Source of the DNA: Caminibacter pacificus
Lineage (GTDB): Bacteria; Campylobacterota; Campylobacteria; Campylobacterales; Nautiliaceae
NCBI RefSeq assembly: GCF_003752135.1
Contig: NZ_RJVK01000002.1
Location: forward strand, 62,001-126,000
Length of the DNA stretch: 64,000 nucleotides
Direction: 5' to 3'
Under the pieces are notes generated by a model. It saw only the letters and a program-made list of their open reading frames with translations, did not search any database and was not told the origin of the DNA. Shown here piece after piece: positions 1 to 64,000 of the stretch (position 1 is its first letter; each line of letters opens with the position of its first letter). A program made the translations under genes and the position numbers.

Positions 1-285
1 GATGAAGCGATGAGCGGTGTTCCTGAAGGATTCGGAGCTCCTATTAATCCGACAATTTACAGAGTTGTAAAAGCAATTGCGGATACGGGAAGTATGTATG
101 TAAAAGAACAAAAAGTAAGAATTCTTCCTGAAAACATTAAAAAAGCCATTAAAGCTTCAGGACTTAGCAAAGAAACATTCGATAAAGCGTATATCGCAGC
201 AAGAGAAGCGAAATATCTCGGAAGAAATAGCGTAAACGAAGCTGGATTATTAATGCTAAAAGCGGTAGAAGCACTAAACGCTTAA
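1..285 (+). CDS. C-terminal end of an unrecognised protein (5' truncated)
   Basis: The reading frame is open from base 1 to the TAA at 283-285, so only the last 94 codons are present. A methionine at 10-12 exists, but the frame continues upstream without a stop and no ribosome binding site precedes it, so the gene probably starts outside the window. The visible part is soluble and helical, with a GFGAPINP stretch near its start. I could not assign it to a family; a loose resemblance to the end of molybdenum-hydroxylase large subunits is too weak to use. A hairpin with a T-run follows directly. Confidence 0.6.
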
Positions 286-303
286 TCTTCTCCGCTTTTT
301 TTT
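262..303 (+). terminator. Rho-independent terminator of the first gene
   Basis: GCGG-T-AGAAG at 262-271 pairs with CTTCTCCGC at 287-295 (one bulged T) and is followed by an eight-T run. The hairpin overlaps the stop codon at 283-285. Confidence 0.75.
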
Positions 304-344
304 ATTAAACAAAATATATCTCTGACACCACTTTCAAGGCGAAA

Positions 345-366
345 AGAGGCAAAAAGCCAAAAGGCT
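345..366 (-). terminator. Small terminator hairpin at the end of the CDF gene
   Basis: On the minus strand AGCC-TTTT-GGCT (366 to 355) is followed by TTTTTGCC. The stem is only 4 bp and overlaps the stop codon of the cation-efflux gene, so this is a weak call. Confidence 0.4.
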
Positions 367-1261
367 ATTCGCACTCTTCAAGAAGTTTATTTATATGAGA
401 GTCGTCATACGGGTCTGCATGAATATTTATAATCCACTTTTTATCAGGGTCGATTGCTCTTATCTTATCCTCTACGTTTTCGATTATCGTATGGGCGAGT
501 TTGAGTTTCATATCCGGAGTCAATACCAAATGAACGTCAACAAAGTTTCTATTTCCGGCTTTTCTGGTTCTTAAACAATGATAATCAAGCACTAAAGGCT
601 CTTTTTTTATTATCTCTTTTATCTTTTCAACCGTCTCAAAATCCAAAGACACATCAAGAAGTATCTCAAATCCCTCTTTTACGATTTCACTTGCTTCTTT
701 AATAATATAAATACCTATCAAAATAGACAAAATAAAGTCGATATAATACCAACCGGTAAGTTTTACAACGATTAAAGAAACCAAAACCGCACCGTTTGTT
801 AAAAGGTCCGTTTTGTAATGAAGTAAATCGGATTTAATTACCAAATGATTTGTTTTTTTAACCACATAAGCCAAAAACAGCACCAAAGCAAGAGTGGCCA
901 GCATAGAAAAAAGCATTACGTAAATAGAAATATTTATTTCGGTAATAGCTTCGTGGTGAATTATTTTTCTGATACCTTCATAAATAATAAAAAGACCGCT
1001 TGCACTAATAAAAAGCCCCTCGAAAAGTGCGGCAAGCCCTTCAATCTTACCTTTTCCGTAATTAAATTTATGGTCGGGCTTACTCTCACTTACCCTAACG
1101 GCGATATTGTTGAAAATAGAAATCACCATATCCAAAATCGAATCAAGAGCACTTGCAATAACAGCCACACTTCCGCTCATAAAACCTACAACAACCTTTG
1201 CAACGGCTAAAACCAAAGCGGTAAGAGTGGCTACCGTAGTAGCCAAACGAGGTAAACTCAT
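365..1261 (-). CDS. Cation diffusion facilitator (CDF/FieF-like) divalent metal exporter
   Basis: This is an inner-membrane antiporter of the CDF family, which exports Zn, Fe, Cd or similar divalent ions in exchange for protons. Six hydrophobic segments lie in the first ~210 residues. The two halves of the metal site are visible as ALDSILD in TM2 and HYKTD in TM5, the Asp-Asp/His-Asp arrangement seen in E. coli FieF. A cytoplasmic ferredoxin-like domain follows (VDVHLVLTPDMKL). ATG at 1261 is preferred over the TTG just upstream because AAGGA lies five bases before it. Substrate specificity cannot be read from the sequence. Confidence 0.9.
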   Translation of the reverse strand: MSLPRLATTVATLTALVLAVAKVVVGFMSGSVAVIASALDSILDMVISIFNNIAVRVSESKPDHKFNYGKGKIEGLAALFEGLFISASGLFIIYEGIRKIIHHEAITEINISIYVMLFSMLATLALVLFLAYVVKKTNHLVIKSDLLHYKTDLLTNGAVLVSLIVVKLTGWYYIDFILSILIGIYIIKEASEIVKEGFEILLDVSLDFETVEKIKEIIKKEPLVLDYHCLRTRKAGNRNFVDVHLVLTPDMKLKLAHTIIENVEDKIRAIDPDKKWIINIHADPYDDSHINKLLEECE

Positions 1262-1307
1262 CAAAATCCTTTTTTGCGTGAAATATTATTTATTAAATCG
1301 TTCCAAG

Positions 1308-2363
1308 TCAAGATAATTTAATACCGTTTTTTAAAATATCTATTAAAACGGTAGCGTAAGAGCCTTTTGGAAGCGTAAAAACTATTTCGTATTGTGCATA
1401 ATCTTTTAGATAATTTTTCTCTAATATTTCAGGAAAAATCCACGCAGCTCTTCTATCGCCTTTTGCCGGAATAAGCTCGTCGTATTTTTCTTCTATTTCT
1501 CTTGCTTTGTCCTTAGCTCTTAGAGCTTTTTTACCCGGCAAAAGACCCGTTACGGTAATGTCTTTATTTAGAAATCTTTCGGTATCTTCTACATTTTCCA
1601 AATAAAAGAATTTACCCACCGGATAGTGACTCATCACGTCTCCCGGTAAAAGTTTAAACGGATGTTTTTGAGCTTTTACAAACTTTATAAGCTCTTTATC
1701 ATATCCGGCAAACTGAAGCTCTTTTTCGCTTAAATCAAAAATGTTACTAAGTTTTATTCTCTCATTTAGCCAATCGTTAAAGAGTTTTGATTGATAAGCG
1801 CTTATTAAAAATTTTTCAAGTTTTCTGTTCTTTACGAATTTGTCACCTTCGATTATAGCCTTGCCCTCTTCCCAGTTATTTCCGAATTTTCCGAATCTTT
1901 GATATCCGAAAAAGTTCGGAATTCCGTATTTTTTAATCTCTTTTAACACATTATCAAGCTTCTTTGCATCCACAGGAAGTACTTTTTTTAACCTAACAAA
2001 AAACTTATTACCTTTTAAATGTCCAATTTTAAGCTTATTTCTATGCAAATCCTGCTCGACGATTTTAATTTGTTTATCTTGAAATTTATTTATTTCGTCT
2101 CTATATTTTCTCGGCACGCTTATCCATTGAATAGTCATACCTTCTTTATCTTTAAGACCTGCATAACCCATCTCTTTTAGTTTGATACCTGTAGCACTTG
2201 AGATTCTTTTTAACATCTCATCGGTTGTTAAACCTTTTTTTCTAACCTTTAGCATAAGCCACTCGCCCGTATGAGCGAACGGATAAAGAGGTATCTCCTC
2301 AACAACGAAATTTTCGCTGTTTTTATTAAAATGAAAGTTTATCGGTGCATGAGAATATATCAT
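1308..2363 (-). CDS. truD: tRNA pseudouridine(13) synthase TruD
   Basis: TruD converts U13 of tRNA-Glu to pseudouridine. The catalytic aspartate lies in the conserved GYAGLKDKEG motif about 80 residues in, and the insertion typical of TruD is present; the length of 351 residues matches the family. The frame is open further upstream, but translation must begin at ATG 2361-2363. AAGGAAG precedes this codon, the upstream extension overlaps the preceding gene, and the family N-terminus starts here. It overlaps the stop of the EI24 gene by four bases (ATGA), which suggests translational coupling. Confidence 0.93.
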   Translation of the reverse strand: MIYSHAPINFHFNKNSENFVVEEIPLYPFAHTGEWLMLKVRKKGLTTDEMLKRISSATGIKLKEMGYAGLKDKEGMTIQWISVPRKYRDEINKFQDKQIKIVEQDLHRNKLKIGHLKGNKFFVRLKKVLPVDAKKLDNVLKEIKKYGIPNFFGYQRFGKFGNNWEEGKAIIEGDKFVKNRKLEKFLISAYQSKLFNDWLNERIKLSNIFDLSEKELQFAGYDKELIKFVKAQKHPFKLLPGDVMSHYPVGKFFYLENVEDTERFLNKDITVTGLLPGKKALRAKDKAREIEEKYDELIPAKGDRRAAWIFPEILEKNYLKDYAQYEIVFTLPKGSYATVLIDILKNGIKLS

Positions 2364-3025
2364 TTCTCTTCCTTTAATTTTTTTAGTACGAAGTGCGTCA
2401 TAAACACTAATTGAAAAGTATATCCAAATAATGAAACAATAGGTATGAAATAAACGATTGAGGTTAAAAATACCAAAGCCCAAATTCTGGAATTATATTT
2501 TTTCTCTATTTCATCCGGATTTGCAAAAAGATAACTACTATCAAAAACAAGAGGCTTTTTATTTAGCAAACTCCACATAAAAAGCTGATAAAAAATATTT
2601 ACAACCGGAATAAATAAAAAGAAAAACGTAAAAATAAAAATAACAAAATAGATTAAAAATGATTTTATAGAAACCAAAACACCTTTTAAAGTATCATTAA
2701 AAGTCGGTTTTTTAGGTGTGAGATTATAGTGTTTTTCGTTAATTCTAAGAACGATATGATCGATAAAAAAGCTTGAAAACACTCCTAAAGTCGAGATTAC
2801 AGCCAAATAATAAAAAATAAAAATCACTAAGCCGCTACCGATTGTAGCAAGAAAATTTTTTATACTCTCACCAAAAGGAATATAAGAGACATACCCTTCT
2901 AAAAAAGCGTAAATATTATCGCTGAAAAAATAAAAAACCACACCCCAAAATAGTATCGACAAAATAAATGGTAAAAAAGTGTATTTTAAAATTTTTCCGT
3001 CAAACAAATCGACAAGAGCTTTCAT
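2360..3025 (-). CDS. EI24-domain integral membrane protein
   Basis: The protein has 221 residues with about five hydrophobic segments, and its overall pattern matches the EI24/CysZ-like family (Pfam EI24). The long amphipathic region around residues 95-115 (KHYNLTPKKPTF) is typical of the campylobacterotan members. The family includes CysZ sulfate transporters, but no substrate evidence is visible here. The gene lies between thiL and truD in a coupled minus-strand series and overlaps truD by ATGA. Its function is therefore unknown beyond the membrane location. Confidence 0.75.
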   Translation of the reverse strand: MKALVDLFDGKILKYTFLPFILSILFWGVVFYFFSDNIYAFLEGYVSYIPFGESIKNFLATIGSGLVIFIFYYLAVISTLGVFSSFFIDHIVLRINEKHYNLTPKKPTFNDTLKGVLVSIKSFLIYFVIFIFTFFFLFIPVVNIFYQLFMWSLLNKKPLVFDSSYLFANPDEIEKKYNSRIWALVFLTSIVYFIPIVSLFGYTFQLVFMTHFVLKKLKEEK

Positions 3026-3034
3026 AAACTTTCC

Positions 3035-3847
3035 TTAAAAATGATTTTCTTTACAAATACTTTTGTATTTTCCTCTTTTCGTTACGGCAAAAACGGTTAT
3101 TTTTGTTTTTGTCAGTTTCGCAAGGTTTGAAATTATAGACAAGTTTCTTTTAGGGAATGTGAAAAGTATTTCATATTCTTCGCCGCTACACCCCATATTT
3201 TTAGGAATTTTTTTTAAAAACTCATATCCGACATTCGAAATATTAGATATTCTCTCAAGCTCTTTAAAAAGCCCGTCGCTTATATCGCAAGCCGAAGTGA
3301 TGTATTTTGAAGCTTTGTAAAAAAATTCATCTCTTAATTTAGGTGTTATAAATTTAGAAGTTTTAGGGATTTTTCCACCTCTTAAAAGAGTCTTCAAATC
3401 CCTATCAACACTTCCTAAATCTCCCGTAAAAGCTACGTATTCGTTTAGTTTCGCTTTTCTAAATACAGGTCTTTTACTCTCACCTATAAAAGTCATCGAA
3501 ATTGCTATTTTTTCATTTTTTATAGTATCGCCGCCTATTATTTCATATCCGAACTCTTTTGCGGCTTTGTTAAATCCAGAAGCTAAAAGTTTAATTTCAT
3601 GCAAACTAAGACTTTTTGGAAAACCTATATCAATAAGAGCATATTTAGGCTTTGCATTCATTACGATTAAATCGCTTAAATTAACAAGAGAGGCTTTGTA
3701 ACTTATCTCATCAAGCTCAAACCACTCTCTTTTAAAATGTATATCTTCAAAAAAACTATCGCTCGCATAGACTTTACCGTCTATAAAAGCTCCGTCATCA
3801 CCGATATGTTTAGAGTTTATCCGTTTTATAAAAAACTCTTCTTTCAT
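3035..3847 (-). CDS. thiL: Thiamine-monophosphate kinase ThiL
   Basis: ThiL phosphorylates thiamine monophosphate to the active cofactor thiamine diphosphate. The N-terminus carries the IGDDGAFI motif that binds Mg-ATP, then ASDSFFEDIHF, NLSDLIVM and IIGGDTI, all characteristic of the AIR-synthase-like ThiL fold. A CDISDGLFKEL stretch follows in the C-terminal half. At 270 residues it is shorter than the ~320 of E. coli ThiL, as in related bacteria. The start at 3847 overlaps the stop of the PAS gene by ATGA. Confidence 0.9.
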   Translation of the reverse strand: MKEEFFIKRINSKHIGDDGAFIDGKVYASDSFFEDIHFKREWFELDEISYKASLVNLSDLIVMNAKPKYALIDIGFPKSLSLHEIKLLASGFNKAAKEFGYEIIGGDTIKNEKIAISMTFIGESKRPVFRKAKLNEYVAFTGDLGSVDRDLKTLLRGGKIPKTSKFITPKLRDEFFYKASKYITSACDISDGLFKELERISNISNVGYEFLKKIPKNMGCSGEEYEILFTFPKRNLSIISNLAKLTKTKITVFAVTKRGKYKSICKENHF

Positions 3848-4383
3848 AAAAACGCATCCGCACTATCCGGTAATTTATCTAAAATATCCAGCAAATCTAC
3901 TTCCCAACTTTTAAGCGTATTTTTTGCTAAAAGTTCCGCTTTTCTCATACCTTTATATAATTTATAAGCTTCTTGAACTTCTTTTCTTGTCGGTTCGCGT
4001 CTAACGGCAACATATCCCGCAATTTTCGAAGGATCATTTACTACATTTCCATTTTCATCAATAGGATCAACATGAACGTCAACCCAATAATGTTTTCCGT
4101 CTTTTCTTAAATTCATAACCATACCGCTCCAGTGTTCGCCTCTCTCAATAGTATCCCACATATCTTTAAATGCAGCTTCGGGCATAAATGGATGTCTAAC
4201 GATAGAGTGAGGACTACCTATCAATTCATTTTTATCAAATTTAGTCATTTTTCTATATGCAAGAGAAGCGAATGTAATAATACCTTTTAAATCGGTTCTT
4301 GTAATTAGCGCCCTTGCATCAAGACCTTCACTTTGAAACGTTGCTTCTTTCCATATCGGTGTAACTTTTGGTGTTGCAGCCAT
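3844..4383 (-). CDS. Single PAS-domain protein of the Aer/CetB type
   Basis: A soluble protein of 179 residues dominated by one PAS domain (about residues 25-135). Motifs include IVRHPFMP, WSGMVMNLRKDG and YWVDVHVDP, which match the FAD-binding PAS of Aer and of CetB, the PAS half of the Campylobacter bipartite energy-taxis receptor. No methyl-accepting or output domain follows, so it would have to act through a partner; none is encoded nearby. A redox or energy-sensing role is inferred from the family. GGGAGGA precedes the ATG by eight bases. Confidence 0.8.
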   Translation of the reverse strand: MAATPKVTPIWKEATFQSEGLDARALITRTDLKGIITFASLAYRKMTKFDKNELIGSPHSIVRHPFMPEAAFKDMWDTIERGEHWSGMVMNLRKDGKHYWVDVHVDPIDENGNVVNDPSKIAGYVAVRREPTRKEVQEAYKLYKGMRKAELLAKNTLKSWEVDLLDILDKLPDSADAFL

Positions 4384-4421
4384 TTATTGAATCCTCCCAG
4401 CTTTTATTACTATTATTTTAT

Positions 4422-5150
4422 CTAAAAAAAACCATTAAAATCCACTCCACCCATATTAGCACCGAACGATTCGCTAAACGGAGGGTTTTTATCTTTTGTC
4501 TGAAGCATTTTAATGTCGTTCATCGACGAAATGCCCTTCGGACATACCATAAAACATTTTTGACAACTAACACATGAATAAAGCGATTTATCTTTTGCAA
4601 GCTCTATTCTTTCTTGAGTATCGCGTTTATCTCTACTGTCATATACAAAACGATAAGTTTTAGTAAAAGCAAAAGGCCCTGCGAAGTTTTTATCATAATC
4701 AAGCGCTTCACATTCACTATAACACGCCATACACATAATACAATCGGTTTGTTTGTCATAAAGTTTTAAAAGTCCGGGGCTTTGTAAATTTTCCATATTT
4801 TCATCAATCTCATCGACAAACCAATTTTCAAGCTCTTTTATTGACTTTTCCAAATAAGAATGATCAACAACCAAATCTCTTAAAACTTTAGTATTTTTTA
4901 AAGGTTCGATTACAACTTCGTCTCCGAATTTAGAAAGTTTTTCTTTACATGCAAGCACGCTTTGTCCGTTTACTCTTATAGCACACGTACCGCATATACT
5001 GCTTCTACAAAAACTTCTATAAGTCAAACTTCTATCTTTGTTTCTTAATTTATCGAGCACTTCAAGAATGGTTTCGTCTTCTTTTACTTCAATTTTATAT
5101 TCTTGAGTAAACTCTTTTTCTCCGTCAAATCGTTTTATCAATAACTTCAT
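4422..5150 (-). CDS. Orphan fumarate reductase/succinate dehydrogenase-like iron-sulfur protein (FrdB paralogue)
   Basis: The layout is that of the electron-transfer subunit of fumarate reductase. A plant-type [2Fe-2S] site has C48, C53, C56 and C68. Two further clusters are at C137/140/143/147 and C193/196/199/203. It resembles MfrB encoded 1.4 kb upstream but is 242 rather than 321 residues long and lacks a neighbouring flavoprotein or CCG subunit of its own. ATG at 5150 is preferred to the TTG before it (AAGG six bases upstream). It overlaps the kinase gene by 26 bases. The redox partner is unknown. Confidence 0.85.
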   Translation of the reverse strand: MKLLIKRFDGEKEFTQEYKIEVKEDETILEVLDKLRNKDRSLTYRSFCRSSICGTCAIRVNGQSVLACKEKLSKFGDEVVIEPLKNTKVLRDLVVDHSYLEKSIKELENWFVDEIDENMENLQSPGLLKLYDKQTDCIMCMACYSECEALDYDKNFAGPFAFTKTYRFVYDSRDKRDTQERIELAKDKSLYSCVSCQKCFMVCPKGISSMNDIKMLQTKDKNPPFSESFGANMGGVDFNGFF

Positions 5151-5685
5151 CAAGCACCTTTGTAATTATCTCTAATGATTTCTTCGGGTTTTCTTTGTAT
5201 AAAGAAATAAGATAATTCAAGTCCTTTTTATCAAAATTCGAATCACGATGCAAGTAATATCCGATAATTTGTAAAAAATTTCGAGGATTTTCACTAAAAA
5301 CGGCTCTTTCAAAGTCTAAAAACTTTACCGAATCTTCAGTTTTAATAATATGATAATATCTACCGAGCTGTTTATGAAACACTCCTAATCTATCAAGCTC
5401 GTAAGCTCCTTTTAGTGCTTCTTTTATCGTTTCGTAATACTCTTTTTTTCCTATAAGTTCTTTTAACGGCTTTCCCTCAATCAATTCCATAACCAAATAT
5501 TTTTTACCCCTAAAAATAGGTTTTGGAGCAAACGTGCCTTTTAGATAATTTAAAATTTCCCACTCTTTGTCTATCTCGTAAGACTTAGACCATTTTAAAG
5601 CTGCAAACACCCCGTTTTCAAGACGAACTTTATAAACTTCGCCCCTATTACCTTCGCCTATTTTCTCAATAACGTCATATCTCAT
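5125..5685 (-). CDS. Small RIO/Bud32-like protein kinase
   Basis: A 186-residue minimal protein kinase fold. It has a glycine-rich loop GEGNRGEVYKV (residues 10-20), the ATP-anchoring lysine in ALKW (K31), hinge VMELIEG, and FLDFER in place of DFG (D124). The catalytic loop reads HKQLGRYYHII, without the usual HRD aspartate. From memory, a HxQL...H loop is normal for the small archaeal-type kinases of this group, so it may still be active. Its stop lies inside the downstream FrdB-like gene, so the two are probably co-translated. The target is unknown. Confidence 0.75.
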   Translation of the reverse strand: MRYDVIEKIGEGNRGEVYKVRLENGVFAALKWSKSYEIDKEWEILNYLKGTFAPKPIFRGKKYLVMELIEGKPLKELIGKKEYYETIKEALKGAYELDRLGVFHKQLGRYYHIIKTEDSVKFLDFERAVFSENPRNFLQIIGYYLHRDSNFDKKDLNYLISLYKENPKKSLEIITKVLDEVIDKTI

Positions 5686-5740
5686 TAAAAAACAACCTTA
5701 AAAAATTTTTGGAATTATATAAAAAGAGGAGAAAAAAGAA

Positions 5741-6571
5741 TTAAGAGAAAGTAATTTTTACTTTAGTTTTATTTAAATCCCAAAACGCATCTTTAGGATC
5801 GGTTCCGCAAGCTACGTTTATAAGCTGAGTAACTTGTAAAATTGGCTCTTCATATCCGTCCATAGCTTTATGACATAAAGGACAAGGAGTAGCCACTACG
5901 TCCGCTCCCGCTTCTTTTGCTCCCTCAAGTGGTTTTACTGCAAGTCTTTCTTTTTGTTCAGGGTCAGTAAATCTTGCGTGATATCCACAGCAAGTGTTTT
6001 CGTTTTGATACCCTTCTACAAGCTCACAACCAAGAGGTTCTAAAATTTCTTGAAGAACGGTAGGATTTTCCGGATCGTCAAGTGCAACTTCATTAGGTGC
6101 CAATACGTGACATCCGTAGTAAGGTGCGATTTTTACTCCGTTGAATTTTCTTTTGATTTTACTTTTATAAGTATCCATACCGATAAAGTCTCTAATTAAA
6201 TTCAGAGTATGATAAATTTTTGCAGTACCTTTATATTCAAGCCCTTCTTCAGCCAAAATTTCATTTATTTTAGCTTTTAATTCAGGATCGCTGTCAAGTG
6301 CAAGTTTTGTTTTTGCGATAATCATATAACATGTATTACAAGGAGTATATAAATCTACTCCTTTTTCTTCTGCAAGTGCGATATTTCTTGCATTTAAACC
6401 ATAAACAATATTTTTGTTAGTTTCATCAATCACTCCACCTCCACAACACGCACTTCTTTCGAGTAATACGCCTTCAACTCCCATTTTTTCTAAAAAATCG
6501 GTAGTGATGTCATAGTTATGAATATCAGCTCCCTGGAAACAACATCCCGGATAAATTCCTATTTTTTTCAT
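5741..6571 (-). CDS. mfrE: Fumarate reductase subunit E (CCG-domain, HdrB-like)
   Basis: The protein carries two CCG domains as in heterodisulfide reductase HdrB and the E subunit of the non-classical succinate/fumarate reductases (SdhABE, MfrABE). Cysteines lie at 10-11, 42-43, 78 and 81 in the first repeat and at 154, 194-195, 230 and 233 in the second. In the family it replaces the cytochrome b anchor and receives or delivers quinone-level electrons at the membrane surface. It overlaps mfrB by ATGA. No membrane segment is visible, as expected. Confidence 0.88.
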   Translation of the reverse strand: MKKIGIYPGCCFQGADIHNYDITTDFLEKMGVEGVLLERSACCGGGVIDETNKNIVYGLNARNIALAEEKGVDLYTPCNTCYMIIAKTKLALDSDPELKAKINEILAEEGLEYKGTAKIYHTLNLIRDFIGMDTYKSKIKRKFNGVKIAPYYGCHVLAPNEVALDDPENPTVLQEILEPLGCELVEGYQNENTCCGYHARFTDPEQKERLAVKPLEGAKEAGADVVATPCPLCHKAMDGYEEPILQVTQLINVACGTDPKDAFWDLNKTKVKITFS

Positions 6572-7533
6572 GAAAGTTCCTTTTGAATTTTTTTGATGAA
6601 GTTTTGGAATTTTTTAATATCTTCAAACGGTTGAGGGCCAAATTCTTCTTCTTTCATACCTCTACTTCTAAACTCTTCTTCAAGTTTCTTAGTAACCGCT
6701 TCACCTTTTTCGTCTCCAAATGCAACTTCAGGTAAGTGCCATTTATCGATTTGTCCTGTTTCAAATACAGTTTGGAACCAGAATTTCGCTCTTCTTGTAG
6801 CGATATTATCTTCACCCGTTACGTCTTTTGCAATACGTCTAAGCTCAAGAATATCATCTCCCGGTGCAATACCTTTAGGACACGCCGCAAGACACATTTG
6901 ACATTGTACGCATTCCCAAATTCCGTGATCTTCCGCTAATTTTATTCTCTCTTCTACATCCATACCGTCTCTTGTATCCATTATAAATCTGAAAACTTTA
7001 GTAAGTTGGAACGGTCCTAAATATTTTTCATCACCTTCAAGTGCGTTACACTGACCGTAACACGCCATACATAAAATACAATCGGTTTGTTTATCGTATC
7101 TCGCAAATTCTTCAGGTAATACCAAAGATTCGCTTCTATCATTATCAGGTACCACTTTTGGATCCGGCTCAAGATAAGGTTTGATTTTTTTGAGTTTATC
7201 AAATGCCGGTTCTTGATCAACCACCAAATCTCTAACAATAGGTAAATGATGTAAAGGCTCTATTTTAATTACGCCGTTTTTAATTTTATCTTTCGCTTGA
7301 ATTTTACATGCGAGTCCCGCACGACCGTTAATAATCATTGCACAACTACCGCAAATCGCACTTCTACAAAAAGCTCTAAAAGTTAAAGAAGCATCGATTT
7401 TATCTTTTATATACATTAAAAGTTCAAGAACAGTTAAGCTATCCTCAACCTCAACTTCAAAACTTTCCCAATAACTCTCATTCGTATCGGGATTATATCT
7501 TTTAATCTTTGCTGTATACGCGATTTTTTTCAT
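6568..7533 (-). CDS. mfrB: Fumarate reductase iron-sulfur subunit B
   Basis: The electron-wiring subunit of the fumarate reductase. The [2Fe-2S] ligands are C56, C61, C64 and C76. The cluster ligands C152/155/158/162 and C208/211/214/218 follow. The C-terminal extension of about 90 residues, compared with classical FrdB, is seen in the B subunits that pair with CCG-type E subunits. It forms an overlapping pair with mfrE. It has its own -10 box 25 bases upstream and is separated from mfrA by a tRNA gene on the other strand. Confidence 0.92.
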   Translation of the reverse strand: MKKIAYTAKIKRYNPDTNESYWESFEVEVEDSLTVLELLMYIKDKIDASLTFRAFCRSAICGSCAMIINGRAGLACKIQAKDKIKNGVIKIEPLHHLPIVRDLVVDQEPAFDKLKKIKPYLEPDPKVVPDNDRSESLVLPEEFARYDKQTDCILCMACYGQCNALEGDEKYLGPFQLTKVFRFIMDTRDGMDVEERIKLAEDHGIWECVQCQMCLAACPKGIAPGDDILELRRIAKDVTGEDNIATRRAKFWFQTVFETGQIDKWHLPEVAFGDEKGEAVTKKLEEEFRSRGMKEEEFGPQPFEDIKKFQNFIKKIQKELS

Positions 7534-7557
7534 TTTCCATCCTTTTGATGTCTATTT

Positions 7558-7563
7558 ATTATA
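7558..7563 (-). promoter_or_regulatory. -10 box of the mfrBE promoter
   Basis: TATAAT reads on the minus strand 24 bases before the mfrB ATG, with no clear -35. It indicates that mfrBE can be transcribed separately from mfrA, which lies beyond the tRNA gene. Confidence 0.55.
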
Positions 7564-7622
7564 GCAAAAATTTTTCAAAATCAGATAAATTTTATCTTAT
7601 ATAATTTTTACTTATGATATGA

Positions 7623-7628
7623 TATAAT
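7623..7628 (+). promoter_or_regulatory. -10 box of the tRNA-Arg promoter
   Basis: TATAAT ends ten bases before the first base of the tRNA, an ideal position for a stable-RNA promoter. Confidence 0.6.
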
Positions 7629-7637
7629 TTCATCTCT

Positions 7638-7714
7638 CTCCCGGTAGCTCAGTTGGATAGAGCGTCGGATTCCTAATCCGAAGGTCGTGGGTTCAAATCC
7701 CGCCCGGGAGACCA
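7638..7714 (+). tRNA. tRNA-Arg (anticodon CCT)
   Basis: A complete 77-base cloverleaf. The acceptor CTCCCGG (7638-7644) pairs with CCGGGAG (7704-7710), followed by discriminator A and an encoded CCA. The seven-base anticodon loop TTCCTAA has CCT at 7672-7674, which reads AGG. The TTCAAAT T-loop is normal. It lies on the plus strand between mfrB and mfrA, both on the minus strand. Confidence 0.97.
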
Positions 7715-7719
7715 TGTTA

Positions 7720-7785
7720 AGTGAAAAGTGTAAAGTGAAAAATGTAGAAGTTCACTTTTCACTCTTCATTTTTAACTTTTCACTA
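7720..7785. repeat. Palindromic AGTGAAAAGTG-type intergenic repeat
   Basis: AGTGAAAAGTG at 7720-7730 is inverted perfectly at 7753-7763, with further degenerate copies (AAGTGAAAAATG, CATTTTTAACTTTTCACT) on each side. Read on the minus strand it begins at the TAG stop of mfrA. A similar palindrome follows trxC at 23601-23648. It may act as a bidirectional terminator between the tRNA and mfrA. Confidence 0.75.
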
Positions 7786-9489
7786 ATATTTTCTTTCTGC
7801 CGGCTCATACAAGCTTAAATCAACTTCACCTTTTTCATAATTGAAACTACCATCGCTGTTTTTAGTAATCATTGAGTGATACAAGAAGTTCTCATCGTCT
7901 CTTTTCGGATAATCGTCTCTGTAAAAACTACCTCTTGATTCTTTTCTTTGTAATGACGCATAAGCAAGTACGTCGGCAATTTCAAGCAAGTTGAAAAATT
8001 CAAGAGTTGCTTGCAAGTCAAGGTTAAATACTTTTGATTTATCTTCAACTCCGAGGTTTTTATGAGCTCTTTCGATTAAGTTTTTAAGTTTTTCATACCC
8101 TTCTTGCATCTCTTTTTCATTTTTAAATACACCGAAATGTTTAAACATAATCTCACCGAGTTCGTCTCTTAAATCACCGAGAGTTTCTTTAGATTCTTTG
8201 TTCATTAGTTCCGTAATAAATTTAACGTCGTCTTGAAGCTGCGCTTCTCCTCCTGATGCGAAGTTTGTAGCTTCTGCGTATCTTACGGCCTCTTTTCCTG
8301 CTACGTTTCCGAAAACTACGATATCAAGAAGTGAGTTTCCTCCAAGTCTGTTAGCTCCGTGAACACTGACACATTGCGCCTCACCCGCAGCATAAATACC
8401 TTCTATAGGAGTTTCGCATTTTACGTTTGTATGAATACCACCCATAGCATAGTGAGCAGTTGGCTTAATTGGAATCGGCTCTTTTATAGGATCGATACCT
8501 TCAAAATCTATTGCAAGTTCTCTAATTTGAGGTAGTCTTTCTTTAATTTTTTCAGCTCCTAAATGAGTCAAATCAAGATGAACGTATTCTCTTCCTTCTT
8601 CGTCTTTAAACCCTCTACCTTCTCTAATTTCGGTCATAATACTTCTACTCACCAAATCTCTTGGCCCTAATTCCATTTTTTCAGGGGCGTATTTACTCAT
8701 AAATCTCTCACCCTTATTATTCAAAAGATGTCCGCCCTCACCTCTTGCCGCTTCCGATACTAAAATTGCCGATTTTCTAAGTCCTGTCGGGTGGAATTGT
8801 AAAAATTCCATATCTTTAAGCGGAAGTCCGGCTCTAAGTGCCGCAGCTGTTCCGTCTCCTGTACATCCAAGAGCGTTTGAAGTATATCCCCAATAAATTC
8901 TACTATGACCGCCCGTTGCTAAAATAATTGATTTTGCTCTAATAAGTTCAATTTTACCGGTAGCAATATTAATCGCAGTAACTCCGATAGCTCTTCTTCC
9001 GTCATGAACGATATTTAACATAAACCATTCGTTTAGAAAATTTACGCCTTCTTTTATACATTGTTCGTATAAAGTATGAAGCATTACGTGCCCCATTTTA
9101 TCGGCACTATAACAAGTTCTGTCTTTACTTGCCCCACCAAAAGGTCTTTGTGCGATTTTTCCGTTGTTAAGTCTTGAGAAAGGTACTCCCATATGCTCCA
9201 TTCTTCTGATAATTCTCGGAGCTTCGTAACACATATATTTTACAGCTTCTTGGTCCGCTAAATAATCGCTTCCCTTAATCGTATCGAACGTATGTAACTC
9301 TTCGCTGTCACTCGGGTCTACGTTTGCAAGAGCGGCGTTAATACCACCTTGCGCCGCACCAGTGTGCGAACGAGTCGGATAAACTTTCGTCAATACAGCC
9401 GTATTCAATGCTTTGTTTTCTTTTGCCGCGCTTAACGCCGCATATAATCCGGCACCGCCGGCACCTACGATTAATACATCAACTTTCAT
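7783..9489 (-). CDS. mfrA: Fumarate reductase/succinate dehydrogenase flavoprotein subunit A
   Basis: The catalytic subunit interconverts fumarate and succinate. It begins directly with the FAD-binding VDVLIVGAGGAGLYAA motif. H42 in RSHTGAAQGG is the usual covalent-FAD histidine. FHPTGL and HGANRLGGNSLLD carry the substrate-binding and proton-delivering residues. There is no twin-arginine signal peptide, unlike the periplasmic MfrA described in Campylobacter and Wolinella, so this enzyme should be cytoplasmic. That suits the fumarate-reducing step of the reductive TCA cycle. AAAGGGG precedes the ATG. Pairing with mfrBE downstream is inferred from proximity. Confidence 0.93.
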   Translation of the reverse strand: MKVDVLIVGAGGAGLYAALSAAKENKALNTAVLTKVYPTRSHTGAAQGGINAALANVDPSDSEELHTFDTIKGSDYLADQEAVKYMCYEAPRIIRRMEHMGVPFSRLNNGKIAQRPFGGASKDRTCYSADKMGHVMLHTLYEQCIKEGVNFLNEWFMLNIVHDGRRAIGVTAINIATGKIELIRAKSIILATGGHSRIYWGYTSNALGCTGDGTAAALRAGLPLKDMEFLQFHPTGLRKSAILVSEAARGEGGHLLNNKGERFMSKYAPEKMELGPRDLVSRSIMTEIREGRGFKDEEGREYVHLDLTHLGAEKIKERLPQIRELAIDFEGIDPIKEPIPIKPTAHYAMGGIHTNVKCETPIEGIYAAGEAQCVSVHGANRLGGNSLLDIVVFGNVAGKEAVRYAEATNFASGGEAQLQDDVKFITELMNKESKETLGDLRDELGEIMFKHFGVFKNEKEMQEGYEKLKNLIERAHKNLGVEDKSKVFNLDLQATLEFFNLLEIADVLAYASLQRKESRGSFYRDDYPKRDDENFLYHSMITKNSDGSFNYEKGEVDLSLYEPAERKY

Positions 9490-9516
9490 TGTGCCCCTTT
9501 AAGTGAATTTATCAGC

Positions 9517-9522
9517 ATTATA
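9517..9522 (-). promoter_or_regulatory. -10 box of the mfrA promoter
   Basis: TATAAT lies on the minus strand 27 bases before the mfrA start, within an otherwise AT-rich gap (9490-9602) that shows no other feature. Confidence 0.5.
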
Positions 9523-9602
9523 TCTAATAAGTTTTACTTATATCTAAAAAATAAAATAAAAATTAAAAGGGAAAAAGAGAGTTGTTACTATATGAAACTT
9601 TA

Positions 9603-10790
9603 TTAAAATTTAGAGGTTACCTGATAGTAAAGATTCAATAGAAGTTTTTGAATTTGAAGGTCAATAATTTTTTGATTAATTTGCATAACTTTATATGAGT
9701 TTTCTAAAATCTTAAGATCTAAAACTGTCGCATTTCCGGCTTTTATTGATTCTTTTGTAGATTCTATAAGATTTGCATACGCTTTTTCGTTCTCTTTATA
9801 AATCTCCTTTTTCTTTTGTAAGGTTTTAATTTGAGAAATTATCATTGCATAAGTATTTAAAAGATTTCGTTTAGTATCGAGTGTTTCGTATCGTGACTTA
9901 ATATAACTAAGTTTTGTTTGTTTGACTTTATCCGTAGACGTCACATCAATCGGCAATGTAACGCTTAAACCTACATTATAATAATTATTTGTATCATCCC
10001 TATATTGAGGAGTGTTGTCAGTATAATCGGTATTTTGATAATTATAGCTCGCATTAAATGCTATAGTCAACAGTTGATTTCCAAGCTGCATTTTGTAAAG
10101 GTCGTATTTGATTTTATCGTTTATTTTCGAACTTATAAGTTGTAAATTGTTATTAATAAAGTCATTTTTCGAAATAATTTTAAAATACGGAAGTTTTACC
10201 TTTTCAATATCCAAATCCGAAAGATTTTTAAAAGAAAATTTTAGTTGTTTTTCATTAAATTTTAAATCTTCGTAGCCTAATTTTATATTGTTTAAGTTTA
10301 TAATCGCCTGGTTTAAAAACGTAGAATCGCCCGTGCCGTTTAAAAAGTCCTCTTTTTTCTTTTTGACATCTATTTTTGCATTTTGAATATTTAGCAGTGC
10401 AATTTCTTCATTTAATTTATTGATTTTATAATCATACACAAGTTCGTATGCTTGTTTGATTAAAGCTCTTTTTTGAAGTTCTATCTGTTTTAGATTATAG
10501 TTTTTTAGATTTTTTGCATATTTAATCGAATAATAAATTGCCCCCGTTTTAAAAATCGGCTGGTTTATCGAAACGGAAAAAGTTTGAATATTTTGTTTTG
10601 TGATATGTAAAGAGTTGTTTTGAGATATCGAATATTGAAGAATTATAGGATTAATCCAACTCTTTTGAGTCTCTTTTGCCGAATAAATAGACCTTTGTTC
10701 GTCTAAATTTAAAAGTTTTAGCTTCAAATCCGAAAGGATATTTTGATTGGCAAAAAGAAAAACGGGAATTAAAAAAGCTGTTTTTTTCAT
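9603..10790 (-). CDS. TolC-family outer membrane efflux protein
   Basis: A signal peptide (MKKTAFLIPVFLFANQ) is followed by a long alpha-helical body with two internal repeats of the OEP type. Examples are IKQAYELVYDYKINKLNEEI in the first half and YAMIISQIKTLQKKKEIYKE in the second. TolC-like proteins form trimeric outer-membrane channels that complete tripartite exporters. No membrane-fusion protein or inner-membrane pump is encoded beside it. It starts nine bases after argD ends and may ride on that transcript. The substrate is unknown. Confidence 0.8.
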   Translation of the reverse strand: MKKTAFLIPVFLFANQNILSDLKLKLLNLDEQRSIYSAKETQKSWINPIILQYSISQNNSLHITKQNIQTFSVSINQPIFKTGAIYYSIKYAKNLKNYNLKQIELQKRALIKQAYELVYDYKINKLNEEIALLNIQNAKIDVKKKKEDFLNGTGDSTFLNQAIINLNNIKLGYEDLKFNEKQLKFSFKNLSDLDIEKVKLPYFKIISKNDFINNNLQLISSKINDKIKYDLYKMQLGNQLLTIAFNASYNYQNTDYTDNTPQYRDDTNNYYNVGLSVTLPIDVTSTDKVKQTKLSYIKSRYETLDTKRNLLNTYAMIISQIKTLQKKKEIYKENEKAYANLIESTKESIKAGNATVLDLKILENSYKVMQINQKIIDLQIQKLLLNLYYQVTSKF

Positions 10791-10798
10791 CTACTTCC

Positions 10799-11956
10799 TT
10801 ATTTAATCGATTCTTTTAATCTGTCAAAACCTTCGTCAATCTCTTCTTTCGTAATTGTTAAAGGAGGTAAAAATCTTACCGATTTTTCACCGGCTTTGAG
10901 TACTAAAACTCTGTTTTCAAACGCTTTTTTCACAACTTCGTCTCTAACTTCCACACTATGAGCTCTAAGCGCTCTCATAAGCCCGAATCCGCTTACACTT
11001 TCGAACTTATCAGGAAACTCTTTTACAATCTCAAGCAGTCTGTTTTCAAAATATTCCGTAGTCTCTTTTAACATACCGCTTTCATAATATTCATCCAAAA
11101 TCTTAATTACCTCAAGCCCGGCTCTTGTGGAGAGATAGTTCCCACCAAAAGTACTTCCGTGGTCACCAGGCTTTAGTACGTCACTAAGCGTTGTAATCAC
11201 CGCACCGATAGGTACGCCTCCTCCAAGACCTTTTGCTAATGTTACTATATCAGGATTAATTTTATATAAATTACTCGCTAAAAATTCCCCCGTTCTATAT
11301 ATTCCCGTTTGTACTTCATCTACGATAAGTAAAATATCTCTTTTTTTAAGCTCTGCACTTAATTTTTGAATCTCTCGGATATCAAAAGGATTAACCCCTC
11401 CCTCTCCTTGAATAAGTTCGATCATAACGGCTATCGTTTTATCATCGATTTTATTATAGATATCTTCTATATTTTTCGCATACGTAAATCCGTCGGGAAA
11501 AGGTCCGAAATATTGATGAAATTTAGGCTGTCCTGTAGCTTTTAGAGTCGAAATGGTCCTTCCGTGAAAAGAGTTTTCAAGAGTTATGACTTTATATCTT
11601 TTAATCTCCCCGTTTATTTCTCCGTATTTTCTTGCGATTTTAAGAGCCGTTTCGTTTGCTTCCGCACCGCTGTTACAAAAGAAAACGCCCCCGTTTTCAA
11701 GTCCGCTTTTTTTTACCAAAATTTCAGCCAATTTTTCTTGAGGCGGAATTCTATATAAATTCGAAATATGAATAATATTTCTTGCCTGTTCGCAAATTGC
11801 GTTTGAGAGTCTAACGTTTCCGTGTCCAACGCTTACAACTCCGATACCGCTTGTGAAATCTATATATTCGTTATTGTCTTTATCCCACAATGTCGCACTC
11901 TCTCCTCTTACGAACTCAACGTCGAATCTTGCGTATGTGTTTAATAGGTATTGCAT
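10799..11956 (-). CDS. argD: Acetylornithine aminotransferase
   Basis: A class-III PLP aminotransferase converting N-acetylglutamate semialdehyde to N-acetylornithine in arginine synthesis. Family motifs include FCNSGAEANETALKIAR, the SFHGRT loop, VDEVQTGIYRTG and the PLP lysine in TLAKGLGGGVPIGA. The length of 385 residues is standard. Closely related enzymes (succinyldiaminopimelate or ornithine transaminases) cannot be excluded by sequence alone; many ArgD proteins serve both arginine and lysine pathways. AAGGAGAG precedes the start. Confidence 0.9.
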   Translation of the reverse strand: MQYLLNTYARFDVEFVRGESATLWDKDNNEYIDFTSGIGVVSVGHGNVRLSNAICEQARNIIHISNLYRIPPQEKLAEILVKKSGLENGGVFFCNSGAEANETALKIARKYGEINGEIKRYKVITLENSFHGRTISTLKATGQPKFHQYFGPFPDGFTYAKNIEDIYNKIDDKTIAVMIELIQGEGGVNPFDIREIQKLSAELKKRDILLIVDEVQTGIYRTGEFLASNLYKINPDIVTLAKGLGGGVPIGAVITTLSDVLKPGDHGSTFGGNYLSTRAGLEVIKILDEYYESGMLKETTEYFENRLLEIVKEFPDKFESVSGFGLMRALRAHSVEVRDEVVKKAFENRVLVLKAGEKSVRFLPPLTITKEEIDEGFDRLKESIK

Positions 11957-11965
11957 TTTCTCTCC

Positions 11966-12469
11966 TTATCTTTCGTAAAAAGTTATTTCGAATTCACTAA
12001 TATCGTTTTTACTAAAAACGCCTATTTCTTTATTTTTAAGCATTGCAAGAAAGCTCATTAAATTTTCAATCTCTTCTTCTTCCGCATCACCCAAAAAAAG
12101 GCTGATTTTCTTTGCGGAATCGATAAGATAAAGCACTCCCGCAACTTCTTCAAGAGTCGTATCGTGATTTTGTATCTCTTTTTTAACTCTTAAAGATTTT
12201 AGGGCGATTTCCACAAAATCTTCAAAATCCATATCCTCTTTTAACTCTTCGTCGTATATATCAAAAACATATGCGAGTCTTCCGAGCAGTAAAGGAAGTT
12301 GTTTTGAGGTTTTAGGAATATCCACTTTTGAAAATTCGTCTCTTCCGCCAAGTACGACATAATCTTTTAAAACGTGTTTTGGGGTTTCGTTATAAAATAT
12401 AACCAAGTCGCTTTCATTCAAAAAATTTTCGTCTTTATTGGTAAAAAAATCGCCTTTTTTTTCAAACAT
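11966..12469 (-). CDS. Uncharacterised acidic protein upstream of argD
   Basis: A 167-residue soluble acidic protein that I do not recognise. The first half looks beta-rich (DLVIFYNET, DYVVLGGRDEF); the second half is helical and strongly acidic (DEELKEDMDFEDF, LGDAEEEEIENL). No cysteines, membrane segments or catalytic motifs stand out. It lies nine bases before argD, so the two are probably co-transcribed, and is divergent from sulP with 58 bases between the start codons. Confidence 0.75.
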   Translation of the reverse strand: MFEKKGDFFTNKDENFLNESDLVIFYNETPKHVLKDYVVLGGRDEFSKVDIPKTSKQLPLLLGRLAYVFDIYDEELKEDMDFEDFVEIALKSLRVKKEIQNHDTTLEEVAGVLYLIDSAKKISLFLGDAEEEEIENLMSFLAMLKNKEIGVFSKNDISEFEITFYER

Positions 12470-12490
12470 TTTTATGTCCTTTAATTATGG

Positions 12491-12496
12491 TATAAT
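12491..12496 (+). promoter_or_regulatory. -10 box of the sulP promoter
   Basis: TATAAT lies 31 bases before the TTG start of sulP, in the divergent gap with the 11966-12469 gene. Confidence 0.55.
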
Positions 12497-12527
12497 TCGC
12501 GCCCTAAAAATTTATAAAGGATTATAC

Positions 12528-14021
12528 TTGTTTTCAAAAATTTTACAAAATTATAACGCAAAAAACACTAAAAACGACATTTTAGCGGGTATTGTGGTAT
12601 CCGTCGCATTAATTCCGGAAGTTATCGCTTTTAGTTTCGTAGCGGGTGTTTCTCCGATTGTCGGGCTTTATACCGCTTTTATTTTAGGACTTATTGCGGC
12701 AGCATTCGGTGGAAAACCGGGAATGATAAGCGGGGCTGCGGGAAGCGTAGCGGTCGTGGTAGTTGCACTCGTTCAAAAATACGGAGTGGAATATCTCTAT
12801 CTTGCGGCGATACTTGCCGGAATTATTCAACTATTAATCGGTATTTTAGGGTTTGCAAAATTTATACGTCTCGTACCGATGCCCGTAGTTTACGGATTTG
12901 TAAACGGACTTGCTATCGTTATTGCCTATTCTCAGTTTCAGTTTTTTAAAGGCGAAAGTTATATTATTTATATTTTAGTAGCACTAACAATGGCGATAAT
13001 GTACTTTTTACCGAAATTTACAAAAGCCATTCCGGCAGGACTAGGAGCTATTATCGTAATAACCGCAATAGTTTGGGGATTCCACCTACACACCAAAACA
13101 ATCGGCGATTTGGCTCATATAAAAGGTGCTTTTCCTACTTTTCATTTGCCGGACGTTCCTTTAAATCTTGAAACGTTAAAAATTATACTTCCGTATTCTA
13201 TCGTTATGGCTCTTGTAGGGCTTATCGAATCGCTCTTGACATTGGAAGTTTTGGAAGAGATGAGCGGTGAGAGAGGAAACGGAAACAAAGAAGCAAAAGC
13301 TTTAGGTGCCGGAAACGCACTAAGCGGAATGTTCGGAGGAATGGCGGGATGTGCTATGATAGGACAGACGATAATCAACCACACTTCCGGAGGACGCGGA
13401 AGACTTAGCGGAATAACGGCTGCCGTTTTAATTATTTTGTTTGTCGTTTTCTTTTCAAAATATATCGAAAAAATACCTCTTGCCGTGCTAATCGGGATTA
13501 TGTTTATGGTGAGTATAGCTACTTTTGAGTGGGCAAGCCTTGATAAATTAAAAAGAATCCCCAAAGAAGACGCATTTGTCCTAATAGTAACCACTTTAAT
13601 TACGATTTTTACCGACCTTGCGGTTGCGGTAATCAGCGGCGTAATAATCTCAGCACTTGTTTTTGCATGGAAACACGCAAAAGTATATTTTAAAACGAAA
13701 ATGGAAGGCGATAAAAAAATCTACGAATTCGAAGGACCTCTGTTTTTCGGAAGCACGAGAAGTTTTCTTGAGAGTTTTGATGTTAAAAACGACCCGAAAG
13801 AAGTTGTAATGGACTTTAAAAACGTAAGAGTAATGGACGCAAGCGGGGTTGAGGCGATAGATAAAATAACAAAAAGATATCTTGAAGCAGGTAAAAAATT
13901 AACAATCAGACATCTAAGTAACGAATGTAAAAAACTGCTTGAAGTGGCAGGTCCTTATTGTACCTATGAAGAAGACGACCCGAACTACAAAGTTGCTATC
14001 GACCCTGAAAAACTTAAATAA
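12528..14021 (+). CDS. SulP-family anion transporter with STAS domain
   Basis: An inner-membrane transporter of the SulP (SLC26) family, moving sulfate, bicarbonate or another anion. Ten to twelve hydrophobic segments carry family motifs such as [17 protein letters not shown] near the N-terminus. A STAS regulatory domain occupies the last ~100 residues ([20 protein letters not shown]). The frame is open back to 12438, but TTG at 12528 follows AAAGGA by six bases and fits the family start, giving 497 residues. The 3' end overlaps the convergent priA gene by eight bases. The anion cannot be read from the sequence. Confidence 0.88.
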
Positions 14022-15822
14022 AACTCACCGGGTCCATATCCGCTTTTGCGACTTTTAAATCTATACACGGATAGATTATTTTGTGAAGATTTTTTCCTTT
14101 AAAAAGAACTTGGAAACGATATCTGTTTTGAAGTTTAAATATTGGAGCTTCTCCATATCCCATAAGCTCTTCTTTTTCTCCTATACAATTGACGAATCTC
14201 ATCATATTTTCTTTTGCAATTTCCAATTTTTTATCACTAAATTCAACTTTACACATCCTAACAAACGGAGGATATCCCAAATCTTTTCTAAACTCAATCT
14301 CTTCTTTATAAAATTCTTCATAACTCCTATCAAAAAACTCGGGATTTAAAGTCTGAATAATAACTTCTCCGTCTTCCTTTCTTCCGGCCCTTCCCTCAAC
14401 CTGCCTCGCAAGCGCAAAAGCTCTCTCTCTTGCTTTGTAATCGGCACTATTTAACAAAAAGTCGATATCAAGTACGATAGATAATGCAACATCCGGATAA
14501 TCGTGTCCTTTTGCAAGCATTTGAGTACCGACCAAAATATCAATCTCTTTATTGGCGAATCTTTTTAAAAGTTTATCGATTCTGCTTTTTGAAGTTACTA
14601 TGTCTCTATCGAATTTTTCAATTACGGCATCAGGAAAAAGCTCTTTAAGCTCTTCAACTATTTCACTCGTACCTTTTCTTTCGTTTAAAAACTCTTCACT
14701 TCCGCAACTAGGACAAACATTAGGAATAGGAGAAGTAAAATTGCAATAGTGACATTTTAAAGCCAATTTATCTTTATGAATACTCATTGCCACATCACAA
14801 TATTTACATTTAACCGCTTCCCCGCAGTTTTTACAAATCATATACTTAAAATGAGCTCTTGTCGGTACGAAAATAATAGTCTGTTTTTTTTGTTTTAGTT
14901 TTTCTTCGATTTTAGAAAGAATAAATCCGTCAAAATGCTCGGTAAAATATCTTTTTTTAGTGGTGTTAAAATATGTCCCCTTAAGCCTAAAATGAGGAAA
15001 TTTATACAAATCGCTAACAAGTGGAGTCGCACTTCCCAAAACCACTTTGGCATTTAGTGTTTTTCCAAAAAGAACGGCCAAATCTTTTGCGTTATATTTA
15101 GGAGTCGATTCGCTTTTATAACTATCGTCGTGTTCTTCATCCACAATAATCAATCCCAAATCGTTATAAGGTAAAAAAAGAGCGCTTCTGGCACCCGCTA
15201 CGACCTTAATTTTACCCTCTGCCAACTCATTTAAAATTTTTTCTTTTGTTTTTTTAGTAACCTTACTATGCCAAATTGCTACGTTTTCTCCGAAATGTTT
15301 TTTTAATCTCTTCTCCATTTGAGAAGTAATAGCAATTTCAGGTAGTAAAAACAGAGCTTCTTTATTTTCATTTATCGTTTTTTCTATAAGCTTAATATAA
15401 ATCTCCGTTTTACCACTCCCCGTATCACCGAAAAGTATCGAAACTTCGTTTTTTTCCAAAAAATCATATGCTTCTTGCTGTTTTGGAGTAAGAACGATTT
15501 GCGTTTTAACAGATTGGAAAGCTTCTTTTTTCGGAAGTTTTGGTGGCAAATAAAAAAGCCCGGCAGCTTCACCGATAGAAGAAAAATAATAAAAACTTAT
15601 GAATTCGATGATTTTCATATATTTTTCATCAAACTCATAAATTTTTGAAATAATATCTTTACATTCAAATTCAGGTTTTTCAACTTCTTTTAATACAACA
15701 CCTTGAACTTCCCTATTTTTCAAAGGAACAACTACAACATCACCTTTTTTATATCGGTTTTTACTTCGGTAAGTGAAAGTATTAGGAGTATTAAGTAACG
15801 CTATTTCGTAATATCTCATCAT
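14014..15822 (-). CDS. priA: Primosomal protein N' (replication restart helicase PriA)
   Basis: PriA reloads the replisome at stalled forks. A winged N-terminal domain is followed by a DExH helicase core with Walker [12 protein letters not shown] and motif DEEHDD. The helicase domains are split by the zinc-binding segment with eight cysteines, [13 protein letters not shown] through CPSCGSEEF. At 602 residues it is shorter than E. coli PriA (732), as is usual in Campylobacterota. Two ATG codons are adjacent (15822 and 15819) and both overlap the stop of the prepilin gene upstream; the ribosome binding site is weak, which suggests translational coupling. Confidence 0.93.
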
Positions 15823-16253
15823 TGAAGTTTATTGCATAAAGGTCCGTTAACACAACTAAAAGGACATCCTAACGAAGAATTTTTCTCATAAGTGAAATTT
15901 CCTTCTTGATTATCAATCGTTAAAGTATAATTTGTTTCCGTTGAAGAATTATTATCATATCTCCAATTCACATCGCTTTGATTTTCCGGAATACCGCCTT
16001 GAACTACATTTTCAAAAACTTTCACATCTGTAATACTTCTCTCAAGCTCCGGACATTGATCAGAATTTCCTGCGAGGATATTTTTAGAATAAAGTGAAGA
16101 AATACCGCTTCTTACGGTCGCTATTTGAGTTTTTGCTTTAGCAAGCTTTGCATCACTAATACCCGTAAAAAGTCTTGGAAGTGCCACTGCGGCTAATATT
16201 CCTATTACGACTATAACAAAAATAAGCTCCATCATTGTAAAAGCTTTTTTCAC
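15819..16253 (-). CDS. Type IV prepilin-like protein (GTG start)
   Basis: The N-terminus [20 protein letters not shown] is a class-III prepilin signal with the glutamate at +5. It would be cleaved by the prepilin peptidase encoded at 46.3 kb. The rest is a small soluble domain with cysteines near residue 68 and a C-terminal cluster (GCPFSC, GPLC) that could form disulfides. Translation starts at GTG 16251-16253 after AAGGTGATTGG. The pseudopilin/minor pilin class is uncertain. The stop overlaps priA. Confidence 0.85.
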
Positions 16254-16274
16254 CCAATCACCTTTTTATTTAAA

Positions 16275-16303
16275 TAGAAAAAAAGAGGAAAAATCATCCT
16301 CTT
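16275..16303 (-). terminator. Rho-independent terminator of the pilin gene
   Basis: On the minus strand AAGAGGA (16303-16297) pairs with TCCTCTT (16289-16283) across a seven-base loop and is followed by TTTTT. It lies eight bases after the stop of the 16311-16865 pilin and separates it from the next prepilin gene. Confidence 0.75.
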
Positions 16304-16310
16304 AATTTAA

Positions 16311-16865
16311 TTATTTAAGGATATCTCCAGTTGCTGTCGTACCACTACCAGTAAATGTAGCACTTGTAGTTGATTCAGTAATAGCTGAGTTATTAGCTTC
16401 ACCTAATTCAGCTGTAGTTAATTCATTTGTTGGTGCTGTTTGTCTTAAAAGTAAAAATTTAGGCGCATGGTTTGCATTACCACCTATACAAGCTATAAAA
16501 TAGTTTTTACCTGCAACGTTTTTATCCGCCCATCCTACAATTTTGTAGTTATCTGGATCGTCACAGAATGAAAGGTTCATATCTTTAACTTCTTTTGGAA
16601 CGTCAGTATACTCTGTTAAGTTTCCGTCGTTTCCTTTATAATATTCAAGGTCAGTGTACGAAATGTTACCGTCTTTTCCGTCAGAAATTGATTTACTCCA
16701 AAGTGTTGGCGCTACAGTTCTGTTTAAAGTACCAACGAATGATTTTAGGTTTCCTTCATGTGCTTGTTGAGCTACACCTAAAAATTTAGGAAGCGCTACA
16801 GCAGCTAAAATCCCTAAAATTACGATTACGAAAATCAGTTCGATCATTGTAAATGCTTTTCTCAT
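16311..16865 (-). CDS. Type IV prepilin, candidate major pilin
   Basis: The prepilin signal KAFTMIELIFVIVILGILAA begins two residues after the start. The mature domain of ~180 residues ends in a Ser/Thr-rich tail (SATFTGSGTTATGDILK) and has a C-x(n)-C pair (SFCDDP, IACIGG) typical of the pilin D-loop. It has its own -10 box and its own terminator, unlike the neighbouring prepilin genes, so it may be the most highly expressed. It shares SFVGTLNRTVAPTLWSKS with the two paralogues upstream. Confidence 0.87.
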   Translation of the reverse strand: MRKAFTMIELIFVIVILGILAAVALPKFLGVAQQAHEGNLKSFVGTLNRTVAPTLWSKSISDGKDGNISYTDLEYYKGNDGNLTEYTDVPKEVKDMNLSFCDDPDNYKIVGWADKNVAGKNYFIACIGGNANHAPKFLLLRQTAPTNELTTAELGEANNSAITESTTSATFTGSGTTATGDILK

Positions 16866-16905
16866 TTTTAAAACTCCTTACTTAATTTTTTCAACCCCTA
16901 AAGTA

Positions 16906-16911
16906 ATTATA
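16906..16911 (-). promoter_or_regulatory. -10 box of the pilin gene promoter
   Basis: TATAAT on the minus strand, about 41 bases before the ATG of the 16311-16865 pilin. The ribosome binding site AAGGAG lies closer to the start. The gap 16866-16981 holds nothing else obvious. Confidence 0.55.
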
Positions 16912-16981
16912 CCATATATAAATCGACATAAAAATGACTTTTATTAATTTTATCTGAAAAAAATTACAGGTGTTACAATTT

Positions 16982-17389
16982 TCAATTATTGTCTTTGACA
17001 CAAATTAATTTAAACTTAGGAAGCATTACGCTATTACCATCCCTACAAAGTATAACATATTTCGTATTTCCCAGTTTTTTTTGATATATGACATTAAACA
17101 TTTCATTACCACATTGATGGATATTTAATTTACTAAAATTTATTTCATCTGGAATTATGACCCTATTTTTAAATGTAAAGTCTTTAATACTACCGTTTTT
17201 GCCGTCTCTTAAACTTTTAGACCATAAAATAGCACTAGTTTCGTTTAATCTTTTTACGAAAATTTTTATATTTTCTTCTTTTCCCATTGAAGATATTTTT
17301 TCAATTCGAGGGATTAATGAATACGCAAGAATAAAACTCCCTACCAATAAAAGCATAATTTCGACAAATTTAATACCACCCTTTTTCAT
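16982..17389 (-). CDS. Degenerate prepilin paralogue
   Basis: This 135-residue protein aligns along its length with the adjacent pilins: FVKRLNETSAILWSKSLRDG matches FVRTLNRTVGEELWAKSIAEG. Its N-terminus has drifted to GGIKFVEIMLLLVGSFILAYS. The glycine at -1 and glutamate at +5 survive, but the usual GILAAVA helix does not. It could be a divergent minor pilin or a decaying copy. ATG at 17389 is preferred to a TTG four codons earlier because GGGGGA fits the ATG. It lies 28 bases after the paralogue at 17418. Confidence 0.7.
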   Translation of the reverse strand: MKKGGIKFVEIMLLLVGSFILAYSLIPRIEKISSMGKEENIKIFVKRLNETSAILWSKSLRDGKNGSIKDFTFKNRVIIPDEINFSKLNIHQCGNEMFNVIYQKKLGNTKYVILCRDGNSVMLPKFKLICVKDNN

Positions 17390-17417
17390 CCTTTCCCCCA
17401 AATATTTAAATTATCGG

Positions 17418-17855
17418 TTAATCTCTACTCACTAATATTTTATTATCCTCCTTTCTTATCAATCTAAAATATGGTGCCGAAGTTGCGTTTCCGTCTTTAC
17501 ACAAAATATCATAAGCTTTTCCTGCGACACTAATATTGGCTTCAGCAATTTTTTGATATGTATTCGTTCCGCAATTTGCCATGCTAACATCAGTTCCGTT
17601 TACTTCTCTAGGTATATCGGTATACGTTTTTATAGAAGTAAAACTTTTAATACTTCCGTTTTTACCTTCTGCAATACTTTTAGCCCAAAGTTCTTCTCCG
17701 ACAGTCCTATTTAAAGTTCTAACAAAAGAAATTAAATTTGACTCATGAGCATGTTGTCCTACTAAAAAAAATCTTGGAATAGCAACTGCAGCTAAAATAC
17801 CTATAATTACAATAACAAATATTATTTCAATTAAAGTAAATCCCTTTCTCCCCAT
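17418..17855 (-). CDS. Type IV prepilin
   Basis: A standard prepilin start, GFTLIEIIFVIVIIGILAAV, preceded by GRK and followed by a ~120-residue globular part with two cysteines (NCGTN, LCKDGN). It is a close paralogue of the 16311-16865 pilin: the SFVRTLNRTVGEELWAKS block and the position of the cysteine pair are shared. It is the first prepilin gene after the two tiny genes at 17872-18309, probably on the same transcript. Confidence 0.87.
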   Translation of the reverse strand: MGRKGFTLIEIIFVIVIIGILAAVAIPRFFLVGQHAHESNLISFVRTLNRTVGEELWAKSIAEGKNGSIKSFTSIKTYTDIPREVNGTDVSMANCGTNTYQKIAEANISVAGKAYDILCKDGNATSAPYFRLIRKEDNKILVSRD

Positions 17856-17871
17856 TCTATCCTCTTAAAAA

Positions 17872-18087
17872 TTAATTAAGTTCTTTTTCAAGCCTTTTTA
17901 AAATCGATTGAAGTTTTTTCTCGGTTTCAAATTTTTCTTTGTTTTTTTCAAGAACGAAAAAAAGAAGGTCACGCGGAGTAGGATTTTGGATTTTAATTAA
18001 ATCTTCTTTTGCAAATTCCAAAAATTCCTCTTCCATTTCAAGTTCGAATTTTTCTCCCATTACCCATAGGGATATCTTTTTTTTCAT
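17872..18087 (-). CDS. Small conserved-looking protein, possibly ZapA-like
   Basis: 71 residues. A predicted beta hairpin at the N-terminus (KKISLWVMGEKFELEM) is followed by helices and a charged coiled-coil tail. The N-terminal pattern recalls the start of the FtsZ-ring protein ZapA, but the chain is shorter than usual and the match is only visual. It begins at the base next to the stop of the coiled-coil gene (TAA then ATG), so the two are translationally linked and could work as a pair. Confidence 0.6.
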   Translation of the reverse strand: MKKKISLWVMGEKFELEMEEEFLEFAKEDLIKIQNPTPRDLLFFVLEKNKEKFETEKKLQSILKRLEKELN

Positions 18088-18309
18088 TTACTTTCCAAGA
18101 ATAGATTCGATTTTTGCAAGTACTTCTTCAAGTTCAATCTCTTTAAGAGCCATTTGCTCTTTACATTCCAAAAGTTCGCTCTCTTTTTCTTCGAGTTCTT
18201 GCTTTAAATTCGCAAGTTCAGTGTTTAATTTTGCGTTTTCTTCTTGCACTTTTTCATATTTTTGAATCAGACTCTCAATCTTTTCGTTTAATTTAGCTAA
18301 TAAATCCAT
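18088..18309 (-). CDS. Small coiled-coil protein
   Basis: 73 residues, almost entirely coiled coil ([20 protein letters not shown], then heptads rich in E, K and L). An open frame extends upstream to 18501 but runs into the divergent uvrB gene. ATG at 18309 has AAAAGGG at the right distance and is the start. With the adjacent ZapA-like protein it resembles a ZapB-type partner, but this is speculation from size and architecture. Confidence 0.65.
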
Positions 18310-18333
18310 CTTTTCCCTTTTTATATCATTTGT

Positions 18334-18339
18334 TATAAT
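18334..18339 (+). promoter_or_regulatory. -10 box of the uvrB promoter
   Basis: TATAAT lies 19 bases before the TTG start of uvrB, in the 49-base gap shared with the divergent coiled-coil gene. Confidence 0.55.
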
Positions 18340-18358
18340 TATAATAAAAAGGAGCGAT

Positions 18359-20389
18359 TTGTTCAAATTAAATTCTAACTTCAAACCAACGGGAGACCAA
18401 CCCCAAGCTATCGAGAAACTCAGCAATTGCATAAAAAAAGGAAGCAGATATAATACTTTAATTGGTGTTACCGGAAGTGGCAAAACCTTTACTATGGCCA
18501 ATATTATACAAAAACTTCAAATTCCGACCTTAATTCTAACGCACAATAAAACATTAGCGGCGCAGCTTTACAGCGAATTCAAAGAATTTTTCCCACAAAA
18601 CCACGTAGAATATTTCATAAGTTATTACGACTATTATCAACCAGAAGCCTACCTTCCAAGACAAGATTTGTTTATCGAAAAAGATAGCTCTATTAACGCG
18701 GAGCTTGAAAGGCTTAGAGTCAGTGCAACGGCAAGTTTGCTTGAATACGACGACGTTATAGTGGTTGCTTCCGTCTCAGCGCTATACGGTCTTGGTAACC
18801 CTCTTGAATATAAAAAAATGGTAGCGAAAATCGCCGTGGGCGATGAAATAAATCAACGTGAGTTTATGCTTAGACTCCTTAGTATGGGGTACACAAGAAA
18901 CGACAAATATTTCGAAAGAGGAAATTTCAGAGTAAACGGAGAAGTAATAGACATCTTCCCGACATATTTCGAAGATGACGTAATAAGAGTCGAATTCTTC
19001 GGAGATGAGATAGATAGAATCTATACTATCGACTATATCACAAATGAAAAATTACAAGACCTAAAAGAAATCACAATTTATGCTGCAAATCAATTTATCG
19101 TAGGTCAAAACCGCTTGGCAGAGGCGATTCAAAATATCGAAAAAGAGCTTCAGGAAAGACTAAAAGAGTTTGAAAAACAAGGCAAAATTATAGAATATCA
19201 ACGCTTAAAACAAAGAACCGAATTTGATCTTGAGATGCTTGAAACTACGGGTACTTGTAAAGGAATAGAAAACTACGCAAGACACCTAACGGGCAAAAAA
19301 CCGGGCGAAACGCCTTATTCACTACTTGATTATTTCGAAATAAAAGGAAAGCCTTATTTGGTAATTGTGGATGAAAGTCATGTAAGTTTGCCGCAATTTC
19401 GCGGAATGTATAACGGAGACAGGGCCAGAAAAGAAGTGCTTGTGGAGTATGGATTCAGACTTCCAAGCGCGCTTGATAACAGACCTTATAAGTTTGACGA
19501 ATTCATAAATAAAGCGCCTCATTATCTATTCGTATCGGCAACTCCCGGAGAATACGAGCTTGAAATTTCAACATGCGTAGCAGAACAAATCATCCGTCCT
19601 ACAGGTCTTCTTGACCCTATCGTAGAGCTGCTGCCAAGCGAAAACCAAGTAGCCACGCTTTATGACAGAGCAAAAGAAGTAATTGCAAGAGGCGAAAAAG
19701 TACTTGTAACGACCCTAACAAAAAAAATGGCCGAAGAGCTTCAAAAATATTATCTTGAAATGGGACTTAAAGTAAAATATATGCACTCAGACATCGACGT
19801 AGTTGAGAGAAACGAAATAATAAGAGGACTTAGGTCGGGTGAATTTGATATGCTAATCGGAATCAACCTGCTTAGAGAAGGACTTGATTTGCCTGAAGTT
19901 TCGATGGTGGCAATTTTAGATGCAGATAAAGAGGGATTTTTAAGAAGTGAAACTTCTCTAATTCAGACGATGGGAAGGGCTGCTCGTAACGTAAACGGAC
20001 GGGTTTTGATGTTTGCAAGCAAAATAGAAGAGCCGATAATTCTTGATGATGACCTTGAAGTACTTGAAAAAATAAAAGATAAAATAACTGGCTCGATGTA
20101 TAGAGCGATTAAAACCACCATTTCAAGACGTATCAAACAAAAAGAATACAATAAAAAACACGGTATTACACCAAAAAGTACCGTTAGAAAACTTGATAAA
20201 TCCTTAAAAGAAGAAGGTTACGAAGCAATTGCAAAAGAGCTTAAAAACAAAAATAAAATTCCGGCTAAAGAGAAAAAAGCGATAATCGCAAAACTGAGAA
20301 AAGAGATGCAAGAAGCTGCAAAAGCACTTGAATTCGAAAAAGCGGCAATGCTAAGAGATAAAATAGAAGAGCTTAAAAAAATGAAATAA
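18359..20389 (+). CDS. uvrB: Excinuclease ABC subunit B
   Basis: UvrB is the damage-verifying helicase of nucleotide excision repair. Visible parts are Walker [13 protein letters not shown], the beta-hairpin motif [12 protein letters not shown], helicase motifs through QTMGRAARN, and the C-terminal UVR domain ([20 protein letters not shown]) that contacts UvrC. The length of 676 residues is normal. The start codon is TTG at 18359, preceded by AGGAG. A gamma carbonic anhydrase-like gene follows after ten bases. Confidence 0.96.
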
Positions 20390-20398
20390 GGAGAGGTA

Positions 20399-20938
20399 AT
20401 GATTTTACGCTACAAAGACGATTTTCCAAAAATTCATCCGAGTGCCTGGATTGCTCCGAGTGCCGATATTATCGGGGATATCGAAATAGGAGAAGACAGT
20501 AGTGTTTGGTTCGGGTGTGTTGTTAGAGGCGACGTTCATTATATTAAAATAGGAAAACGCACATCCATTCAGGATTTGAGTATGATTCACGTAACTCACT
20601 ATAAAAAAGAAAAGAAAATCGGAGACGGATTCCCGACTATTATAGGCGATGACGTAACAATCGCGCACCGCGTAATGCTACACGGCTGTAAAATAGGAAA
20701 TGCTTGTCTTATAGGAATGAGTGCGACTATTCTTGACGGAGCCGAGATAGGAGACGAGTCGATTGTAGGAGCCGGCGCGCTGGTTACGGGCGGTAAAAAG
20801 TTTCCTCCAAGAAGCCTTATTTTAGGAAGCCCGGCAAAAGTAGTCAGAGAACTCACCGACGAAGAAGTCGAAAATATATACAAAAACGCACAAAATTACG
20901 TCAAATACAAAAACGAATATATTGATTTTATAAGGTAG
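20399..20938 (+). CDS. Gamma-carbonic anhydrase-like left-handed beta-helix protein
   Basis: The protein is built of hexapeptide repeats (IGDIEIGEDSSVWFG, TIIGDDVTIAHRVMLHGC) typical of the YrdA/PaaY/CaiE group. The zinc-binding histidines expected for the family are present as H in MIHVTH, IAHR and MLHGC. Carbonic anhydrase activity is known for some members and absent in others, so the function is only assigned to family level. It lies between uvrB and mutS2 with gaps of nine and three bases and must be co-transcribed. Confidence 0.87.
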   Translation: MILRYKDDFPKIHPSAWIAPSADIIGDIEIGEDSSVWFGCVVRGDVHYIKIGKRTSIQDLSMIHVTHYKKEKKIGDGFPTIIGDDVTIAHRVMLHGCKIGNACLIGMSATILDGAEIGDESIVGAGALVTGGKKFPPRSLILGSPAKVVRELTDEEVENIYKNAQNYVKYKNEYIDFIR

Positions 20939-20941
20939 CAA

Positions 20942-23110
20942 ATGGTAAAAAAATTAGATTTAAGCGATTATATTGCAAAACTCTCTTCTCTTTTCGCAAG
21001 AGAAAAAGAGTATTTTTTGCAAGGGGATATAAGAAAAAATTACGAATATTTAAATAAACTATCAAATAAAGATTTCAAATCACCTCCAAGCGTCAAAAAT
21101 TTAGATACGGAAATTATGCACCTAAAAAAATTCGGAACACTAAAACACGACCAGATTTTCGAATTCGTAAAAATAATCAACTACTTCAAATATCTAAAAA
21201 GCAGAAACTGGTCCGATTTGGCGGAGTGGTTCGATAAGATAAAAATACCTGAAGATATCGAAAATTTGATTAAACATTATAACGAAAAAGGCGAAGTTAT
21301 CGGCTTTGAAGATATAGACCTTATAAACGAAAAAATAAAAGAAGTAAAATCCTCAATCAGACAGCAGTTATATAAATATCTGAATTCAAAAAAATTAGAA
21401 CCTTTTTTGGTTGATAGACAAATACATCTTCAATCGGGTGAAGAGTGTCTGCTTGTCAGAGGCGGATACAATAAAGTCCTTGATGCCGAAATTTTAGGAA
21501 GAAGCCAAGGGGGATTTTTTTACGTTTTTCCAAGAGGAATCGAAAAACTAAAAAAACAACTTGACGAACTTGAAAGTAAAAAAGAGGAAATTCTTTACGA
21601 AATAGCCAAAAATTTCAGCGAAACTCTAAGAAAATGGGTTAAGTTTTTGGAGTTTATAAATAATGAATTCGACAAATTCGACGCTCTTCAGGCAAGAGTT
21701 TTTATGGCGAAAAACGAAAATCTCGAATTTATTATGCCTACATTTAAAACCAAAAAGATGTATTTAAGAGATTTTTGTCATCCGGCACTTCACGATTGCA
21801 AACCCGTAACTCTTGAATGGGATAAGCAGGTTTTGATTATTACGGGTGTAAATGCCGGAGGAAAAACTATGCTTTTAAAATCCATTCTCAGTGCGGCGTT
21901 TATGAGTAAATATCTTCTTCCGATGAAAATAAGAGAAAATTCCGTAATTCCTCATTTTAAGGAGATAGTCCCTATCATAGACGACCCTCAAAACGTAAAA
22001 AACGACATCTCAACCTTTGCCGGGAGAATTAAAGAATTCAAAGAAGTTTTCGCAAAAGAGAATTATCTCATAGGAGTGGATGAAATCGAGCTCGGGACTG
22101 ACGCAAACGAAGCTGCGAGTCTTTTTAAGGTAATAATCGAAGAACTTATGAAAAAAAATCGTATAGTTATCACGACTCACCACAAAAGACTTGCAACTCT
22201 TCTTGCTCAAAACGAAGAAGTTGAGCTTTTAGCAGCGATATACGACGAAAAAAAAGAAAAACCGACATACGAATTCATAAAAGGAACTATTGGAAAAAGT
22301 TATGCGTTCGAAACGGCAAAAAGATATGGAATTCCTATTAATATCATTCAAAAAGCAAGACAAGAATACTCCGAAGACCTTGAAAAATTAGACGTTTTAA
22401 TCGAAAAATCGGCTAAGTTAGAATTCGAACAAAAACAAAAAATAAAAGAACTTCAAAGCGAACTTGAAAACGTAAAATTGTTAAAAGAGTCTCTCATAAG
22501 ACAAAAAGAGGAATTCAACGAAAAAATTCAAAAAGAAAGAGAAAAACTACTTCGCGAATACAACGCCGCAATAAAAGCCGCAAAAGAAGCTATAAAAGCA
22601 AAAGACACGAGAGAAGCACATAGAAAACTTAACGAAGCTCATAAATTACGCTCAAAAATTAAAATACAAAAAGAAGAAATAAATAGAGAATTCAAAATCG
22701 GAGATAACGTAAAATACGGCAACAGCGTCGGGACCATTGTAGAAATCAAAGGTAAAAACGCTCTTGTAGAATTCGACGGCAAAAAACTTCTTATTTCAAA
22801 ATCGGCACTAAAGCCGTACTTGGCGCCTGTAAAAAAAGAGAGCAAAATCTATAAACCTAAACCTCAAAAAGTTGATATTAAACTTGACTTACACGGTATG
22901 AGACTAGAAGAAGCTCTTGAAAAAACCGAAGAATACCTAAACAACGCAGCACTTGCCGGACTTGAAGAAGTATGGATATATCACGGAATGGGAAAAGGAA
23001 TTTTAGCCAAAGGAATAACCGAACTTTTAAAAAATCATCCTTTAGTAAAAGAGTTTCACGACGCGCCTCCTCATATGGGAGGATACGGAGCGAAAATCGT
23101 AAAACTATGA
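20942..23110 (+). CDS. mutS2: MutS2-type endonuclease/ribosome-rescue ATPase
   Basis: Order of domains: helical core, MutS-type ATPase with Walker A TGVNAGGKTMLLKS near residue 300 and the VDEIELGTDANEA Walker B, a long coiled coil (residues ~480-600), and a C-terminal Smr domain from about 640 (LDLHGMRLEEALE, VWIYHGMGKGILAKG). MutS2 is linked to suppression of recombination and, in some bacteria, to rescue of collided ribosomes. At 722 residues it is slightly short, as is usual in Campylobacterota. Confidence 0.93.
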   Translation: MVKKLDLSDYIAKLSSLFAREKEYFLQGDIRKNYEYLNKLSNKDFKSPPSVKNLDTEIMHLKKFGTLKHDQIFEFVKIINYFKYLKSRNWSDLAEWFDKIKIPEDIENLIKHYNEKGEVIGFEDIDLINEKIKEVKSSIRQQLYKYLNSKKLEPFLVDRQIHLQSGEECLLVRGGYNKVLDAEILGRSQGGFFYVFPRGIEKLKKQLDELESKKEEILYEIAKNFSETLRKWVKFLEFINNEFDKFDALQARVFMAKNENLEFIMPTFKTKKMYLRDFCHPALHDCKPVTLEWDKQVLIITGVNAGGKTMLLKSILSAAFMSKYLLPMKIRENSVIPHFKEIVPIIDDPQNVKNDISTFAGRIKEFKEVFAKENYLIGVDEIELGTDANEAASLFKVIIEELMKKNRIVITTHHKRLATLLAQNEEVELLAAIYDEKKEKPTYEFIKGTIGKSYAFETAKRYGIPINIIQKARQEYSEDLEKLDVLIEKSAKLEFEQKQKIKELQSELENVKLLKESLIRQKEEFNEKIQKEREKLLREYNAAIKAAKEAIKAKDTREAHRKLNEAHKLRSKIKIQKEEINREFKIGDNVKYGNSVGTIVEIKGKNALVEFDGKKLLISKSALKPYLAPVKKESKIYKPKPQKVDIKLDLHGMRLEEALEKTEEYLNNAALAGLEEVWIYHGMGKGILAKGITELLKNHPLVKEFHDAPPHMGGYGAKIVKL

Positions 23111-23111
23111 T

Positions 23112-23140
23112 TTGACAAAAATAAATAAAGTTGATACAAT
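23112..23140 (+). promoter_or_regulatory. Strong sigma-70 promoter of trxC
   Basis: TTGACA (23112-23117), a 17-base spacer and TACAAT (23135-23140) follow directly on the mutS2 stop. A near-consensus -35 is notable, since many campylobacterotan promoters lack one. Confidence 0.8.
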
Positions 23141-23165
23141 CACACTAAAAATATCGGAGGGGAAT

Positions 23166-23606
23166 ATGGAAACAATAGTAGTGGCTTGTCCTCATTGTAA
23201 AGCTTTAAACAAATTACCGAAAAAAGATAGTTATAAAAAAGCGGTTTGTGGAGTTTGTAAAGGGAATTTGCTTGACAACAAACCTATAACAATCCAAAAC
23301 GCCGCTGAATTCGAAAAAATCGTAAAAAACGTAAGCGTTCCTGTAATTATAGACTTTTGGGCAGTATGGTGCGGTCCATGTCAAATGTTTGCGCCGACTT
23401 TCCAAAAAGTGGCGGCAAATTATCCTTTAAAAGCTAACTTTTTAAAAGTAAACACCGAAGAAGTACCGCAAATCGCGGCACAATACGGAATCAGAAGTAT
23501 ACCTACAATCGTAGCGCTTAAAAACGGAAACGAAATTGATAGAGTAATGGGTGCGTTACCTGAATTTCAATTTGCGATGTGGGTAGATAAGATAGTTGAA
23601 AGTTAA
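23166..23606 (+). CDS. trxC: Thioredoxin 2 with N-terminal zinc ribbon
   Basis: A thioredoxin with the active site WCGPC and a preceding zinc ribbon (CPHC, CGVC) in the first 35 residues, the TrxC architecture. It reduces protein disulfides in the cytoplasm. The frame is open from 23112, but that stretch is the promoter. ATG at 23166 follows GGAGGGGAAT and starts just before the zinc ribbon, giving 146 residues. The stop codon lies inside a palindromic repeat. Confidence 0.92.
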   Translation: METIVVACPHCKALNKLPKKDSYKKAVCGVCKGNLLDNKPITIQNAAEFEKIVKNVSVPVIIDFWAVWCGPCQMFAPTFQKVAANYPLKANFLKVNTEEVPQIAAQYGIRSIPTIVALKNGNEIDRVMGALPEFQFAMWVDKIVES

Positions 23607-23648
23607 AAATATAAAGTGAAAAGTGATTTAAACTTTTCATTTTTAACT
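23601..23648. repeat. Palindromic repeat between trxC and queA
   Basis: AGTTAAAAAT (23601-23610) pairs with ATTTTTAACT (23639-23648), and inside it TGAAAAGT pairs with ACTTTTCA. The arm begins in the last codon of trxC and the repeat ends 14 bases before the stop of the convergent queA. The motif matches the one after mfrA at 7720-7785. It could be a bidirectional terminator. Confidence 0.75.
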
Positions 23649-23661
23649 CTTCATTGTACAC

Positions 23662-24687
23662 TCATATAATAAGCATAGCATCGCCGTAGCTATAGAAGCG
23701 GTAATTGTTTTTTATCGCTTCTTCGTAAAGCTTAAGAGTCTTTTCTCTTCCTATAAACGCCGCAACAAGCATTATAAGCGTAGATTTTGGCAAATGAAAA
23801 TTTGTCAGAAGATGATTAACCCTAATCGGCGGATTTAACGGATTTAAAAACAAATCGCATTCACCAGATAACTTTTTGGTTCTTGCGTAATATTCTATCG
23901 TTCTTGTAGAAGTTGTACCTACAGCTACAATTTCCTCATCACTATCTAAAATTTCTGCGGTAGTTTTCGGTATTTCAAAAAACTCGCTATGCATTTTATG
24001 CTCTCTTATATCTTCAACCTCAACGGGTTTAAAAGTTCCAGCTCCCACATGAAGAGTTAAATACGCTTTTTTTTCTATTTTTTTCAATAGCTCGTCCGTA
24101 AAATGCAAACTCGCAGTAGGAGCCGCTACGGCACCTTCTTTTTTTGCAAAAACGCTTTGATATTCGCTTTCGTCTATTTTTTCATCTTCTCTTTTAATGT
24201 ATGGAGGCAAAGGTACGTGACCTATTTCTTCTAAAATTTTTACAAGCTCTAAAAAGTCCAAATTTTTCATTTCGTTTTGAGTTTTTAATTTAAACTCAAC
24301 CACCCTGCTTCCGTCTTCCAATAACTCAACAACTTCGGCAACCAATCCTTTATCAAAATATAATTTGGTACCGACTCTGACTTTTCCTCTGATATAAACA
24401 AGATATTTATCCCCAAAAGGTCTGTTCAAAAGAAGTTCTATCTTCCCACCGCTTTCTTTTTTGCCGTAAATTCTCGCTTTTATTACTTTCGTATTGTTAA
24501 AAACAAATCTCTTATCTCCCACAAAATCCAAAATATTTCTAAAAACGGTATGAGTCACTCTATCTTTTTTTCTGTCATAAACCAAAAGCTTGGCACTGTC
24601 TCTTGGAGTAACTGGATATTTGGCTATTAAATGCTCGGGAAGATTATAATCATAAGAAGAGACCAAAAGGTCTTTATTTAAGCTCAA
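23662..24687 (-). CDS. queA: S-adenosylmethionine:tRNA ribosyltransferase-isomerase
   Basis: QueA transfers and rearranges the ribosyl part of SAM onto preQ1-tRNA in queuosine synthesis. Family motifs are present: DYNLPEHLIAKYPVTPRD at the N-terminus, GKIELLLNRP, APTASLHFT, LHVGAGTFKPV and LTNFHLPKSTLIMLV. The start is uncertain. TTG at 24687 lies two bases after pilT, and a second TTG at 24666 is closer to the first conserved residues; no ATG is available nearby. Length is about 335-341 residues. Confidence 0.93.
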   Translation of the reverse strand: MSLNKDLLVSSYDYNLPEHLIAKYPVTPRDSAKLLVYDRKKDRVTHTVFRNILDFVGDKRFVFNNTKVIKARIYGKKESGGKIELLLNRPFGDKYLVYIRGKVRVGTKLYFDKGLVAEVVELLEDGSRVVEFKLKTQNEMKNLDFLELVKILEEIGHVPLPPYIKREDEKIDESEYQSVFAKKEGAVAAPTASLHFTDELLKKIEKKAYLTLHVGAGTFKPVEVEDIREHKMHSEFFEIPKTTAEILDSDEEIVAVGTTSTRTIEYYARTKKLSGECDLFLNPLNPPIRVNHLLTNFHLPKSTLIMLVAAFIGREKTLKLYEEAIKNNYRFYSYGDAMLII

Positions 24688-24689
24688 CC

Positions 24690-25757
24690 CTAAACTCCGA
24701 TAAGTTTTCTAAGCTCTTCGGGTTTAGTCGTATAAGCCATAGCGGTTTCTTTTGTGATAAAGTGTTTTCTAACATACTCGGCAAGTACCTGATTCATTGT
24801 TTGCATTCCGGTACCCGCTTGGTTTAGCTGCATTTGAGAGTAAATTTGAGCAATTTTATTTTCACGAATCAAGTTTGCAATAGCCGGATTGTTTATCATA
24901 ATCTCATGAGCGGCAATTCTTCCGCCTCCGACTTTCGGTAAAAGTACTTGAGAAATAACCGCAGCAAGCGCCATTGATAGCTGAGTTCTAATCTGGTCTT
25001 GTTCTTCTGCCGGGAATACGTTTACGATTCTGTTTATCGTCTGGTCCGCACTGTTTGTATGTAATGTAGCAAATACCAGGTGTCCCGTTTCAGCCGCCGT
25101 AATAGCCGCACCGATTGTCTCTTTATCCCTCATCTCACCGATTAATATAACATCAGGGTCTTCCCTGAGTGACGCTCTTAAGGCTCTAATAAAAGATTTC
25201 GTATCACGCCCTACTTCTCTTTGGGAAAAAAGAGATTTTTTATGCTCGTGCACAAACTCAATTGGGTCTTCGATAGTAATAATATGCTTATAAAAAAATT
25301 CGTTAATTTCATTAAGCATAGCGGCAAGAGTAGTTGATTTACCGCTTCCCGTAGGTCCGGTTACTAAAATAAGACCTTTTTCTCTTTTAATAAGTTGTTT
25401 AAAAATCAAAGGCGCTTTTAATTCATCCAAACTCAAAGGTCTCTCGGGAATAATTCTGTAAGCAGCGGCGAGATTTTCTCTTTCATAGTAGTAATTAGCC
25501 CTAAATCTCGCAACTCCAGGAATTTCAAAAGAAAAATCAAGCTCAAGTTCTTCTTCCAAAATAGCTTTTTGTTTATCGGTAAGCACCGAATAGCACAAAT
25601 CGATAATTTGTTCATTTGATAATTTTGGTAAATTTAATGGTGTTAATTTTCCGTCGATTCTTAGCATAGGCTCGGAATTAACATTCAAATGCAAATCACT
25701 CGCATTGTATGCTTTTATACTCTTCAGTAACTGTTCAAGTGTGAAAGGTAGTGCCAT
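24690..25757 (-). CDS. pilT: Type IV pilus retraction ATPase PilT
   Basis: A hexameric secretion-type ATPase that depolymerises pili, powering twitching and DNA uptake. Motifs: Walker A GPTGSGKSTTLAAM, Asp box FIRALRASLREDPDVIL, Walker B LIGEMRD and the His box TGHLVFATLHTNSA. The C-terminal AIRNLIRE-type motif is seen as AIANLIRENK. The length of 355 residues is standard. The gene is placed between gatC and queA, not beside the other pilus genes. Confidence 0.94.
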   Translation of the reverse strand: MALPFTLEQLLKSIKAYNASDLHLNVNSEPMLRIDGKLTPLNLPKLSNEQIIDLCYSVLTDKQKAILEEELELDFSFEIPGVARFRANYYYERENLAAAYRIIPERPLSLDELKAPLIFKQLIKREKGLILVTGPTGSGKSTTLAAMLNEINEFFYKHIITIEDPIEFVHEHKKSLFSQREVGRDTKSFIRALRASLREDPDVILIGEMRDKETIGAAITAAETGHLVFATLHTNSADQTINRIVNVFPAEEQDQIRTQLSMALAAVISQVLLPKVGGGRIAAHEIMINNPAIANLIRENKIAQIYSQMQLNQAGTGMQTMNQVLAEYVRKHFITKETAMAYTTKPEELRKLIGV

Positions 25758-25765
25758 AAATATCC

Positions 25766-26047
25766 TTATTCAATTATTTTAGGAACAATGAAATAACCGT
25801 CTTTAGCTTTTGGTGCGTGAGCTAAAACTTCTTCAATTATATCACTTTTGTGAGGTTCGTCTTCTCTTAGAGGTGTCGGATTATTTAAAGTTGAAAACGT
25901 AGCGTCTATATTTTCGGTATCAAGTTCGTTTAACATTTCCACAAAAGCTACGATTTCTTCAAGGTCTTTTGCCATTTTTTCTTTATTTTCGATTTCTACC
26001 ATAGATAAATTTTCAAGTCTTTGAATTAATTTCTCATCAATTTTCAT
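25766..26047 (-). CDS. gatC: Glutamyl-tRNA(Gln)/aspartyl-tRNA(Asn) amidotransferase subunit C
   Basis: The small subunit that clamps GatA and GatB in the transamidation of misacylated tRNAs. Its 93 residues show the family pattern: [18 protein letters not shown] at the N-terminus, [14 protein letters not shown], and [11 protein letters not shown] near the end. Translation starts at ATG 26047; the longer open frame upstream overlaps the hemL promoter. The gene is divergent from hemL. Confidence 0.9.
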
Positions 26048-26063
26048 CGCAAGCCTTTTTTTG

Positions 26064-26069
26064 TATAAT
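26064..26069 (+). promoter_or_regulatory. -10 box of the hemL promoter
   Basis: TATAAT lies 21 bases before the hemL ATG, leaving a very short 5' leader. Confidence 0.5.
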
Positions 26070-26090
26070 TTTAACAAAAAAGGAAAAAAT

Positions 26091-27353
26091 ATGGGAATTT
26101 TTCAAGAAGCACAACAATATATCGTAGGTGGTGTTAACTCTCCTGTTAGAGCATTCAAAAGCGTTGGCGGTGAGCCTCCTTTTATAGAAAGAGGAGAAGG
26201 TGCGTATATTTGGGATATAGAAGGTAATAAATATTTGGATTATATTCAAAGCTGGGGACCACTGATTTTCGGTCACTGCGATAAAGACACTCAAGAAGCG
26301 ATTATAAAAGCGGTAAAAAAAGGAGTTAGTTTCGGCGCTCCTACAAAAGTGGAAGTAGAACTTGCAAAAGAGGTACTTGAGCTTTTCCCTCATCTTGATT
26401 TAATCAGATTCGTAAACAGCGGTACCGAAGCTACGATGAGCGCTATTAGACTTGCAAGAGGATATACCTCAAAAGACGATATCATCAAATTCGTAGGATG
26501 TTATCACGGTCACAGCGATAGTCTGCTTGTTAGTGCCGGCAGCGGGGCGGCAACATTCGGTGTACCAAGCTCTCCCGGAGTTCCTGCTGATTTTACAAAA
26601 CATACACTACTTGCCGAATACAATAATATCGAAAGCGTAAAAGCAGCATTTGAAAAAGGTGATGTGGGATGCGTAATTATCGAACCGATTGCGGGAAATA
26701 TGAGTCTTGTTCCTGCAAAAAAAGAGTTTTTGGAAGAGTTAAGAGAACTTTGTAATCATTACGGAGCCGTTTTGATTTTAGATGAAGTAATGAGCGGATT
26801 TAGAGCAAGTCTTAGAGGAAGTTTCGATATTTACGGAGTTGAAGCGGATATCGTGACATTCGGAAAAGTAATAGGAGGCGGTATGCCTGTAGGTGCTTTT
26901 GCAGGTAGAAAAGAAATTATGGAAAAACTCTCACCCGTCGGTCCTGTATATCAAGCCGGAACTCTTAGCGGAAACCCGGTAGCTATGAGTGCGGGACTTG
27001 CGGTTATTAAAAAACTAAAAGAAAACCCAGAAATTTACAAAGAGCTTGAAAAAAAAGCAAAAGCGTTAATGGAAGGTTTTGAAAAAACTTCAAAAGAAAA
27101 CGGAATCGATTTTACATATAACGTTGTCGGAAGTATGTTCGGATTTTTCTTTAACCCTAAAAAACCTGAAAACTTTGCGGATGTAGATAGCAGCGATACT
27201 CAAAGATACGCAAAATTCCACAACAAAATGTTAAATAAAGGATTTTATTTCGCACCGAGTGCTTATGAGACCGGATTTATCTGTACTCCGATGAGCGATA
27301 GCGATATCCAAAATACGATAAAAGCATATGAAGAAATTGCTAAGGAAATATGA
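26091..27353 (+). CDS. hemL: Glutamate-1-semialdehyde 2,1-aminomutase
   Basis: A PLP enzyme making 5-aminolevulinate in the C5 tetrapyrrole pathway. Motifs: [17 protein letters not shown] at the N-terminus, [38 protein letters not shown] and the PLP lysine in [18 protein letters not shown] at 26091 follows AAGG by six bases and gives 420 residues, the standard length; the frame upstream is part of the promoter. A dispersed repeat element begins just after its stop. Confidence 0.95.
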
Positions 27354-27672
27354 GGAAGAGTGAAATGGGGAAAGTCGGAAGAGATGGGGAAGAGAGAAGG
27401 CTAGAGAGGGAAAATGATGGTGAAATTGTGAATTTGTGAAATTATGAATCAGTGAGTTAGTGAAATTAAACAACCCGAAACAATTACAAAATTTAATGGA
27501 AAAAAAGCATTAAAAAAAGCACACAAGCTTGAAAAGGTCTGTGCTTTTTAGCTTTTTTGTAGTGGCTAAAATTTGCTCTCTTGTTGAGGGTGATTAATTT
27601 TTTATATTGTGATTTGAAACTATGAATTGTGAAATTGAAAATAAAATATAAAAAGTATCGAAAGAAGGAAAA
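27354..27672 (+). repeat. Full copy (copy A) of the GTGA-octamer/hairpin repeat element after hemL
   Basis: This gap has no gene. It starts with a purine-rich stretch (27354-27420), then an 8-bp-period array of GTGAAATT/GTGAATTT-like units (27420-27467). Next comes a ~122-base core (27470-27592), then looser GTGA units (27605-27640) up to the ribosome binding site of the AtpZ-like gene. The same arrangement occurs inverted at 38700-38988. A shortened copy lies at 35341-35510 and a remnant at 40090-40202. Confidence 0.85.
27470..27592 (+). ncRNA. Structured core of repeat element, copy A (possible RNA)
   Basis: The whole core folds as one interrupted hairpin. The outer ACCC/GGGT is separated from AACAA/TTGTT by opposed GA dinucleotides. 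Then AAATTT pairs with AAATTT, AAAAAAGC with GCTTTTTT, and the apical AAAAAGCACA with TGTGCTTTTT. Copy B at 38784-38905 differs at about ten positions by eye, mostly in loops or bulges, while the central 54 bases are identical. It could be a 3'-UTR structure, a terminator or a small mobile element; no RNA family is recognised. Confidence 0.5.
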
Positions 27673-27981
27673 ATGGACGTTGAAAAAAAAGGAAGAGTCG
27701 GAAAAAGCGTTTGGGGAGCTGAAAAGCTCTCTCTTGGCATTTCCATAGTCGTAGCTATTTTAATGGGAATTGGTCTTGGTATATGGATGAAAAATCTTTT
27801 TCATCAAGCTTGGCTTTTATGGCTCGGAGTGTTTTGGGGCGTGGCAGCTGCTATTATGAATATTAGAATTGAATATAAAAAACTAAAAAAAGAGCTTGAC
27901 GAAGCGGCAAAAGACCCAAAATATAAAAATTACAAAATAAAAAAAGAAGAAGACGATATTTTAGATGAGTTTGGAAAGTAA
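27673..27981 (+). CDS. AtpZ/AtpI-family small membrane protein
   Basis: 102 residues with two transmembrane helices (KLSLGISIVVAILMGIGLGI and ending near WGVAAAIMNI) and a charged C-terminal tail. The pattern matches the AtpZ/AtpI family (ATPase_gene1), which helps ATP synthase assembly or Mg/Ca uptake. No ATP synthase genes are nearby, so the link is by family only. AAGGAAAA precedes the ATG. Its stop codon abuts the stop of the convergent GspF gene with no bases between. Confidence 0.75.
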   Translation: MDVEKKGRVGKSVWGAEKLSLGISIVVAILMGIGLGIWMKNLFHQAWLLWLGVFWGVAAAIMNIRIEYKKLKKELDEAAKDPKYKNYKIKKEEDDILDEFGK

Positions 27982-29229
27982 TTAGCCGATATTTCTCGCG
28001 GCGTTTGCCAAATCCCACATCGGTAAGAAAATACCAAGAGCGATTAAAAGCACCAAACCACCGATAATAGTTAGCATTATAGGTTCGATTGAAGCTTGCA
28101 TATTGTCGATAATATCTTGGAATCTGTCTTCATAATATTTTGCGGCGTTTTGAAGCATAACGTCAAGTTCCCCCGACTCTTCACCCGCACTTATCATTCT
28201 AAGAGCTACGAAATTTACCAAATCGACCTCTTTTAACATCTCCGTAAAACTTCTACCTTGATTAATACCTTTTATAATATGTTTGATTTTATCTTTAATA
28301 ACTTCATTGGAAATAATACCCTCACTAATTTTCAAAGCGTCTAAAAGCGGAATACCGGATCTTAACAATGAAGCTAAAGTAAGCAAAAATCTATGTAACG
28401 AAGCGTATTCTATAATCTTATTTATAAGATATGTTTTAAGTAAAAGCGCATCAACTTTTCTTTTGAATGAAATTGAGGTTTTATAAAAGAAAATAATTAA
28501 AACAACCGTAACTATAAAACCTATTAATACGTAAAGTCCGTATTCGGTCAAGATTTTTTCTATACCCAATAAAATTCTAGTAGGAAGAGGTAGTTGAGCG
28601 TGAAGTTGCTCAAACATAGCTTTAAATTTAGGCACAACTAATAAAATCAAAAAAACAAATGCCACAGCAATAGCTACTAATGTAATAATCGGATAACGCA
28701 ATGCTTTTACCATTTTACGTCTGTTTTCATACATATTTTCATATATATCAGCTAACGATTCAAGAGCCATCACCAAATCCCCGGTTTGCTCCCCTAACCT
28801 AACCATTGCAAGTGAAATCCCACCTACATATTCTTCATATTCGGCAAAAGCATCCGTTAAACTTTTACCACTGTCTATTGCATCCGCAGCATATAAAAAT
28901 AGCTCTTTTACTAACGGGTCTTTTGTGTTGTTACCTATATCTTCCAAAGCGTCTTTTAAAGAAATACCCGCCTTAATCAAAACCGCAAGCTGCCTAATCG
29001 AACTTATATAAGAAGGGTAATTAAGTTTTTTTCTTAAAACTTTAGTTTTAACGATATCCTTAAAAACTTTTAACCTCTCTTCAAAAGGCATTGGAACTTC
29101 TTCAACTTTTACAAGTAGTCCTTTTTTTAATTTTTTAGCATCGATTATCGCTTCGGACTTATTTAATGCTTTTATAATTGTCTCCGCCTGTTTTCCTTTA
29201 TAAAAAAACGTTATTTTATAGTACTTCAT
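27982..29229 (-). CDS. Type II secretion/type IV pilus platform protein (GspF/PilC family)
   Basis: The inner-membrane platform protein of a pilus or secretion machine. An N-terminal cytoplasmic stretch of ~70 residues precedes two GspF domains, each with the typical LAVLIKAGISLKDALE / LASLLRSGIPLLDALK motif, and three membrane helices; the end reads GIFLPMWDL. It overlaps the GspE-type ATPase gene upstream by ATGA. In Campylobacter the equivalent pair (CtsE/CtsF) serves natural transformation. Which machine it belongs to here is inferred. Confidence 0.9.
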   Translation of the reverse strand: MKYYKITFFYKGKQAETIIKALNKSEAIIDAKKLKKGLLVKVEEVPMPFEERLKVFKDIVKTKVLRKKLNYPSYISSIRQLAVLIKAGISLKDALEDIGNNTKDPLVKELFLYAADAIDSGKSLTDAFAEYEEYVGGISLAMVRLGEQTGDLVMALESLADIYENMYENRRKMVKALRYPIITLVAIAVAFVFLILLVVPKFKAMFEQLHAQLPLPTRILLGIEKILTEYGLYVLIGFIVTVVLIIFFYKTSISFKRKVDALLLKTYLINKIIEYASLHRFLLTLASLLRSGIPLLDALKISEGIISNEVIKDKIKHIIKGINQGRSFTEMLKEVDLVNFVALRMISAGEESGELDVMLQNAAKYYEDRFQDIIDNMQASIEPIMLTIIGGLVLLIALGIFLPMWDLANAARNIG

Positions 29230-30859
29230 GGTTTTGCCACCTTATAGATTTCTTCTAATGGAGTTATTCCTTTTGCAGCTTTTACTAGTCCGTCATAAAA
29301 CATATTTTTAAAACCTTTATGAGACTTTAAATAGTCTAATATCTCAACTCTTTCTTTGTTTTTTGCAATCATACCTTCAAGTTTTTCATCATTTAAAAAA
29401 ATTTCGGTTATAAGAGTTCTACCGGCAAAACCGGTCATATTACATTTTTCACACCCTTTTCCTCTGTAAAATTTTACGTTCTTAGGTAAAAGGTGTTTAA
29501 TAGGCTCCAAATACGCTTCGCTCGGTTTATACTCTTCTATACAATATTTACAATTCGTCTTTACAAGTCTTTGAGCTTCCACTCCGATTAAAGAAGCCCC
29601 CACCATATAAGGCTCCGCTCCCATATCAATCATCCTATTTATCGCACTAACAGAATCGTTGGTATGAAGTGTAGATAATACTAAATGCCCGGTTAATGCG
29701 GCTTTAATTGCAATTTCTAAAGTTTCAAGGTCCCTAATCTCCCCTATCATTATCTTATCCGGGTCTTGTCTTAAGATACTTCTTAAAGCATCGGCAAAAG
29801 TAAATCCTGCTTTCGGATTTACCTGAACTTGCTGAATTCCTCTAAGTTTATACTCCACCGGGTCTTCAACGGTAATAAGTTTCGTTTCAACTCCTACAAG
29901 TTCGTTAATAGAAGCATATAAAGTAGTAGATTTACCGCTTCCCGTAGGTCCCGTTACAAGAAAAATTCCGTTCGGTTTTGAAAGGCCTTGTCTTAAAAGT
30001 TGGAGATTTTTATCGCTTATTCCTATATCATCAAGCTTTTTAAGAATATTTCTTTTATCTAAAATCCTAATAACGATACTCTCACCCCAAACGGTCGGCA
30101 AGGTAGAAACCCTAAAATCGAACTTATTTCCGTTAAATTCAAGAGAAAAAGCACCGTCTTGAGGTTTTCTTTTTTCACTTACGTCCATTCCGGCTTCAAG
30201 TTTTATCCTTGAAGCGATTGCGTTAAATACGTCATCATCAAAATCTAAAAATTCATATAAAGTACCGAAAATCCTAATTCTGACAATCGCTCCTTCTTCT
30301 TCCGCTTCTATATGAATATCACTCGCTTTTCTTTCAATTGCGTTTTTTATGATATATATAATCAAGCGCATAATAGCGGTCTGATGACCTGCAACTACAT
30401 CCTCACCTTTTAGTTCTTTTTTAATGTCGTTAATAATTTGAGAAATCTGATATTTATTTTCTATAAGTTTCAAAACCTTTTCGATATCTTCTTTATGAGC
30501 CAATACGAATTCTAATTTTTTATCCGGAAAAAGTCTTTTAAAATAAGCTTGAGCATTCCAATTCAGAGGATCTTCCATGGCTATAACGACTTTATCGTAT
30601 TTAACTTCAACAGGAACAGCTCTTGTTTGTTTTAAAACGTTAATAGGAATTTTTATGTCTCTTAATCTGATTTCATTCAGATTATCAACATAAGGAATTT
30701 CAAGTTCTTTTGAAAGTTCTTTTAAAAAAATGTCTTTTGAAATATATTTGAGGTCATATAAAATATCAAGAAGTTTTTTACTCGGATGTTGTTTTTTAAC
30801 TTCAAGTGCTTTATTAAGTTGTTCTTGCGTTATAAGTCCTTGTTGTAATAAGTCCGCTC

Positions 30860-30866
<7 letters not shown>
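29226..30866 (-). CDS. Type II secretion/type IV pilus assembly ATPase (GspE/PilB family)
   Basis: A hexameric assembly ATPase. The N-terminal MshEN-like domain (residues 1-60, GLITQEQLNKALEV) is followed by the GspE core with Walker A GPTGSGKSTTLYAS, Walker B MIGEIRD and His box TGHLVLSTLHTND. A C-terminal zinc motif (CKYC, then CEKC ~35 residues later) is typical of extension ATPases and absent from PilT. The start codon is TTG at 30866 with AAGGA six bases before it. It overlaps the small gene upstream by seven bases. Confidence 0.92.
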
Positions 30867-32493
<1,627 letters not shown>

Positions 32494-32499
32494 TCTCTT

Positions 32500-32546
32500 G
32501 CCCTTTTGGGCTACTTGCAAAGTTCACAAGCGTGAATTTCGCAAGT
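32500..32546 (+). promoter_or_regulatory. Two consecutive hairpins between ilvC and minD
   Basis: GCCC-TTTT-GGGC (32500-32511) is followed directly by a 15-bp stem: ACTTGCAAAGTTCAC (32513-32527) against GTGAATTTCGCAAGT (32532-32546), with one mismatch and one G-U pair. No T-run follows. They could protect the ilvC mRNA end, or attenuate or process the ilvC-minD transcript. Confidence 0.55.
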
Positions 32547-32564
32547 AAAATAAAAGGAGAAAAA

Positions 32565-33374
32565 TTGGGTACTGTTATTACTATTACGAGTGGAAAAGGC
32601 GGTGTCGGGAAATCAACTACAACCGCAAATATTGCAACGGCTCTTGCTTTAAGAGGTAAAAAAGTAGTTGCGGTGGATTTTGATATCGGTCTTAGAAACT
32701 TAGATATGATATTAGGACTTGAAAACAGAATCGTTTACGACGTTGTGGACGTAATGGAAGGAAAATGCAACCTTTCTCAAGCGATTATAAAAGACAAAAG
32801 AACCCAAAACCTACACTTTTTGCCTGCAAGCCAAACAAAAGACAAAACCGTACTTGACAAACAAAAAGTTGAAAAATTAATTAACGACCTAAAAGAAAAA
32901 TTCGATTATATCCTTATCGACTCGCCTGCCGGAATCGAAAGCGGTTTTGAACACTCCATATATCTTGCCGACAGAGCGCTTGTGGTAACAACTCCTGAAA
33001 TCAGTGCGGTAAGAGATGCCGATAGAGTAATAGGAATTATCGATGCAAAAAGTAAAAAAGCCCAAGAAGGCGAAGAAGTACAAAAGCATATCATCATCAA
33101 CAGACTAAAACCGGAACTCGTAGAAAAAGGCGAAATGCTAAGCGTTGAAGACGTGCTTCATATTTTGGCGTTACCTTTAATAGGTGTCGTTCCTGATGAC
33201 GAAGATATAGTAAAATCAACAAACTTAGGAGAACCTATCGTACTAAACGAAAAATCTCTTGTCGGAGAAGCGTTTAGAAGAATCGCAAGAAGAATCGAAG
33301 GTGAAGATGTTGAATTTTTGGATCTGAAAAGCAAAAAAGGTTTTCTTGATAAATTAAAAGGACTATTCAAATGA
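32565..33374 (+). CDS. minD: Septum site-determining ATPase MinD
   Basis: The membrane-associated ATPase that positions the division site. It has a deviant Walker [21 protein letters not shown] at the very N-terminus, [18 protein letters not shown], and [12 protein letters not shown]. The C-terminal amphipathic membrane anchor ends in [16 protein letters not shown] at 32565 follows AAGGAGA and yields the canonical N-terminus [12 protein letters not shown]. The open frame upstream comes from the intergenic hairpin. It overlaps minE by ATGA. Confidence 0.95.
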
Positions 33375-33604
33375 GTTTGTTTGATATTTTCAAAAAGAAA
33401 AAATCAAAAGACGTCGCAAAAGACAGATTAATGATGATGCTTGCATACGAAAGAGCCAATACTAAAATAGAAAACCTTGAAGAGATGAAAAAAGAGCTTA
33501 TCGACGTAGTAAAAAAATATCTTCACGTAAAAGATGTCGTAATAAAAACCAATTCCAACCAAGACATCGAAACTTTGGAAGTAGAAATTATTCTTGATAA
33601 ATGA
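33371..33604 (+). CDS. minE: Division topological specificity factor MinE
   Basis: 77 residues with the MinE pattern. An N-terminal helix ([19 protein letters not shown]) binds membrane and MinD, and a C-terminal dimerisation domain follows ([18 protein letters not shown]). It stimulates MinD ATPase and drives pole-to-pole oscillation. The gene overlaps minD and the next gene by four bases each. Confidence 0.93.
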
Positions 33605-34644
33605 AAAAGAAAAAAACAACCAAAAAAACTCAACCGAAAAAGAAGACTGTAAAAAAAACACAAAAAACTTCCAATAATTTAATCTTAAAATCCATAGTTT
33701 TCGTACTTATTTTGGTAATTTTGGGACTTGGAGCTTTTCTTGGAAAACTTATTTACGAAAATAAAGAGACGAAAAAAGAACTTGCAAAAACTCAAATTAA
33801 TCTAAAAGAGCTTCAAAACAAAGTTTCAGTTTTAGAAAAAGAGCTCTCAAAACCAAAACCAAAAGCAAAAACCAAACCCGAACAAACCACTTATTCTGAA
33901 ATAAAAGATTACGAACACGCAGTAAAAACACAACCTCCGAAAAAAAAAGAAAAACCAAAGCCTATAGTAAAACTCACAAAAAAACCTAAACTCGTAATAA
34001 TCATTGACGACGTTTCTTTTAAAAATCAGGTAAAAGCTATAAAATCAATACCTTTTGCAATAACACCTTCGTTTTTCCCGCCTAATAAATATCATCCGAA
34101 TACGGCAATTTACGCAAAAGAGTTCAAAGACTATATGGTCCACGTCCCTATGGAAGCAATAAGCTGGAACAAACCCGAAATTCATACGCTAAAAACAACA
34201 TCAAGTTACTATGAAATTTACACTACGATGGTGAAAATAAAAAAAGAATTTCCTAATGTAAAATTTATAAACAACCACACCGGAAGCAAATTCACCTCGG
34301 ATACCGCTTCTATGAAAAGACTTTTTAAAGTACTTCAAATAGAAAATATGGGGTTTGTAGATTCAAAAACCACTCCTCATTCAAAAGCCGCACTTGCAGA
34401 TAAATATTACGATATTCCGCTATATTCAAGAAACATTTTCTTAGACAACAAAGAAGACATAACCTACATCCATAATCAATTAAAAAAAGCCGTAAATATA
34501 GCAAAAAGAAGAGGTTATGCAATAGCTATAGGACACCCTCACAAAATCACTTTCCAAGCTCTAAAAAGCGCCGCTCCTATTTTAAAAGGAGTGCAAGTCG
34601 TCACAATAGACCAATTATATAAAAGTCAAAATGGAAAAAATTAA
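33601..34644 (+). CDS. Divergent polysaccharide deacetylase family protein
   Basis: An N-terminal lysine-rich tail, one membrane helix (about residues 25-47), a Lys/Pro-rich linker, then a deacetylase-like domain of the 'divergent polysaccharide deacetylase' (YibQ) family. The conserved motifs LVIIIDDVSF, MVHVPMEA, NNHTGSKFTSD and AIGHPH are all present. These would coordinate metal in a NodB-like fold, facing the periplasm. A link to peptidoglycan turnover during division is suggested by family reports and its place after minE. It overlaps dprA by 14 bases. Confidence 0.87.
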   Translation: MKKKKTTKKTQPKKKTVKKTQKTSNNLILKSIVFVLILVILGLGAFLGKLIYENKETKKELAKTQINLKELQNKVSVLEKELSKPKPKAKTKPEQTTYSEIKDYEHAVKTQPPKKKEKPKPIVKLTKKPKLVIIIDDVSFKNQVKAIKSIPFAITPSFFPPNKYHPNTAIYAKEFKDYMVHVPMEAISWNKPEIHTLKTTSSYYEIYTTMVKIKKEFPNVKFINNHTGSKFTSDTASMKRLFKVLQIENMGFVDSKTTPHSKAALADKYYDIPLYSRNIFLDNKEDITYIHNQLKKAVNIAKRRGYAIAIGHPHKITFQALKSAAPILKGVQVVTIDQLYKSQNGKN

Positions 34645-35335
34645 ATATTTAGACTTCGAGCTTTTCTATAAAGGAGATTTATCTCTTTTGCAAAAACCCA
34701 AAATAGCAATCGTCGGAAGTAGAAAAGCTACAAAATATTCAAGAGATATGACAAAACTACTTGCAAAAAAACTCTCTTCAAAATTCACAATAGTTAGCGG
34801 AGGAGCTCTTGGAATAGATACCCATGCACATCAAGGAGCATATCCCAATACCATAATGGTTTCTCCCTTTTCTCTTGATATTTTTTATCCCAAAACAAAC
34901 GAAAACCTTATAAAAGATATGCAAAAAAATGCTCTTGTAATCTCAGAATATGAAAAAAAGTATCTCCCAAGAAAATACAGCTTCGTACAAAGAAACAGAA
35001 TAATTGTAGCGATAAGTGATTTTTTAATTATAGCCGAAGCCGAAAAAAACAGCGGAAGTATGAGAAGTTTCGAGTGGGCTCAACAATACGGAAAAAAAGT
35101 TTTCGTACTTCCTCATAGAATCAACGAAAGCAGCGGTACAAGATATCTCGCCGCTACGAATCAAGCCGAAGTTATTTGGGATATTGATGAATTTTGTGAT
35201 AATTTAGGTGTAAAAAGCGATGAAAAAATATTAACCCTAAACGATGCTTTAAAAAAATACGGTTCTATTTTGTATGAAATGGAACTTGAAGGAAAAGTGG
35301 AAATAAAAAACGGAAAAGTATATTTTAATGGGTAA
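34631..35335 (+). CDS. dprA: DNA-processing protein DprA
   Basis: DprA binds incoming single-stranded DNA and loads RecA during natural transformation. The Rossmann-like core carries AIVGSRKATKYSRDM, IVSGGALGIDTHAHQGA, SEYEKKYLPRKYSFVQRNRI and AEAEKNSGSMRSFEWAQ. The 234-residue form lacks the long N-terminal SAM extension of other DprA proteins. A short winged-helix-like tail is possible at residues 200-234. It supports competence alongside the pilus ATPases in the window. Confidence 0.92.
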   Translation: MEKIKYLDFELFYKGDLSLLQKPKIAIVGSRKATKYSRDMTKLLAKKLSSKFTIVSGGALGIDTHAHQGAYPNTIMVSPFSLDIFYPKTNENLIKDMQKNALVISEYEKKYLPRKYSFVQRNRIIVAISDFLIIAEAEKNSGSMRSFEWAQQYGKKVFVLPHRINESSGTRYLAATNQAEVIWDIDEFCDNLGVKSDEKILTLNDALKKYGSILYEMELEGKVEIKNGKVYFNG

Positions 35336-35340
35336 TATAG

Positions 35341-35510
35341 TTGTGAAATAGTAAAATGATGAATCAGTGAAATTGTGAGTTTGTGAGTTTGTGAAATCGA
35401 AAAATTGTAAAATTAAACAACCAAAGACAATTGCAAATAATGGAAAAAAACGTAGGGTTGTTATTAGTTAAAATTTGATATAGTGAGTTTTGAAGTTGTG
35501 AAATTATCGG
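35341..35510 (+). repeat. Shortened copy (copy C) of the GTGA-octamer repeat element after dprA
   Basis: An 8-bp-period GTGA array (35343-35395) is followed by a core that aligns with the left and right ends of copies A and B (AAACAACC, ACAATTGCAAA, AATGGAAAAAAA, then TTAAAATTTG). The central GCACA hairpin is missing. Instead AACAACC (35417-35423) pairs with GGTTGTT (35455-35461). Another GTGA stretch follows up to the ribosome binding site at 35508. Confidence 0.7.
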
Positions 35511-35520
35511 GAGGAAAAAA

Positions 35521-36009
35521 GTGGAAAAATTAATTCATCCGTTCAAACCTATAATTTTCGATGATAGTGAAATTTTAATACTCGGAACTTTCCCTTCTAT
35601 AAAATCGTTCGAAAACAATTTTTACTACTCTCATCCGAAAAATCAATTCTGGGATATTTTAGCGATAATATTCAATGACAAAAAACCCGAAACCATAGAA
35701 GAAAAAATAGAGTTTTTAAAAAAACACAAAATAGCTTTATGGGACTCTATATGCGAATGTAAAAGAAAAGAGGGAAACTCACGAGATGATAATCTTGAAA
35801 TCATAAAACCTTGTAATATTAATAAACTTTTAAAACAATATCCGAATATAAAAAAAGTTGCCGTAACATCAAGAACGGCGGAAAAAGTCATAAAAAAACA
35901 TTTTCCGAATATCAACATAATATACCTAACAAGCCCGAGTCCTCTAAATGCAAGACTAAAAACTCATCAAAAGGCGGAAATATGGAAAAAATTATTGCTA
36001 TCGACGTAG
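35521..36009 (+). CDS. DNA-deoxyinosine (hypoxanthine) glycosylase of the uracil-DNA glycosylase superfamily
   Basis: 162 residues starting at GTG after GGGAGGA. The motif ILILGTFPSIKSFENNFYY followed by HPKNQFW and the late motif LTSPSPLNAR match family 6 of the UDG superfamily. That family removes hypoxanthine arising from adenine deamination, damage that is expected to be frequent at high temperature. Activity on uracil is usually absent in the family. The gene overlaps ruvX by 28 bases. Confidence 0.82.
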   Translation: MEKLIHPFKPIIFDDSEILILGTFPSIKSFENNFYYSHPKNQFWDILAIIFNDKKPETIEEKIEFLKKHKIALWDSICECKRKEGNSRDDNLEIIKPCNINKLLKQYPNIKKVAVTSRTAEKVIKKHFPNINIIYLTSPSPLNARLKTHQKAEIWKKLLLST

Positions 36010-36365
36010 GATTAAAAAGAATAGGAGCGGCTTATACTCCAAACGGCTCGGTTGTAGTCCCCTTACCTGCTATTATCAGAAAAAACAGAAACCAAGCCGC
36101 AAGAGATGTGAGTAATTTGTTAAAAGAATATCAAGCAGATATTTTGGTAGTAGGTATTCCTTTTACAAATGAAGAGATGCAAAGAAGAATAAAACATTTC
36201 GTAACTTTAATTGATTTTGACGGAAAAATAGAATTTCAAGACGAAAGTTTCACAAGCGCTATCGTAGAAGAAGAGATAAAAGGCCAAATAAAACACAAAA
36301 AAGACGGAAGAATCGACTCTCTTGCCGCTAAAAAAATTCTTGAGAGTTATTTAGCTAAAAAATAA
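35982..36365 (+). CDS. ruvX: YqgF/RuvX-type RNase H-like resolvase (pre-16S rRNA nuclease)
   Basis: 127 residues of the YqgF family, with an RNase H-like fold and acidic residues in AIDVGLKRIGAAY, LVVGIPF and near RIDSLAAKKILESYL. Members mature the 16S rRNA 5' end in E. coli and act on Holliday junctions in other species. The shortened FTNEEMQRRIKHF loop is common in Campylobacterota. Its 3' end overlaps the convergent diguanylate cyclase gene by 11 bases. Confidence 0.87.
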   Translation: MEKIIAIDVGLKRIGAAYTPNGSVVVPLPAIIRKNRNQAARDVSNLLKEYQADILVVGIPFTNEEMQRRIKHFVTLIDFDGKIEFQDESFTSAIVEEEIKGQIKHKKDGRIDSLAAKKILESYLAKK

Positions 36366-37743
36366 CCTTGTTTCTTCCGGTTTTTTTAGCGATATATAGT
36401 TTTTCATCCGCTTCTTTAAAAGTTTTTTCAAAATTTCCGTTAAACTGACTTACCCCTAAAGAGATAGTAATTTGAATATTTCCGAAAATTTTTGTCTCTT
36501 CAACTTTTTTTCTGATTTTTTCGGCGACTTCCGCCGCATTTTCATATGAAGTATGAGGTAATATAATCAAAAACTCTTCACCTCCCCATCTACACACAAT
36601 ATCATTCGCTCTAACACTGCTTTTTAATAACTTTCCAAACTCTTGTAATATTTTATCTCCGATATCATGTCCGTAAGTATCGTTTATCTGTTTAAAATGA
36701 TCGATATCTATAAGAATAATTGAATAATCTTTATACGATTTTAAAAATTTTTCGCATCCTCTTCTATTATAAATTTGAGTTAATTTATCCAAATCAGCCA
36801 CTCTTTTTACAACCACAAATCTATAATAAAGTATTAAGAAAAAGAGAATAATAAAATATATTACAGCAATCAAGATTACGGAATTAGTATAACTCAAACT
36901 AATATCTTTTATCTCTTTTATCGAGCTTATAGGAATAATTTTTATAAAATAACCTATTTTTTTATTAAAAGAATAAATCGGATAAGAAAACACTATGTAA
37001 TTTCCTAATATATTTATATGTTTATTAAAATCCACTTTTACGTGAACTTTATTAAAATATTTACAAACGTCTCCATCAATAACGTAATTTGGATTTAATT
37101 TACACAGAGGCATTTTGGAATTTGGTAAAAACTTTTTATCTATTAAAAAAGCAATGTAATGTCTATTAAACACATGCATCAAAAAATCTCTATAATTAAA
37201 TGCAATTTCAATATTTGCTAAATGTATTCCTTCTTTATACAAAGGAAAAATATTTACGAATTTTAATCCCTCTTTGGTTAAAATAAAACCGCTAAAAGGT
37301 TCTTTTTTAAACTTTATATAATTTGCAGCTTTTGCCATTTCATTTACTATATCTCCGAATTTATTTACATCGTTAAATCTAATAAGAGAAGCACCGTTTG
37401 GCAACATCAAATGAAATTGAGACACTTTATATTTTTTTAATACCAAATATTTGGGAAAAAGTTCTACAATTAAATCATCCCGAGTTTTTTCACCGGGATT
37501 TTGAATATAATCTTCTATCATGGAAATGATTTTTTTATCGAAAATCAAATCTTTTATCAGTTCGGCTTCCGAAAAAATCATTTGTTTTTCGCTAAGAAAA
37601 AGATCTTTTTTTTCAACATAAAGGTTGTTAATAATTGAATTTATCTTTTCACTTTTTTTCTGCTCAACGAAATAAATAAAAATAATAAAGCCAAAAGTCA
37701 AAGAAACAATTAGTGTGATTAAATTTTTTTTATTTAACTCCAT
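36355..37743 (-). CDS. Membrane-bound diguanylate cyclase with periplasmic sensor
   Basis: A GGDEF enzyme making cyclic di-GMP. An N-terminal helix (residues 8-26), a periplasmic sensor of ~260 residues with three cysteines, and a second helix (about 287-310) precede the catalytic domain. The active site is GGEEF at 387-391 and the product-inhibition site RAND lies exactly five residues before it (378-381), so feedback control is expected. The sensor resembles double-Cache-type domains, but the ligand is unknown. Its start overlaps panE by 14 bases. Confidence 0.9.
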   Translation of the reverse strand: MELNKKNLITLIVSLTFGFIIFIYFVEQKKSEKINSIINNLYVEKKDLFLSEKQMIFSEAELIKDLIFDKKIISMIEDYIQNPGEKTRDDLIVELFPKYLVLKKYKVSQFHLMLPNGASLIRFNDVNKFGDIVNEMAKAANYIKFKKEPFSGFILTKEGLKFVNIFPLYKEGIHLANIEIAFNYRDFLMHVFNRHYIAFLIDKKFLPNSKMPLCKLNPNYVIDGDVCKYFNKVHVKVDFNKHINILGNYIVFSYPIYSFNKKIGYFIKIIPISSIKEIKDISLSYTNSVILIAVIYFIILFFLILYYRFVVVKRVADLDKLTQIYNRRGCEKFLKSYKDYSIILIDIDHFKQINDTYGHDIGDKILQEFGKLLKSSVRANDIVCRWGGEEFLIILPHTSYENAAEVAEKIRKKVEETKIFGNIQITISLGVSQFNGNFEKTFKEADEKLYIAKKTGRNKVIF

Positions 37744-38566
37744 TCCTCAGCCTCAAATAATATTGGTTGATAAAATCGCTCTTTTTAGCAAGATATCCGG
37801 TTAAATTTTCAACCTCGGTTTTATTTCCTTTTTCAAAATCGATTTGCATACTCATTTTACTTTCATACGGAATATTTAAAGCCTGTTTTATTACTTTTTC
37901 TTTCTCTTCACTTAAATCAACACCCTCTTCTTTTGCAATTTTTATCACTTCATCGAGAAATTTTTCAACCTCATCTCTTTTTTGTTCCATAATCCAACCG
38001 GTAGGCTTTTGATAGTAGCTTTGAAGGGTAGCGAAAGTAGATATAAAAAGATATTTTTTCCAAATATCTTTTTTAATATCTTCACTAAACTTAACTTTTA
38101 AATCACACCCCTCAAAAGCTTTTCTAACTACCTCGTCATCCTCCACACACAGATAAAAAAGAGGAGTTTTTTTATGGATAACGTTAATATCTTTTTTGTT
38201 TGAGAGGATATAAATACACGCTTTTAATAATTTTACGTTTAAATTTTCAAACTTTTCAAAATGCCCTATTCCATTTAAAATAGGAACGACTCTTGTATTT
38301 TCATTTGAGTGATTTTTTATTAACGGCAAAATATTATCGATATTATATGACTTTACCGTGACAAAAATTAAATCGTAAATTCCTTTTATCTCCGTCTTTG
38401 GAAAAACAATCTCTTCTTTATCGACATCTATAACTTTTAAGCCCTCTTTTTTGATTGTTTCTATCGTTTTTTTAGTCGCGCTAATCGTTACGTCTTTGTT
38501 GCATTTTATAAGTTTATAAGCAAGATATCCTCCGACTCCTCCAACACCGATTACTAAAATTTTCAT
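37730..38566 (-). CDS. 2-dehydropantoate 2-reductase-like protein
   Basis: An ApbA/PanE-family NADPH oxidoreductase. The Rossmann motif is LVIGVGGVGGYLAYKL, VTVKSYNIDNILPLI follows, and the C-terminal domain contains the lysine/asparagine region around KKYLFISTFATLQSYY and KMSMQIDFEKGNKTEVENLTG. The latter matches the family's pantoate-binding SSMxxD pattern. It could make pantoate for CoA; panE homologues with other substrates exist, so the symbol is withheld. Its start overlaps the stop of a 33-residue gene (ATGA). Confidence 0.85.
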   Translation of the reverse strand: MKILVIGVGGVGGYLAYKLIKCNKDVTISATKKTIETIKKEGLKVIDVDKEEIVFPKTEIKGIYDLIFVTVKSYNIDNILPLIKNHSNENTRVVPILNGIGHFEKFENLNVKLLKACIYILSNKKDINVIHKKTPLFYLCVEDDEVVRKAFEGCDLKVKFSEDIKKDIWKKYLFISTFATLQSYYQKPTGWIMEQKRDEVEKFLDEVIKIAKEEGVDLSEEKEKVIKQALNIPYESKMSMQIDFEKGNKTEVENLTGYLAKKSDFINQYYLRLRNGVK

Positions 38567-38664
38567 TTTTTACCCTTTATTTTTTCAGCAATTATTACAC
38601 CTATCGTAATTCCCAAAAAAAACAAAACCAAAAAAATCTCACCTACCAAATCCTTAAATTCCAT
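38563..38664 (-). CDS. 33-residue single-span membrane microprotein
   Basis: A short open frame from ATG 38664 to TGA 38563, below common size cut-offs. The product has a charged start (MEFKDLVGE), one hydrophobic helix (IFLVLFFLGITIGVIIA) and a basic tail (EKIKGKK), a good N-out/C-in single-span topology. AAGG lies six bases before the start. Its TGA overlaps the panE ATG (ATGA), the coupling used throughout this genome. No function is recognised. Confidence 0.6.
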   Translation of the reverse strand: MEFKDLVGEIFLVLFFLGITIGVIIAEKIKGKK

Positions 38665-38988
38665 TTATTACCTTATCCCTTATCCATTTTTTAATCATTT
38701 TCCAATTTCCCAATTTCACAAACTCACTATTTCACTATTTTTTTCACTATCTCTAACATTTACTAATTTACACAAAAATTAACCACCCTCAACAAAAGAG
38801 CAAATTTCGACCACTACAAAAAAGCTAAAAAGCACAGACCTTTTCAAGCTTGTGTGCTTTTTTTACGCTTTTTTTTCATTAAAATTTGCAATTGTTTCGG
38901 GTTGCTTAATTTTACATTTATATCAACTCTTCAATTTCACTAACTCACAAATTCACAAACTCACAATATCACCATCTCTTCCCCTCTC
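38665..38988 (-). repeat. Full copy (copy B) of the GTGA-octamer/hairpin repeat element after trmA
   Basis: Read on the minus strand after the trmA stop: a purine-rich stretch and an array of GTGATATT, GTGAGTTT and GTGAATTT units (38984-38935). The core (38905-38784) and a second, looser GTGA array (38760-38700) follow. Order and sequence match copy A after hemL. The remaining ~35 bases before the microprotein gene show nothing else. Confidence 0.85.
38784..38905 (-). ncRNA. Structured core of repeat element, copy B (possible RNA)
   Basis: The same long hairpin as copy A. Here GCAAATTT pairs perfectly with AAATTTGC, where copy A has a different register with one mismatch. The bulge between the two A-rich stems reads GT rather than ATT. 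Apical stem AAAAAGCACA/TGTGCTTTTT and loop with CAAGCTTG are unchanged. Function unknown. Confidence 0.5.
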
Positions 38989-40089
38989 TCACCCATCTCT
39001 CTCAAGAACTACTCCGCACTCCATATGATTCGTATAAGGAAATTGATCGAAAAACGCAAAAGCTTTTATTTTTCTACCTTTGGCAAGAGTTTTCAAATCT
39101 CTATGCAAAGTTTCGGGATTACAAGAGATATAAATAATATTTTCAAAACTATTAACAAACTCTCTTGATTTATCATCAAGTCCCGCTCTTGGCGGGTCGA
39201 TAAGTACGTTTTTTAAATCATAAGAAGAAAGAAGAGGTGAGTTTTCTTTTTTAAGTTGAGAAAATTCAGCCGCACTCATTGCCAAAAAAGTAATATTATC
39301 TCTATTGTTAATTTCGGCATTAAACGTTGCGGCTTCTATTGATTCTTTATTTATTTCTGTTGCAATTACTTTTTTGAAGTTTTCACTAAGAGGAATGGTA
39401 AAGTTTCCGTTTCCGCAATAAAGCTCGACCAAATCGCCTTTTAAATGAGACGAATTTCTCAAAGCCCACTCTATCATTTTTTGATTCATTTGACGATTCG
39501 GCTGAGAAAAGGTATTTTCGATAATTTTATATTTGTAAGTTTTACCGGCTACGTTTAATTCTTCTATTAAATAGTTTTTATCAAAAACGTATTTTCTGCC
39601 CTTCTTTCTAACGATAAAATCTACGTTTTTAAATTTTTCTTTTAATTTTTTAATATCTTCCGCAATGCTCTCATCAACTTTTTTGTGGTATATCAAAGTT
39701 ACGATAAGTTCGCCTTTCGAATTACTTAAAAAATCAATTTCATAAAGCTTGAATCTAAGATTTTCGTTTTTTTCTATTTCTCTTAAAAGCGGATTCATTA
39801 TCTCGTATATCGCTTTATCTACGATTTTACATTCCTCAATAGGAATAACGCCTCTGCCGTCTTCTTTTCTCTTTCTCATGGCATAAAAACTTTTATCTCC
39901 CTCATGCCAAACTCTAAACTCTGCTCTTGCTCTAAAATGCTCGTCACTTCCGTGAATCACTTCGATTTGAGGAATCTCAAAATCACTAAACATCTCTTTT
40001 AATCTTTCGCTTTTCATCTTAAGCTGCTCGCTATAAGGCATCTGCCATAATACGCAACTTCCGCACTTTCCAAAACTACTACAAGTCAT
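38989..40089 (-). CDS. trmA: tRNA (uracil(54)-C5)-methyltransferase
   Basis: Makes ribothymidine in the T-loop of tRNAs using SAM. SAM-binding motif LVELYCGNGNFTIPL, then LIDPPRAGLD and the catalytic cysteine in YISCNPETLHRD, which are diagnostic of the RumA/TrmA family. An N-terminal C-x5-C-x2-C group (C3, C9, C12) suggests part of an iron-sulfur or zinc site, as in RlmD; a role on 23S rRNA is therefore not excluded. Length 366 residues, as E. coli TrmA. Confidence 0.85.
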   Translation of the reverse strand: MTCSSFGKCGSCVLWQMPYSEQLKMKSERLKEMFSDFEIPQIEVIHGSDEHFRARAEFRVWHEGDKSFYAMRKRKEDGRGVIPIEECKIVDKAIYEIMNPLLREIEKNENLRFKLYEIDFLSNSKGELIVTLIYHKKVDESIAEDIKKLKEKFKNVDFIVRKKGRKYVFDKNYLIEELNVAGKTYKYKIIENTFSQPNRQMNQKMIEWALRNSSHLKGDLVELYCGNGNFTIPLSENFKKVIATEINKESIEAATFNAEINNRDNITFLAMSAAEFSQLKKENSPLLSSYDLKNVLIDPPRAGLDDKSREFVNSFENIIYISCNPETLHRDLKTLAKGRKIKAFAFFDQFPYTNHMECGVVLERDG

Positions 40090-40202
40090 TTCACTCCTTT
40101 AATTTGCAATTATTCATTATCGATTTTCCATTAAAAATTGTCAATTTTTACTATATTTTCCCAATTTCACAAACTCACAATTCCACTACTTTACCATTTC
40201 CA
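40090..40202 (-). repeat. Degenerate copy (copy D) of the GTGA-octamer repeat after fliP
   Basis: Read on the minus strand after the fliP stop: GTGGAATT, GTGAGTTT and GTGAAATT units (40190-40160). Then a weak match to the left part of the core (ACAATTTTTAATGGAAAA) and ATTGCAAATTAAAGG leading into the trmA ribosome binding site. There is no hairpin. Confidence 0.5.
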
Positions 40203-40931
40203 CTACCTAAAACTCTGCACCAACCCCATAACAATCAAATTCCACCCGTCAACAAGTACGAATATGAGAATTTTAAAAGGAAGAGAAATCATCACCGGAG
40301 GCAACATCATCATCCCCAAACTCATAAGAATGGAGCTTACGACCATATCTATAATCAAAAACGGCAAGAATATCAAAAACCCTATCTCAAAAGCGGTTTT
40401 TAATTCGCTTATCATAAAAGCAGGAACCAAAATAGACAAAGGTACGTCGTTTATGCTTTTTGGATTCGGGAGATGTCTTATTCTAAAAAAAAGCGCCAAA
40501 TCTTTTTCGCGCGTGTTTTTTAGCATAAATTTTTTAAAAGGAGTCACCGCCTTTTCAAAAGCCTGCTCATAGCCTATTTTGTTTTCCATATACGGCTTTA
40601 TTCCTTGATTGTAGGCTTGTTTTGCATACGGCTCCATTATAAAAAAAGTAAGTACCAAAGATAATGAGACCAAAAGCGTAGTCGGAGGCGATTGAGGTGT
40701 CCCTAAAGCCTGACGCAAAAATCCGAAAACCACAAGAAGTCTCACAAAAGAAGTGGTCACAAGCACGATACTCGGTGCAAGCACCAAAAAGGTCATTAAA
40801 AGAGTAATATTCAAAACCGTTACGAGTTGTTTCGGGTTTTGCGGTGCCGTAAGAGATAGATTAACGCTTGGAATCTGCGGCGCCGCCGCTAAAAGAAGCA
40901 GGGGAAAAAGTATTAAAAGAAGTTTTCTCAT
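40203..40931 (-). CDS. fliP: Flagellar export-gate protein FliP
   Basis: A core channel subunit of the flagellar type III export gate. It has a cleavable signal peptide (RKLLLILFPLLLLAAA), which is usual for FliP, then four hydrophobic segments with family motifs SFVRLLVVFGFLRQALGTPQ, FRIRHLPNPKSINDVPLSIL, PAFMISELKTAFEIGFLIFL and DMVVSSILMSLGMMMLPP. It overlaps motB by ATGA, so export and motor genes share a transcript. Confidence 0.95.
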   Translation of the reverse strand: MRKLLLILFPLLLLAAAPQIPSVNLSLTAPQNPKQLVTVLNITLLMTFLVLAPSIVLVTTSFVRLLVVFGFLRQALGTPQSPPTTLLVSLSLVLTFFIMEPYAKQAYNQGIKPYMENKIGYEQAFEKAVTPFKKFMLKNTREKDLALFFRIRHLPNPKSINDVPLSILVPAFMISELKTAFEIGFLIFLPFLIIDMVVSSILMSLGMMMLPPVMISLPFKILIFVLVDGWNLIVMGLVQSFR

Positions 40932-41698
40932 TTAACCTTATCCAACACCGATTGTTTTATTTTTTCTTTGTCTTTTTTTGCAAAAAACCATATTTCGACT
41001 CTCCTATTTTTCGCCCTACCCTCAGGGGTGTTATTACTTGCTATCGGATGATACGGTCCGTATGCCGCAGCGCTTAATTGTTTCGGATTCACTCCGTCTT
41101 TAATCAAAATTTTAAGTACCGCCAACGCCCTTGCCGCACTAAGTTCCCAATTATCTCTATAAGGGCTGTTTTTCGGCGGCGGTTGATTATCGGTATATCC
41201 TCTAACTTGAATATCGATATTTTTCGGTAAATACTCTTTTATAATTATAGCAATTCTTTTCAAAAAGAGTAAGCTGTCTTGATTATTTATCTGAGCGCTA
41301 CCCGGAGCAAACGTAATATCGGCAGGCAATCTAATATAAAAACCTTCCTCTCCTTCTTCAAGAGTGATTTGAGGACCTTTTCCACCCTGAGTGAATTGTT
41401 TGAATTCGGCAATTGCTTTTGAGAGTCTATTAACGGTTTGTGCGGTTTCGTCCGTTTTTTCAATCGGTGTTGCTTTTTGGATTCTGTTTCGGCTGACTTC
41501 GGTTTGGGTACCTCCCTCAAGAACGCTTAGAGCACCCGCAAGAGAACCGATAGCCTCTTTTACTTTTTTGGCGTCCATTGTGGACATCGAGAGTAAAAGC
41601 ACGAAGAAACATAACAAAAGGCTCATCAAGTCCCCGAATGTAGCAAGCCATTCGGGCATACATTCGGGACATTCGCATTTACATTTTTTTTTCGCCAT
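40928..41698 (-). CDS. motB: Flagellar motor stator protein MotB
   Basis: The peptidoglycan-anchored half of the stator. A short cysteine-rich N-terminus (KCKCECPEC) precedes the single membrane helix with the ion-carrying aspartate D23 (WLATFGDLMSLLLCFFVLLL). A linker with a plug region and an OmpA-like domain follow (VRGYTDNQPPPK, LSAARALAVLKILI, NRRVEIWF). The coupling ion, H+ or Na+, cannot be settled by eye. It lies between motA and fliP. Confidence 0.93.
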   Translation of the reverse strand: MAKKKCKCECPECMPEWLATFGDLMSLLLCFFVLLLSMSTMDAKKVKEAIGSLAGALSVLEGGTQTEVSRNRIQKATPIEKTDETAQTVNRLSKAIAEFKQFTQGGKGPQITLEEGEEGFYIRLPADITFAPGSAQINNQDSLLFLKRIAIIIKEYLPKNIDIQVRGYTDNQPPPKNSPYRDNWELSAARALAVLKILIKDGVNPKQLSAAAYGPYHPIASNNTPEGRAKNRRVEIWFFAKKDKEKIKQSVLDKVK

Positions 41699-41706
41699 TT
41701 TCAGTC

Positions 41707-42474
41707 CTATTCAAATTGTGATTTTCTTTGGCTCGGCGGTAAGAAACTTAATAATTTAGCTTCCAAGGTTCTCGGGTTATCTCCCGCTTGAATAGACATA
41801 ATACCTTCGATTATCATCGTTTTTGCCAATATTTCGTCGTCGTTTCTAATAAGAAGTTTATTTGCAACAGGGCTTCCGAAAATATTACCTATCATAGCCC
41901 CGTAAAGTGTGGTCAAAAGCGCAACCGCCATTGCCGGACCGATTGCTGAAGGGTCGGACATGTTAAGAAGCATCGCAACAAGCCCTACAAGCGTACCGAT
42001 CATCCCCATAGCCCCGGCAAGCCCGGCCCAGTTACTAAAAATAGACGCCATTTTTTTATGTCTTGCGTCCATCTGTTCTATATCTATTTCAAGAAGTTCT
42101 CTTATCGTATCGGGCTCATTGCCGTCCACAGCCATTGAAAGACCTTTTTTTAAAAATTCGTCTTCTTCGTTTGCGGCGGCTTGTTCTAAAGAGAGTATTC
42201 CGTCTCTTCTTGCCTGAGTGGCGTAATCCACCAACTTTTTAATTAATTCTTCGTAATTGGGTTGATATGAAGGTTTTATCGCAATCATAAAAACTTTTGC
42301 GAATTTTGTCATCATATCCATTTTATTGGAGATAAAAAGGGTCATAATAGACCCCAAAACAACGATTAAAACTGATTGCGGGTCAATGTACGGTCCGATA
42401 CCCACCCCCATTGCCATAGCGGCGATAATCAAACCTAAAGCCCCGACAATTCCTATGACGGTTGCTAAATCCAT
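41707..42474 (-). CDS. motA: Flagellar motor stator protein MotA
   Basis: The four-helix stator subunit. Helices 1-2 are near the N-terminus and 3-4 at residues ~150-205 (SNWAGLAGAMGMIGTLVGLV, GPAMAVALLTTLYGAMIGN). The cytoplasmic loop between holds the charged residues that touch the rotor (DYATQARRDGILSLEQAAAN). The arrangement is the MotA/PomA type. It is the first gene of motA-motB-fliP and is divergent from glmU. Confidence 0.94.
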   Translation of the reverse strand: MDLATVIGIVGALGLIIAAMAMGVGIGPYIDPQSVLIVVLGSIMTLFISNKMDMMTKFAKVFMIAIKPSYQPNYEELIKKLVDYATQARRDGILSLEQAAANEEDEFLKKGLSMAVDGNEPDTIRELLEIDIEQMDARHKKMASIFSNWAGLAGAMGMIGTLVGLVAMLLNMSDPSAIGPAMAVALLTTLYGAMIGNIFGSPVANKLLIRNDDEILAKTMIIEGIMSIQAGDNPRTLEAKLLSFLPPSQRKSQFE

Positions 42475-42508
42475 TCTTCACCTTTTAGAGTGGTTTTTGT
42501 TATTTTGA

Positions 42509-42514
42509 TATAAT
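42509..42514 (+). promoter_or_regulatory. -10 box of the glmU promoter
   Basis: TATAAT lies 19 bases before the glmU ATG in a 59-base divergent gap. On the other strand a TATTAT overlaps it and may serve motA, so the two promoters probably interfere. Confidence 0.5.
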
Positions 42515-42533
42515 ATCGGCAAAAAGGATATAA

Positions 42534-43814
42534 ATGTTACAGGTTATCATTCTCGCAGCGGGAAAAGGTACCCGTATGAAATCCAAAACCGCAAAAATAC
42601 TTCATAAAATCTGCGATAAACCAATGATAGAATATGTAATCGAAGAATCTTTGCGACTGACACCCGAAGTTGACGTCGTGCTTAATTTTCAATACGAAAA
42701 AACAAGCGAAATCGTAAAAAATTATCCCGTAAACATAATAAAACAAGACCTCGAAAATTTCCCGGGAACCGGAGGAGCCGTTAAAGAAGTGCCTATTCGC
42801 GGGGATAAAGTGCTGGTACTTAACGGAGATATGCCGCTTATCGAAGCGGACGAGCTTAAAAAATTCTTAGACATCGACGCCGATATAGTTATGAGCGTTA
42901 TGAAGCTTGAAAATCCGGACGGATACGGAAGAGTAGTAATAGAAAACGGAAACGTAAAAAAAATAGTGGAACAAAAAGACGCAAGCCCTGAGGAGCTTAA
43001 AATCAAATATGTCAATGCCGGAGTGTATCTTTTTTCGAAAGACGTTATGAAAAAGTATTTGCCACTTCTTAGCAACCAAAACGCTCAAAAAGAGTATTAT
43101 CTAACAGACATAATAGAAATGGCGGTAAAAGACGGACTAAAAGTAGCCGCTATCGAAGTAAACGAAGAAAACTTCAAAGGCGTAAACTCAAAAAAAGATT
43201 TAGCGCACGCAGAAGAGATTATGTGCAGACGTATAAAAAACAGATGGATGCAAGCGGGTGTTATTATGCATCTGCCTGAAACCATTTATATCGACGCTTA
43301 TTCGAGTTTTGAGGGAGAGTGTGAGATTGGAAACGGATGCGTTATTAAAAAAAGTGTAATCATCGAGAGCGAAATAAGACCTCTAAGCGTTATCGAAGAA
43401 GCGGTAATTAAAAACAGCGGCGTAGGACCGATGGCGAGAATAAGACCTAAAAGCGAACTCGTAGATACTCATATCGGTAACTTCGTAGAAGTTAAAGCCA
43501 GCAAACTAAAAGGCGTAAAAGCCGGACATTTGAGTTATCTTGGAGATAGCGAAATAGACGAAGGTACGAATATCGGAGCCGGTACGATTACGTGTAACTA
43601 TGACGGAAAAGCGAAATACAAAACCAAAATCGGTAAAAACGTATTTGTCGGAAGCGACACTCAACTAATCGCTCCTGTCGTAATAGAAGACGACGTAATG
43701 ATTGCGGCTGGCAGTACGGTAAATAAAGACGTACCAAAAGGCAGCTTGGCTATAAGCAGAGCTCCTTTAAAAATAGTAAAAAACTTCTATTACAAATTTT
43801 TCGGTAAAAAATAA
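42534..43814 (+). CDS. glmU: Bifunctional UDP-N-acetylglucosamine pyrophosphorylase/glucosamine-1-phosphate acetyltransferase
   Basis: Makes UDP-GlcNAc for peptidoglycan and lipopolysaccharide. The N-terminal uridyltransferase begins [19 protein letters not shown], with VLNGDMPLI and VNAGVYLF; the C-terminal left-handed beta-helix acetyltransferase carries the hexapeptides around [20 protein letters not shown]. The length of 426 residues is slightly short but complete. It heads a plus-strand run of eight genes through truA. Confidence 0.95.
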
Positions 43815-43830
43815 CGTTTAAAGGGGTGAA

Positions 43831-44982
43831 ATGAAAAAATTAAACGTCCTAATAGGTGTCACCGGCAGCATTGCTATATATAAAACTTGCGAGCTTATAA
43901 GACTTTTTGTAAAAAGAGGAGACAACGTAAGAGTAGTAATGACAAAAGCGGCTTCAAAATTCATTTCACCCCTTACATTCGAAACGCTCACTCGCCAAAA
44001 AGTCTTAATCGAAGAAAACGAAGATTGGAGCAGCGAGCTTAATCATATCGATTATGCAAAATGGGCCGATATTTTTATCATAGCACCGGCAACGGCAAAC
44101 ACTCTAAATAAAGCTTTTCACGGAATCGCGGATAATCTTTTGCTACAAACATACCTTGCGACAACCGCCCCGGTACTTTTCGCACCGAGTGCGAATACCA
44201 ATATGTATCTTCATCCCACTACCCAAAAAGCCATCAAAAACCTCAACTGCATAGAAGCGAACACCGGACTTCTTGCGTGCGGTGATGAGGGTATCGGAAA
44301 AATGGCCGAGCCTAACGAGATATTTTTAAGGGCTTTAAGAGAGGTTTTTAAAGATGAATTTTGGGAAAACAAAAAAGTAGTCATAACTGCCGGCGGAAGT
44401 ATTGAAAAAATAGACGATGTCAGGTATGTGAGTAATTTTTCAACCGGTAAAATGGGAGAAGCTCTTGCAAAAGCTTTTTATATAAAAGGCGCAAACGTCG
44501 TATTGATATCAAGCAAAGAACACGACCTCTCAAAAGAGATACCTCAAATAAAAGCCCAAAGCGCTCAGGATTTTTACGAAAGAATAAAAGAACAAAACCC
44601 CGATTATCTCATAATGGCCGCAGCCATTGCCGATTTTAAGCCGAAATATACTCCGGGCAAATTAAAAAAAGATAAAATCGGTGAAAAAATGGTACTCGAA
44701 ATGGAAAAAAACATAGACGTTTTAGAATCACTAAAAAACGAAAAATTTATACGCATAGGTTTCAAAGCCGAAAGAGATGAAAAAAACGCTCTTAAATACG
44801 CCAAAAACGCTCTTAAAAAGAAAAATCTTGATGCCATATGCCTAAATCTTTTAACAAAAAACGATTTCGGAAGTGATGAAAACGAAATTATTTTCATAAC
44901 TAAAAATCAAGAGATAAAAATACCTCAAGACACAAAAGAAAACATCGCATTAAAGCTAACCGATGCCATTAAATCTCTCTAA
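43831..44982 (+). CDS. coaBC: Phosphopantothenoylcysteine decarboxylase/phosphopantothenate-cysteine ligase
   Basis: The fused CoA-synthesis enzyme. CoaC half: VLIGVTGSIAIYKTCELIR, the flavin/substrate motif APSANTNMY and the active-site cysteine in TGLLACGDEGIGKM. CoaB half from about residue 185: VVITAGGSIEKIDDVRYVSN, FSTGKMGEALA, MAAAIADFKPKY and the lysine-rich catalytic loop. GGGGTG precedes the start. It overlaps the next gene by 20 bases. Confidence 0.95.
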   Translation: MKKLNVLIGVTGSIAIYKTCELIRLFVKRGDNVRVVMTKAASKFISPLTFETLTRQKVLIEENEDWSSELNHIDYAKWADIFIIAPATANTLNKAFHGIADNLLLQTYLATTAPVLFAPSANTNMYLHPTTQKAIKNLNCIEANTGLLACGDEGIGKMAEPNEIFLRALREVFKDEFWENKKVVITAGGSIEKIDDVRYVSNFSTGKMGEALAKAFYIKGANVVLISSKEHDLSKEIPQIKAQSAQDFYERIKEQNPDYLIMAAAIADFKPKYTPGKLKKDKIGEKMVLEMEKNIDVLESLKNEKFIRIGFKAERDEKNALKYAKNALKKKNLDAICLNLLTKNDFGSDENEIIFITKNQEIKIPQDTKENIALKLTDAIKSL

Positions 44983-45640
44983 ATTAGGAAAAATTCTAAA
45001 AACTCTAAACCGCTTGGAAACACCCGCGACCTTTAACGTTTCTTTGCCCGTAAAACTTGAAGTAAAAAAAGAGCTTAATCCGATAACCTATTTGGTAAAA
45101 ATAGGAAATAAAGAAGTAGAAACCAAAAGCGATATTCCTCTTGCGGTCGGAAAAAAATATTTCGCTCAGATAAAAGAATTTAAAAACTCCGTTCAAATAA
45201 CAAATTTAAAAGAATATCCCAAAATCCTACAAACACTTGATAAAATTACACTTCCAAAAGAGTTTAGTTCTTTAAAAAAAGACGAGGTCTTACACCATTT
45301 GGCAAATGCAAAAAACAAAGACGAGTTTTTATTTTTTATGAATATTTTAATTGCATTTGAGAAAAAAATACATCATCTGATAATAAACGAAAAAAGAAAA
45401 GCTTTAATGCAATATAAATACGAAAAAAATTCACTTAAATTTTATGCGGTTTTTAGCAATTTAGGAGAAATAGAGGGGGTTATCACACAAACAAGATTAA
45501 CTGTTTATTCACCCTATGATGCTACAATCCGCTTAATTCAAGAATACAAAGACGAAATAAACCTGATAGTTCAAACGATAAAAAAAGAAGTAAAACCGAT
45601 ATATGATTTTTCAAATTCACTACTTGACTTAAGGGTATGA
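44963..45640 (+). CDS. Uncharacterised protein between coaBC and uppS
   Basis: 225 residues with no recognised domain. The first ~80 residues look like a small beta-barrel (PVKLEVKKELNPITYLVKIG, YFAQIKEFKNSVQITNL), the middle is helical and the end mixes strands and helices. A distant resemblance to the C-terminal domain of hook-length proteins (FliK) was considered but cannot be supported. It starts inside coaBC and ends one base before uppS, so it is translated from the same message. Confidence 0.7.
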   Translation: MPLNLSKLGKILKTLNRLETPATFNVSLPVKLEVKKELNPITYLVKIGNKEVETKSDIPLAVGKKYFAQIKEFKNSVQITNLKEYPKILQTLDKITLPKEFSSLKKDEVLHHLANAKNKDEFLFFMNILIAFEKKIHHLIINEKRKALMQYKYEKNSLKFYAVFSNLGEIEGVITQTRLTVYSPYDATIRLIQEYKDEINLIVQTIKKEVKPIYDFSNSLLDLRV

Positions 45641-45641
45641 T

Positions 45642-46304
45642 ATGCATGTGGCTATTATTATGGACGGAAACGGTAGATGGGCTAAAAAACGAGGCTTAAA
45701 AAGAACTGAGGGACACAAAAGAGGTGCCGAAGTCGTAAAAGAAATTACGACATATTGTGCGAATAATCCTGAAATTTCGGTACTTACGCTTTACGCTTTT
45801 TCGACTGAAAATTGGAAAAGACCGAAAATGGAAGTCGATTTTTTAATGAGACTTTTGGATAATTGGCTAAAAAAAGAACTTCCGACTTATATACAAAACG
45901 AAGTAAAATTCGAAGTAATAGGAGATATTTCAAAGTTTTCTCCGGCTCTTAGAAAAAGAATAGAATACACTAAAGAAGTAACAAAAAATTATAAAAAATT
46001 AACTCAAGTACTCGCTTTAAATTACGGAAGTAGAGACGAGATAACAAGAGCTGTAAAAAAAATGATAGAAAAAAACGAAGAAATAACACCCGAAAACATC
46101 CAAAAAAATCTCGATATCAGCAGAGATGTCGATTTGCTTATAAGAACGAGCGGAGAAATAAGAGTCAGCAACTTTTTACTGTGGCAAATCGCATATGCCG
46201 AGATGTTTTTTACAAAAACGCTTTGGCCCGATTTCACGCCTGAGGAATTAGACGGTATAATTACCGAGTTCAAAAAAAGAGAAAGACGTTTCGGAGGAAT
46301 TTAG
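45642..46304 (+). CDS. uppS: Undecaprenyl diphosphate synthase
   Basis: The cis-prenyltransferase that makes the lipid carrier for cell-wall precursors. Motifs: the N-terminal HVAIIMDGNGRWAKKRGLKR with the catalytic aspartate, YAFSTENWKRPKMEV, LALNYGSRDEI, and the C-terminal LIRTSGEIRVSNFLLWQIAY. At 220 residues it is a compact member. It sits one base after the unknown gene and one base before the prepilin peptidase gene's TTG. Confidence 0.94.
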   Translation: MHVAIIMDGNGRWAKKRGLKRTEGHKRGAEVVKEITTYCANNPEISVLTLYAFSTENWKRPKMEVDFLMRLLDNWLKKELPTYIQNEVKFEVIGDISKFSPALRKRIEYTKEVTKNYKKLTQVLALNYGSRDEITRAVKKMIEKNEEITPENIQKNLDISRDVDLLIRTSGEIRVSNFLLWQIAYAEMFFTKTLWPDFTPEELDGIITEFKKRERRFGGI

Positions 46305-46305
46305 A

Positions 46306-47055
46306 TTGGAAATATATACTTACATCGTTTTGTTTTTACTTGGAATTTGTATAGGTAGTTTTTTAAACGTCGTAATTTACAGAGTCCCTTTAAATAAAAG
46401 CATAATATCACCACCAAGCAGTTGTCCAGCGTGTGACCAGAAGATAAAGCCGTGGCATAACATACCGATTTTAGGCTGGCTTATCCTAAAAGGGAAATGC
46501 GCAAACTGCGGTGCTAAAATATCAATAAGATACCCTATTATCGAATTTTTAACGGGTCTTTTAGCAGTAGCGATTTATTATAAAATGCAAACTATAGATA
46601 TTTTTTATTTGGTAAATTTCGCTATTTTCGCTACTCTTTTAGCCCTTAGTATGATAGATTTCGATTACAAAGCCGTACCCGATAGCCTCAATCTTTTAGC
46701 TTTAACGCTCGCTTTTTTTTCTTCTGCCGATATTATCGAAAACTTCAAAAACGCTCTTTTAATGATGGGTGGAATGAGCCTTATTAGGTTTTATGTTTCG
46801 TATCTCATAAAAAAAGAAGCGATGGGAGAGGGAGATATTATCGTTGCCGGGACAATGGGAGCGGTGCTCGGGATAAAACTCTCTTTAATCGCTATATTTT
46901 TAGCCGCCGTGCTTGCTATAATTCCTTCGTTATATAATCGTTTTGCAAACAAAGACATCGAATTGCCTTTTATTCCGTTTTTGGCAATGGGAATGTTTTT
47001 GGCATGGTTTTTCGATTCATATTTTTTAGAGTTATGGAGCAAGCTGTATGGATAA
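46306..47055 (+). CDS. Prepilin peptidase (type IV leader peptidase/N-methyltransferase)
   Basis: A membrane aspartate protease that cuts and methylates prepilins such as those at 15.8-17.9 kb. The N-terminal methylase-type part has GSFLNVVIYRVPL and a four-cysteine zinc motif (CPACDQK, CANCGAK). Catalytic aspartates lie in SMIDFDYKAVPD and GEGDIIVAGTMGA. Translation starts at TTG 46306, eight bases after GGAGG. About seven helices are predicted. It overlaps the LptF/G gene by eight bases. Confidence 0.92.
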   Translation: MEIYTYIVLFLLGICIGSFLNVVIYRVPLNKSIISPPSSCPACDQKIKPWHNIPILGWLILKGKCANCGAKISIRYPIIEFLTGLLAVAIYYKMQTIDIFYLVNFAIFATLLALSMIDFDYKAVPDSLNLLALTLAFFSSADIIENFKNALLMMGGMSLIRFYVSYLIKKEAMGEGDIIVAGTMGAVLGIKLSLIAIFLAAVLAIIPSLYNRFANKDIELPFIPFLAMGMFLAWFFDSYFLELWSKLYG

Positions 47056-48019
47056 AATTTCGAAATATCTCTTAAAAGAATTTTTTCCTCTCTTTTTCAC
47101 TCTTTTTTCTATTATCGCACTTATAGTATCATTGATATTTATTATCTCCATTTCAAATATAACTGCAGGGCTTCAAATAACATTCATAGAGCTTTTAAAA
47201 CTATATCTTTTATCCTTGCCTCAAATAGTTTTTATCGCAATTCCTCTTGCATTTTTCATTTCAGCCTCATCACTTTACGCAAGGCTTAGTGACACTCAGG
47301 AATTAATAGCTCTCTTTTCGTTAGGATTCAAACCTATAAAACTATTAAAAGTTATCATTTTTTTAGCGCTCGGAGTTTCTCTTATCAATCTTTTCATACT
47401 TTTCGTCTCAATCCCCTACTCCAAAGTCGCATTCAAAAACCTAAAAAACGAAAAAAAACAAGAAGCCAAATTTAACTTTCAAAGCTCTCAAATCTCACAG
47501 CAATTCGGAGAGTGGTCAATCTTTGCCACAAAATCAAAACAAAAAAGCTATTCCGATTTATATCTCTACAACTCAAAAACGGACAGATTCATAATCGCTA
47601 AAAACGCAAACCTCAAAAACGACAAAGGTTATTTGCAATTCACCCTAAATAACGGAAATATTTACGATTTCAACAGCAGTTTTTATATTAATTTTAAAGA
47701 GATGCAAATCAATCAAAAAATTCCGAAAATAAAAATCTCGATTTTTAATTTTTCAAACTATTTCAACTACAACAAAAAACTTTTTACTAAATATCTACCT
47801 TTTGCTTTGATTCCTTTATCACTACTATTTTTCATACCGCTTATAAGTTTTTTTCATCCAAGACTCAATAAAAAACACACTTTAGGCTATTCGATACTGA
47901 TTTTGGCAATTTATATCGTAGCAACATTTGCAAACAAAAGCTTTTTTATAGCTCTTATAATTCCGCTACTATTTTTTATCATCGGAGGGATTTTATATAA
48001 ATGGAAAGTCAAGTTTTAA
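47048..48019 (+). CDS. LptF/LptG-family lipopolysaccharide export permease
   Basis: A YjgP/YjgQ-type permease with six membrane helices, three on each side of a periplasmic beta-rich domain (residues ~125-245). The start KISKYLLKEFFPLFFTLFS is characteristic, as is the polar LYARLSDTQELIALFSLGF loop. It works with LptB to move lipopolysaccharide out of the inner membrane. Whether it is the F or the G subunit is not clear; no second permease is in the window. truA starts inside its 3' end. Confidence 0.87.
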   Translation: MDKISKYLLKEFFPLFFTLFSIIALIVSLIFIISISNITAGLQITFIELLKLYLLSLPQIVFIAIPLAFFISASSLYARLSDTQELIALFSLGFKPIKLLKVIIFLALGVSLINLFILFVSIPYSKVAFKNLKNEKKQEAKFNFQSSQISQQFGEWSIFATKSKQKSYSDLYLYNSKTDRFIIAKNANLKNDKGYLQFTLNNGNIYDFNSSFYINFKEMQINQKIPKIKISIFNFSNYFNYNKKLFTKYLPFALIPLSLLFFIPLISFFHPRLNKKHTLGYSILILAIYIVATFANKSFFIALIIPLLFFIIGGILYKWKVKF

Positions 48020-48726
48020 AAGCGGTAATTTCTTATGACGGCAGTAAATTCTACGGAATGCAAAAACAGCCCGGAAAAAAAACAATCCAAGGCGAGATAG
48101 AACACGCACTAACTAAATTAAATATTATCTCCGAAGTAAAACACGCAGGAAGAACGGATAGAGGCGTTCACGCTCTCAATCAGGTAATAAGCTTCGACTC
48201 ACCCTATTTTTGGGAAATAGAAAAACTACAAAATAGCCTTAATAAAATACTTCATCCTTACATTCACATAAAAAAACTCTCCAAAGCACCCCAAAACTTC
48301 AATCCGAGATTCGATGCCAAAAAAAGAAGCTACAGATATTTAATAAGCCCTATTTTTTCTCCACATACGGCGGATTACGTAACATATTATCCCAAAAATA
48401 TAAACTATCCGCTTTTAAAAGAATCGCTTCGAATTCTTAAAGGCCGACACAATTTCGAATATTTCGCGAAAACAGGAAGTAGTGTCAATTCTTACGTAAG
48501 AGAGATATATCATACCGATATTTTCGAATATAAAAACTTAACGGTTATCAAGATTGTAGGAAACGGCTTTTTAAGAGGTCAAATAAGAATAATAGTCGAT
48601 TTTTTACTAAAAATAAACGAAGACGTCTTAAGCTTAAACGACCTAAAAGCACAGCTTAACGGAAAGCTCATATCAAAACATCTCGCACCACCTAACGGAT
48701 TATATCTTGAGAGAATTTGGTATTAA
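48001..48726 (+). CDS. truA: tRNA pseudouridine(38-40) synthase TruA
   Basis: Converts U38-U40 in tRNA anticodon arms. The catalytic aspartate is in HAGRTDRGVHALNQVISFD; other family features are ISYDGSKFYGMQKQP, FNPRFDAKKRSYRYLI and GNGFLRGQIRIIV. It overlaps the permease gene by 19 bases and ends the glmU-truA run. About 50 bases without clear features separate it from the tRNA genes on the other strand. Confidence 0.93.
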   Translation: MESQVLKAVISYDGSKFYGMQKQPGKKTIQGEIEHALTKLNIISEVKHAGRTDRGVHALNQVISFDSPYFWEIEKLQNSLNKILHPYIHIKKLSKAPQNFNPRFDAKKRSYRYLISPIFSPHTADYVTYYPKNINYPLLKESLRILKGRHNFEYFAKTGSSVNSYVREIYHTDIFEYKNLTVIKIVGNGFLRGQIRIIVDFLLKINEDVLSLNDLKAQLNGKLISKHLAPPNGLYLERIWY

Positions 48727-48779
48727 AATGCTGAGTTATTAAGCTTTAGTGTCAGAGAGTTTTAGTCTTTAAATTTTTT

Positions 48780-48856
48780 TGGTTGCGGGGGTGGGATTTG
48801 AACCCACGACCTCCGGGTTATGAGCCCGGCGAGCTACCAGGCTGCTCTACCCCGCG
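48780..48856 (-). tRNA. Initiator tRNA-fMet (anticodon CAT)
   Basis: A 77-base cloverleaf with encoded CCA. The acceptor CGCGGGG is opposed by CCCCGCA, giving the C1-A72 mismatch diagnostic of bacterial initiators, and the anticodon stem has the three G-C pairs GGG/CCC. Anticodon CAT at 48820-48822. It is the second tRNA of a pair with tRNA-Gln, nine bases downstream of it. Confidence 0.97.
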
Positions 48857-48865
48857 TCATTCAAA

Positions 48866-48940
48866 TGGCTGGGCTGGGAGGATTCGAACCTCCGAATGAC
48901 GGAGTCAAAGTCCGCTGCCTTACCACTTGGCGACAGCCCA
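48866..48940 (-). tRNA. tRNA-Gln (anticodon TTG)
   Basis: A 75-base cloverleaf: acceptor TGGGCTG paired with CAGCCCA, discriminator G, encoded CCA, and loop CTTTGAC with anticodon TTG at 48906-48908. Its presence alongside gatC is compatible with charging of tRNA-Gln by transamidation. Confidence 0.96.
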
Positions 48941-48958
48941 ATGTCATTTGGTGATGAA

Positions 48959-48987
48959 ATTGTAGTAAAAAAAGCCCGCCAAGTCAA
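48959..48987 (-). promoter_or_regulatory. Promoter of the tRNA-Gln/tRNA-fMet unit
   Basis: On the minus strand TTGACT (48987-48982), a 17-base spacer and TACAAT (48964-48959), 18 bases before tRNA-Gln. It has the same form as the trxC and toxin-antitoxin promoters. Confidence 0.8.
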
Positions 48988-49068
48988 GAGTTTTAAAGCA
49001 AATTTCGACAAAATTTCATAAAAATTAAATTCTAAGTCAATCTATATCAAGAAAGTTAAATTTTTTGA

Positions 49069-49074
49069 TATAAT
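49069..49074 (+). promoter_or_regulatory. -10 box upstream of the Hc1-like gene
   Basis: TATAAT lies 19 bases before the ATG at 49094; AAGGAG follows at the usual distance for translation. Confidence 0.5.
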
Positions 49075-49093
49075 TATATAAAAAAGGAGAAAA

Positions 49094-49294
49094 ATGGCAA
49101 CGATTGAATCACTTGATAAAGTACTAAATGAAGTGGAAGAAGAACTAAAAGAAGCGCTATTCGAAACTGAAAAAATTAAGGTAAAATATACAAAAGCATC
49201 GGCAAGAAGACTAAGAAGACATCTTGATAATTTGGCAAAACTGAAAGTTACGTTAAGAAAGGAGATGTTGGAGTATGAAAAAAACCACCTCTGA
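49094..49294 (+). CDS. Small basic helical protein, histone Hc1-like
   Basis: 66 residues: an acidic helical first half (LDKVLNEVEEELKEAL) and a basic second half (KYTKASARRLRRHLDNLAKL, then RKEML). The pattern of an Arg/Ser-rich turn followed by a helix resembles the Hc1-like proteins annotated in Bacteroidota, but length and similarity are too low to be sure. A nucleic-acid-binding role is a guess. It overlaps the cupin gene by 20 bases. Confidence 0.6.
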   Translation: MATIESLDKVLNEVEEELKEALFETEKIKVKYTKASARRLRRHLDNLAKLKVTLRKEMLEYEKNHL

Positions 49295-49547
49295 AATGAT
49301 AGAGGAGTTAAAAGCAAAAGGTTTTAAGGATATATTCATTTGGAGCGATAGCAAGGGTACATATTACGATTGGCATAAACACCCTTATGACGAAATAAGA
49401 GTAATGCTTAAAGGCGAAATGATAATAAATACAAAAGAGAATCAATATCACCTAAAAGCCGGGGATGTTTTAAACGTCCCTGCCGGCGAAGTACATGAGG
49501 CGTACGTACTTGAAGATTGCGAATATATTTGCGGCTCTAAATACTAA
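49275..49547 (+). CDS. Small cupin-domain protein
   Basis: A 90-residue single-domain cupin. The metal-binding motif YDWHKHPYDEIRVMLKGEM has the two histidines and glutamate, and the second motif AGDVLNVPAGEVHEAYV supplies the third histidine. Such proteins bind a divalent metal and small ligands; the substrate is unknown. GGAG lies before the start inside the preceding gene. The rnpB promoter follows eight bases after its stop. Confidence 0.82.
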   Translation: MKKTTSEMIEELKAKGFKDIFIWSDSKGTYYDWHKHPYDEIRVMLKGEMIINTKENQYHLKAGDVLNVPAGEVHEAYVLEDCEYICGSKY

Positions 49548-49554
49548 AATTTGG

Positions 49555-49560
49555 TATAAT
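49555..49560 (+). promoter_or_regulatory. -10 box of the rnpB promoter
   Basis: TATAAT ends ten bases before the first paired base of the RNase P RNA. Confidence 0.65.
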
Positions 49561-49570
49561 TATATATAAA

Positions 49571-49894
49571 GGCACACCGGGAGGCTGCTGGGAAACCAGA
49601 GGAAAGTCCGGGCTGCAGCAAGGCAGGGGTCAGTCTAACGGACTGCCGCCGAAAGGCGAGGGAAAGTGCCACAGAAAACAGACCGCCGATGGAGCCTTCG
49701 GGCTCACAGGCAAGGGTGAAACGGTGAGGTAAGAGCTCACCAGAGGGTATGGCGACATACCCTGCTTGGTAAACCCACCCCGCAGCAAGGAGGGATGGTA
49801 AAGCCTTGCGTCACTACCCTCCGCATGAGCGGCACCGCAAGGTGCGCGCCGAGATAAATAGCCTCCGAAACAGAACCCGGCTTACTGGTGTGCC
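49571..49894 (+). ncRNA. rnpB: RNase P RNA (bacterial class A)
   Basis: The catalytic RNA that matures tRNA 5' ends. GGCACACC (49571-49578) pairs with GGTGTGCC (49887-49894) to form P1. Conserved region I is seen as GAGGAAAGTCCGGGC, followed by ACAGAAAACAGACCGCC, GGCAAGGGTGAAACGGTGAG and the 3' P4 strand ACAGAACCCGGCTTAC. The length of ~324 bases is somewhat short for class A. It lies between the cupin gene and dnaJ and is far richer in G and C than its surroundings. Confidence 0.97.
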
Positions 49895-49931
49895 TATTAC
49901 TTCATACATCTACAAAATCCCGCTTACTTGA

Positions 49932-49937
49932 TATAAT
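49932..49937 (+). promoter_or_regulatory. -10 box of the dnaJ promoter
   Basis: TATAAT lies 25 bases before the dnaJ ATG. No CIRCE element (TTAGCACTC inverted repeat) was seen, so heat-shock control by HrcA at this site is not supported. Confidence 0.5.
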
Positions 49938-49962
49938 TTCACAAAAATTTCCAGGAGGGGAA

Positions 49963-51042
49963 ATGGATTATTATGAAATTTTAGGCGTTAGCAAAAACGC
50001 GACAAAAGTGGAAATAAAAAAAGCATATAGAAAACTCGCAATGAAATATCATCCGGACAAAAACCCGGGAGATAAAGAAGCGGAAGAAAAATTCAAACTG
50101 ATAAACGAAGCTTATCAAGTATTAAGCGACGACGAAAAAAGAGCGATTTACGACAAATACGGAAAAGAAGGTTTAGAGGGCAGAGGATACAAAACGGACT
50201 TCAATTTTAACGACATCTTCGATATGTTTAATGACATTTTCGGTGGCGGCGGATATGAAGAATTTCATATGCCGTACGATATGGATAGAGCCGTGGAAGT
50301 CGAACTTGAATTTGAAGAAGCGATATACGGAATAAGCAAAGAAATAGAGATAGATTATTATGCGCTTTGTCCAAAATGTAAAGGTACGGGTGCCGAAGAG
50401 ACGATAACGTGTCCGAGCTGCCACGGAAGAGGAAGTATTGTAGTCGGAAACGGCTTTATGAGAATATCCCAAACGTGTCCTCAGTGTAGCGGAAGAGGAT
50501 TTATTCCTAAAAAAGTTTGTAACGAGTGTAGAGGTCGCGGGTATGTGATTAAGAGCGAAAAAATAAAAGTGGATATCCCTGCCGGGGTTGATAGCGGTAT
50601 GAGAATGAGAGTGAGAGGACACGGAAACGAATATCCAAACGGCAGAGGAGATTTATATCTGATATTTAACGTAAAACCTTCAAAAATCTTCCAAAGAAAA
50701 GGAAACCATTTAATAGTAGATGTCCCGGTATTTTTCACAAGCGCTATTTTAGGAGATAAAGTCAAAATTCCTACTCTAAACGGAGAAAAAGAGATAGAAA
50801 TCAAACCGAATACAAAAGACAACACCAAAATAATCTTCAGAGGCGAAGGTATAGCCGACCCGAATACGGGAAGAAAAGGCGATTTGATAGCTATAATAAA
50901 CATCGTATATCCTAAAAAACTTAACGACGAACAAAGAGAACTTCTTGAAAAATTACACGAAAGCTTTACTGGCGAGATAAAAGAGCACAAAAGTTTCTTG
51001 GATGAAGCGATAGAAAAAGTTAAAGGCTGGTTTAAAAAATAA
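49963..51042 (+). CDS. dnaJ: Chaperone DnaJ
   Basis: A type I Hsp40. J domain with HPD ([18 protein letters not shown]), a short Gly/Phe region ([13 protein letters not shown]), and four CxxCxGxG zinc repeats ([32 protein letters not shown]), then the substrate-binding beta domains. ATG at 49963 follows AGGAGGGG and gives 359 residues; the open frame upstream lies in rnpB. No dnaK or grpE is adjacent. The 3' end forms half of a palindrome shared with the convergent peptidase gene. Confidence 0.95.
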
Positions 51043-51055
51043 CCGCCTTTAACTT
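51017..51055. terminator. Palindrome spanning the ends of dnaJ and the convergent M50 gene
   Basis: AAGTTAAAGGC (51017-51027) pairs perfectly with GCCTTTAACTT (51045-51055). One arm encodes the last residues of DnaJ and the other covers the stop of the M50 gene; only six bases separate the two stop codons. A bidirectional terminator is likely, although T-runs are short. Confidence 0.6.
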
Positions 51056-51708
51056 AAAAGCCAAGCAATAATAATTTTTGCCGGCATAAAGATATAATCG
51101 CTAAGCGGCGTAAAAAGAATAATCATCAAAATTATCATTCCGTAAGGCTCTATTTTGTTATAAAACCTCACAATACTTTCCCACCTAAAATGTAAAGAAA
51201 GATATTTTATAGCGTTCGCTCCGTCAAGCGGAGGTACGGGTATTAGGTTGAATACCGCCAAAATTACGTTTACCACCACCATATAAAATAAAAACATAAA
51301 GAGAAACGCTTCTATCAAATTGTTCGGAGGATAAACAAACCCGATAATACTCGAAGCGATAAGCGCCATAATAAAATTATACGTCACTCCCGCCAAGCTA
51401 ACAGCCACGGCAGCCAAATATCCTCCGTTTTGCACTACTGTAAAAATATTAACCGGCACGGGCTTAGCCCACCCGAAAATTATAGGATTTTCAACGCCTA
51501 CGAGTTTCTGCGAAAGATACAAAACTATCGGAAAAACGATACTCCCGAAAGGGTCGATATGTTTTATCGGATTGATAGATAATCTTCCTTCCCTACTTGC
51601 CGTTTCGTCTCCGTAATATTTTGCAACAAGTCCGTGCATAATCTCATGCCCGATAATCGCCACCAAAAAGGCTAAAATCATAGCCGAAAATTTAATAACA
51701 AAATCCAT
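51049..51708 (-). CDS. Site-2 protease (M50) family membrane metalloprotease
   Basis: 219 residues, about five membrane helices. The zinc site HEIMHG is in the first helical region (IIGHEIMHGLVAKYYGDETA) and the second motif, PVPPLDGANAIKYL, supplies the aspartate. It matches the small rhomboid-unrelated M50B group (SREBP site-2-like) of unknown substrates, lacking the PDZ domain of RseP. It follows lepB with a one-base overlap (TAATG), so it is co-translated with signal peptidase. Confidence 0.87.
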   Translation of the reverse strand: MDFVIKFSAMILAFLVAIIGHEIMHGLVAKYYGDETASREGRLSINPIKHIDPFGSIVFPIVLYLSQKLVGVENPIIFGWAKPVPVNIFTVVQNGGYLAAVAVSLAGVTYNFIMALIASSIIGFVYPPNNLIEAFLFMFLFYMVVVNVILAVFNLIPVPPLDGANAIKYLSLHFRWESIVRFYNKIEPYGMIILMIILFTPLSDYIFMPAKIIIAWLLS

Positions 51709-52673
51709 TAATACCCTTCACATCCTGCGGTTTTATAAGGTTGTTTTCCTTCTCTTAACTCTTCTTCGATTTCATTGATAGTTTTTCCTACCCTATTCCA
51801 TCTGATAGTGAAATCTTTATCCCAGCTCATATAAATAAACCAAGGCTTTCCTACTACGAGTTTATAAGGCACAGGTCCCCAAAATCTACTATCAAAACTC
51901 TCGTCTCTGTTATCACCTATCATTAAGAAATAATCTTTTGCAAGTTTCGAATAGAAAAACTGAACTTTTCCGTCTTTAAGATAAAATCCCATTCCGACGT
52001 CTATTTGCTGAGGCGATACGTCTTCTCCTTGAAGAGCCGCCGCTGCGATTACTTGATTGATTATTTTCTTGACTTCTTTATAAGGCACGTATCCGCTGTA
52101 TTTGTTTAATCCAGCAAAATCCACAAGCTCTTGAGCTCTTTGTCTTAGTGCGAAAAACGTTACGTTTTGATTGATATAATGTATTCCTCTATGCTCTTTC
52201 ATATAAGGATTCAATACGAAAAGTTTGCCGTTGAACTCTTTTGTCTCGAATCCTTTGAAATGTTTTTTTACATATTCGTTGCCGTTTTTCGGATGAAGCC
52301 AAAAACCTTTGTCGTCATATATCACCTCATCACCATTTCCGGCAAAACATCTTTTGACAAAATGCATTTTCACTTTCAAAGGAAACCTGAAAATTACAAT
52401 ATCTCCGTCTTTTGGTCTCGGACCGTCTATTAAGTGCCCGTCTCCTCTAAAATCAGGCAAAATCGGCACTTCTATCCAAGGAATATGAGGAATCGGTACT
52501 CCGTATGCAAATTTTTTGGCAAATAACGCATCTCCTGGAAGTAAAGTTTTCTTCATACTTCCGCTCGGAATTACAAACGCTTGAGCCAAGAAAAATATTA
52601 CAAGTAATACGATTACGATCGTACCGGTCCAAGAGTTGGACCAGTGATAAAGTTTTTTTAACTTTTCTTTCAT
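51708..52673 (-). CDS. lepB: Signal peptidase I
   Basis: Removes signal peptides from exported proteins. One membrane helix (TGTIVIVLLVIFFLAQAF) leads to the catalytic serine in IPSGSMKKTLLPGD. The lysine is in the motif DIVIFRFPLKVKMHFVKRCF; GDNRDESFDSRFWGPV is box E. A ~130-residue insertion separates the boxes, giving 321 residues. It overlaps folD by ATGA and the M50 gene by one base. Confidence 0.94.
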   Translation of the reverse strand: MKEKLKKLYHWSNSWTGTIVIVLLVIFFLAQAFVIPSGSMKKTLLPGDALFAKKFAYGVPIPHIPWIEVPILPDFRGDGHLIDGPRPKDGDIVIFRFPLKVKMHFVKRCFAGNGDEVIYDDKGFWLHPKNGNEYVKKHFKGFETKEFNGKLFVLNPYMKEHRGIHYINQNVTFFALRQRAQELVDFAGLNKYSGYVPYKEVKKIINQVIAAAALQGEDVSPQQIDVGMGFYLKDGKVQFFYSKLAKDYFLMIGDNRDESFDSRFWGPVPYKLVVGKPWFIYMSWDKDFTIRWNRVGKTINEIEEELREGKQPYKTAGCEGY

Positions 52674-53524
52674 TTAACCTCTTTTGCGAAATTTTTTGCG
52701 GCTTTTACCGTATTTTTTAGAAGCATTGCGATTGTCATAGGTCCCACACCACCGGGTACCGGAGTAATATAAGAAGCTTTTTTACTTACGTTTTCAAAAT
52801 CCACATCCCCTACGAGTTTGCCGCTTGGAAGTCTGTTTATTCCGATATCTACAACGATAACGCCATCTTTTACCATATCTTCTGTAATTAAGTTAGGCTT
52901 CCCAACCCCTACGATTACGATATCGGCTCTTTTAGTATGAGCCGCTAAATCACGAGTTTCGATATGACAAATATCTACCGTCGCCCAAGCATTTACAAGT
53001 AGCGCCCACATCGGCTTACCAACGATATTGCTTGCTCCCACGACACATACGTCTTTTCCTACAAGGTCGATATCGTACTCCTTAAAAAGCTCCATAACTC
53101 CAAGCGGAGTACAAGGGGCGAAAGTATCTAGTCCTTCGACAAGTCTTCCCATATTATAAGGATGAAACCCGTCAACGTCTTTTTTAGGAGACACTCTTTC
53201 TAAGATTTTAGTAGTATCTATATGTTTTGGGAGAGGTAATTGAATCAAAAGTCCGTGAATATTCGGATTTTCGTTAATCATATCGATAGTTGAGAGAAGT
53301 TCTTTTTCAGTAATATTCTCAGGAAATTCATGTACGACACTATAAATTCCAACATCCTGACAAGCGTCTCTTTTCATTTTTACATAAACATGGCTTGCCG
53401 GGTCGTTTCCGACCAAAATCACCGCAAGTCCGGGAGTTATACCTTTGGCTTTGAGCTCTTCTACTTCACCTCTTAACTCTTCTTTTATCTTATTTGACAG
53501 CTTTTTTCCGTCGAGAATTGTCAT
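52670..53524 (-). CDS. folD: Methylenetetrahydrofolate dehydrogenase/cyclohydrolase
   Basis: The bifunctional enzyme of one-carbon metabolism. Motifs: AVILVGNDPASHVYVKMKRDAC with the catalytic Tyr and Lys, GLLIQLPLPKHID, PKKDVDGFHPYNMGRL and VVGASNIVGKPMWALL for NADP. Also PTP-type PGGVGPMTIAMLLKNT near the end. The length of 284 residues is standard. It heads the folD-lepB-M50 overlapping run. Confidence 0.95.
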   Translation of the reverse strand: MTILDGKKLSNKIKEELRGEVEELKAKGITPGLAVILVGNDPASHVYVKMKRDACQDVGIYSVVHEFPENITEKELLSTIDMINENPNIHGLLIQLPLPKHIDTTKILERVSPKKDVDGFHPYNMGRLVEGLDTFAPCTPLGVMELFKEYDIDLVGKDVCVVGASNIVGKPMWALLVNAWATVDICHIETRDLAAHTKRADIVIVGVGKPNLITEDMVKDGVIVVDIGINRLPSGKLVGDVDFENVSKKASYITPVPGGVGPMTIAMLLKNTVKAAKNFAKEVK

Positions 53525-53593
53525 AATTTTCCCTTTTTGGTAAAATATTTCAGAATTTTAACATAATTGAATAAACTTAAAGTGAAAGTAAAT

Positions 53594-53965
53594 ATGAAAA
53601 GAATCCTTTTATTTTTGATAATAACTTACGCCTTCTCTCAGGATTGGTTTATTACAAACTACGAATACGGAAAAATGCTATATCACAACCCAAGAGGTAT
53701 CAGCTGTGCCAAATGTCACGGCGAAAAAGCAAAAGGAAAAATAATAGCCAAATATTACGTAACCAAAAAACACAAAAACGGCACGGTCGAAAAAATCCTA
53801 AAAGTAGTCAAAGCCCCGAATATTCAAAACGTAAGCTATGACGAATTAAAAGAAAGACTACTTCACTACAAATATCTCTCGGTAATGCCAAAATACAACT
53901 ACCTAACAAAAGAAGAGATAGAGGCTTTATATCTCTATATCCACGCACAAAAGGATAAAAAATGA
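53594..53965 (+). CDS. Small periplasmic c-type cytochrome
   Basis: 123 residues with a signal peptide (KRILLFLIITYAFSQ) and one haem site CAKCHG (about residue 38); a methionine in SVMPKYNYLT is the likely second axial ligand. The IEALYLYIHAQ end is typical of monohaem cytochromes of this class. ATG at 53594 places the signal peptide at the start, although the ribosome binding site is weak. It overlaps the CitE-like gene by four bases, an unusual pairing. Confidence 0.82.
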   Translation: MKRILLFLIITYAFSQDWFITNYEYGKMLYHNPRGISCAKCHGEKAKGKIIAKYYVTKKHKNGTVEKILKVVKAPNIQNVSYDELKERLLHYKYLSVMPKYNYLTKEEIEALYLYIHAQKDKK

Positions 53966-54858
53966 TTTTCGAAGATATAAGCGAACTCGAAAAAATAGTA
54001 GAAAACAACGACATTCAAAAAGCCCTAAGCCTCATAAAACCTCCCAAAAAATTTCCTCTTGCAAAAACAAAAAAACGCTCGGCTTTAATGGTAAGCGCAC
54101 ATCAAGTCAAACACTTAAACAAAATCGACTCTCTCCCGACAGATATAATCATGCTAAACCTTGAAGACGGAGTCCCGAAAGATAAAAAAGAGATAGCAAG
54201 GGTAATGATAGGCGTATTTTTAAGCCATATTGAAAAAATCGATAAAGAGATAGTCATAAGAGTAAACGCGCTTGATGAGGGAGGAAAAAAAGATATCGAA
54301 TTTTTAGAAAAATTCAACTTCAACGCTTTTAGAATCCCAAAAGTCAGAAGTATAGAAGATATCGACGATGTATTTATGAAAACCGAAAAAGAAATCCACG
54401 CCTCAATCGAAACCAAAGAAGCCTTTTTTAACCTAAAAGAGCTAAAACACCCGAAACTTACAACTTTTTATATAGGAATATACGACCTTCTAAACGAACT
54501 GAAAATCTCTCATAGCGTGATAGATTTAAATAATCCTTTGATTCATAGAATCTTAAGTGATTTTACTCTAACGGCGAGATATCTGAATATAACCCCGATA
54601 GGTTTTGTTTATCAACAATACAAAGACTTGGAAGGGTTTAAAAATTGGTGCTTGCTTCAAAAAAACTTGGGAATGCAAGGTGTGGGATGTATCACCCCGG
54701 CCCAATGCCAAATAGCCAATAAAATATTTGACGAAGACTTGGAATTTGCAAAAATGATAGTTAAAAGGTTTGAGAGTGAAGGTCCTTTTACTATCGACGG
54801 ATTATTCGTCGATGAGCCTATTTATAAAAACTATTTGCAAATGTTAGATAATTCATAA
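53962..54858 (+). CDS. CitE-like HpcH/HpaI-family lyase
   Basis: A TIM-barrel protein of the HpcH/HpaI aldolase and citrate-lyase beta subunit family. Visible motifs: SALMVSAHQVKHLNKIDSLP, then MLNLEDGVPKDKKEIAR for the metal-binding glutamate/aspartate, VIRVNALDEGGKKDIEF and ASIETKEAF. Members cleave citryl-, malyl- or citramalyl-CoA. The first ~40 residues extend beyond the core. No citrate lyase alpha or gamma subunit is adjacent, so the substrate is open. Confidence 0.78.
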   Translation: MIFEDISELEKIVENNDIQKALSLIKPPKKFPLAKTKKRSALMVSAHQVKHLNKIDSLPTDIIMLNLEDGVPKDKKEIARVMIGVFLSHIEKIDKEIVIRVNALDEGGKKDIEFLEKFNFNAFRIPKVRSIEDIDDVFMKTEKEIHASIETKEAFFNLKELKHPKLTTFYIGIYDLLNELKISHSVIDLNNPLIHRILSDFTLTARYLNITPIGFVYQQYKDLEGFKNWCLLQKNLGMQGVGCITPAQCQIANKIFDEDLEFAKMIVKRFESEGPFTIDGLFVDEPIYKNYLQMLDNS

Positions 54859-54901
54859 GGTCTTTTTTATTCAAAATATAAAAATAAAAAAAGGAAATAA
54901 A

Positions 54902-55210
54902 TTATTTTTTTAAAAATAAATATATATGAGGTATCATTAAAATTTTTCCTTTTAAAGGTCCGTTTAAAATTTTCACTTTACTTTCCACCCACATATCAGC
55001 TTGTGCAAAAATACTACCTTTTTTAGTATATTTTTTATTCCACTGTAAAACTACCCCTTTAGTATTGTTAGGAATAAGATATTCACCTTTACCTTTTAAA
55101 TCTTTTCCACTCGGACAAGGATATGTTGCATAAGCATGAATATATACAATATCTTTTGCAAACAAAAGCGTTGACATTAACATTGTAAATAATAAAAACT
55201 TTTTCATCAT
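54902..55210 (-). CDS. Small exported protein of unknown function
   Basis: 102 residues: a signal peptide (KKFLLFTMLMSTLLFAK) and a compact beta-rich domain with one cysteine (YPCPSGKDLKGKGEYL). Two adjacent ATG codons (55210 and 55207) follow AAGGAG; the second is better spaced. It has its own -35/-10 promoter. I see no family match. It is a periplasmic protein by its signal sequence. Confidence 0.65.
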   Translation of the reverse strand: MMKKFLLFTMLMSTLLFAKDIVYIHAYATYPCPSGKDLKGKGEYLIPNNTKGVVLQWNKKYTKKGSIFAQADMWVESKVKILNGPLKGKILMIPHIYLFLKK

Positions 55211-55228
55211 TTCTCCTTTTTTAATAAA

Positions 55229-55258
55229 ATATTATTAAATTTAAAAATTTTTTGTCAA
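55229..55258 (-). promoter_or_regulatory. Promoter of the small exported protein gene
   Basis: On the minus strand TTGACA (55258-55253), 18 bases, then TAATAT (55234-55229), about 20 bases before the start codon. It faces away from the toxin-antitoxin promoter. Confidence 0.6.
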
Positions 55259-55308
55259 ATACCATAACACAACTGATAAAAAAATAGTTTTTTTAAATTC
55301 ATAAAAAT

Positions 55309-55337
55309 TTGACAAAAACTTTTTTATGTATTACAAT
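55309..55337 (+). promoter_or_regulatory. Strong promoter of the toxin-antitoxin operon
   Basis: TTGACA (55309-55314), a 17-base spacer and TACAAT (55332-55337), 26 bases before the antitoxin ATG. The form is identical to the trxC promoter. Confidence 0.8.
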
Positions 55338-55363
55338 AGACTAAAAGACAACAAAGGACAAAA

Positions 55364-55633
55364 ATGACAACTCTAAGTATTAGAGACTTAGCCAGAAACT
55401 CTTCAATTCTTGACAAGTATGATTTCGTAGAAATTGTTGACAAAAGAAAAAACAAATTAAAAGGAGTGTTTATTTCAGCTAAATATGCAAAAGAGTTTGA
55501 AGAATTTATTAAAAGAAAAAAAGAAAAAGAAATTAAAGAATTACTACAATTTGCAGGTATTGCAAACGGAGAATTTGAGGATATGACCTCTCAAAAAATA
55601 AAAGAAAAAAAGAGAGAAAAATATAATGGATAA
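55364..55633 (+). CDS. Antitoxin of a PIN-type toxin-antitoxin pair
   Basis: 89 residues. The first half (LSIRDLARNSSILDKYDFVE, IVDKRKNKLKGVFIS) has the beta-alpha pattern of Phd/YefM-like DNA-binding antitoxins; the second half is a very basic, flexible helix that would wrap the toxin. It precedes and overlaps the PIN-domain gene by eight bases, the usual order for such modules. It probably represses its own strong promoter. Confidence 0.78.
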   Translation: MTTLSIRDLARNSSILDKYDFVEIVDKRKNKLKGVFISAKYAKEFEEFIKRKKEKEIKELLQFAGIANGEFEDMTSQKIKEKKREKYNG

Positions 55634-56027
55634 AATATTTTTAGATACGAATATTATTATAGACCTGCTTGATTCTAAAAGAAAAAACCACACTAAAGCA
55701 AAAAATCTTTTTATAAAATTAATCGAAAACGACTTTGAAGTTTTTATAAGTGAAGATATGATAACGACAATCTATTATATTCTAAAAGGTAATGAAAAAA
55801 TTTTAGAGTTTTTTGAAAAAATAATAGAAGAATGGAATATCGTAGGATTCGGTAAAGACACTATATTAGAAAGTATAAATTATTGCAAAAAACACAAAAC
55901 CGACTTGGAAGACGTTTTACAATGTATTTGTGCTAAAAATAACGGATGTGAACTATTTATTACCAATGACAAAAAATTTATAAACTGCGGTATAAAAATT
56001 GTAAATTACGATTTTTTTAATCTTTAA
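55626..56027 (+). CDS. PIN-domain toxin (VapC-like ribonuclease)
   Basis: A 133-residue PIN nuclease. The acidic metal-binding residues are in place: D7 in FLDTNIIIDLLD, E43, D93/D96 in TDLEDVLQCICAKNNG and D115 in LFITNDKKF. VapC toxins cut tRNA or rRNA and arrest growth until the antitoxin rebinds. The pair could stabilise the region or serve stress control. Both genes are very AT-rich, which may reflect acquisition. Confidence 0.85.
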   Translation: MDKIFLDTNIIIDLLDSKRKNHTKAKNLFIKLIENDFEVFISEDMITTIYYILKGNEKILEFFEKIIEEWNIVGFGKDTILESINYCKKHKTDLEDVLQCICAKNNGCELFITNDKKFINCGIKIVNYDFFNL

Positions 56028-56044
56028 AATTTCTCTTTCATATA

Positions 56045-56638
56045 TTACTCCACAAACAATATCATCAAGACAGATACGACAAGAAGTATCGCCATAGAAA
56101 AATTAAAAATTTTTGTAGTTTTTTCACTTTTGAATATCTTATTAAAACTTTTACCAAGCACCGCCCATGTAGATATCGCCAATACTATCAAAATATCCGA
56201 AATTATTATCGTAATGAATAAAGCCGCTAAAAAATTATCTTTTGGCAAATAGATTGTAACAATAGATAGTGCCGCAATCCAGGATTTAGGATTAATAACT
56301 TGAAAAAGCAAGGATTCTTTAAAAGTTATGGGCTTTGCTTCGTTTGTATTTAAGTTCGGCTTTGAAGTTGCGATTTTGTATGCAAGATATAAAAGATAAA
56401 AACTACACAAATACTTCATTACTTCAAATGCACTTTGGTATTTTAAAATAAGCTCTTTTATCCCGATACCTACCACAAAAAGCATAATAGAAAATCCGAC
56501 CACCACCGCCAAAAGATGAGGAATAACTCTTTTAAACCCATAGTTAAACCCGACACTCATAGCAATTACATTATTGGGACCAGGAGAAAAAATAGCAACC
56601 GCTAAAAATATTACAAGAGGAATAAACCAAAACATCAT
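56045..56638 (-). CDS. LysE/RhtB-family exporter (second of two)
   Basis: 197 residues with five to six membrane helices. The family signature AIFSPGPNNVIAMSVGFNYG is near the N-terminus, and FQVINPKSWIAALSI lies in the middle. LysE/RhtB transporters export amino acids or small metabolites. The start has two adjacent ATG codons; AAGG lies before the first. It follows the other exporter gene after six bases. Confidence 0.85.
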   Translation of the reverse strand: MMFWFIPLVIFLAVAIFSPGPNNVIAMSVGFNYGFKRVIPHLLAVVVGFSIMLFVVGIGIKELILKYQSAFEVMKYLCSFYLLYLAYKIATSKPNLNTNEAKPITFKESLLFQVINPKSWIAALSIVTIYLPKDNFLAALFITIIISDILIVLAISTWAVLGKSFNKIFKSEKTTKIFNFSMAILLVVSVLMILFVE

Positions 56639-56644
56639 TTTTCC

Positions 56645-57274
56645 TTATTTTTTAATAAACAACATCCCAATACCCATTAATACGAATACTGCTCCCGATA
56701 TTTTATAAAACCATTCCAAACTTTTTTCATCGAAAAACCAGGCTTTTGCATGTTTGGAAATAAGACCATAAGTCATAAGAGAAACAAAAGAAATAACCAT
56801 AAAAGTAAACGTCATTATAAAAAATTGCAACACAACCGGATGATTCGTTGATAAAAATAATGGAAAAATTGCCGTAAAAAACAGTATAGGTTTCGGATTC
56901 GTAGCGGCTACAAGAAATCCTTTAATGAAAACTTTTTTTGGATTATAATTTCTTATATGCTCATTTGTTTGGCTCAAATGGAATTCTTTATGACCACTTA
57001 TCATATGTTTTACTCCAAGATAAATAAGATAAATAGCTCCTATAATTTTTAAAATCCAAAAAAACATATCGGATGTTTTAATTAATACTCCAACACCAAA
57101 CATTGCAACTAACGATAATAAAAATAGCCCCAAAATATTTCCAAGACTTGAAAAGACAACAGCTCTTAAATCATACTTCATTGAATTATTGATTGCAAGT
57201 AGAATTGCCGCTCCCGGACTTGTAATAGTCAAAATCGAAATAATTAAATACCCCAAATAATTATGTAAATCCAT
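56645..57274 (-). CDS. LysE/RhtB-family exporter (first of two)
   Basis: 209 residues, six hydrophobic segments, with LTITSPGAAILLAINNSMKY as the family signature and VAATNPKPILFFTAIFPLFL in the middle. It diverges clearly from the second copy (SPGAA rather than SPGPN), so the two are not recent duplicates. They may export different compounds or form a heteromeric pair. The substrate is unknown. Confidence 0.85.
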   Translation of the reverse strand: MDLHNYLGYLIISILTITSPGAAILLAINNSMKYDLRAVVFSSLGNILGLFLLSLVAMFGVGVLIKTSDMFFWILKIIGAIYLIYLGVKHMISGHKEFHLSQTNEHIRNYNPKKVFIKGFLVAATNPKPILFFTAIFPLFLSTNHPVVLQFFIMTFTFMVISFVSLMTYGLISKHAKAWFFDEKSLEWFYKISGAVFVLMGIGMLFIKK

Positions 57275-57708
57275 TTTTCATCCTTTAAAATAATAAAGTT
57301 GAAAAATTGTAACAATTTTCTAAAAATAACGTTTAAGAATCATAACACACAATAACATCTTCAACTTATTATGTGAACTTTAGTAACATTAAAATATAAA
57401 ATGAAATTAATATGTTACATAAGGTAACTTTCTCAAGTTTTTAAACATAATGCACTATTTTTCTTAATTTAACTTCATCCTTCGTAGTCCCTTTTGTATT
57501 TTTTTATAACTAAATTTATAATATCAATATTTTCAGGGAATAAAAAAAGAAGATGTGGTTGCATCGATAGCAAAAACTTTAAATAACTACTTGAGTATGT
57601 TCGTAACATTTTAACATTTTTTAACATTTTTTTAAGCATTTTATAAGTAAATGGAAGTATAATTTCGTCAGTTTTTCTTTCCTTAAATTTTACTTAAAGG
57701 CAAAGTTA
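57275..57708. other. 434-base intergenic region upstream of the hydrogenase-like operon
   Basis: No gene is supported. GTAACAT (57383-57389) and ATGTTAC (57412-57418) form an inverted pair around an A-rich stretch, with a second overlapping GTTAC/GTAAC (57414-57428). Three further TAACATT copies lie at about 57604-57630, just upstream of the -10 box of the downstream operon. These could be regulator sites. A short open stretch near 57540-57610 might be a gene remnant but matches nothing I know. Confidence 0.5.
57658..57663 (+). promoter_or_regulatory. -10 box of the hydrogenase-like operon
   Basis: TATAAT lies 45 bases before the first ATG and directly after the TAACATT cluster. AAAGGC precedes the start codon. 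Confidence 0.5.
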
Positions 57709-59568
57709 ATGTTTAGTTTGAATCCACTCTCAATGTTGTTTCTTTTTTTAATACTTCTTGGAGTAATTCCAAATCTTTTTTATATGACGGGATATTTATC
57801 TCATATAAAAAGAAAAACTCATTTTTTAATTCATTATTTTACGTTCATATTTTCAATGACAGGTGTCGTACTATCAAATGAAATACTTCCGTTTTTGTTT
57901 TTTTGGGAGCTTATGAGCCTTGCAAGCTGGCAGTTAATTTTAACTGAACCTACCGACGAAGCGATAAAAGCCGCAAGATTTTATTTTTTTATGACTCATT
58001 TCGGATTTGTATTTATTCTGCTTTTCTTTTTAATGCTCGGGGGAGATTCTTTATTTACAAATTTTGAAACTTTAAAAGAATTAGCGGCTGATTTTAAATA
58101 CCCAACTTTACTCTTTTTACTTATAACCGTAGGATTTTTAAGCAAAGCCGGAGTCGTGCCGCTGCATGTATGGCTGCCTTACGCCCATCCGGCTGCACCT
58201 TCTCCAGTATCTGCTCTCATGAGTGGGATTATGCTAAAGATTGCAATTTATGCGTTTTTGAGATTTCTCTTTATTATTCCAAACTGGCAGATTGAATGGG
58301 GAGTGATTATTTTAGCATTAGGAGCTATTTCGAGCCTTGTCGGGGTATTGTATGCCATTGCAAGCCATGACATAAAAGCACTTCTTGCGAATCATTCAAT
58401 TGAAAATATAGGAATTATCCTTATAGGGATCGGGGTTGGTATGATTTTTACATACCTTAAACTCCCTGCTCTTGCAGCATTTGCGTTTATTGCAGCAGTA
58501 TATCACACGTTAAATCATATGAGTTTTAAATCTCTTCTTTTTATGAGTGCCGGAAGCGTTTTATATGCCACCCAAACAAAACATATAGAAAGCTACGGAG
58601 GACTTATAAAACTTATGCCGATTACCGCGTTTATGTTTTTAATAGCGGCTATTTCAATCTCTGCACTCCCTCCTACAAACGGATTTTTGAGTGAGTGGAT
58701 GATATTCCAATCAATGCTTAGCTCAAGCGGTATTGACAATCTTGTACTAAAACTCTCTTTTCCTTTTGCGATTTTTGCATTGGCTCTAACCGGTGGACTT
58801 GCGATAGCTTGTTTTGTAAAGGCGTTTGGTATTACTTTTTTAGGTCTTGCAAGAAGCGAAAATGCAAAACACGCAAAAGAAGTAAACAAATTAATGCTGA
58901 CAGGGCAGATTCTTATGGCTGGGGTTGTAATTTCGCTTATGCTTTTTATGCCGTTTTTTATAAAAATTATTAACTATTCTTTACCAATTACAGATATTTA
59001 TCACAAACTTTTTCAAAATATTTGGGTGATGCACTCACTAAATTCAAACGGAGCGGTTGCTCCTCTTTTAATCTTAGCTGGACTTATAATTGTCGTTTTT
59101 GCGATATATGCGTTTTATAAATACCTAAATCCAAAAATTAGAATCTATCACACATGGGCTTGTGGATACAATACAAATGCAAAATCTCAATACTCAGCAA
59201 CAGGTTTTGCAGGACCTATCAGAAGATTTTTTGAATGGCTTTATCGCCCGGAAGTTCATACTCATACTCAAACGATTTCAGGACATAAAACCAAATTTAC
59301 GTCATCACTTTATGAAGTACATATAAAACCGCTTTTTGAAAAAAGTTTATACGACAATGTAGTAAAAGGACTGAATTTTCTAAGTTATTTTGTATATAAG
59401 CTCTCTCATTTTGAAAGACACAGATATTCAAGCCTTATTTTTATGCTTTTGATATTTGCCCTATTTAGTTTCAGAGTATTTTACAAAGAAATCAGTTGGG
59501 GAAATATTGTACTCGAAGTAATTGTAATGTCAATTTTTTATAAATTCTTATTCGGAGAAAACAAATGA
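57709..59568 (+). CDS. HyfB-like antiporter subunit of a hydrogenase-related membrane complex
   Basis: 619 residues, a NuoL/HyfB-type subunit with about 14 membrane helices. The proton-path residues are in place: the glutamate in FFWELMS (E67), lysine K146 in LSKAGVVPLHVWLPYAHPA and K177 in SGIMLK. A C-terminal extension follows the antiporter core (TWACGYNTNAKSQYSATGF). It should belong to an ion-pumping membrane arm shared by complex I and group-4 hydrogenases. It is the first gene of a packed operon. Confidence 0.88.
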   Translation: MFSLNPLSMLFLFLILLGVIPNLFYMTGYLSHIKRKTHFLIHYFTFIFSMTGVVLSNEILPFLFFWELMSLASWQLILTEPTDEAIKAARFYFFMTHFGFVFILLFFLMLGGDSLFTNFETLKELAADFKYPTLLFLLITVGFLSKAGVVPLHVWLPYAHPAAPSPVSALMSGIMLKIAIYAFLRFLFIIPNWQIEWGVIILALGAISSLVGVLYAIASHDIKALLANHSIENIGIILIGIGVGMIFTYLKLPALAAFAFIAAVYHTLNHMSFKSLLFMSAGSVLYATQTKHIESYGGLIKLMPITAFMFLIAAISISALPPTNGFLSEWMIFQSMLSSSGIDNLVLKLSFPFAIFALALTGGLAIACFVKAFGITFLGLARSENAKHAKEVNKLMLTGQILMAGVVISLMLFMPFFIKIINYSLPITDIYHKLFQNIWVMHSLNSNGAVAPLLILAGLIIVVFAIYAFYKYLNPKIRIYHTWACGYNTNAKSQYSATGFAGPIRRFFEWLYRPEVHTHTQTISGHKTKFTSSLYEVHIKPLFEKSLYDNVVKGLNFLSYFVYKLSHFERHRYSSLIFMLLIFALFSFRVFYKEISWGNIVLEVIVMSIFYKFLFGENK

Positions 59569-60485
59569 TAAACTATATCTTGACAATTCTCATTATCTTT
59601 TTAATAGCTCCGTTTTTATTAGGGCTTACAAAATCAATAAAAATGTTTTTGCTATTTAAAAAACCAATGAGCCCATTTCAGCCGTATATAGATTTTGCAA
59701 AACTTATTCATAAAGAGCTTGTTTACGCAAAAGAATCGAGTCTAATAAGCAGAATTGCCGTATTTATGATTTTAGCTCCTATTGTAGTGGTCGTATTTTT
59801 AATGCCACCGGTTTTTCATGGAAGTTTTTACATCTCATTCATCGACGCATTTACCATTACCGGACTTTTATCTCTTTCAACGTTTTTCTTAATGCTTTTA
59901 GGGCTTGACAGTGCAAGTGCGTTCGGAGGAATAGGTAGCAGTAGAGAAGCTTTTATTTCGGCACTTGTTGAACCTGCTATGATTTTAACGATTTTCAGCA
60001 TTTCACTAATCGGACAAAGTATAGGAATCAGTAAAGCCGTTTTGAACCTGAACGACTATTTTGACATAAACCACGCGGCAAGTTTTGTATTAGCAGCTAT
60101 TAGCTTTTTTATTATCCTGATTGCGGAAAACGGGAGAATTCCTGTTGACAACCCGGAAACTCATCTTGAGCTTACAATGGTGCATGAAGCTATGATTCTT
60201 GAGAGTACAGGTGCCGATTTGGCGTTAATCGAAATGGCAAGTGCTCTTAAATTTGCAATTTTCGCAACTCTTTTTGTTAGTCTCTTTTTACCTTTTGGGG
60301 TGAATCTATGCTGGTGCCTGGCTGTTACGGTTTTTATTCTTAAACTTATTTTAGTATCGGTTGCAGTGGCTTTAATTGAAGTGAATACGGCAAAACTAAG
60401 ACTTTTTAAAGTGCCGAATCTTCTTGGAATTGCGATAATTTTCGGATTTTTATCGCTATTTATCTATTATGTGGTGGGAGAGTAA
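59565..60485 (+). CDS. HyfC-like (NuoH-type) membrane subunit
   Basis: 306 residues, about eight helices, equivalent to NuoH/HyfC, the subunit that connects the soluble and membrane arms. The family loop AENGRIPVDNPETHLELTM and the following VHEAMILESTGADLALIEMA carry the conserved acidic residues. It overlaps HyfB by ATGA and stops one base before the HyfE-like start. Confidence 0.9.
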   Translation: MINYILTILIIFLIAPFLLGLTKSIKMFLLFKKPMSPFQPYIDFAKLIHKELVYAKESSLISRIAVFMILAPIVVVVFLMPPVFHGSFYISFIDAFTITGLLSLSTFFLMLLGLDSASAFGGIGSSREAFISALVEPAMILTIFSISLIGQSIGISKAVLNLNDYFDINHAASFVLAAISFFIILIAENGRIPVDNPETHLELTMVHEAMILESTGADLALIEMASALKFAIFATLFVSLFLPFGVNLCWCLAVTVFILKLILVSVAVALIEVNTAKLRLFKVPNLLGIAIIFGFLSLFIYYVVGE

Positions 60486-60486
60486 A

Positions 60487-61074
60487 ATGATAAACGTATT
60501 AATAGGCTTTTTTATTGCCGTACTTATTGCTTCGCTTTTTACAAACAGACTCTTTAGACTCTATTTTTGGTACGGACTTAATTCTTTGATTTTAGGAAGT
60601 ATTGCAATAGTAATCGGAAAATACTTAGGAAGTAAAGAACTGGTAATTATGGGAACACTAACAATAGTTATAAAATTTTTGATTATTCCTTTAGTACTTA
60701 AAAAAATAACCGTAAGATTTAAAATCAACAGAGACATAACTCCAATTATAAAAATTCAGTATCTAACGATAATAGTCCCTATTGTTTTGGTGTTTACATA
60801 TTATCTGATTACGCCTGTTTTAAATTCTTTCACAACACATCCGAATTTTGTGGCAATTTCAATAAGCTCGCTTTTTCTTTCACTTCTTTTAATAATGGAA
60901 CACAAAAAAATGATTGCAAAAATTATGGGCTTTTTATTTATTGAAAACTCTTTGTTTTTACTCGGAATTGTCGCAACAAACGGAATGCCTTCACTTATTG
61001 AACTTGGAGTATTTTTTGATTTGATGATGTTTATTTTAATTATCAACCTACTTTTTAAATATCAAGGAGAATAG
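60487..61074 (+). CDS. HyfE-like membrane subunit
   Basis: 195 residues and six helices, with glutamates in GFLFIENSLFLLGI and SLIELGVFFDLMMF that match the NuoK-like part of HyfE. ATG at 60487 has GGGAGAG before it and is favoured over an in-frame upstream GTG that overlaps HyfC. The gene ends exactly at the start of the next one (TAG then ATG). Confidence 0.85.
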   Translation: MINVLIGFFIAVLIASLFTNRLFRLYFWYGLNSLILGSIAIVIGKYLGSKELVIMGTLTIVIKFLIIPLVLKKITVRFKINRDITPIIKIQYLTIIVPIVLVFTYYLITPVLNSFTTHPNFVAISISSLFLSLLLIMEHKKMIAKIMGFLFIENSLFLLGIVATNGMPSLIELGVFFDLMMFILIINLLFKYQGE

Positions 61075-62454
61075 ATGGAATTTCTTTTTGCGCCTCCGTT
61101 AATTGTATTTATTTTAAGTTATTTCAAAATAAGCAGAACCCTAATGGCTTTTATCGCTTCAACAATATTTTTCGGAGTAATCTATACGGTTACCCACCCT
61201 TTTATAAACGACTATTTTTATATTGATAAACTTGGAAGTTTTGTTCTTGTTGTATCTTCAATAGTAGCCGTTGCGGTTTTTGCTTCAATGATTTCTTTGC
61301 CAGATAGAATCAAACTTAATAAAAAATCAATCAAAAGGTTTTACAGATTCTTTGCGGTTTTTTGGATAGGAATAATTATCTCAATCCTTTCAAACAACAT
61401 GGGGCTTTACTGGGTTGGGCTTGAATTTGCGACTTTATCAACCGTATATATGATAAAAGTAAAAGTTTCAAAAGAAGCGGACATTGAAGCGTGGAGATAT
61501 CTGATAGTCGGAGCAATCGCAATTTCGCTTATTCTTTTTGGAATAATTTTAATTTACGCAGCGAGTAAAGATGTTTTGGGCGAAAATGCTATGAACTTTT
61601 ACTCACTAATTAACAACACTCAAAAAATAAACGATTATCTTTTTGAGCTCGGGTTTATATTTGTAATGATAGGGATGTTTATTAAAATGGGCTTTTTTCC
61701 GATGAATTTGTGGCTGGCGGATATTGAAAGAGCTTCAGTTTATCAAGTCGGAGCACTCTTTAGCGGTATACTTGAGAGTGCGATAATTTTAGGATTCTTC
61801 AGGTTTTCAATGATAGAAAAACATATCAATTATTCCCATTTAATCGGAATCGGATACACTTATATCTTAATAACTCTCTTTTTTGTAAGTTTTTTAATCT
61901 ACAGGGCGAAAGATTTTGTTCGTCTTTTTTCACTTTCCGGAATTGAACATATGAGTTTAATTGCTCTATTTTGGATAAGCGGAGGATATTTTGCGGCACT
62001 TCTTCATTTCGCCGCTCATGCTTTTATGAAACCGGGTCTTTTTATAAGCTCACAGATTTTAGAACAAAACAAAAAATATATATTCAAAGGCACATTGAAA
62101 AATCTCAATAAATTTGCCGCTTTTATGATTGGTGCTATGTTTTTAGGGGTGATTTCCCTTCCTCCAAGCCCTATGTTTTTCAGTGAAATATACGGATTTA
62201 AAGCGATGATTGACATTGCAAAAGATTCAAATTATTTCTTTTTAATGATTGGAGCCGTTTTTATTCTTTTAATACTCCTTAGCATTATATTTTACAGATT
62301 CGTTCATATTTATCAGGATATGCAATACATTGGAGATGAAAAAGAAAAAACAGTTTATAAAAGCGAAATGATTGCGATTCTAATTCTTTTTATTTCAACC
62401 GCCTTGCTTTTACTTCCACAAAGTTTTGATTTTATTGAAGGGATTATGAAATGA
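61075..62454 (+). CDS. HyfF-like antiporter subunit
   Basis: 459 residues, about 12-13 helices, of the NuoM/N/HyfF antiporter group. Conserved charged residues are seen as E117 in YWVGLEFATLS, K204 in FIKMGFFPMNLWLAD and the lysine in HFAAHAFMKPGLF. A second antiporter-like subunit in the same operon fits the Hyf layout. It overlaps the large-subunit gene by four bases (ATGA). Confidence 0.88.
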   Translation: MEFLFAPPLIVFILSYFKISRTLMAFIASTIFFGVIYTVTHPFINDYFYIDKLGSFVLVVSSIVAVAVFASMISLPDRIKLNKKSIKRFYRFFAVFWIGIIISILSNNMGLYWVGLEFATLSTVYMIKVKVSKEADIEAWRYLIVGAIAISLILFGIILIYAASKDVLGENAMNFYSLINNTQKINDYLFELGFIFVMIGMFIKMGFFPMNLWLADIERASVYQVGALFSGILESAIILGFFRFSMIEKHINYSHLIGIGYTYILITLFFVSFLIYRAKDFVRLFSLSGIEHMSLIALFWISGGYFAALLHFAAHAFMKPGLFISSQILEQNKKYIFKGTLKNLNKFAAFMIGAMFLGVISLPPSPMFFSEIYGFKAMIDIAKDSNYFFLMIGAVFILLILLSIIFYRFVHIYQDMQYIGDEKEKTVYKSEMIAILILFISTALLLLPQSFDFIEGIMK

Positions 62455-63815
62455 GATTAATTGCCAGATTTGCACTTGATAAGTTAGATAACTTTGAAAT
62501 AATTGATGTTTATGACAATAAAATCGAACGCCAAAGCGTAGATAAAAAAAATCCGACAGTTAAATCACTTATGCCAAAATACCCCTCAGCCATTTGGATG
62601 GAGAGAAAAATAAGAGATGAGTTCGGAATAGAATTTGAAGGGGCGTTTGACAATAGACCTCTTGTAAAACACGAAAGATTTCCAAAACACATCTATCCTT
62701 TAAGAAAAGATTTTAATAAAAAAGAGATTGATTTCACGGTATTCACTCCTTACAAATACGAAGAAATCGAAGGAGATAACGTCTTTGTAGTACCTGTGGG
62801 ACCAATTCATGCAGGAATTATAGAACCAGGACATTTTCAGTTTTCCCAAGCAGGTGAAGAGATACTTCATCTTGAAGTTAGGCACTATTACAAGTACCGC
62901 GGAATTGAAAAAATGGTTGAAAACAAAATTCCTCAAGAAATCAAAAAAATAGTTGAAAGAATCAGCGGAAATGAAAGCATTGCCTATCAAATTGCCTTTA
63001 TGGATATTTTAGCTCAAGCAAGCGAAAGTGAAATTCCGAATTCCCTTAAACAAAAATATTTTACTCTTCTTGAACTTGAAAGAATTATTCATCACTTAAC
63101 TGATTTAGGGTTTATACCAAATGACGCGGGATTTGGTGCTGCACTTGCATTTATGAGCAAATTAGCAGAAGATGCAAGAAGAGTTATGGCAAAAATCACG
63201 GGACACAGATTCGGATTCGGGGCGATAAAAGAGGAAGTTGAAATTGACTATCAAGAACTTACCAAATTTATAGATTATTTAAAAAAAGAAGTTGAGTTTT
63301 TTGAAGACTGGATAAACGTTATTGCAAGTTTATGGGACAGATTTAATACCACAGGGGCTTTAAGCAGACAAAAGGCTGTAAAATATGGAGTTGTGGGTGT
63401 GGCGGCGAGAGCCAGCGGAATTGAAATTGATGTGAGAAACAATCTTTTTTATAAAAACTTCGGATATAAAATGCAGCTTGGAAATAAAGGCGAAGTATCG
63501 GATAGATTTAGAGTAAGAATAAAAGAAGTTTTAAATTCAATTGAAATGATAAAAAATTTCAAAACCGATAAAAAAGAAAAACTGATACTTAATAACTTTA
63601 AAGACGGAGAATATATGAGTTTTGTAGAAAGCTCTATCGGTGAGCTTTTTATGTATATGAAAATTAAAGAAGGTATAGTCGACAGATTTTACGTACGTGA
63701 CCCGTCACACATAAATTGGCAGGCGTTTCACACTACAATTTACAAAGATATTATTGCCGATTTTCCGCTTATTAATAAAAGTTTTGATTTAAGTTATGCC
63801 GGAAACGATTTATAA
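62451..63815 (+). CDS. HyfG-like large subunit (NuoC-NuoD fusion) lacking the NiFe ligands
   Basis: 454 residues. The first ~85 are NuoC-like (MPKYPSAIWMERKIRDEFGI), then a NuoD/hydrogenase large-subunit domain (VGPIHAGIIEPGHFQF, HLEVRHYYKYRGIEKMVE). The N-terminal ligand motif, normally ERxCGxC, reads ERISGNESIAYQ (169-180). The C-terminal DPCxxC reads RDPSHINW (416-423). All four nickel-binding cysteines are absent, so it should not hold a NiFe centre. It therefore resembles the 'hydrogenase-related' Ehr complexes. The frame is continuous, and a sequencing error would not explain both losses. Confidence 0.87.
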   Translation: MRLIARFALDKLDNFEIIDVYDNKIERQSVDKKNPTVKSLMPKYPSAIWMERKIRDEFGIEFEGAFDNRPLVKHERFPKHIYPLRKDFNKKEIDFTVFTPYKYEEIEGDNVFVVPVGPIHAGIIEPGHFQFSQAGEEILHLEVRHYYKYRGIEKMVENKIPQEIKKIVERISGNESIAYQIAFMDILAQASESEIPNSLKQKYFTLLELERIIHHLTDLGFIPNDAGFGAALAFMSKLAEDARRVMAKITGHRFGFGAIKEEVEIDYQELTKFIDYLKKEVEFFEDWINVIASLWDRFNTTGALSRQKAVKYGVVGVAARASGIEIDVRNNLFYKNFGYKMQLGNKGEVSDRFRVRIKEVLNSIEMIKNFKTDKKEKLILNNFKDGEYMSFVESSIGELFMYMKIKEGIVDRFYVRDPSHINWQAFHTTIYKDIIADFPLINKSFDLSYAGNDL

Positions 63816-63824
63816 AGGATAAAA

Positions 63825-64000
63825 ATGCTAAGATTCTGGGAAAAAAGAATTAAAACGGGAATAGTTACCGAAAATTTAGAATTTGACAAAGAACTTGAAG
63901 AAATTAAAAAACAGATAAAAAACAAAATCAAAAAACATTTTGCCGGAAGCCTGGCAATAAGAATGGTTGACAGCGGAAGCTGTAACGCATGCGAAGCCGA
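63825..64000 (+). CDS. HyfI-like (NuoB-type) small subunit, 3' truncated
   Basis: The first 58 codons of a gene cut by the window edge. The start KRIKTGIVTENL and the late SLAIRMVDSGSCNACEA carry the first cysteine pair of the proximal [4Fe-4S] cluster (C-x2-C), as in NuoB and hydrogenase small subunits. AAAGGAT lies before the ATG. It would complete the electron-transfer core with the preceding large subunit. Confidence 0.82.
   Translation, partial: MLRFWEKRIKTGIVTENLEFDKELEEIKKQIKNKIKKHFAGSLAIRMVDSGSCNACEA

Follow-up and report, generated by a model that had tools for sequence, protein, structure and literature searches.

The window analysed here is a 64,000-nucleotide stretch of the Caminibacter pacificus genome (contig NZ_RJVK01000002.1), and the interval 27354-27672 within it is exactly the intergenic gap between hemL and atpI. 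This gap holds one copy (copy A) of a structured element, and a second, inverted copy (copy B) lies between trmA and a panE-like gene. The preliminary description had reported a near-exact inverted copy of the core 11 kb away, and we confirmed this: the core at 27470-27600 (130 bp) is 92% identical to the inverted sequence at 38776-38904, with a centre of 54 identical bases. We also agree that there is no open reading frame inside the A/B core and that the element belongs to no known RNA family, with no Rfam match at gathering level across the window, or at E<=1 for four related loci. An unlisted ORF of 33 residues, membrane-like in sequence, lies at 38563-38664 on the minus strand between trmA and the panE-like gene and is conserved at the equivalent position in 12 related genomes. 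The features are listed in Table 1, where each copy is assigned the strand that carries the A-rich 5' arm.

Table 1 Features of the two element copies and their surroundings, in window coordinates
Feature	Positions	Strand	Basis
Element copy A	27455..27615	+	covariance-model R1 match G000:C2:89455-89615, 143.5 bits
Element copy B	38761..38920	-	covariance-model R1 match G000:C2:100761-100920, 150.6 bits; fold z -4.9
5' GA of opposed GA/GA pair, copy A	27477..27478	+	sequence; 93-98% conserved in 95 copies
3' GA of opposed GA/GA pair, copy A	27586..27587	+	sequence; 91-98% conserved in 95 copies
Apical module, copy A	27500..27559	+	alignments A3/A4, pair counts
8-mer array (GTGAATTT-like), left of copy A	27417..27468	+	repeat search, TRF
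Remnant of like 8-mer sequence, right of copy A	27605..27655	+	repeat search D1/D2
8-mer array flanking copy B	38697..38761	-	repeat search, TRF
8-mer array, other side of copy B	38926..38990	-	repeat search, TRF

Copies A and B each fold, as had been proposed for the whole core, as one interrupted stem. The fold of copy B has an energy of -43.3 kcal/mol (z -4.9, with none of 200 shuffles as good), while copy A reaches -31.2 (z -2.4, one of 200 shuffles as good), a weaker fold owing to two broken pairs in its helix 3. The claim that differences between the copies keep pairing therefore stands in part and fails at these two pairs. The opposed GA dinucleotides noticed earlier are present, and the apical module of copy A comprises, in order, the X stem, CATTA (CGTTA in most copies), an A-tract, the Y stem GCACA/TGTGC with its loop, TTTTTAG and the X' stem.

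The element is approximately 150-165 bp long and is present in about 16 copies in the window genome, which rules out a chance repeat. The copy closest to A is 95% identical, so the amplification is not recent. A covariance model (R1) built from 34 copies finds the element in 19 of 21 genomes from the taxonomic family. Across the order it has matches in 36 of 399 genomes, including some from other families; in the weakest of these, the apical module is the sole common part. An exact two-arm pattern searched over 84,980 species returned nine matches, all in Nautiliaceae metagenome genomes, and phage and plasmid records and viral contigs gave no match to the element. We looked for loss of the stem elsewhere and for the absence of more copies, and instead found many further copies in which the stem is preserved through compensatory changes, as expected of the dispersed repeat with a long conserved hairpin core that had been described. 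A cis-regulator of a single locus was rejected, as the neighbouring genes differ and orientation is random. Shared neighbour genes were dropped as proof of vertical inheritance, since several coincidences are expected by chance among the ~58 copies. Two genera have the same copy flanked by the same pair of genes (L014 and L033), with proteins 91-97% identical, which suggests horizontal transfer of this segment.

Degenerate 8-mer arrays (GTGAATTT / GTGAAATT) flank about 10 of the 16 copies, A and B included. The array to the left of copy A does not belong to the element in other genomes, an array at 35341-35414 has no element core, and elsewhere in the family comparable arrays are found without the element.

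The hairpin structure is real. A MAFFT alignment of 34 copies (A1), which unlike alignment A3 was not fitted to the model, has 91.7% of cells paired versus 82.4% after shuffling, and 25 pairs with double changes. Among 95 copies (alignment A3, fitted to the model), 93.7% of pair cells are paired (80.6% shuffled), compensatory double changes are seen at 39 of 46 pairs, and the covariation is 0.392 versus 0.164 in shuffled data and at most 0.075 when partners are slid by 1-3 columns. Many unpaired core bases in these 95 copies are as conserved as paired ones (91-98% for GA/GA and 98-100% for several A residues), and variation is free in the apical loop (58% conserved) and flanks (46%). From the covariation and the conserved unpaired bases, we infer that the inner hairpin is maintained by selection. 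The covariation could instead be a DNA by-product of a neutral palindromic repeat, with hairpin-templated (quasi-palindrome) correction rather than selection keeping the arms paired. In keeping with this, the outer arms change in perfect step without wobble asymmetry, and entire arms differ between copies yet match (L093, L094, L035/L087). However, such correction should erase mismatches and bulges, and almost every copy retains GA/GA, GTTA opposite A, and TT opposite ACTC; moreover, the apical loop and flanks are saturated, but the unpaired core bases are not. We consider this an unlikely account of the pairing, and part of the compensatory changes could stem from hairpin-templated repair. 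The outer arms of the copies in the window genome, and of those in several other genomes, have departed from the canonical end yet still pair, as in L093 (AAAGTATAGACTCCATA/TATGGAGTCTATACTTT). Selection on pairing, co-evolution of the ends with a transposase, or hairpin-templated repair can all do this.

Intact relatives of the element carry terminal inverted repeats GGYACTGACTAAATA at both ends. Exact 8-bp target duplications lie beside these canonical ends at no fewer than seven independent loci of the relatives (AAGAAAAG, AAAATAAA, ATTAATCC, AAAGAAAA, ATTAATTT, CAAATTAA and TTTAATTT). Neither canonical ends nor target duplications were detected for the copies of the window genome, whose arms have diverged and still pair. 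Empty sites in sister genomes, which had been suggested as a check, were found for both window copies. The hemL-atpI gap is 323 bp here versus 3-115 bp in 13 other syntenic genomes, where the stop and start of the two genes often overlap, and the gap between trmA and the panE-like gene measures 426 bp versus 93-219 bp in 12 other syntenic genomes, so that an insert of element size is missing at both sites. The window inserts include the 8-mer arrays around the core, and the boundary positions are therefore approximate. The element is thus short, non-coding and multicopy, with inverted ends and constant-length duplications in its relatives and empty orthologous sites, which are the features of a miniature inverted-repeat transposable element (MITE). 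We conclude that it is most likely a MITE, a non-autonomous transposon that is old in the window genome and was probably mobilised in trans by an IS1-like transposase.

A candidate for this partner is found in a genome of the same genus (G002), as six identical 684-bp insertion sequence copies with ends GGCACTGACCTAAAA and 8-bp duplications. It has two overlapping frames, the second of which is an IS1-type DDE domain. The candidate, 684-715 bp in length, carries an N-terminal helix-turn-helix ORF (HTH_38), and its similarity to PF03400 (24.6 bits) lies barely above the cut-off of 24.1, while that to NF033558 (E 1e-8, 35 bits) is below the NCBIfam equivalog cut-off of 100. The exact end GGCACTGACTAAATA adjoins the same kind of transposase in G002 and G019, and does so with one change in G032. 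A search of the window genome gave no exact end GGCACTGACTAAATA and no IS1-like gene, and so we infer the link between element and partner from the shared ends and the duplication length. The partner gene was likewise undetected in most genomes with canonical copies, many of which are fragmented metagenome assemblies. At a site upstream of uvrA (L102, L015, L088), two genomes have the element, and the third (G002) has an IS1-like remnant that shares its end. We rejected descent of the element interior from an IS1-like element, as no R1 match lies inside IS1-like elements and the matches are other hairpin elements; the ends are the sole part that element and partner have in common.

We propose that the element is a short non-coding transposable DNA that folds over its full length into one interrupted hairpin, and that an IS1-like transposase with the same ends most likely cuts or copies it in trans. 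Insertion occurs into intergenic gaps, including those of tight operons such as hemL-atpI, as the empty sites of sister genomes show. The family in the window genome is an old one, its partner transposase gone and its outer arms drifted but pairing. The tip, an A-tract/T-tract hairpin with flanking stems, is a module carried also by MITEs with very different ends.

The copies are intergenic and their orientation to genes is unbiased. The A-tract and T-tract lie on opposite arms of the apical hairpin, which suggests a two-way terminator. A scan for consensus terminators, defined by a GC-rich stem, a short loop and a T-run, passed over the apical hairpin of both A and B, owing to its long loop. 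Tentatively, the tip may act as a two-way transcription terminator or insulator, and such a function could make intergenic insertions tolerable or useful. A small RNA is a rather less probable function for the tip, and a role in transposition seems unlikely. Ordinary intrinsic terminators or REP-like palindromes, alike through their A+T-rich composition, would also have an A-tract and T-tract on opposite arms, and some weak matches to a model of the apical part (R2) in distant genomes are short and single. This is contradicted for the full element by similarity over the full 150-165 bp (E down to 1e-53 by blast for a non-self copy, and to 3e-31 by the model), by defined ends with duplications and by lineage-specific insertion, and we regard it as very improbable; isolated weak R2 matches may be plain terminators.

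Alternatively, the copies could be a dispersed family of structured small-RNA genes, transcribed from the strand with the A-rich 5' arm and multiplied only secondarily. The core helices have a strand-asymmetric wobble, with 115 G.U versus 32 A.C cells, and parsimony assigns 70 G.U versus 31 A.C events (p 1.3e-4), although these events are not fully independent and an element of this length yields a weak tree. This excess is suggestive of a core selected as RNA on that strand, as is the conservation of unpaired core bases of a small-RNA role, for which MITE-born small RNAs of Coxiella, described in PMC5896051, offer a precedent. However, G.U is not in excess in the outer arm (31 vs 29) or the apical helix (13 vs 21), and RNA folding, which guided part of the choice of pairs, is itself biased towards G.U; a sibling family treated in this way has 12 G.U versus 4 A.C events. 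Nor does this reading fit with mobility, as seen in exact 8-bp duplications and empty sites, with the lack of a clear promoter in A or B or with the lack of orientation bias to genes. We consider a small-RNA gene family doubtful, and retain the MITE as the preferred reading.

The apical module, of ~68 nt, has the arrangement X-CGTTAAAAAAA-Y...Y'-TTTTTAG-X', often with the loop ACCCGNARGGGCGCTTGCGTT, and both X and Y covary. The sequences of alignment A4 were picked by a pattern that requires pairing, so the evidence lies in the varied pair types and not in the percentage paired. The R2 model has matches in 60 of 399 genomes, from about 21 genera. We initially treated weak R1 matches in G056, G058 and G087 as unrelated and rejected this, since the apical module is common to them and the rest is not. 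The module is found on long-hairpin MITEs with other ends and with 8-, 10- and 7-bp duplications. A sibling core of ~205 bp has ends GGTACTGACTAAATA or GGCATTGACTAAATA with 8-bp duplications (L263, L274), and the same core has ends CAGGGCTGTTTCATGC with 10-bp duplications at five loci of G015; in G087, an element with the module bears CTGATGTTACGCACTTT at its ends and has a duplication of 7 bp. In G015, the sibling core's old end is partly retained inside the new CAGGGCTGTTTCATGC ends and 10-bp duplications (L279-L290), and in L283 additional inverted layers lie outside these, which suggests nested end capture. The apical part is longer in L045 (G015:C77), where a second hairpin, built to the same CGTTAAAAAAA...TTTTTAG plan, is nested in the apical loop. 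The hairpin appears to have been exchanged between transposon ends. It is conceivable, and we offer it with caution, that the tip, as a structured RNA or a two-way terminator, is a functional module open to exchange and adopted by several unrelated end systems of Campylobacterota, with selection acting on the module and the ends replaceable.

Beyond the preliminary description, our analysis supports a transposon family, a candidate IS1-like partner and a hairpin tip common to other elements. MITEs are usually regarded as passive products of deletion from a single insertion sequence. In the present family, the inner hairpin is conserved pair by pair across bacterial families while the transposon ends around it change, and the same core occurs with 8-bp and 10-bp systems, so that a MITE with a selected cargo, terminator or RNA, becomes testable. 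If true, replaceable ends would reverse the usual view of a MITE as the decayed remnant of one insertion sequence. The covariance model is ready for the annotation of an unlisted Campylobacterota repeat superfamily, and the IS1-like partner is a candidate for a transposition assay.

A literature search of a limited collection gave no description of the element, and we compared it with known systems. The candidate partner resembles the IS1 family (PF03400, NF033558) in its IS1-type DDE domain, two overlapping frames and 8-bp duplications, and differs in its weak similarity, HTH_38 N-terminal ORF and length. ERIC and Correia elements typically have TA as target duplication, versus 8 bp here, which sets them apart by description; their ends, and the ends and duplication length of RUP, also differ from those of our element. 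ERIC and Correia are imperfect palindromes of about 100-170 bp between genes, across related genera (reviewed in PMC10969869), and by description our element is like them in size, imperfect palindrome, intergenic dispersal and presence in several related genera. REP/RAYT (REPIN) sequences, which are GTAG/CGTC-tagged palindromes with a RAYT transposase gene, are set apart by description, as our element exceeds them in length and has inverted ends and duplications of constant length. In Streptococcus pneumoniae, RUP shares ends with IS630-Spn1 and SPRITE is terminator-like; both are short intergenic repeats with strong secondary structure, like our element, and are distinguished by description through other ends, another partner transposase family and hosts outside Campylobacterota, and the excerpts of PMC3049150 that describe them do not mention a structured module common to families with different ends. 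QMITE1 and QMITE2 of Coxiella burnetii are MITEs, of which one combines a conserved core with variable ends, and some give rise to small RNAs; compared by description, they differ in host, and excerpts of PMC5896051 report no covarying structure across many genera. Our element is a MITE in kind, and its unusual trait is an inner hairpin module conserved across different transposon ends.
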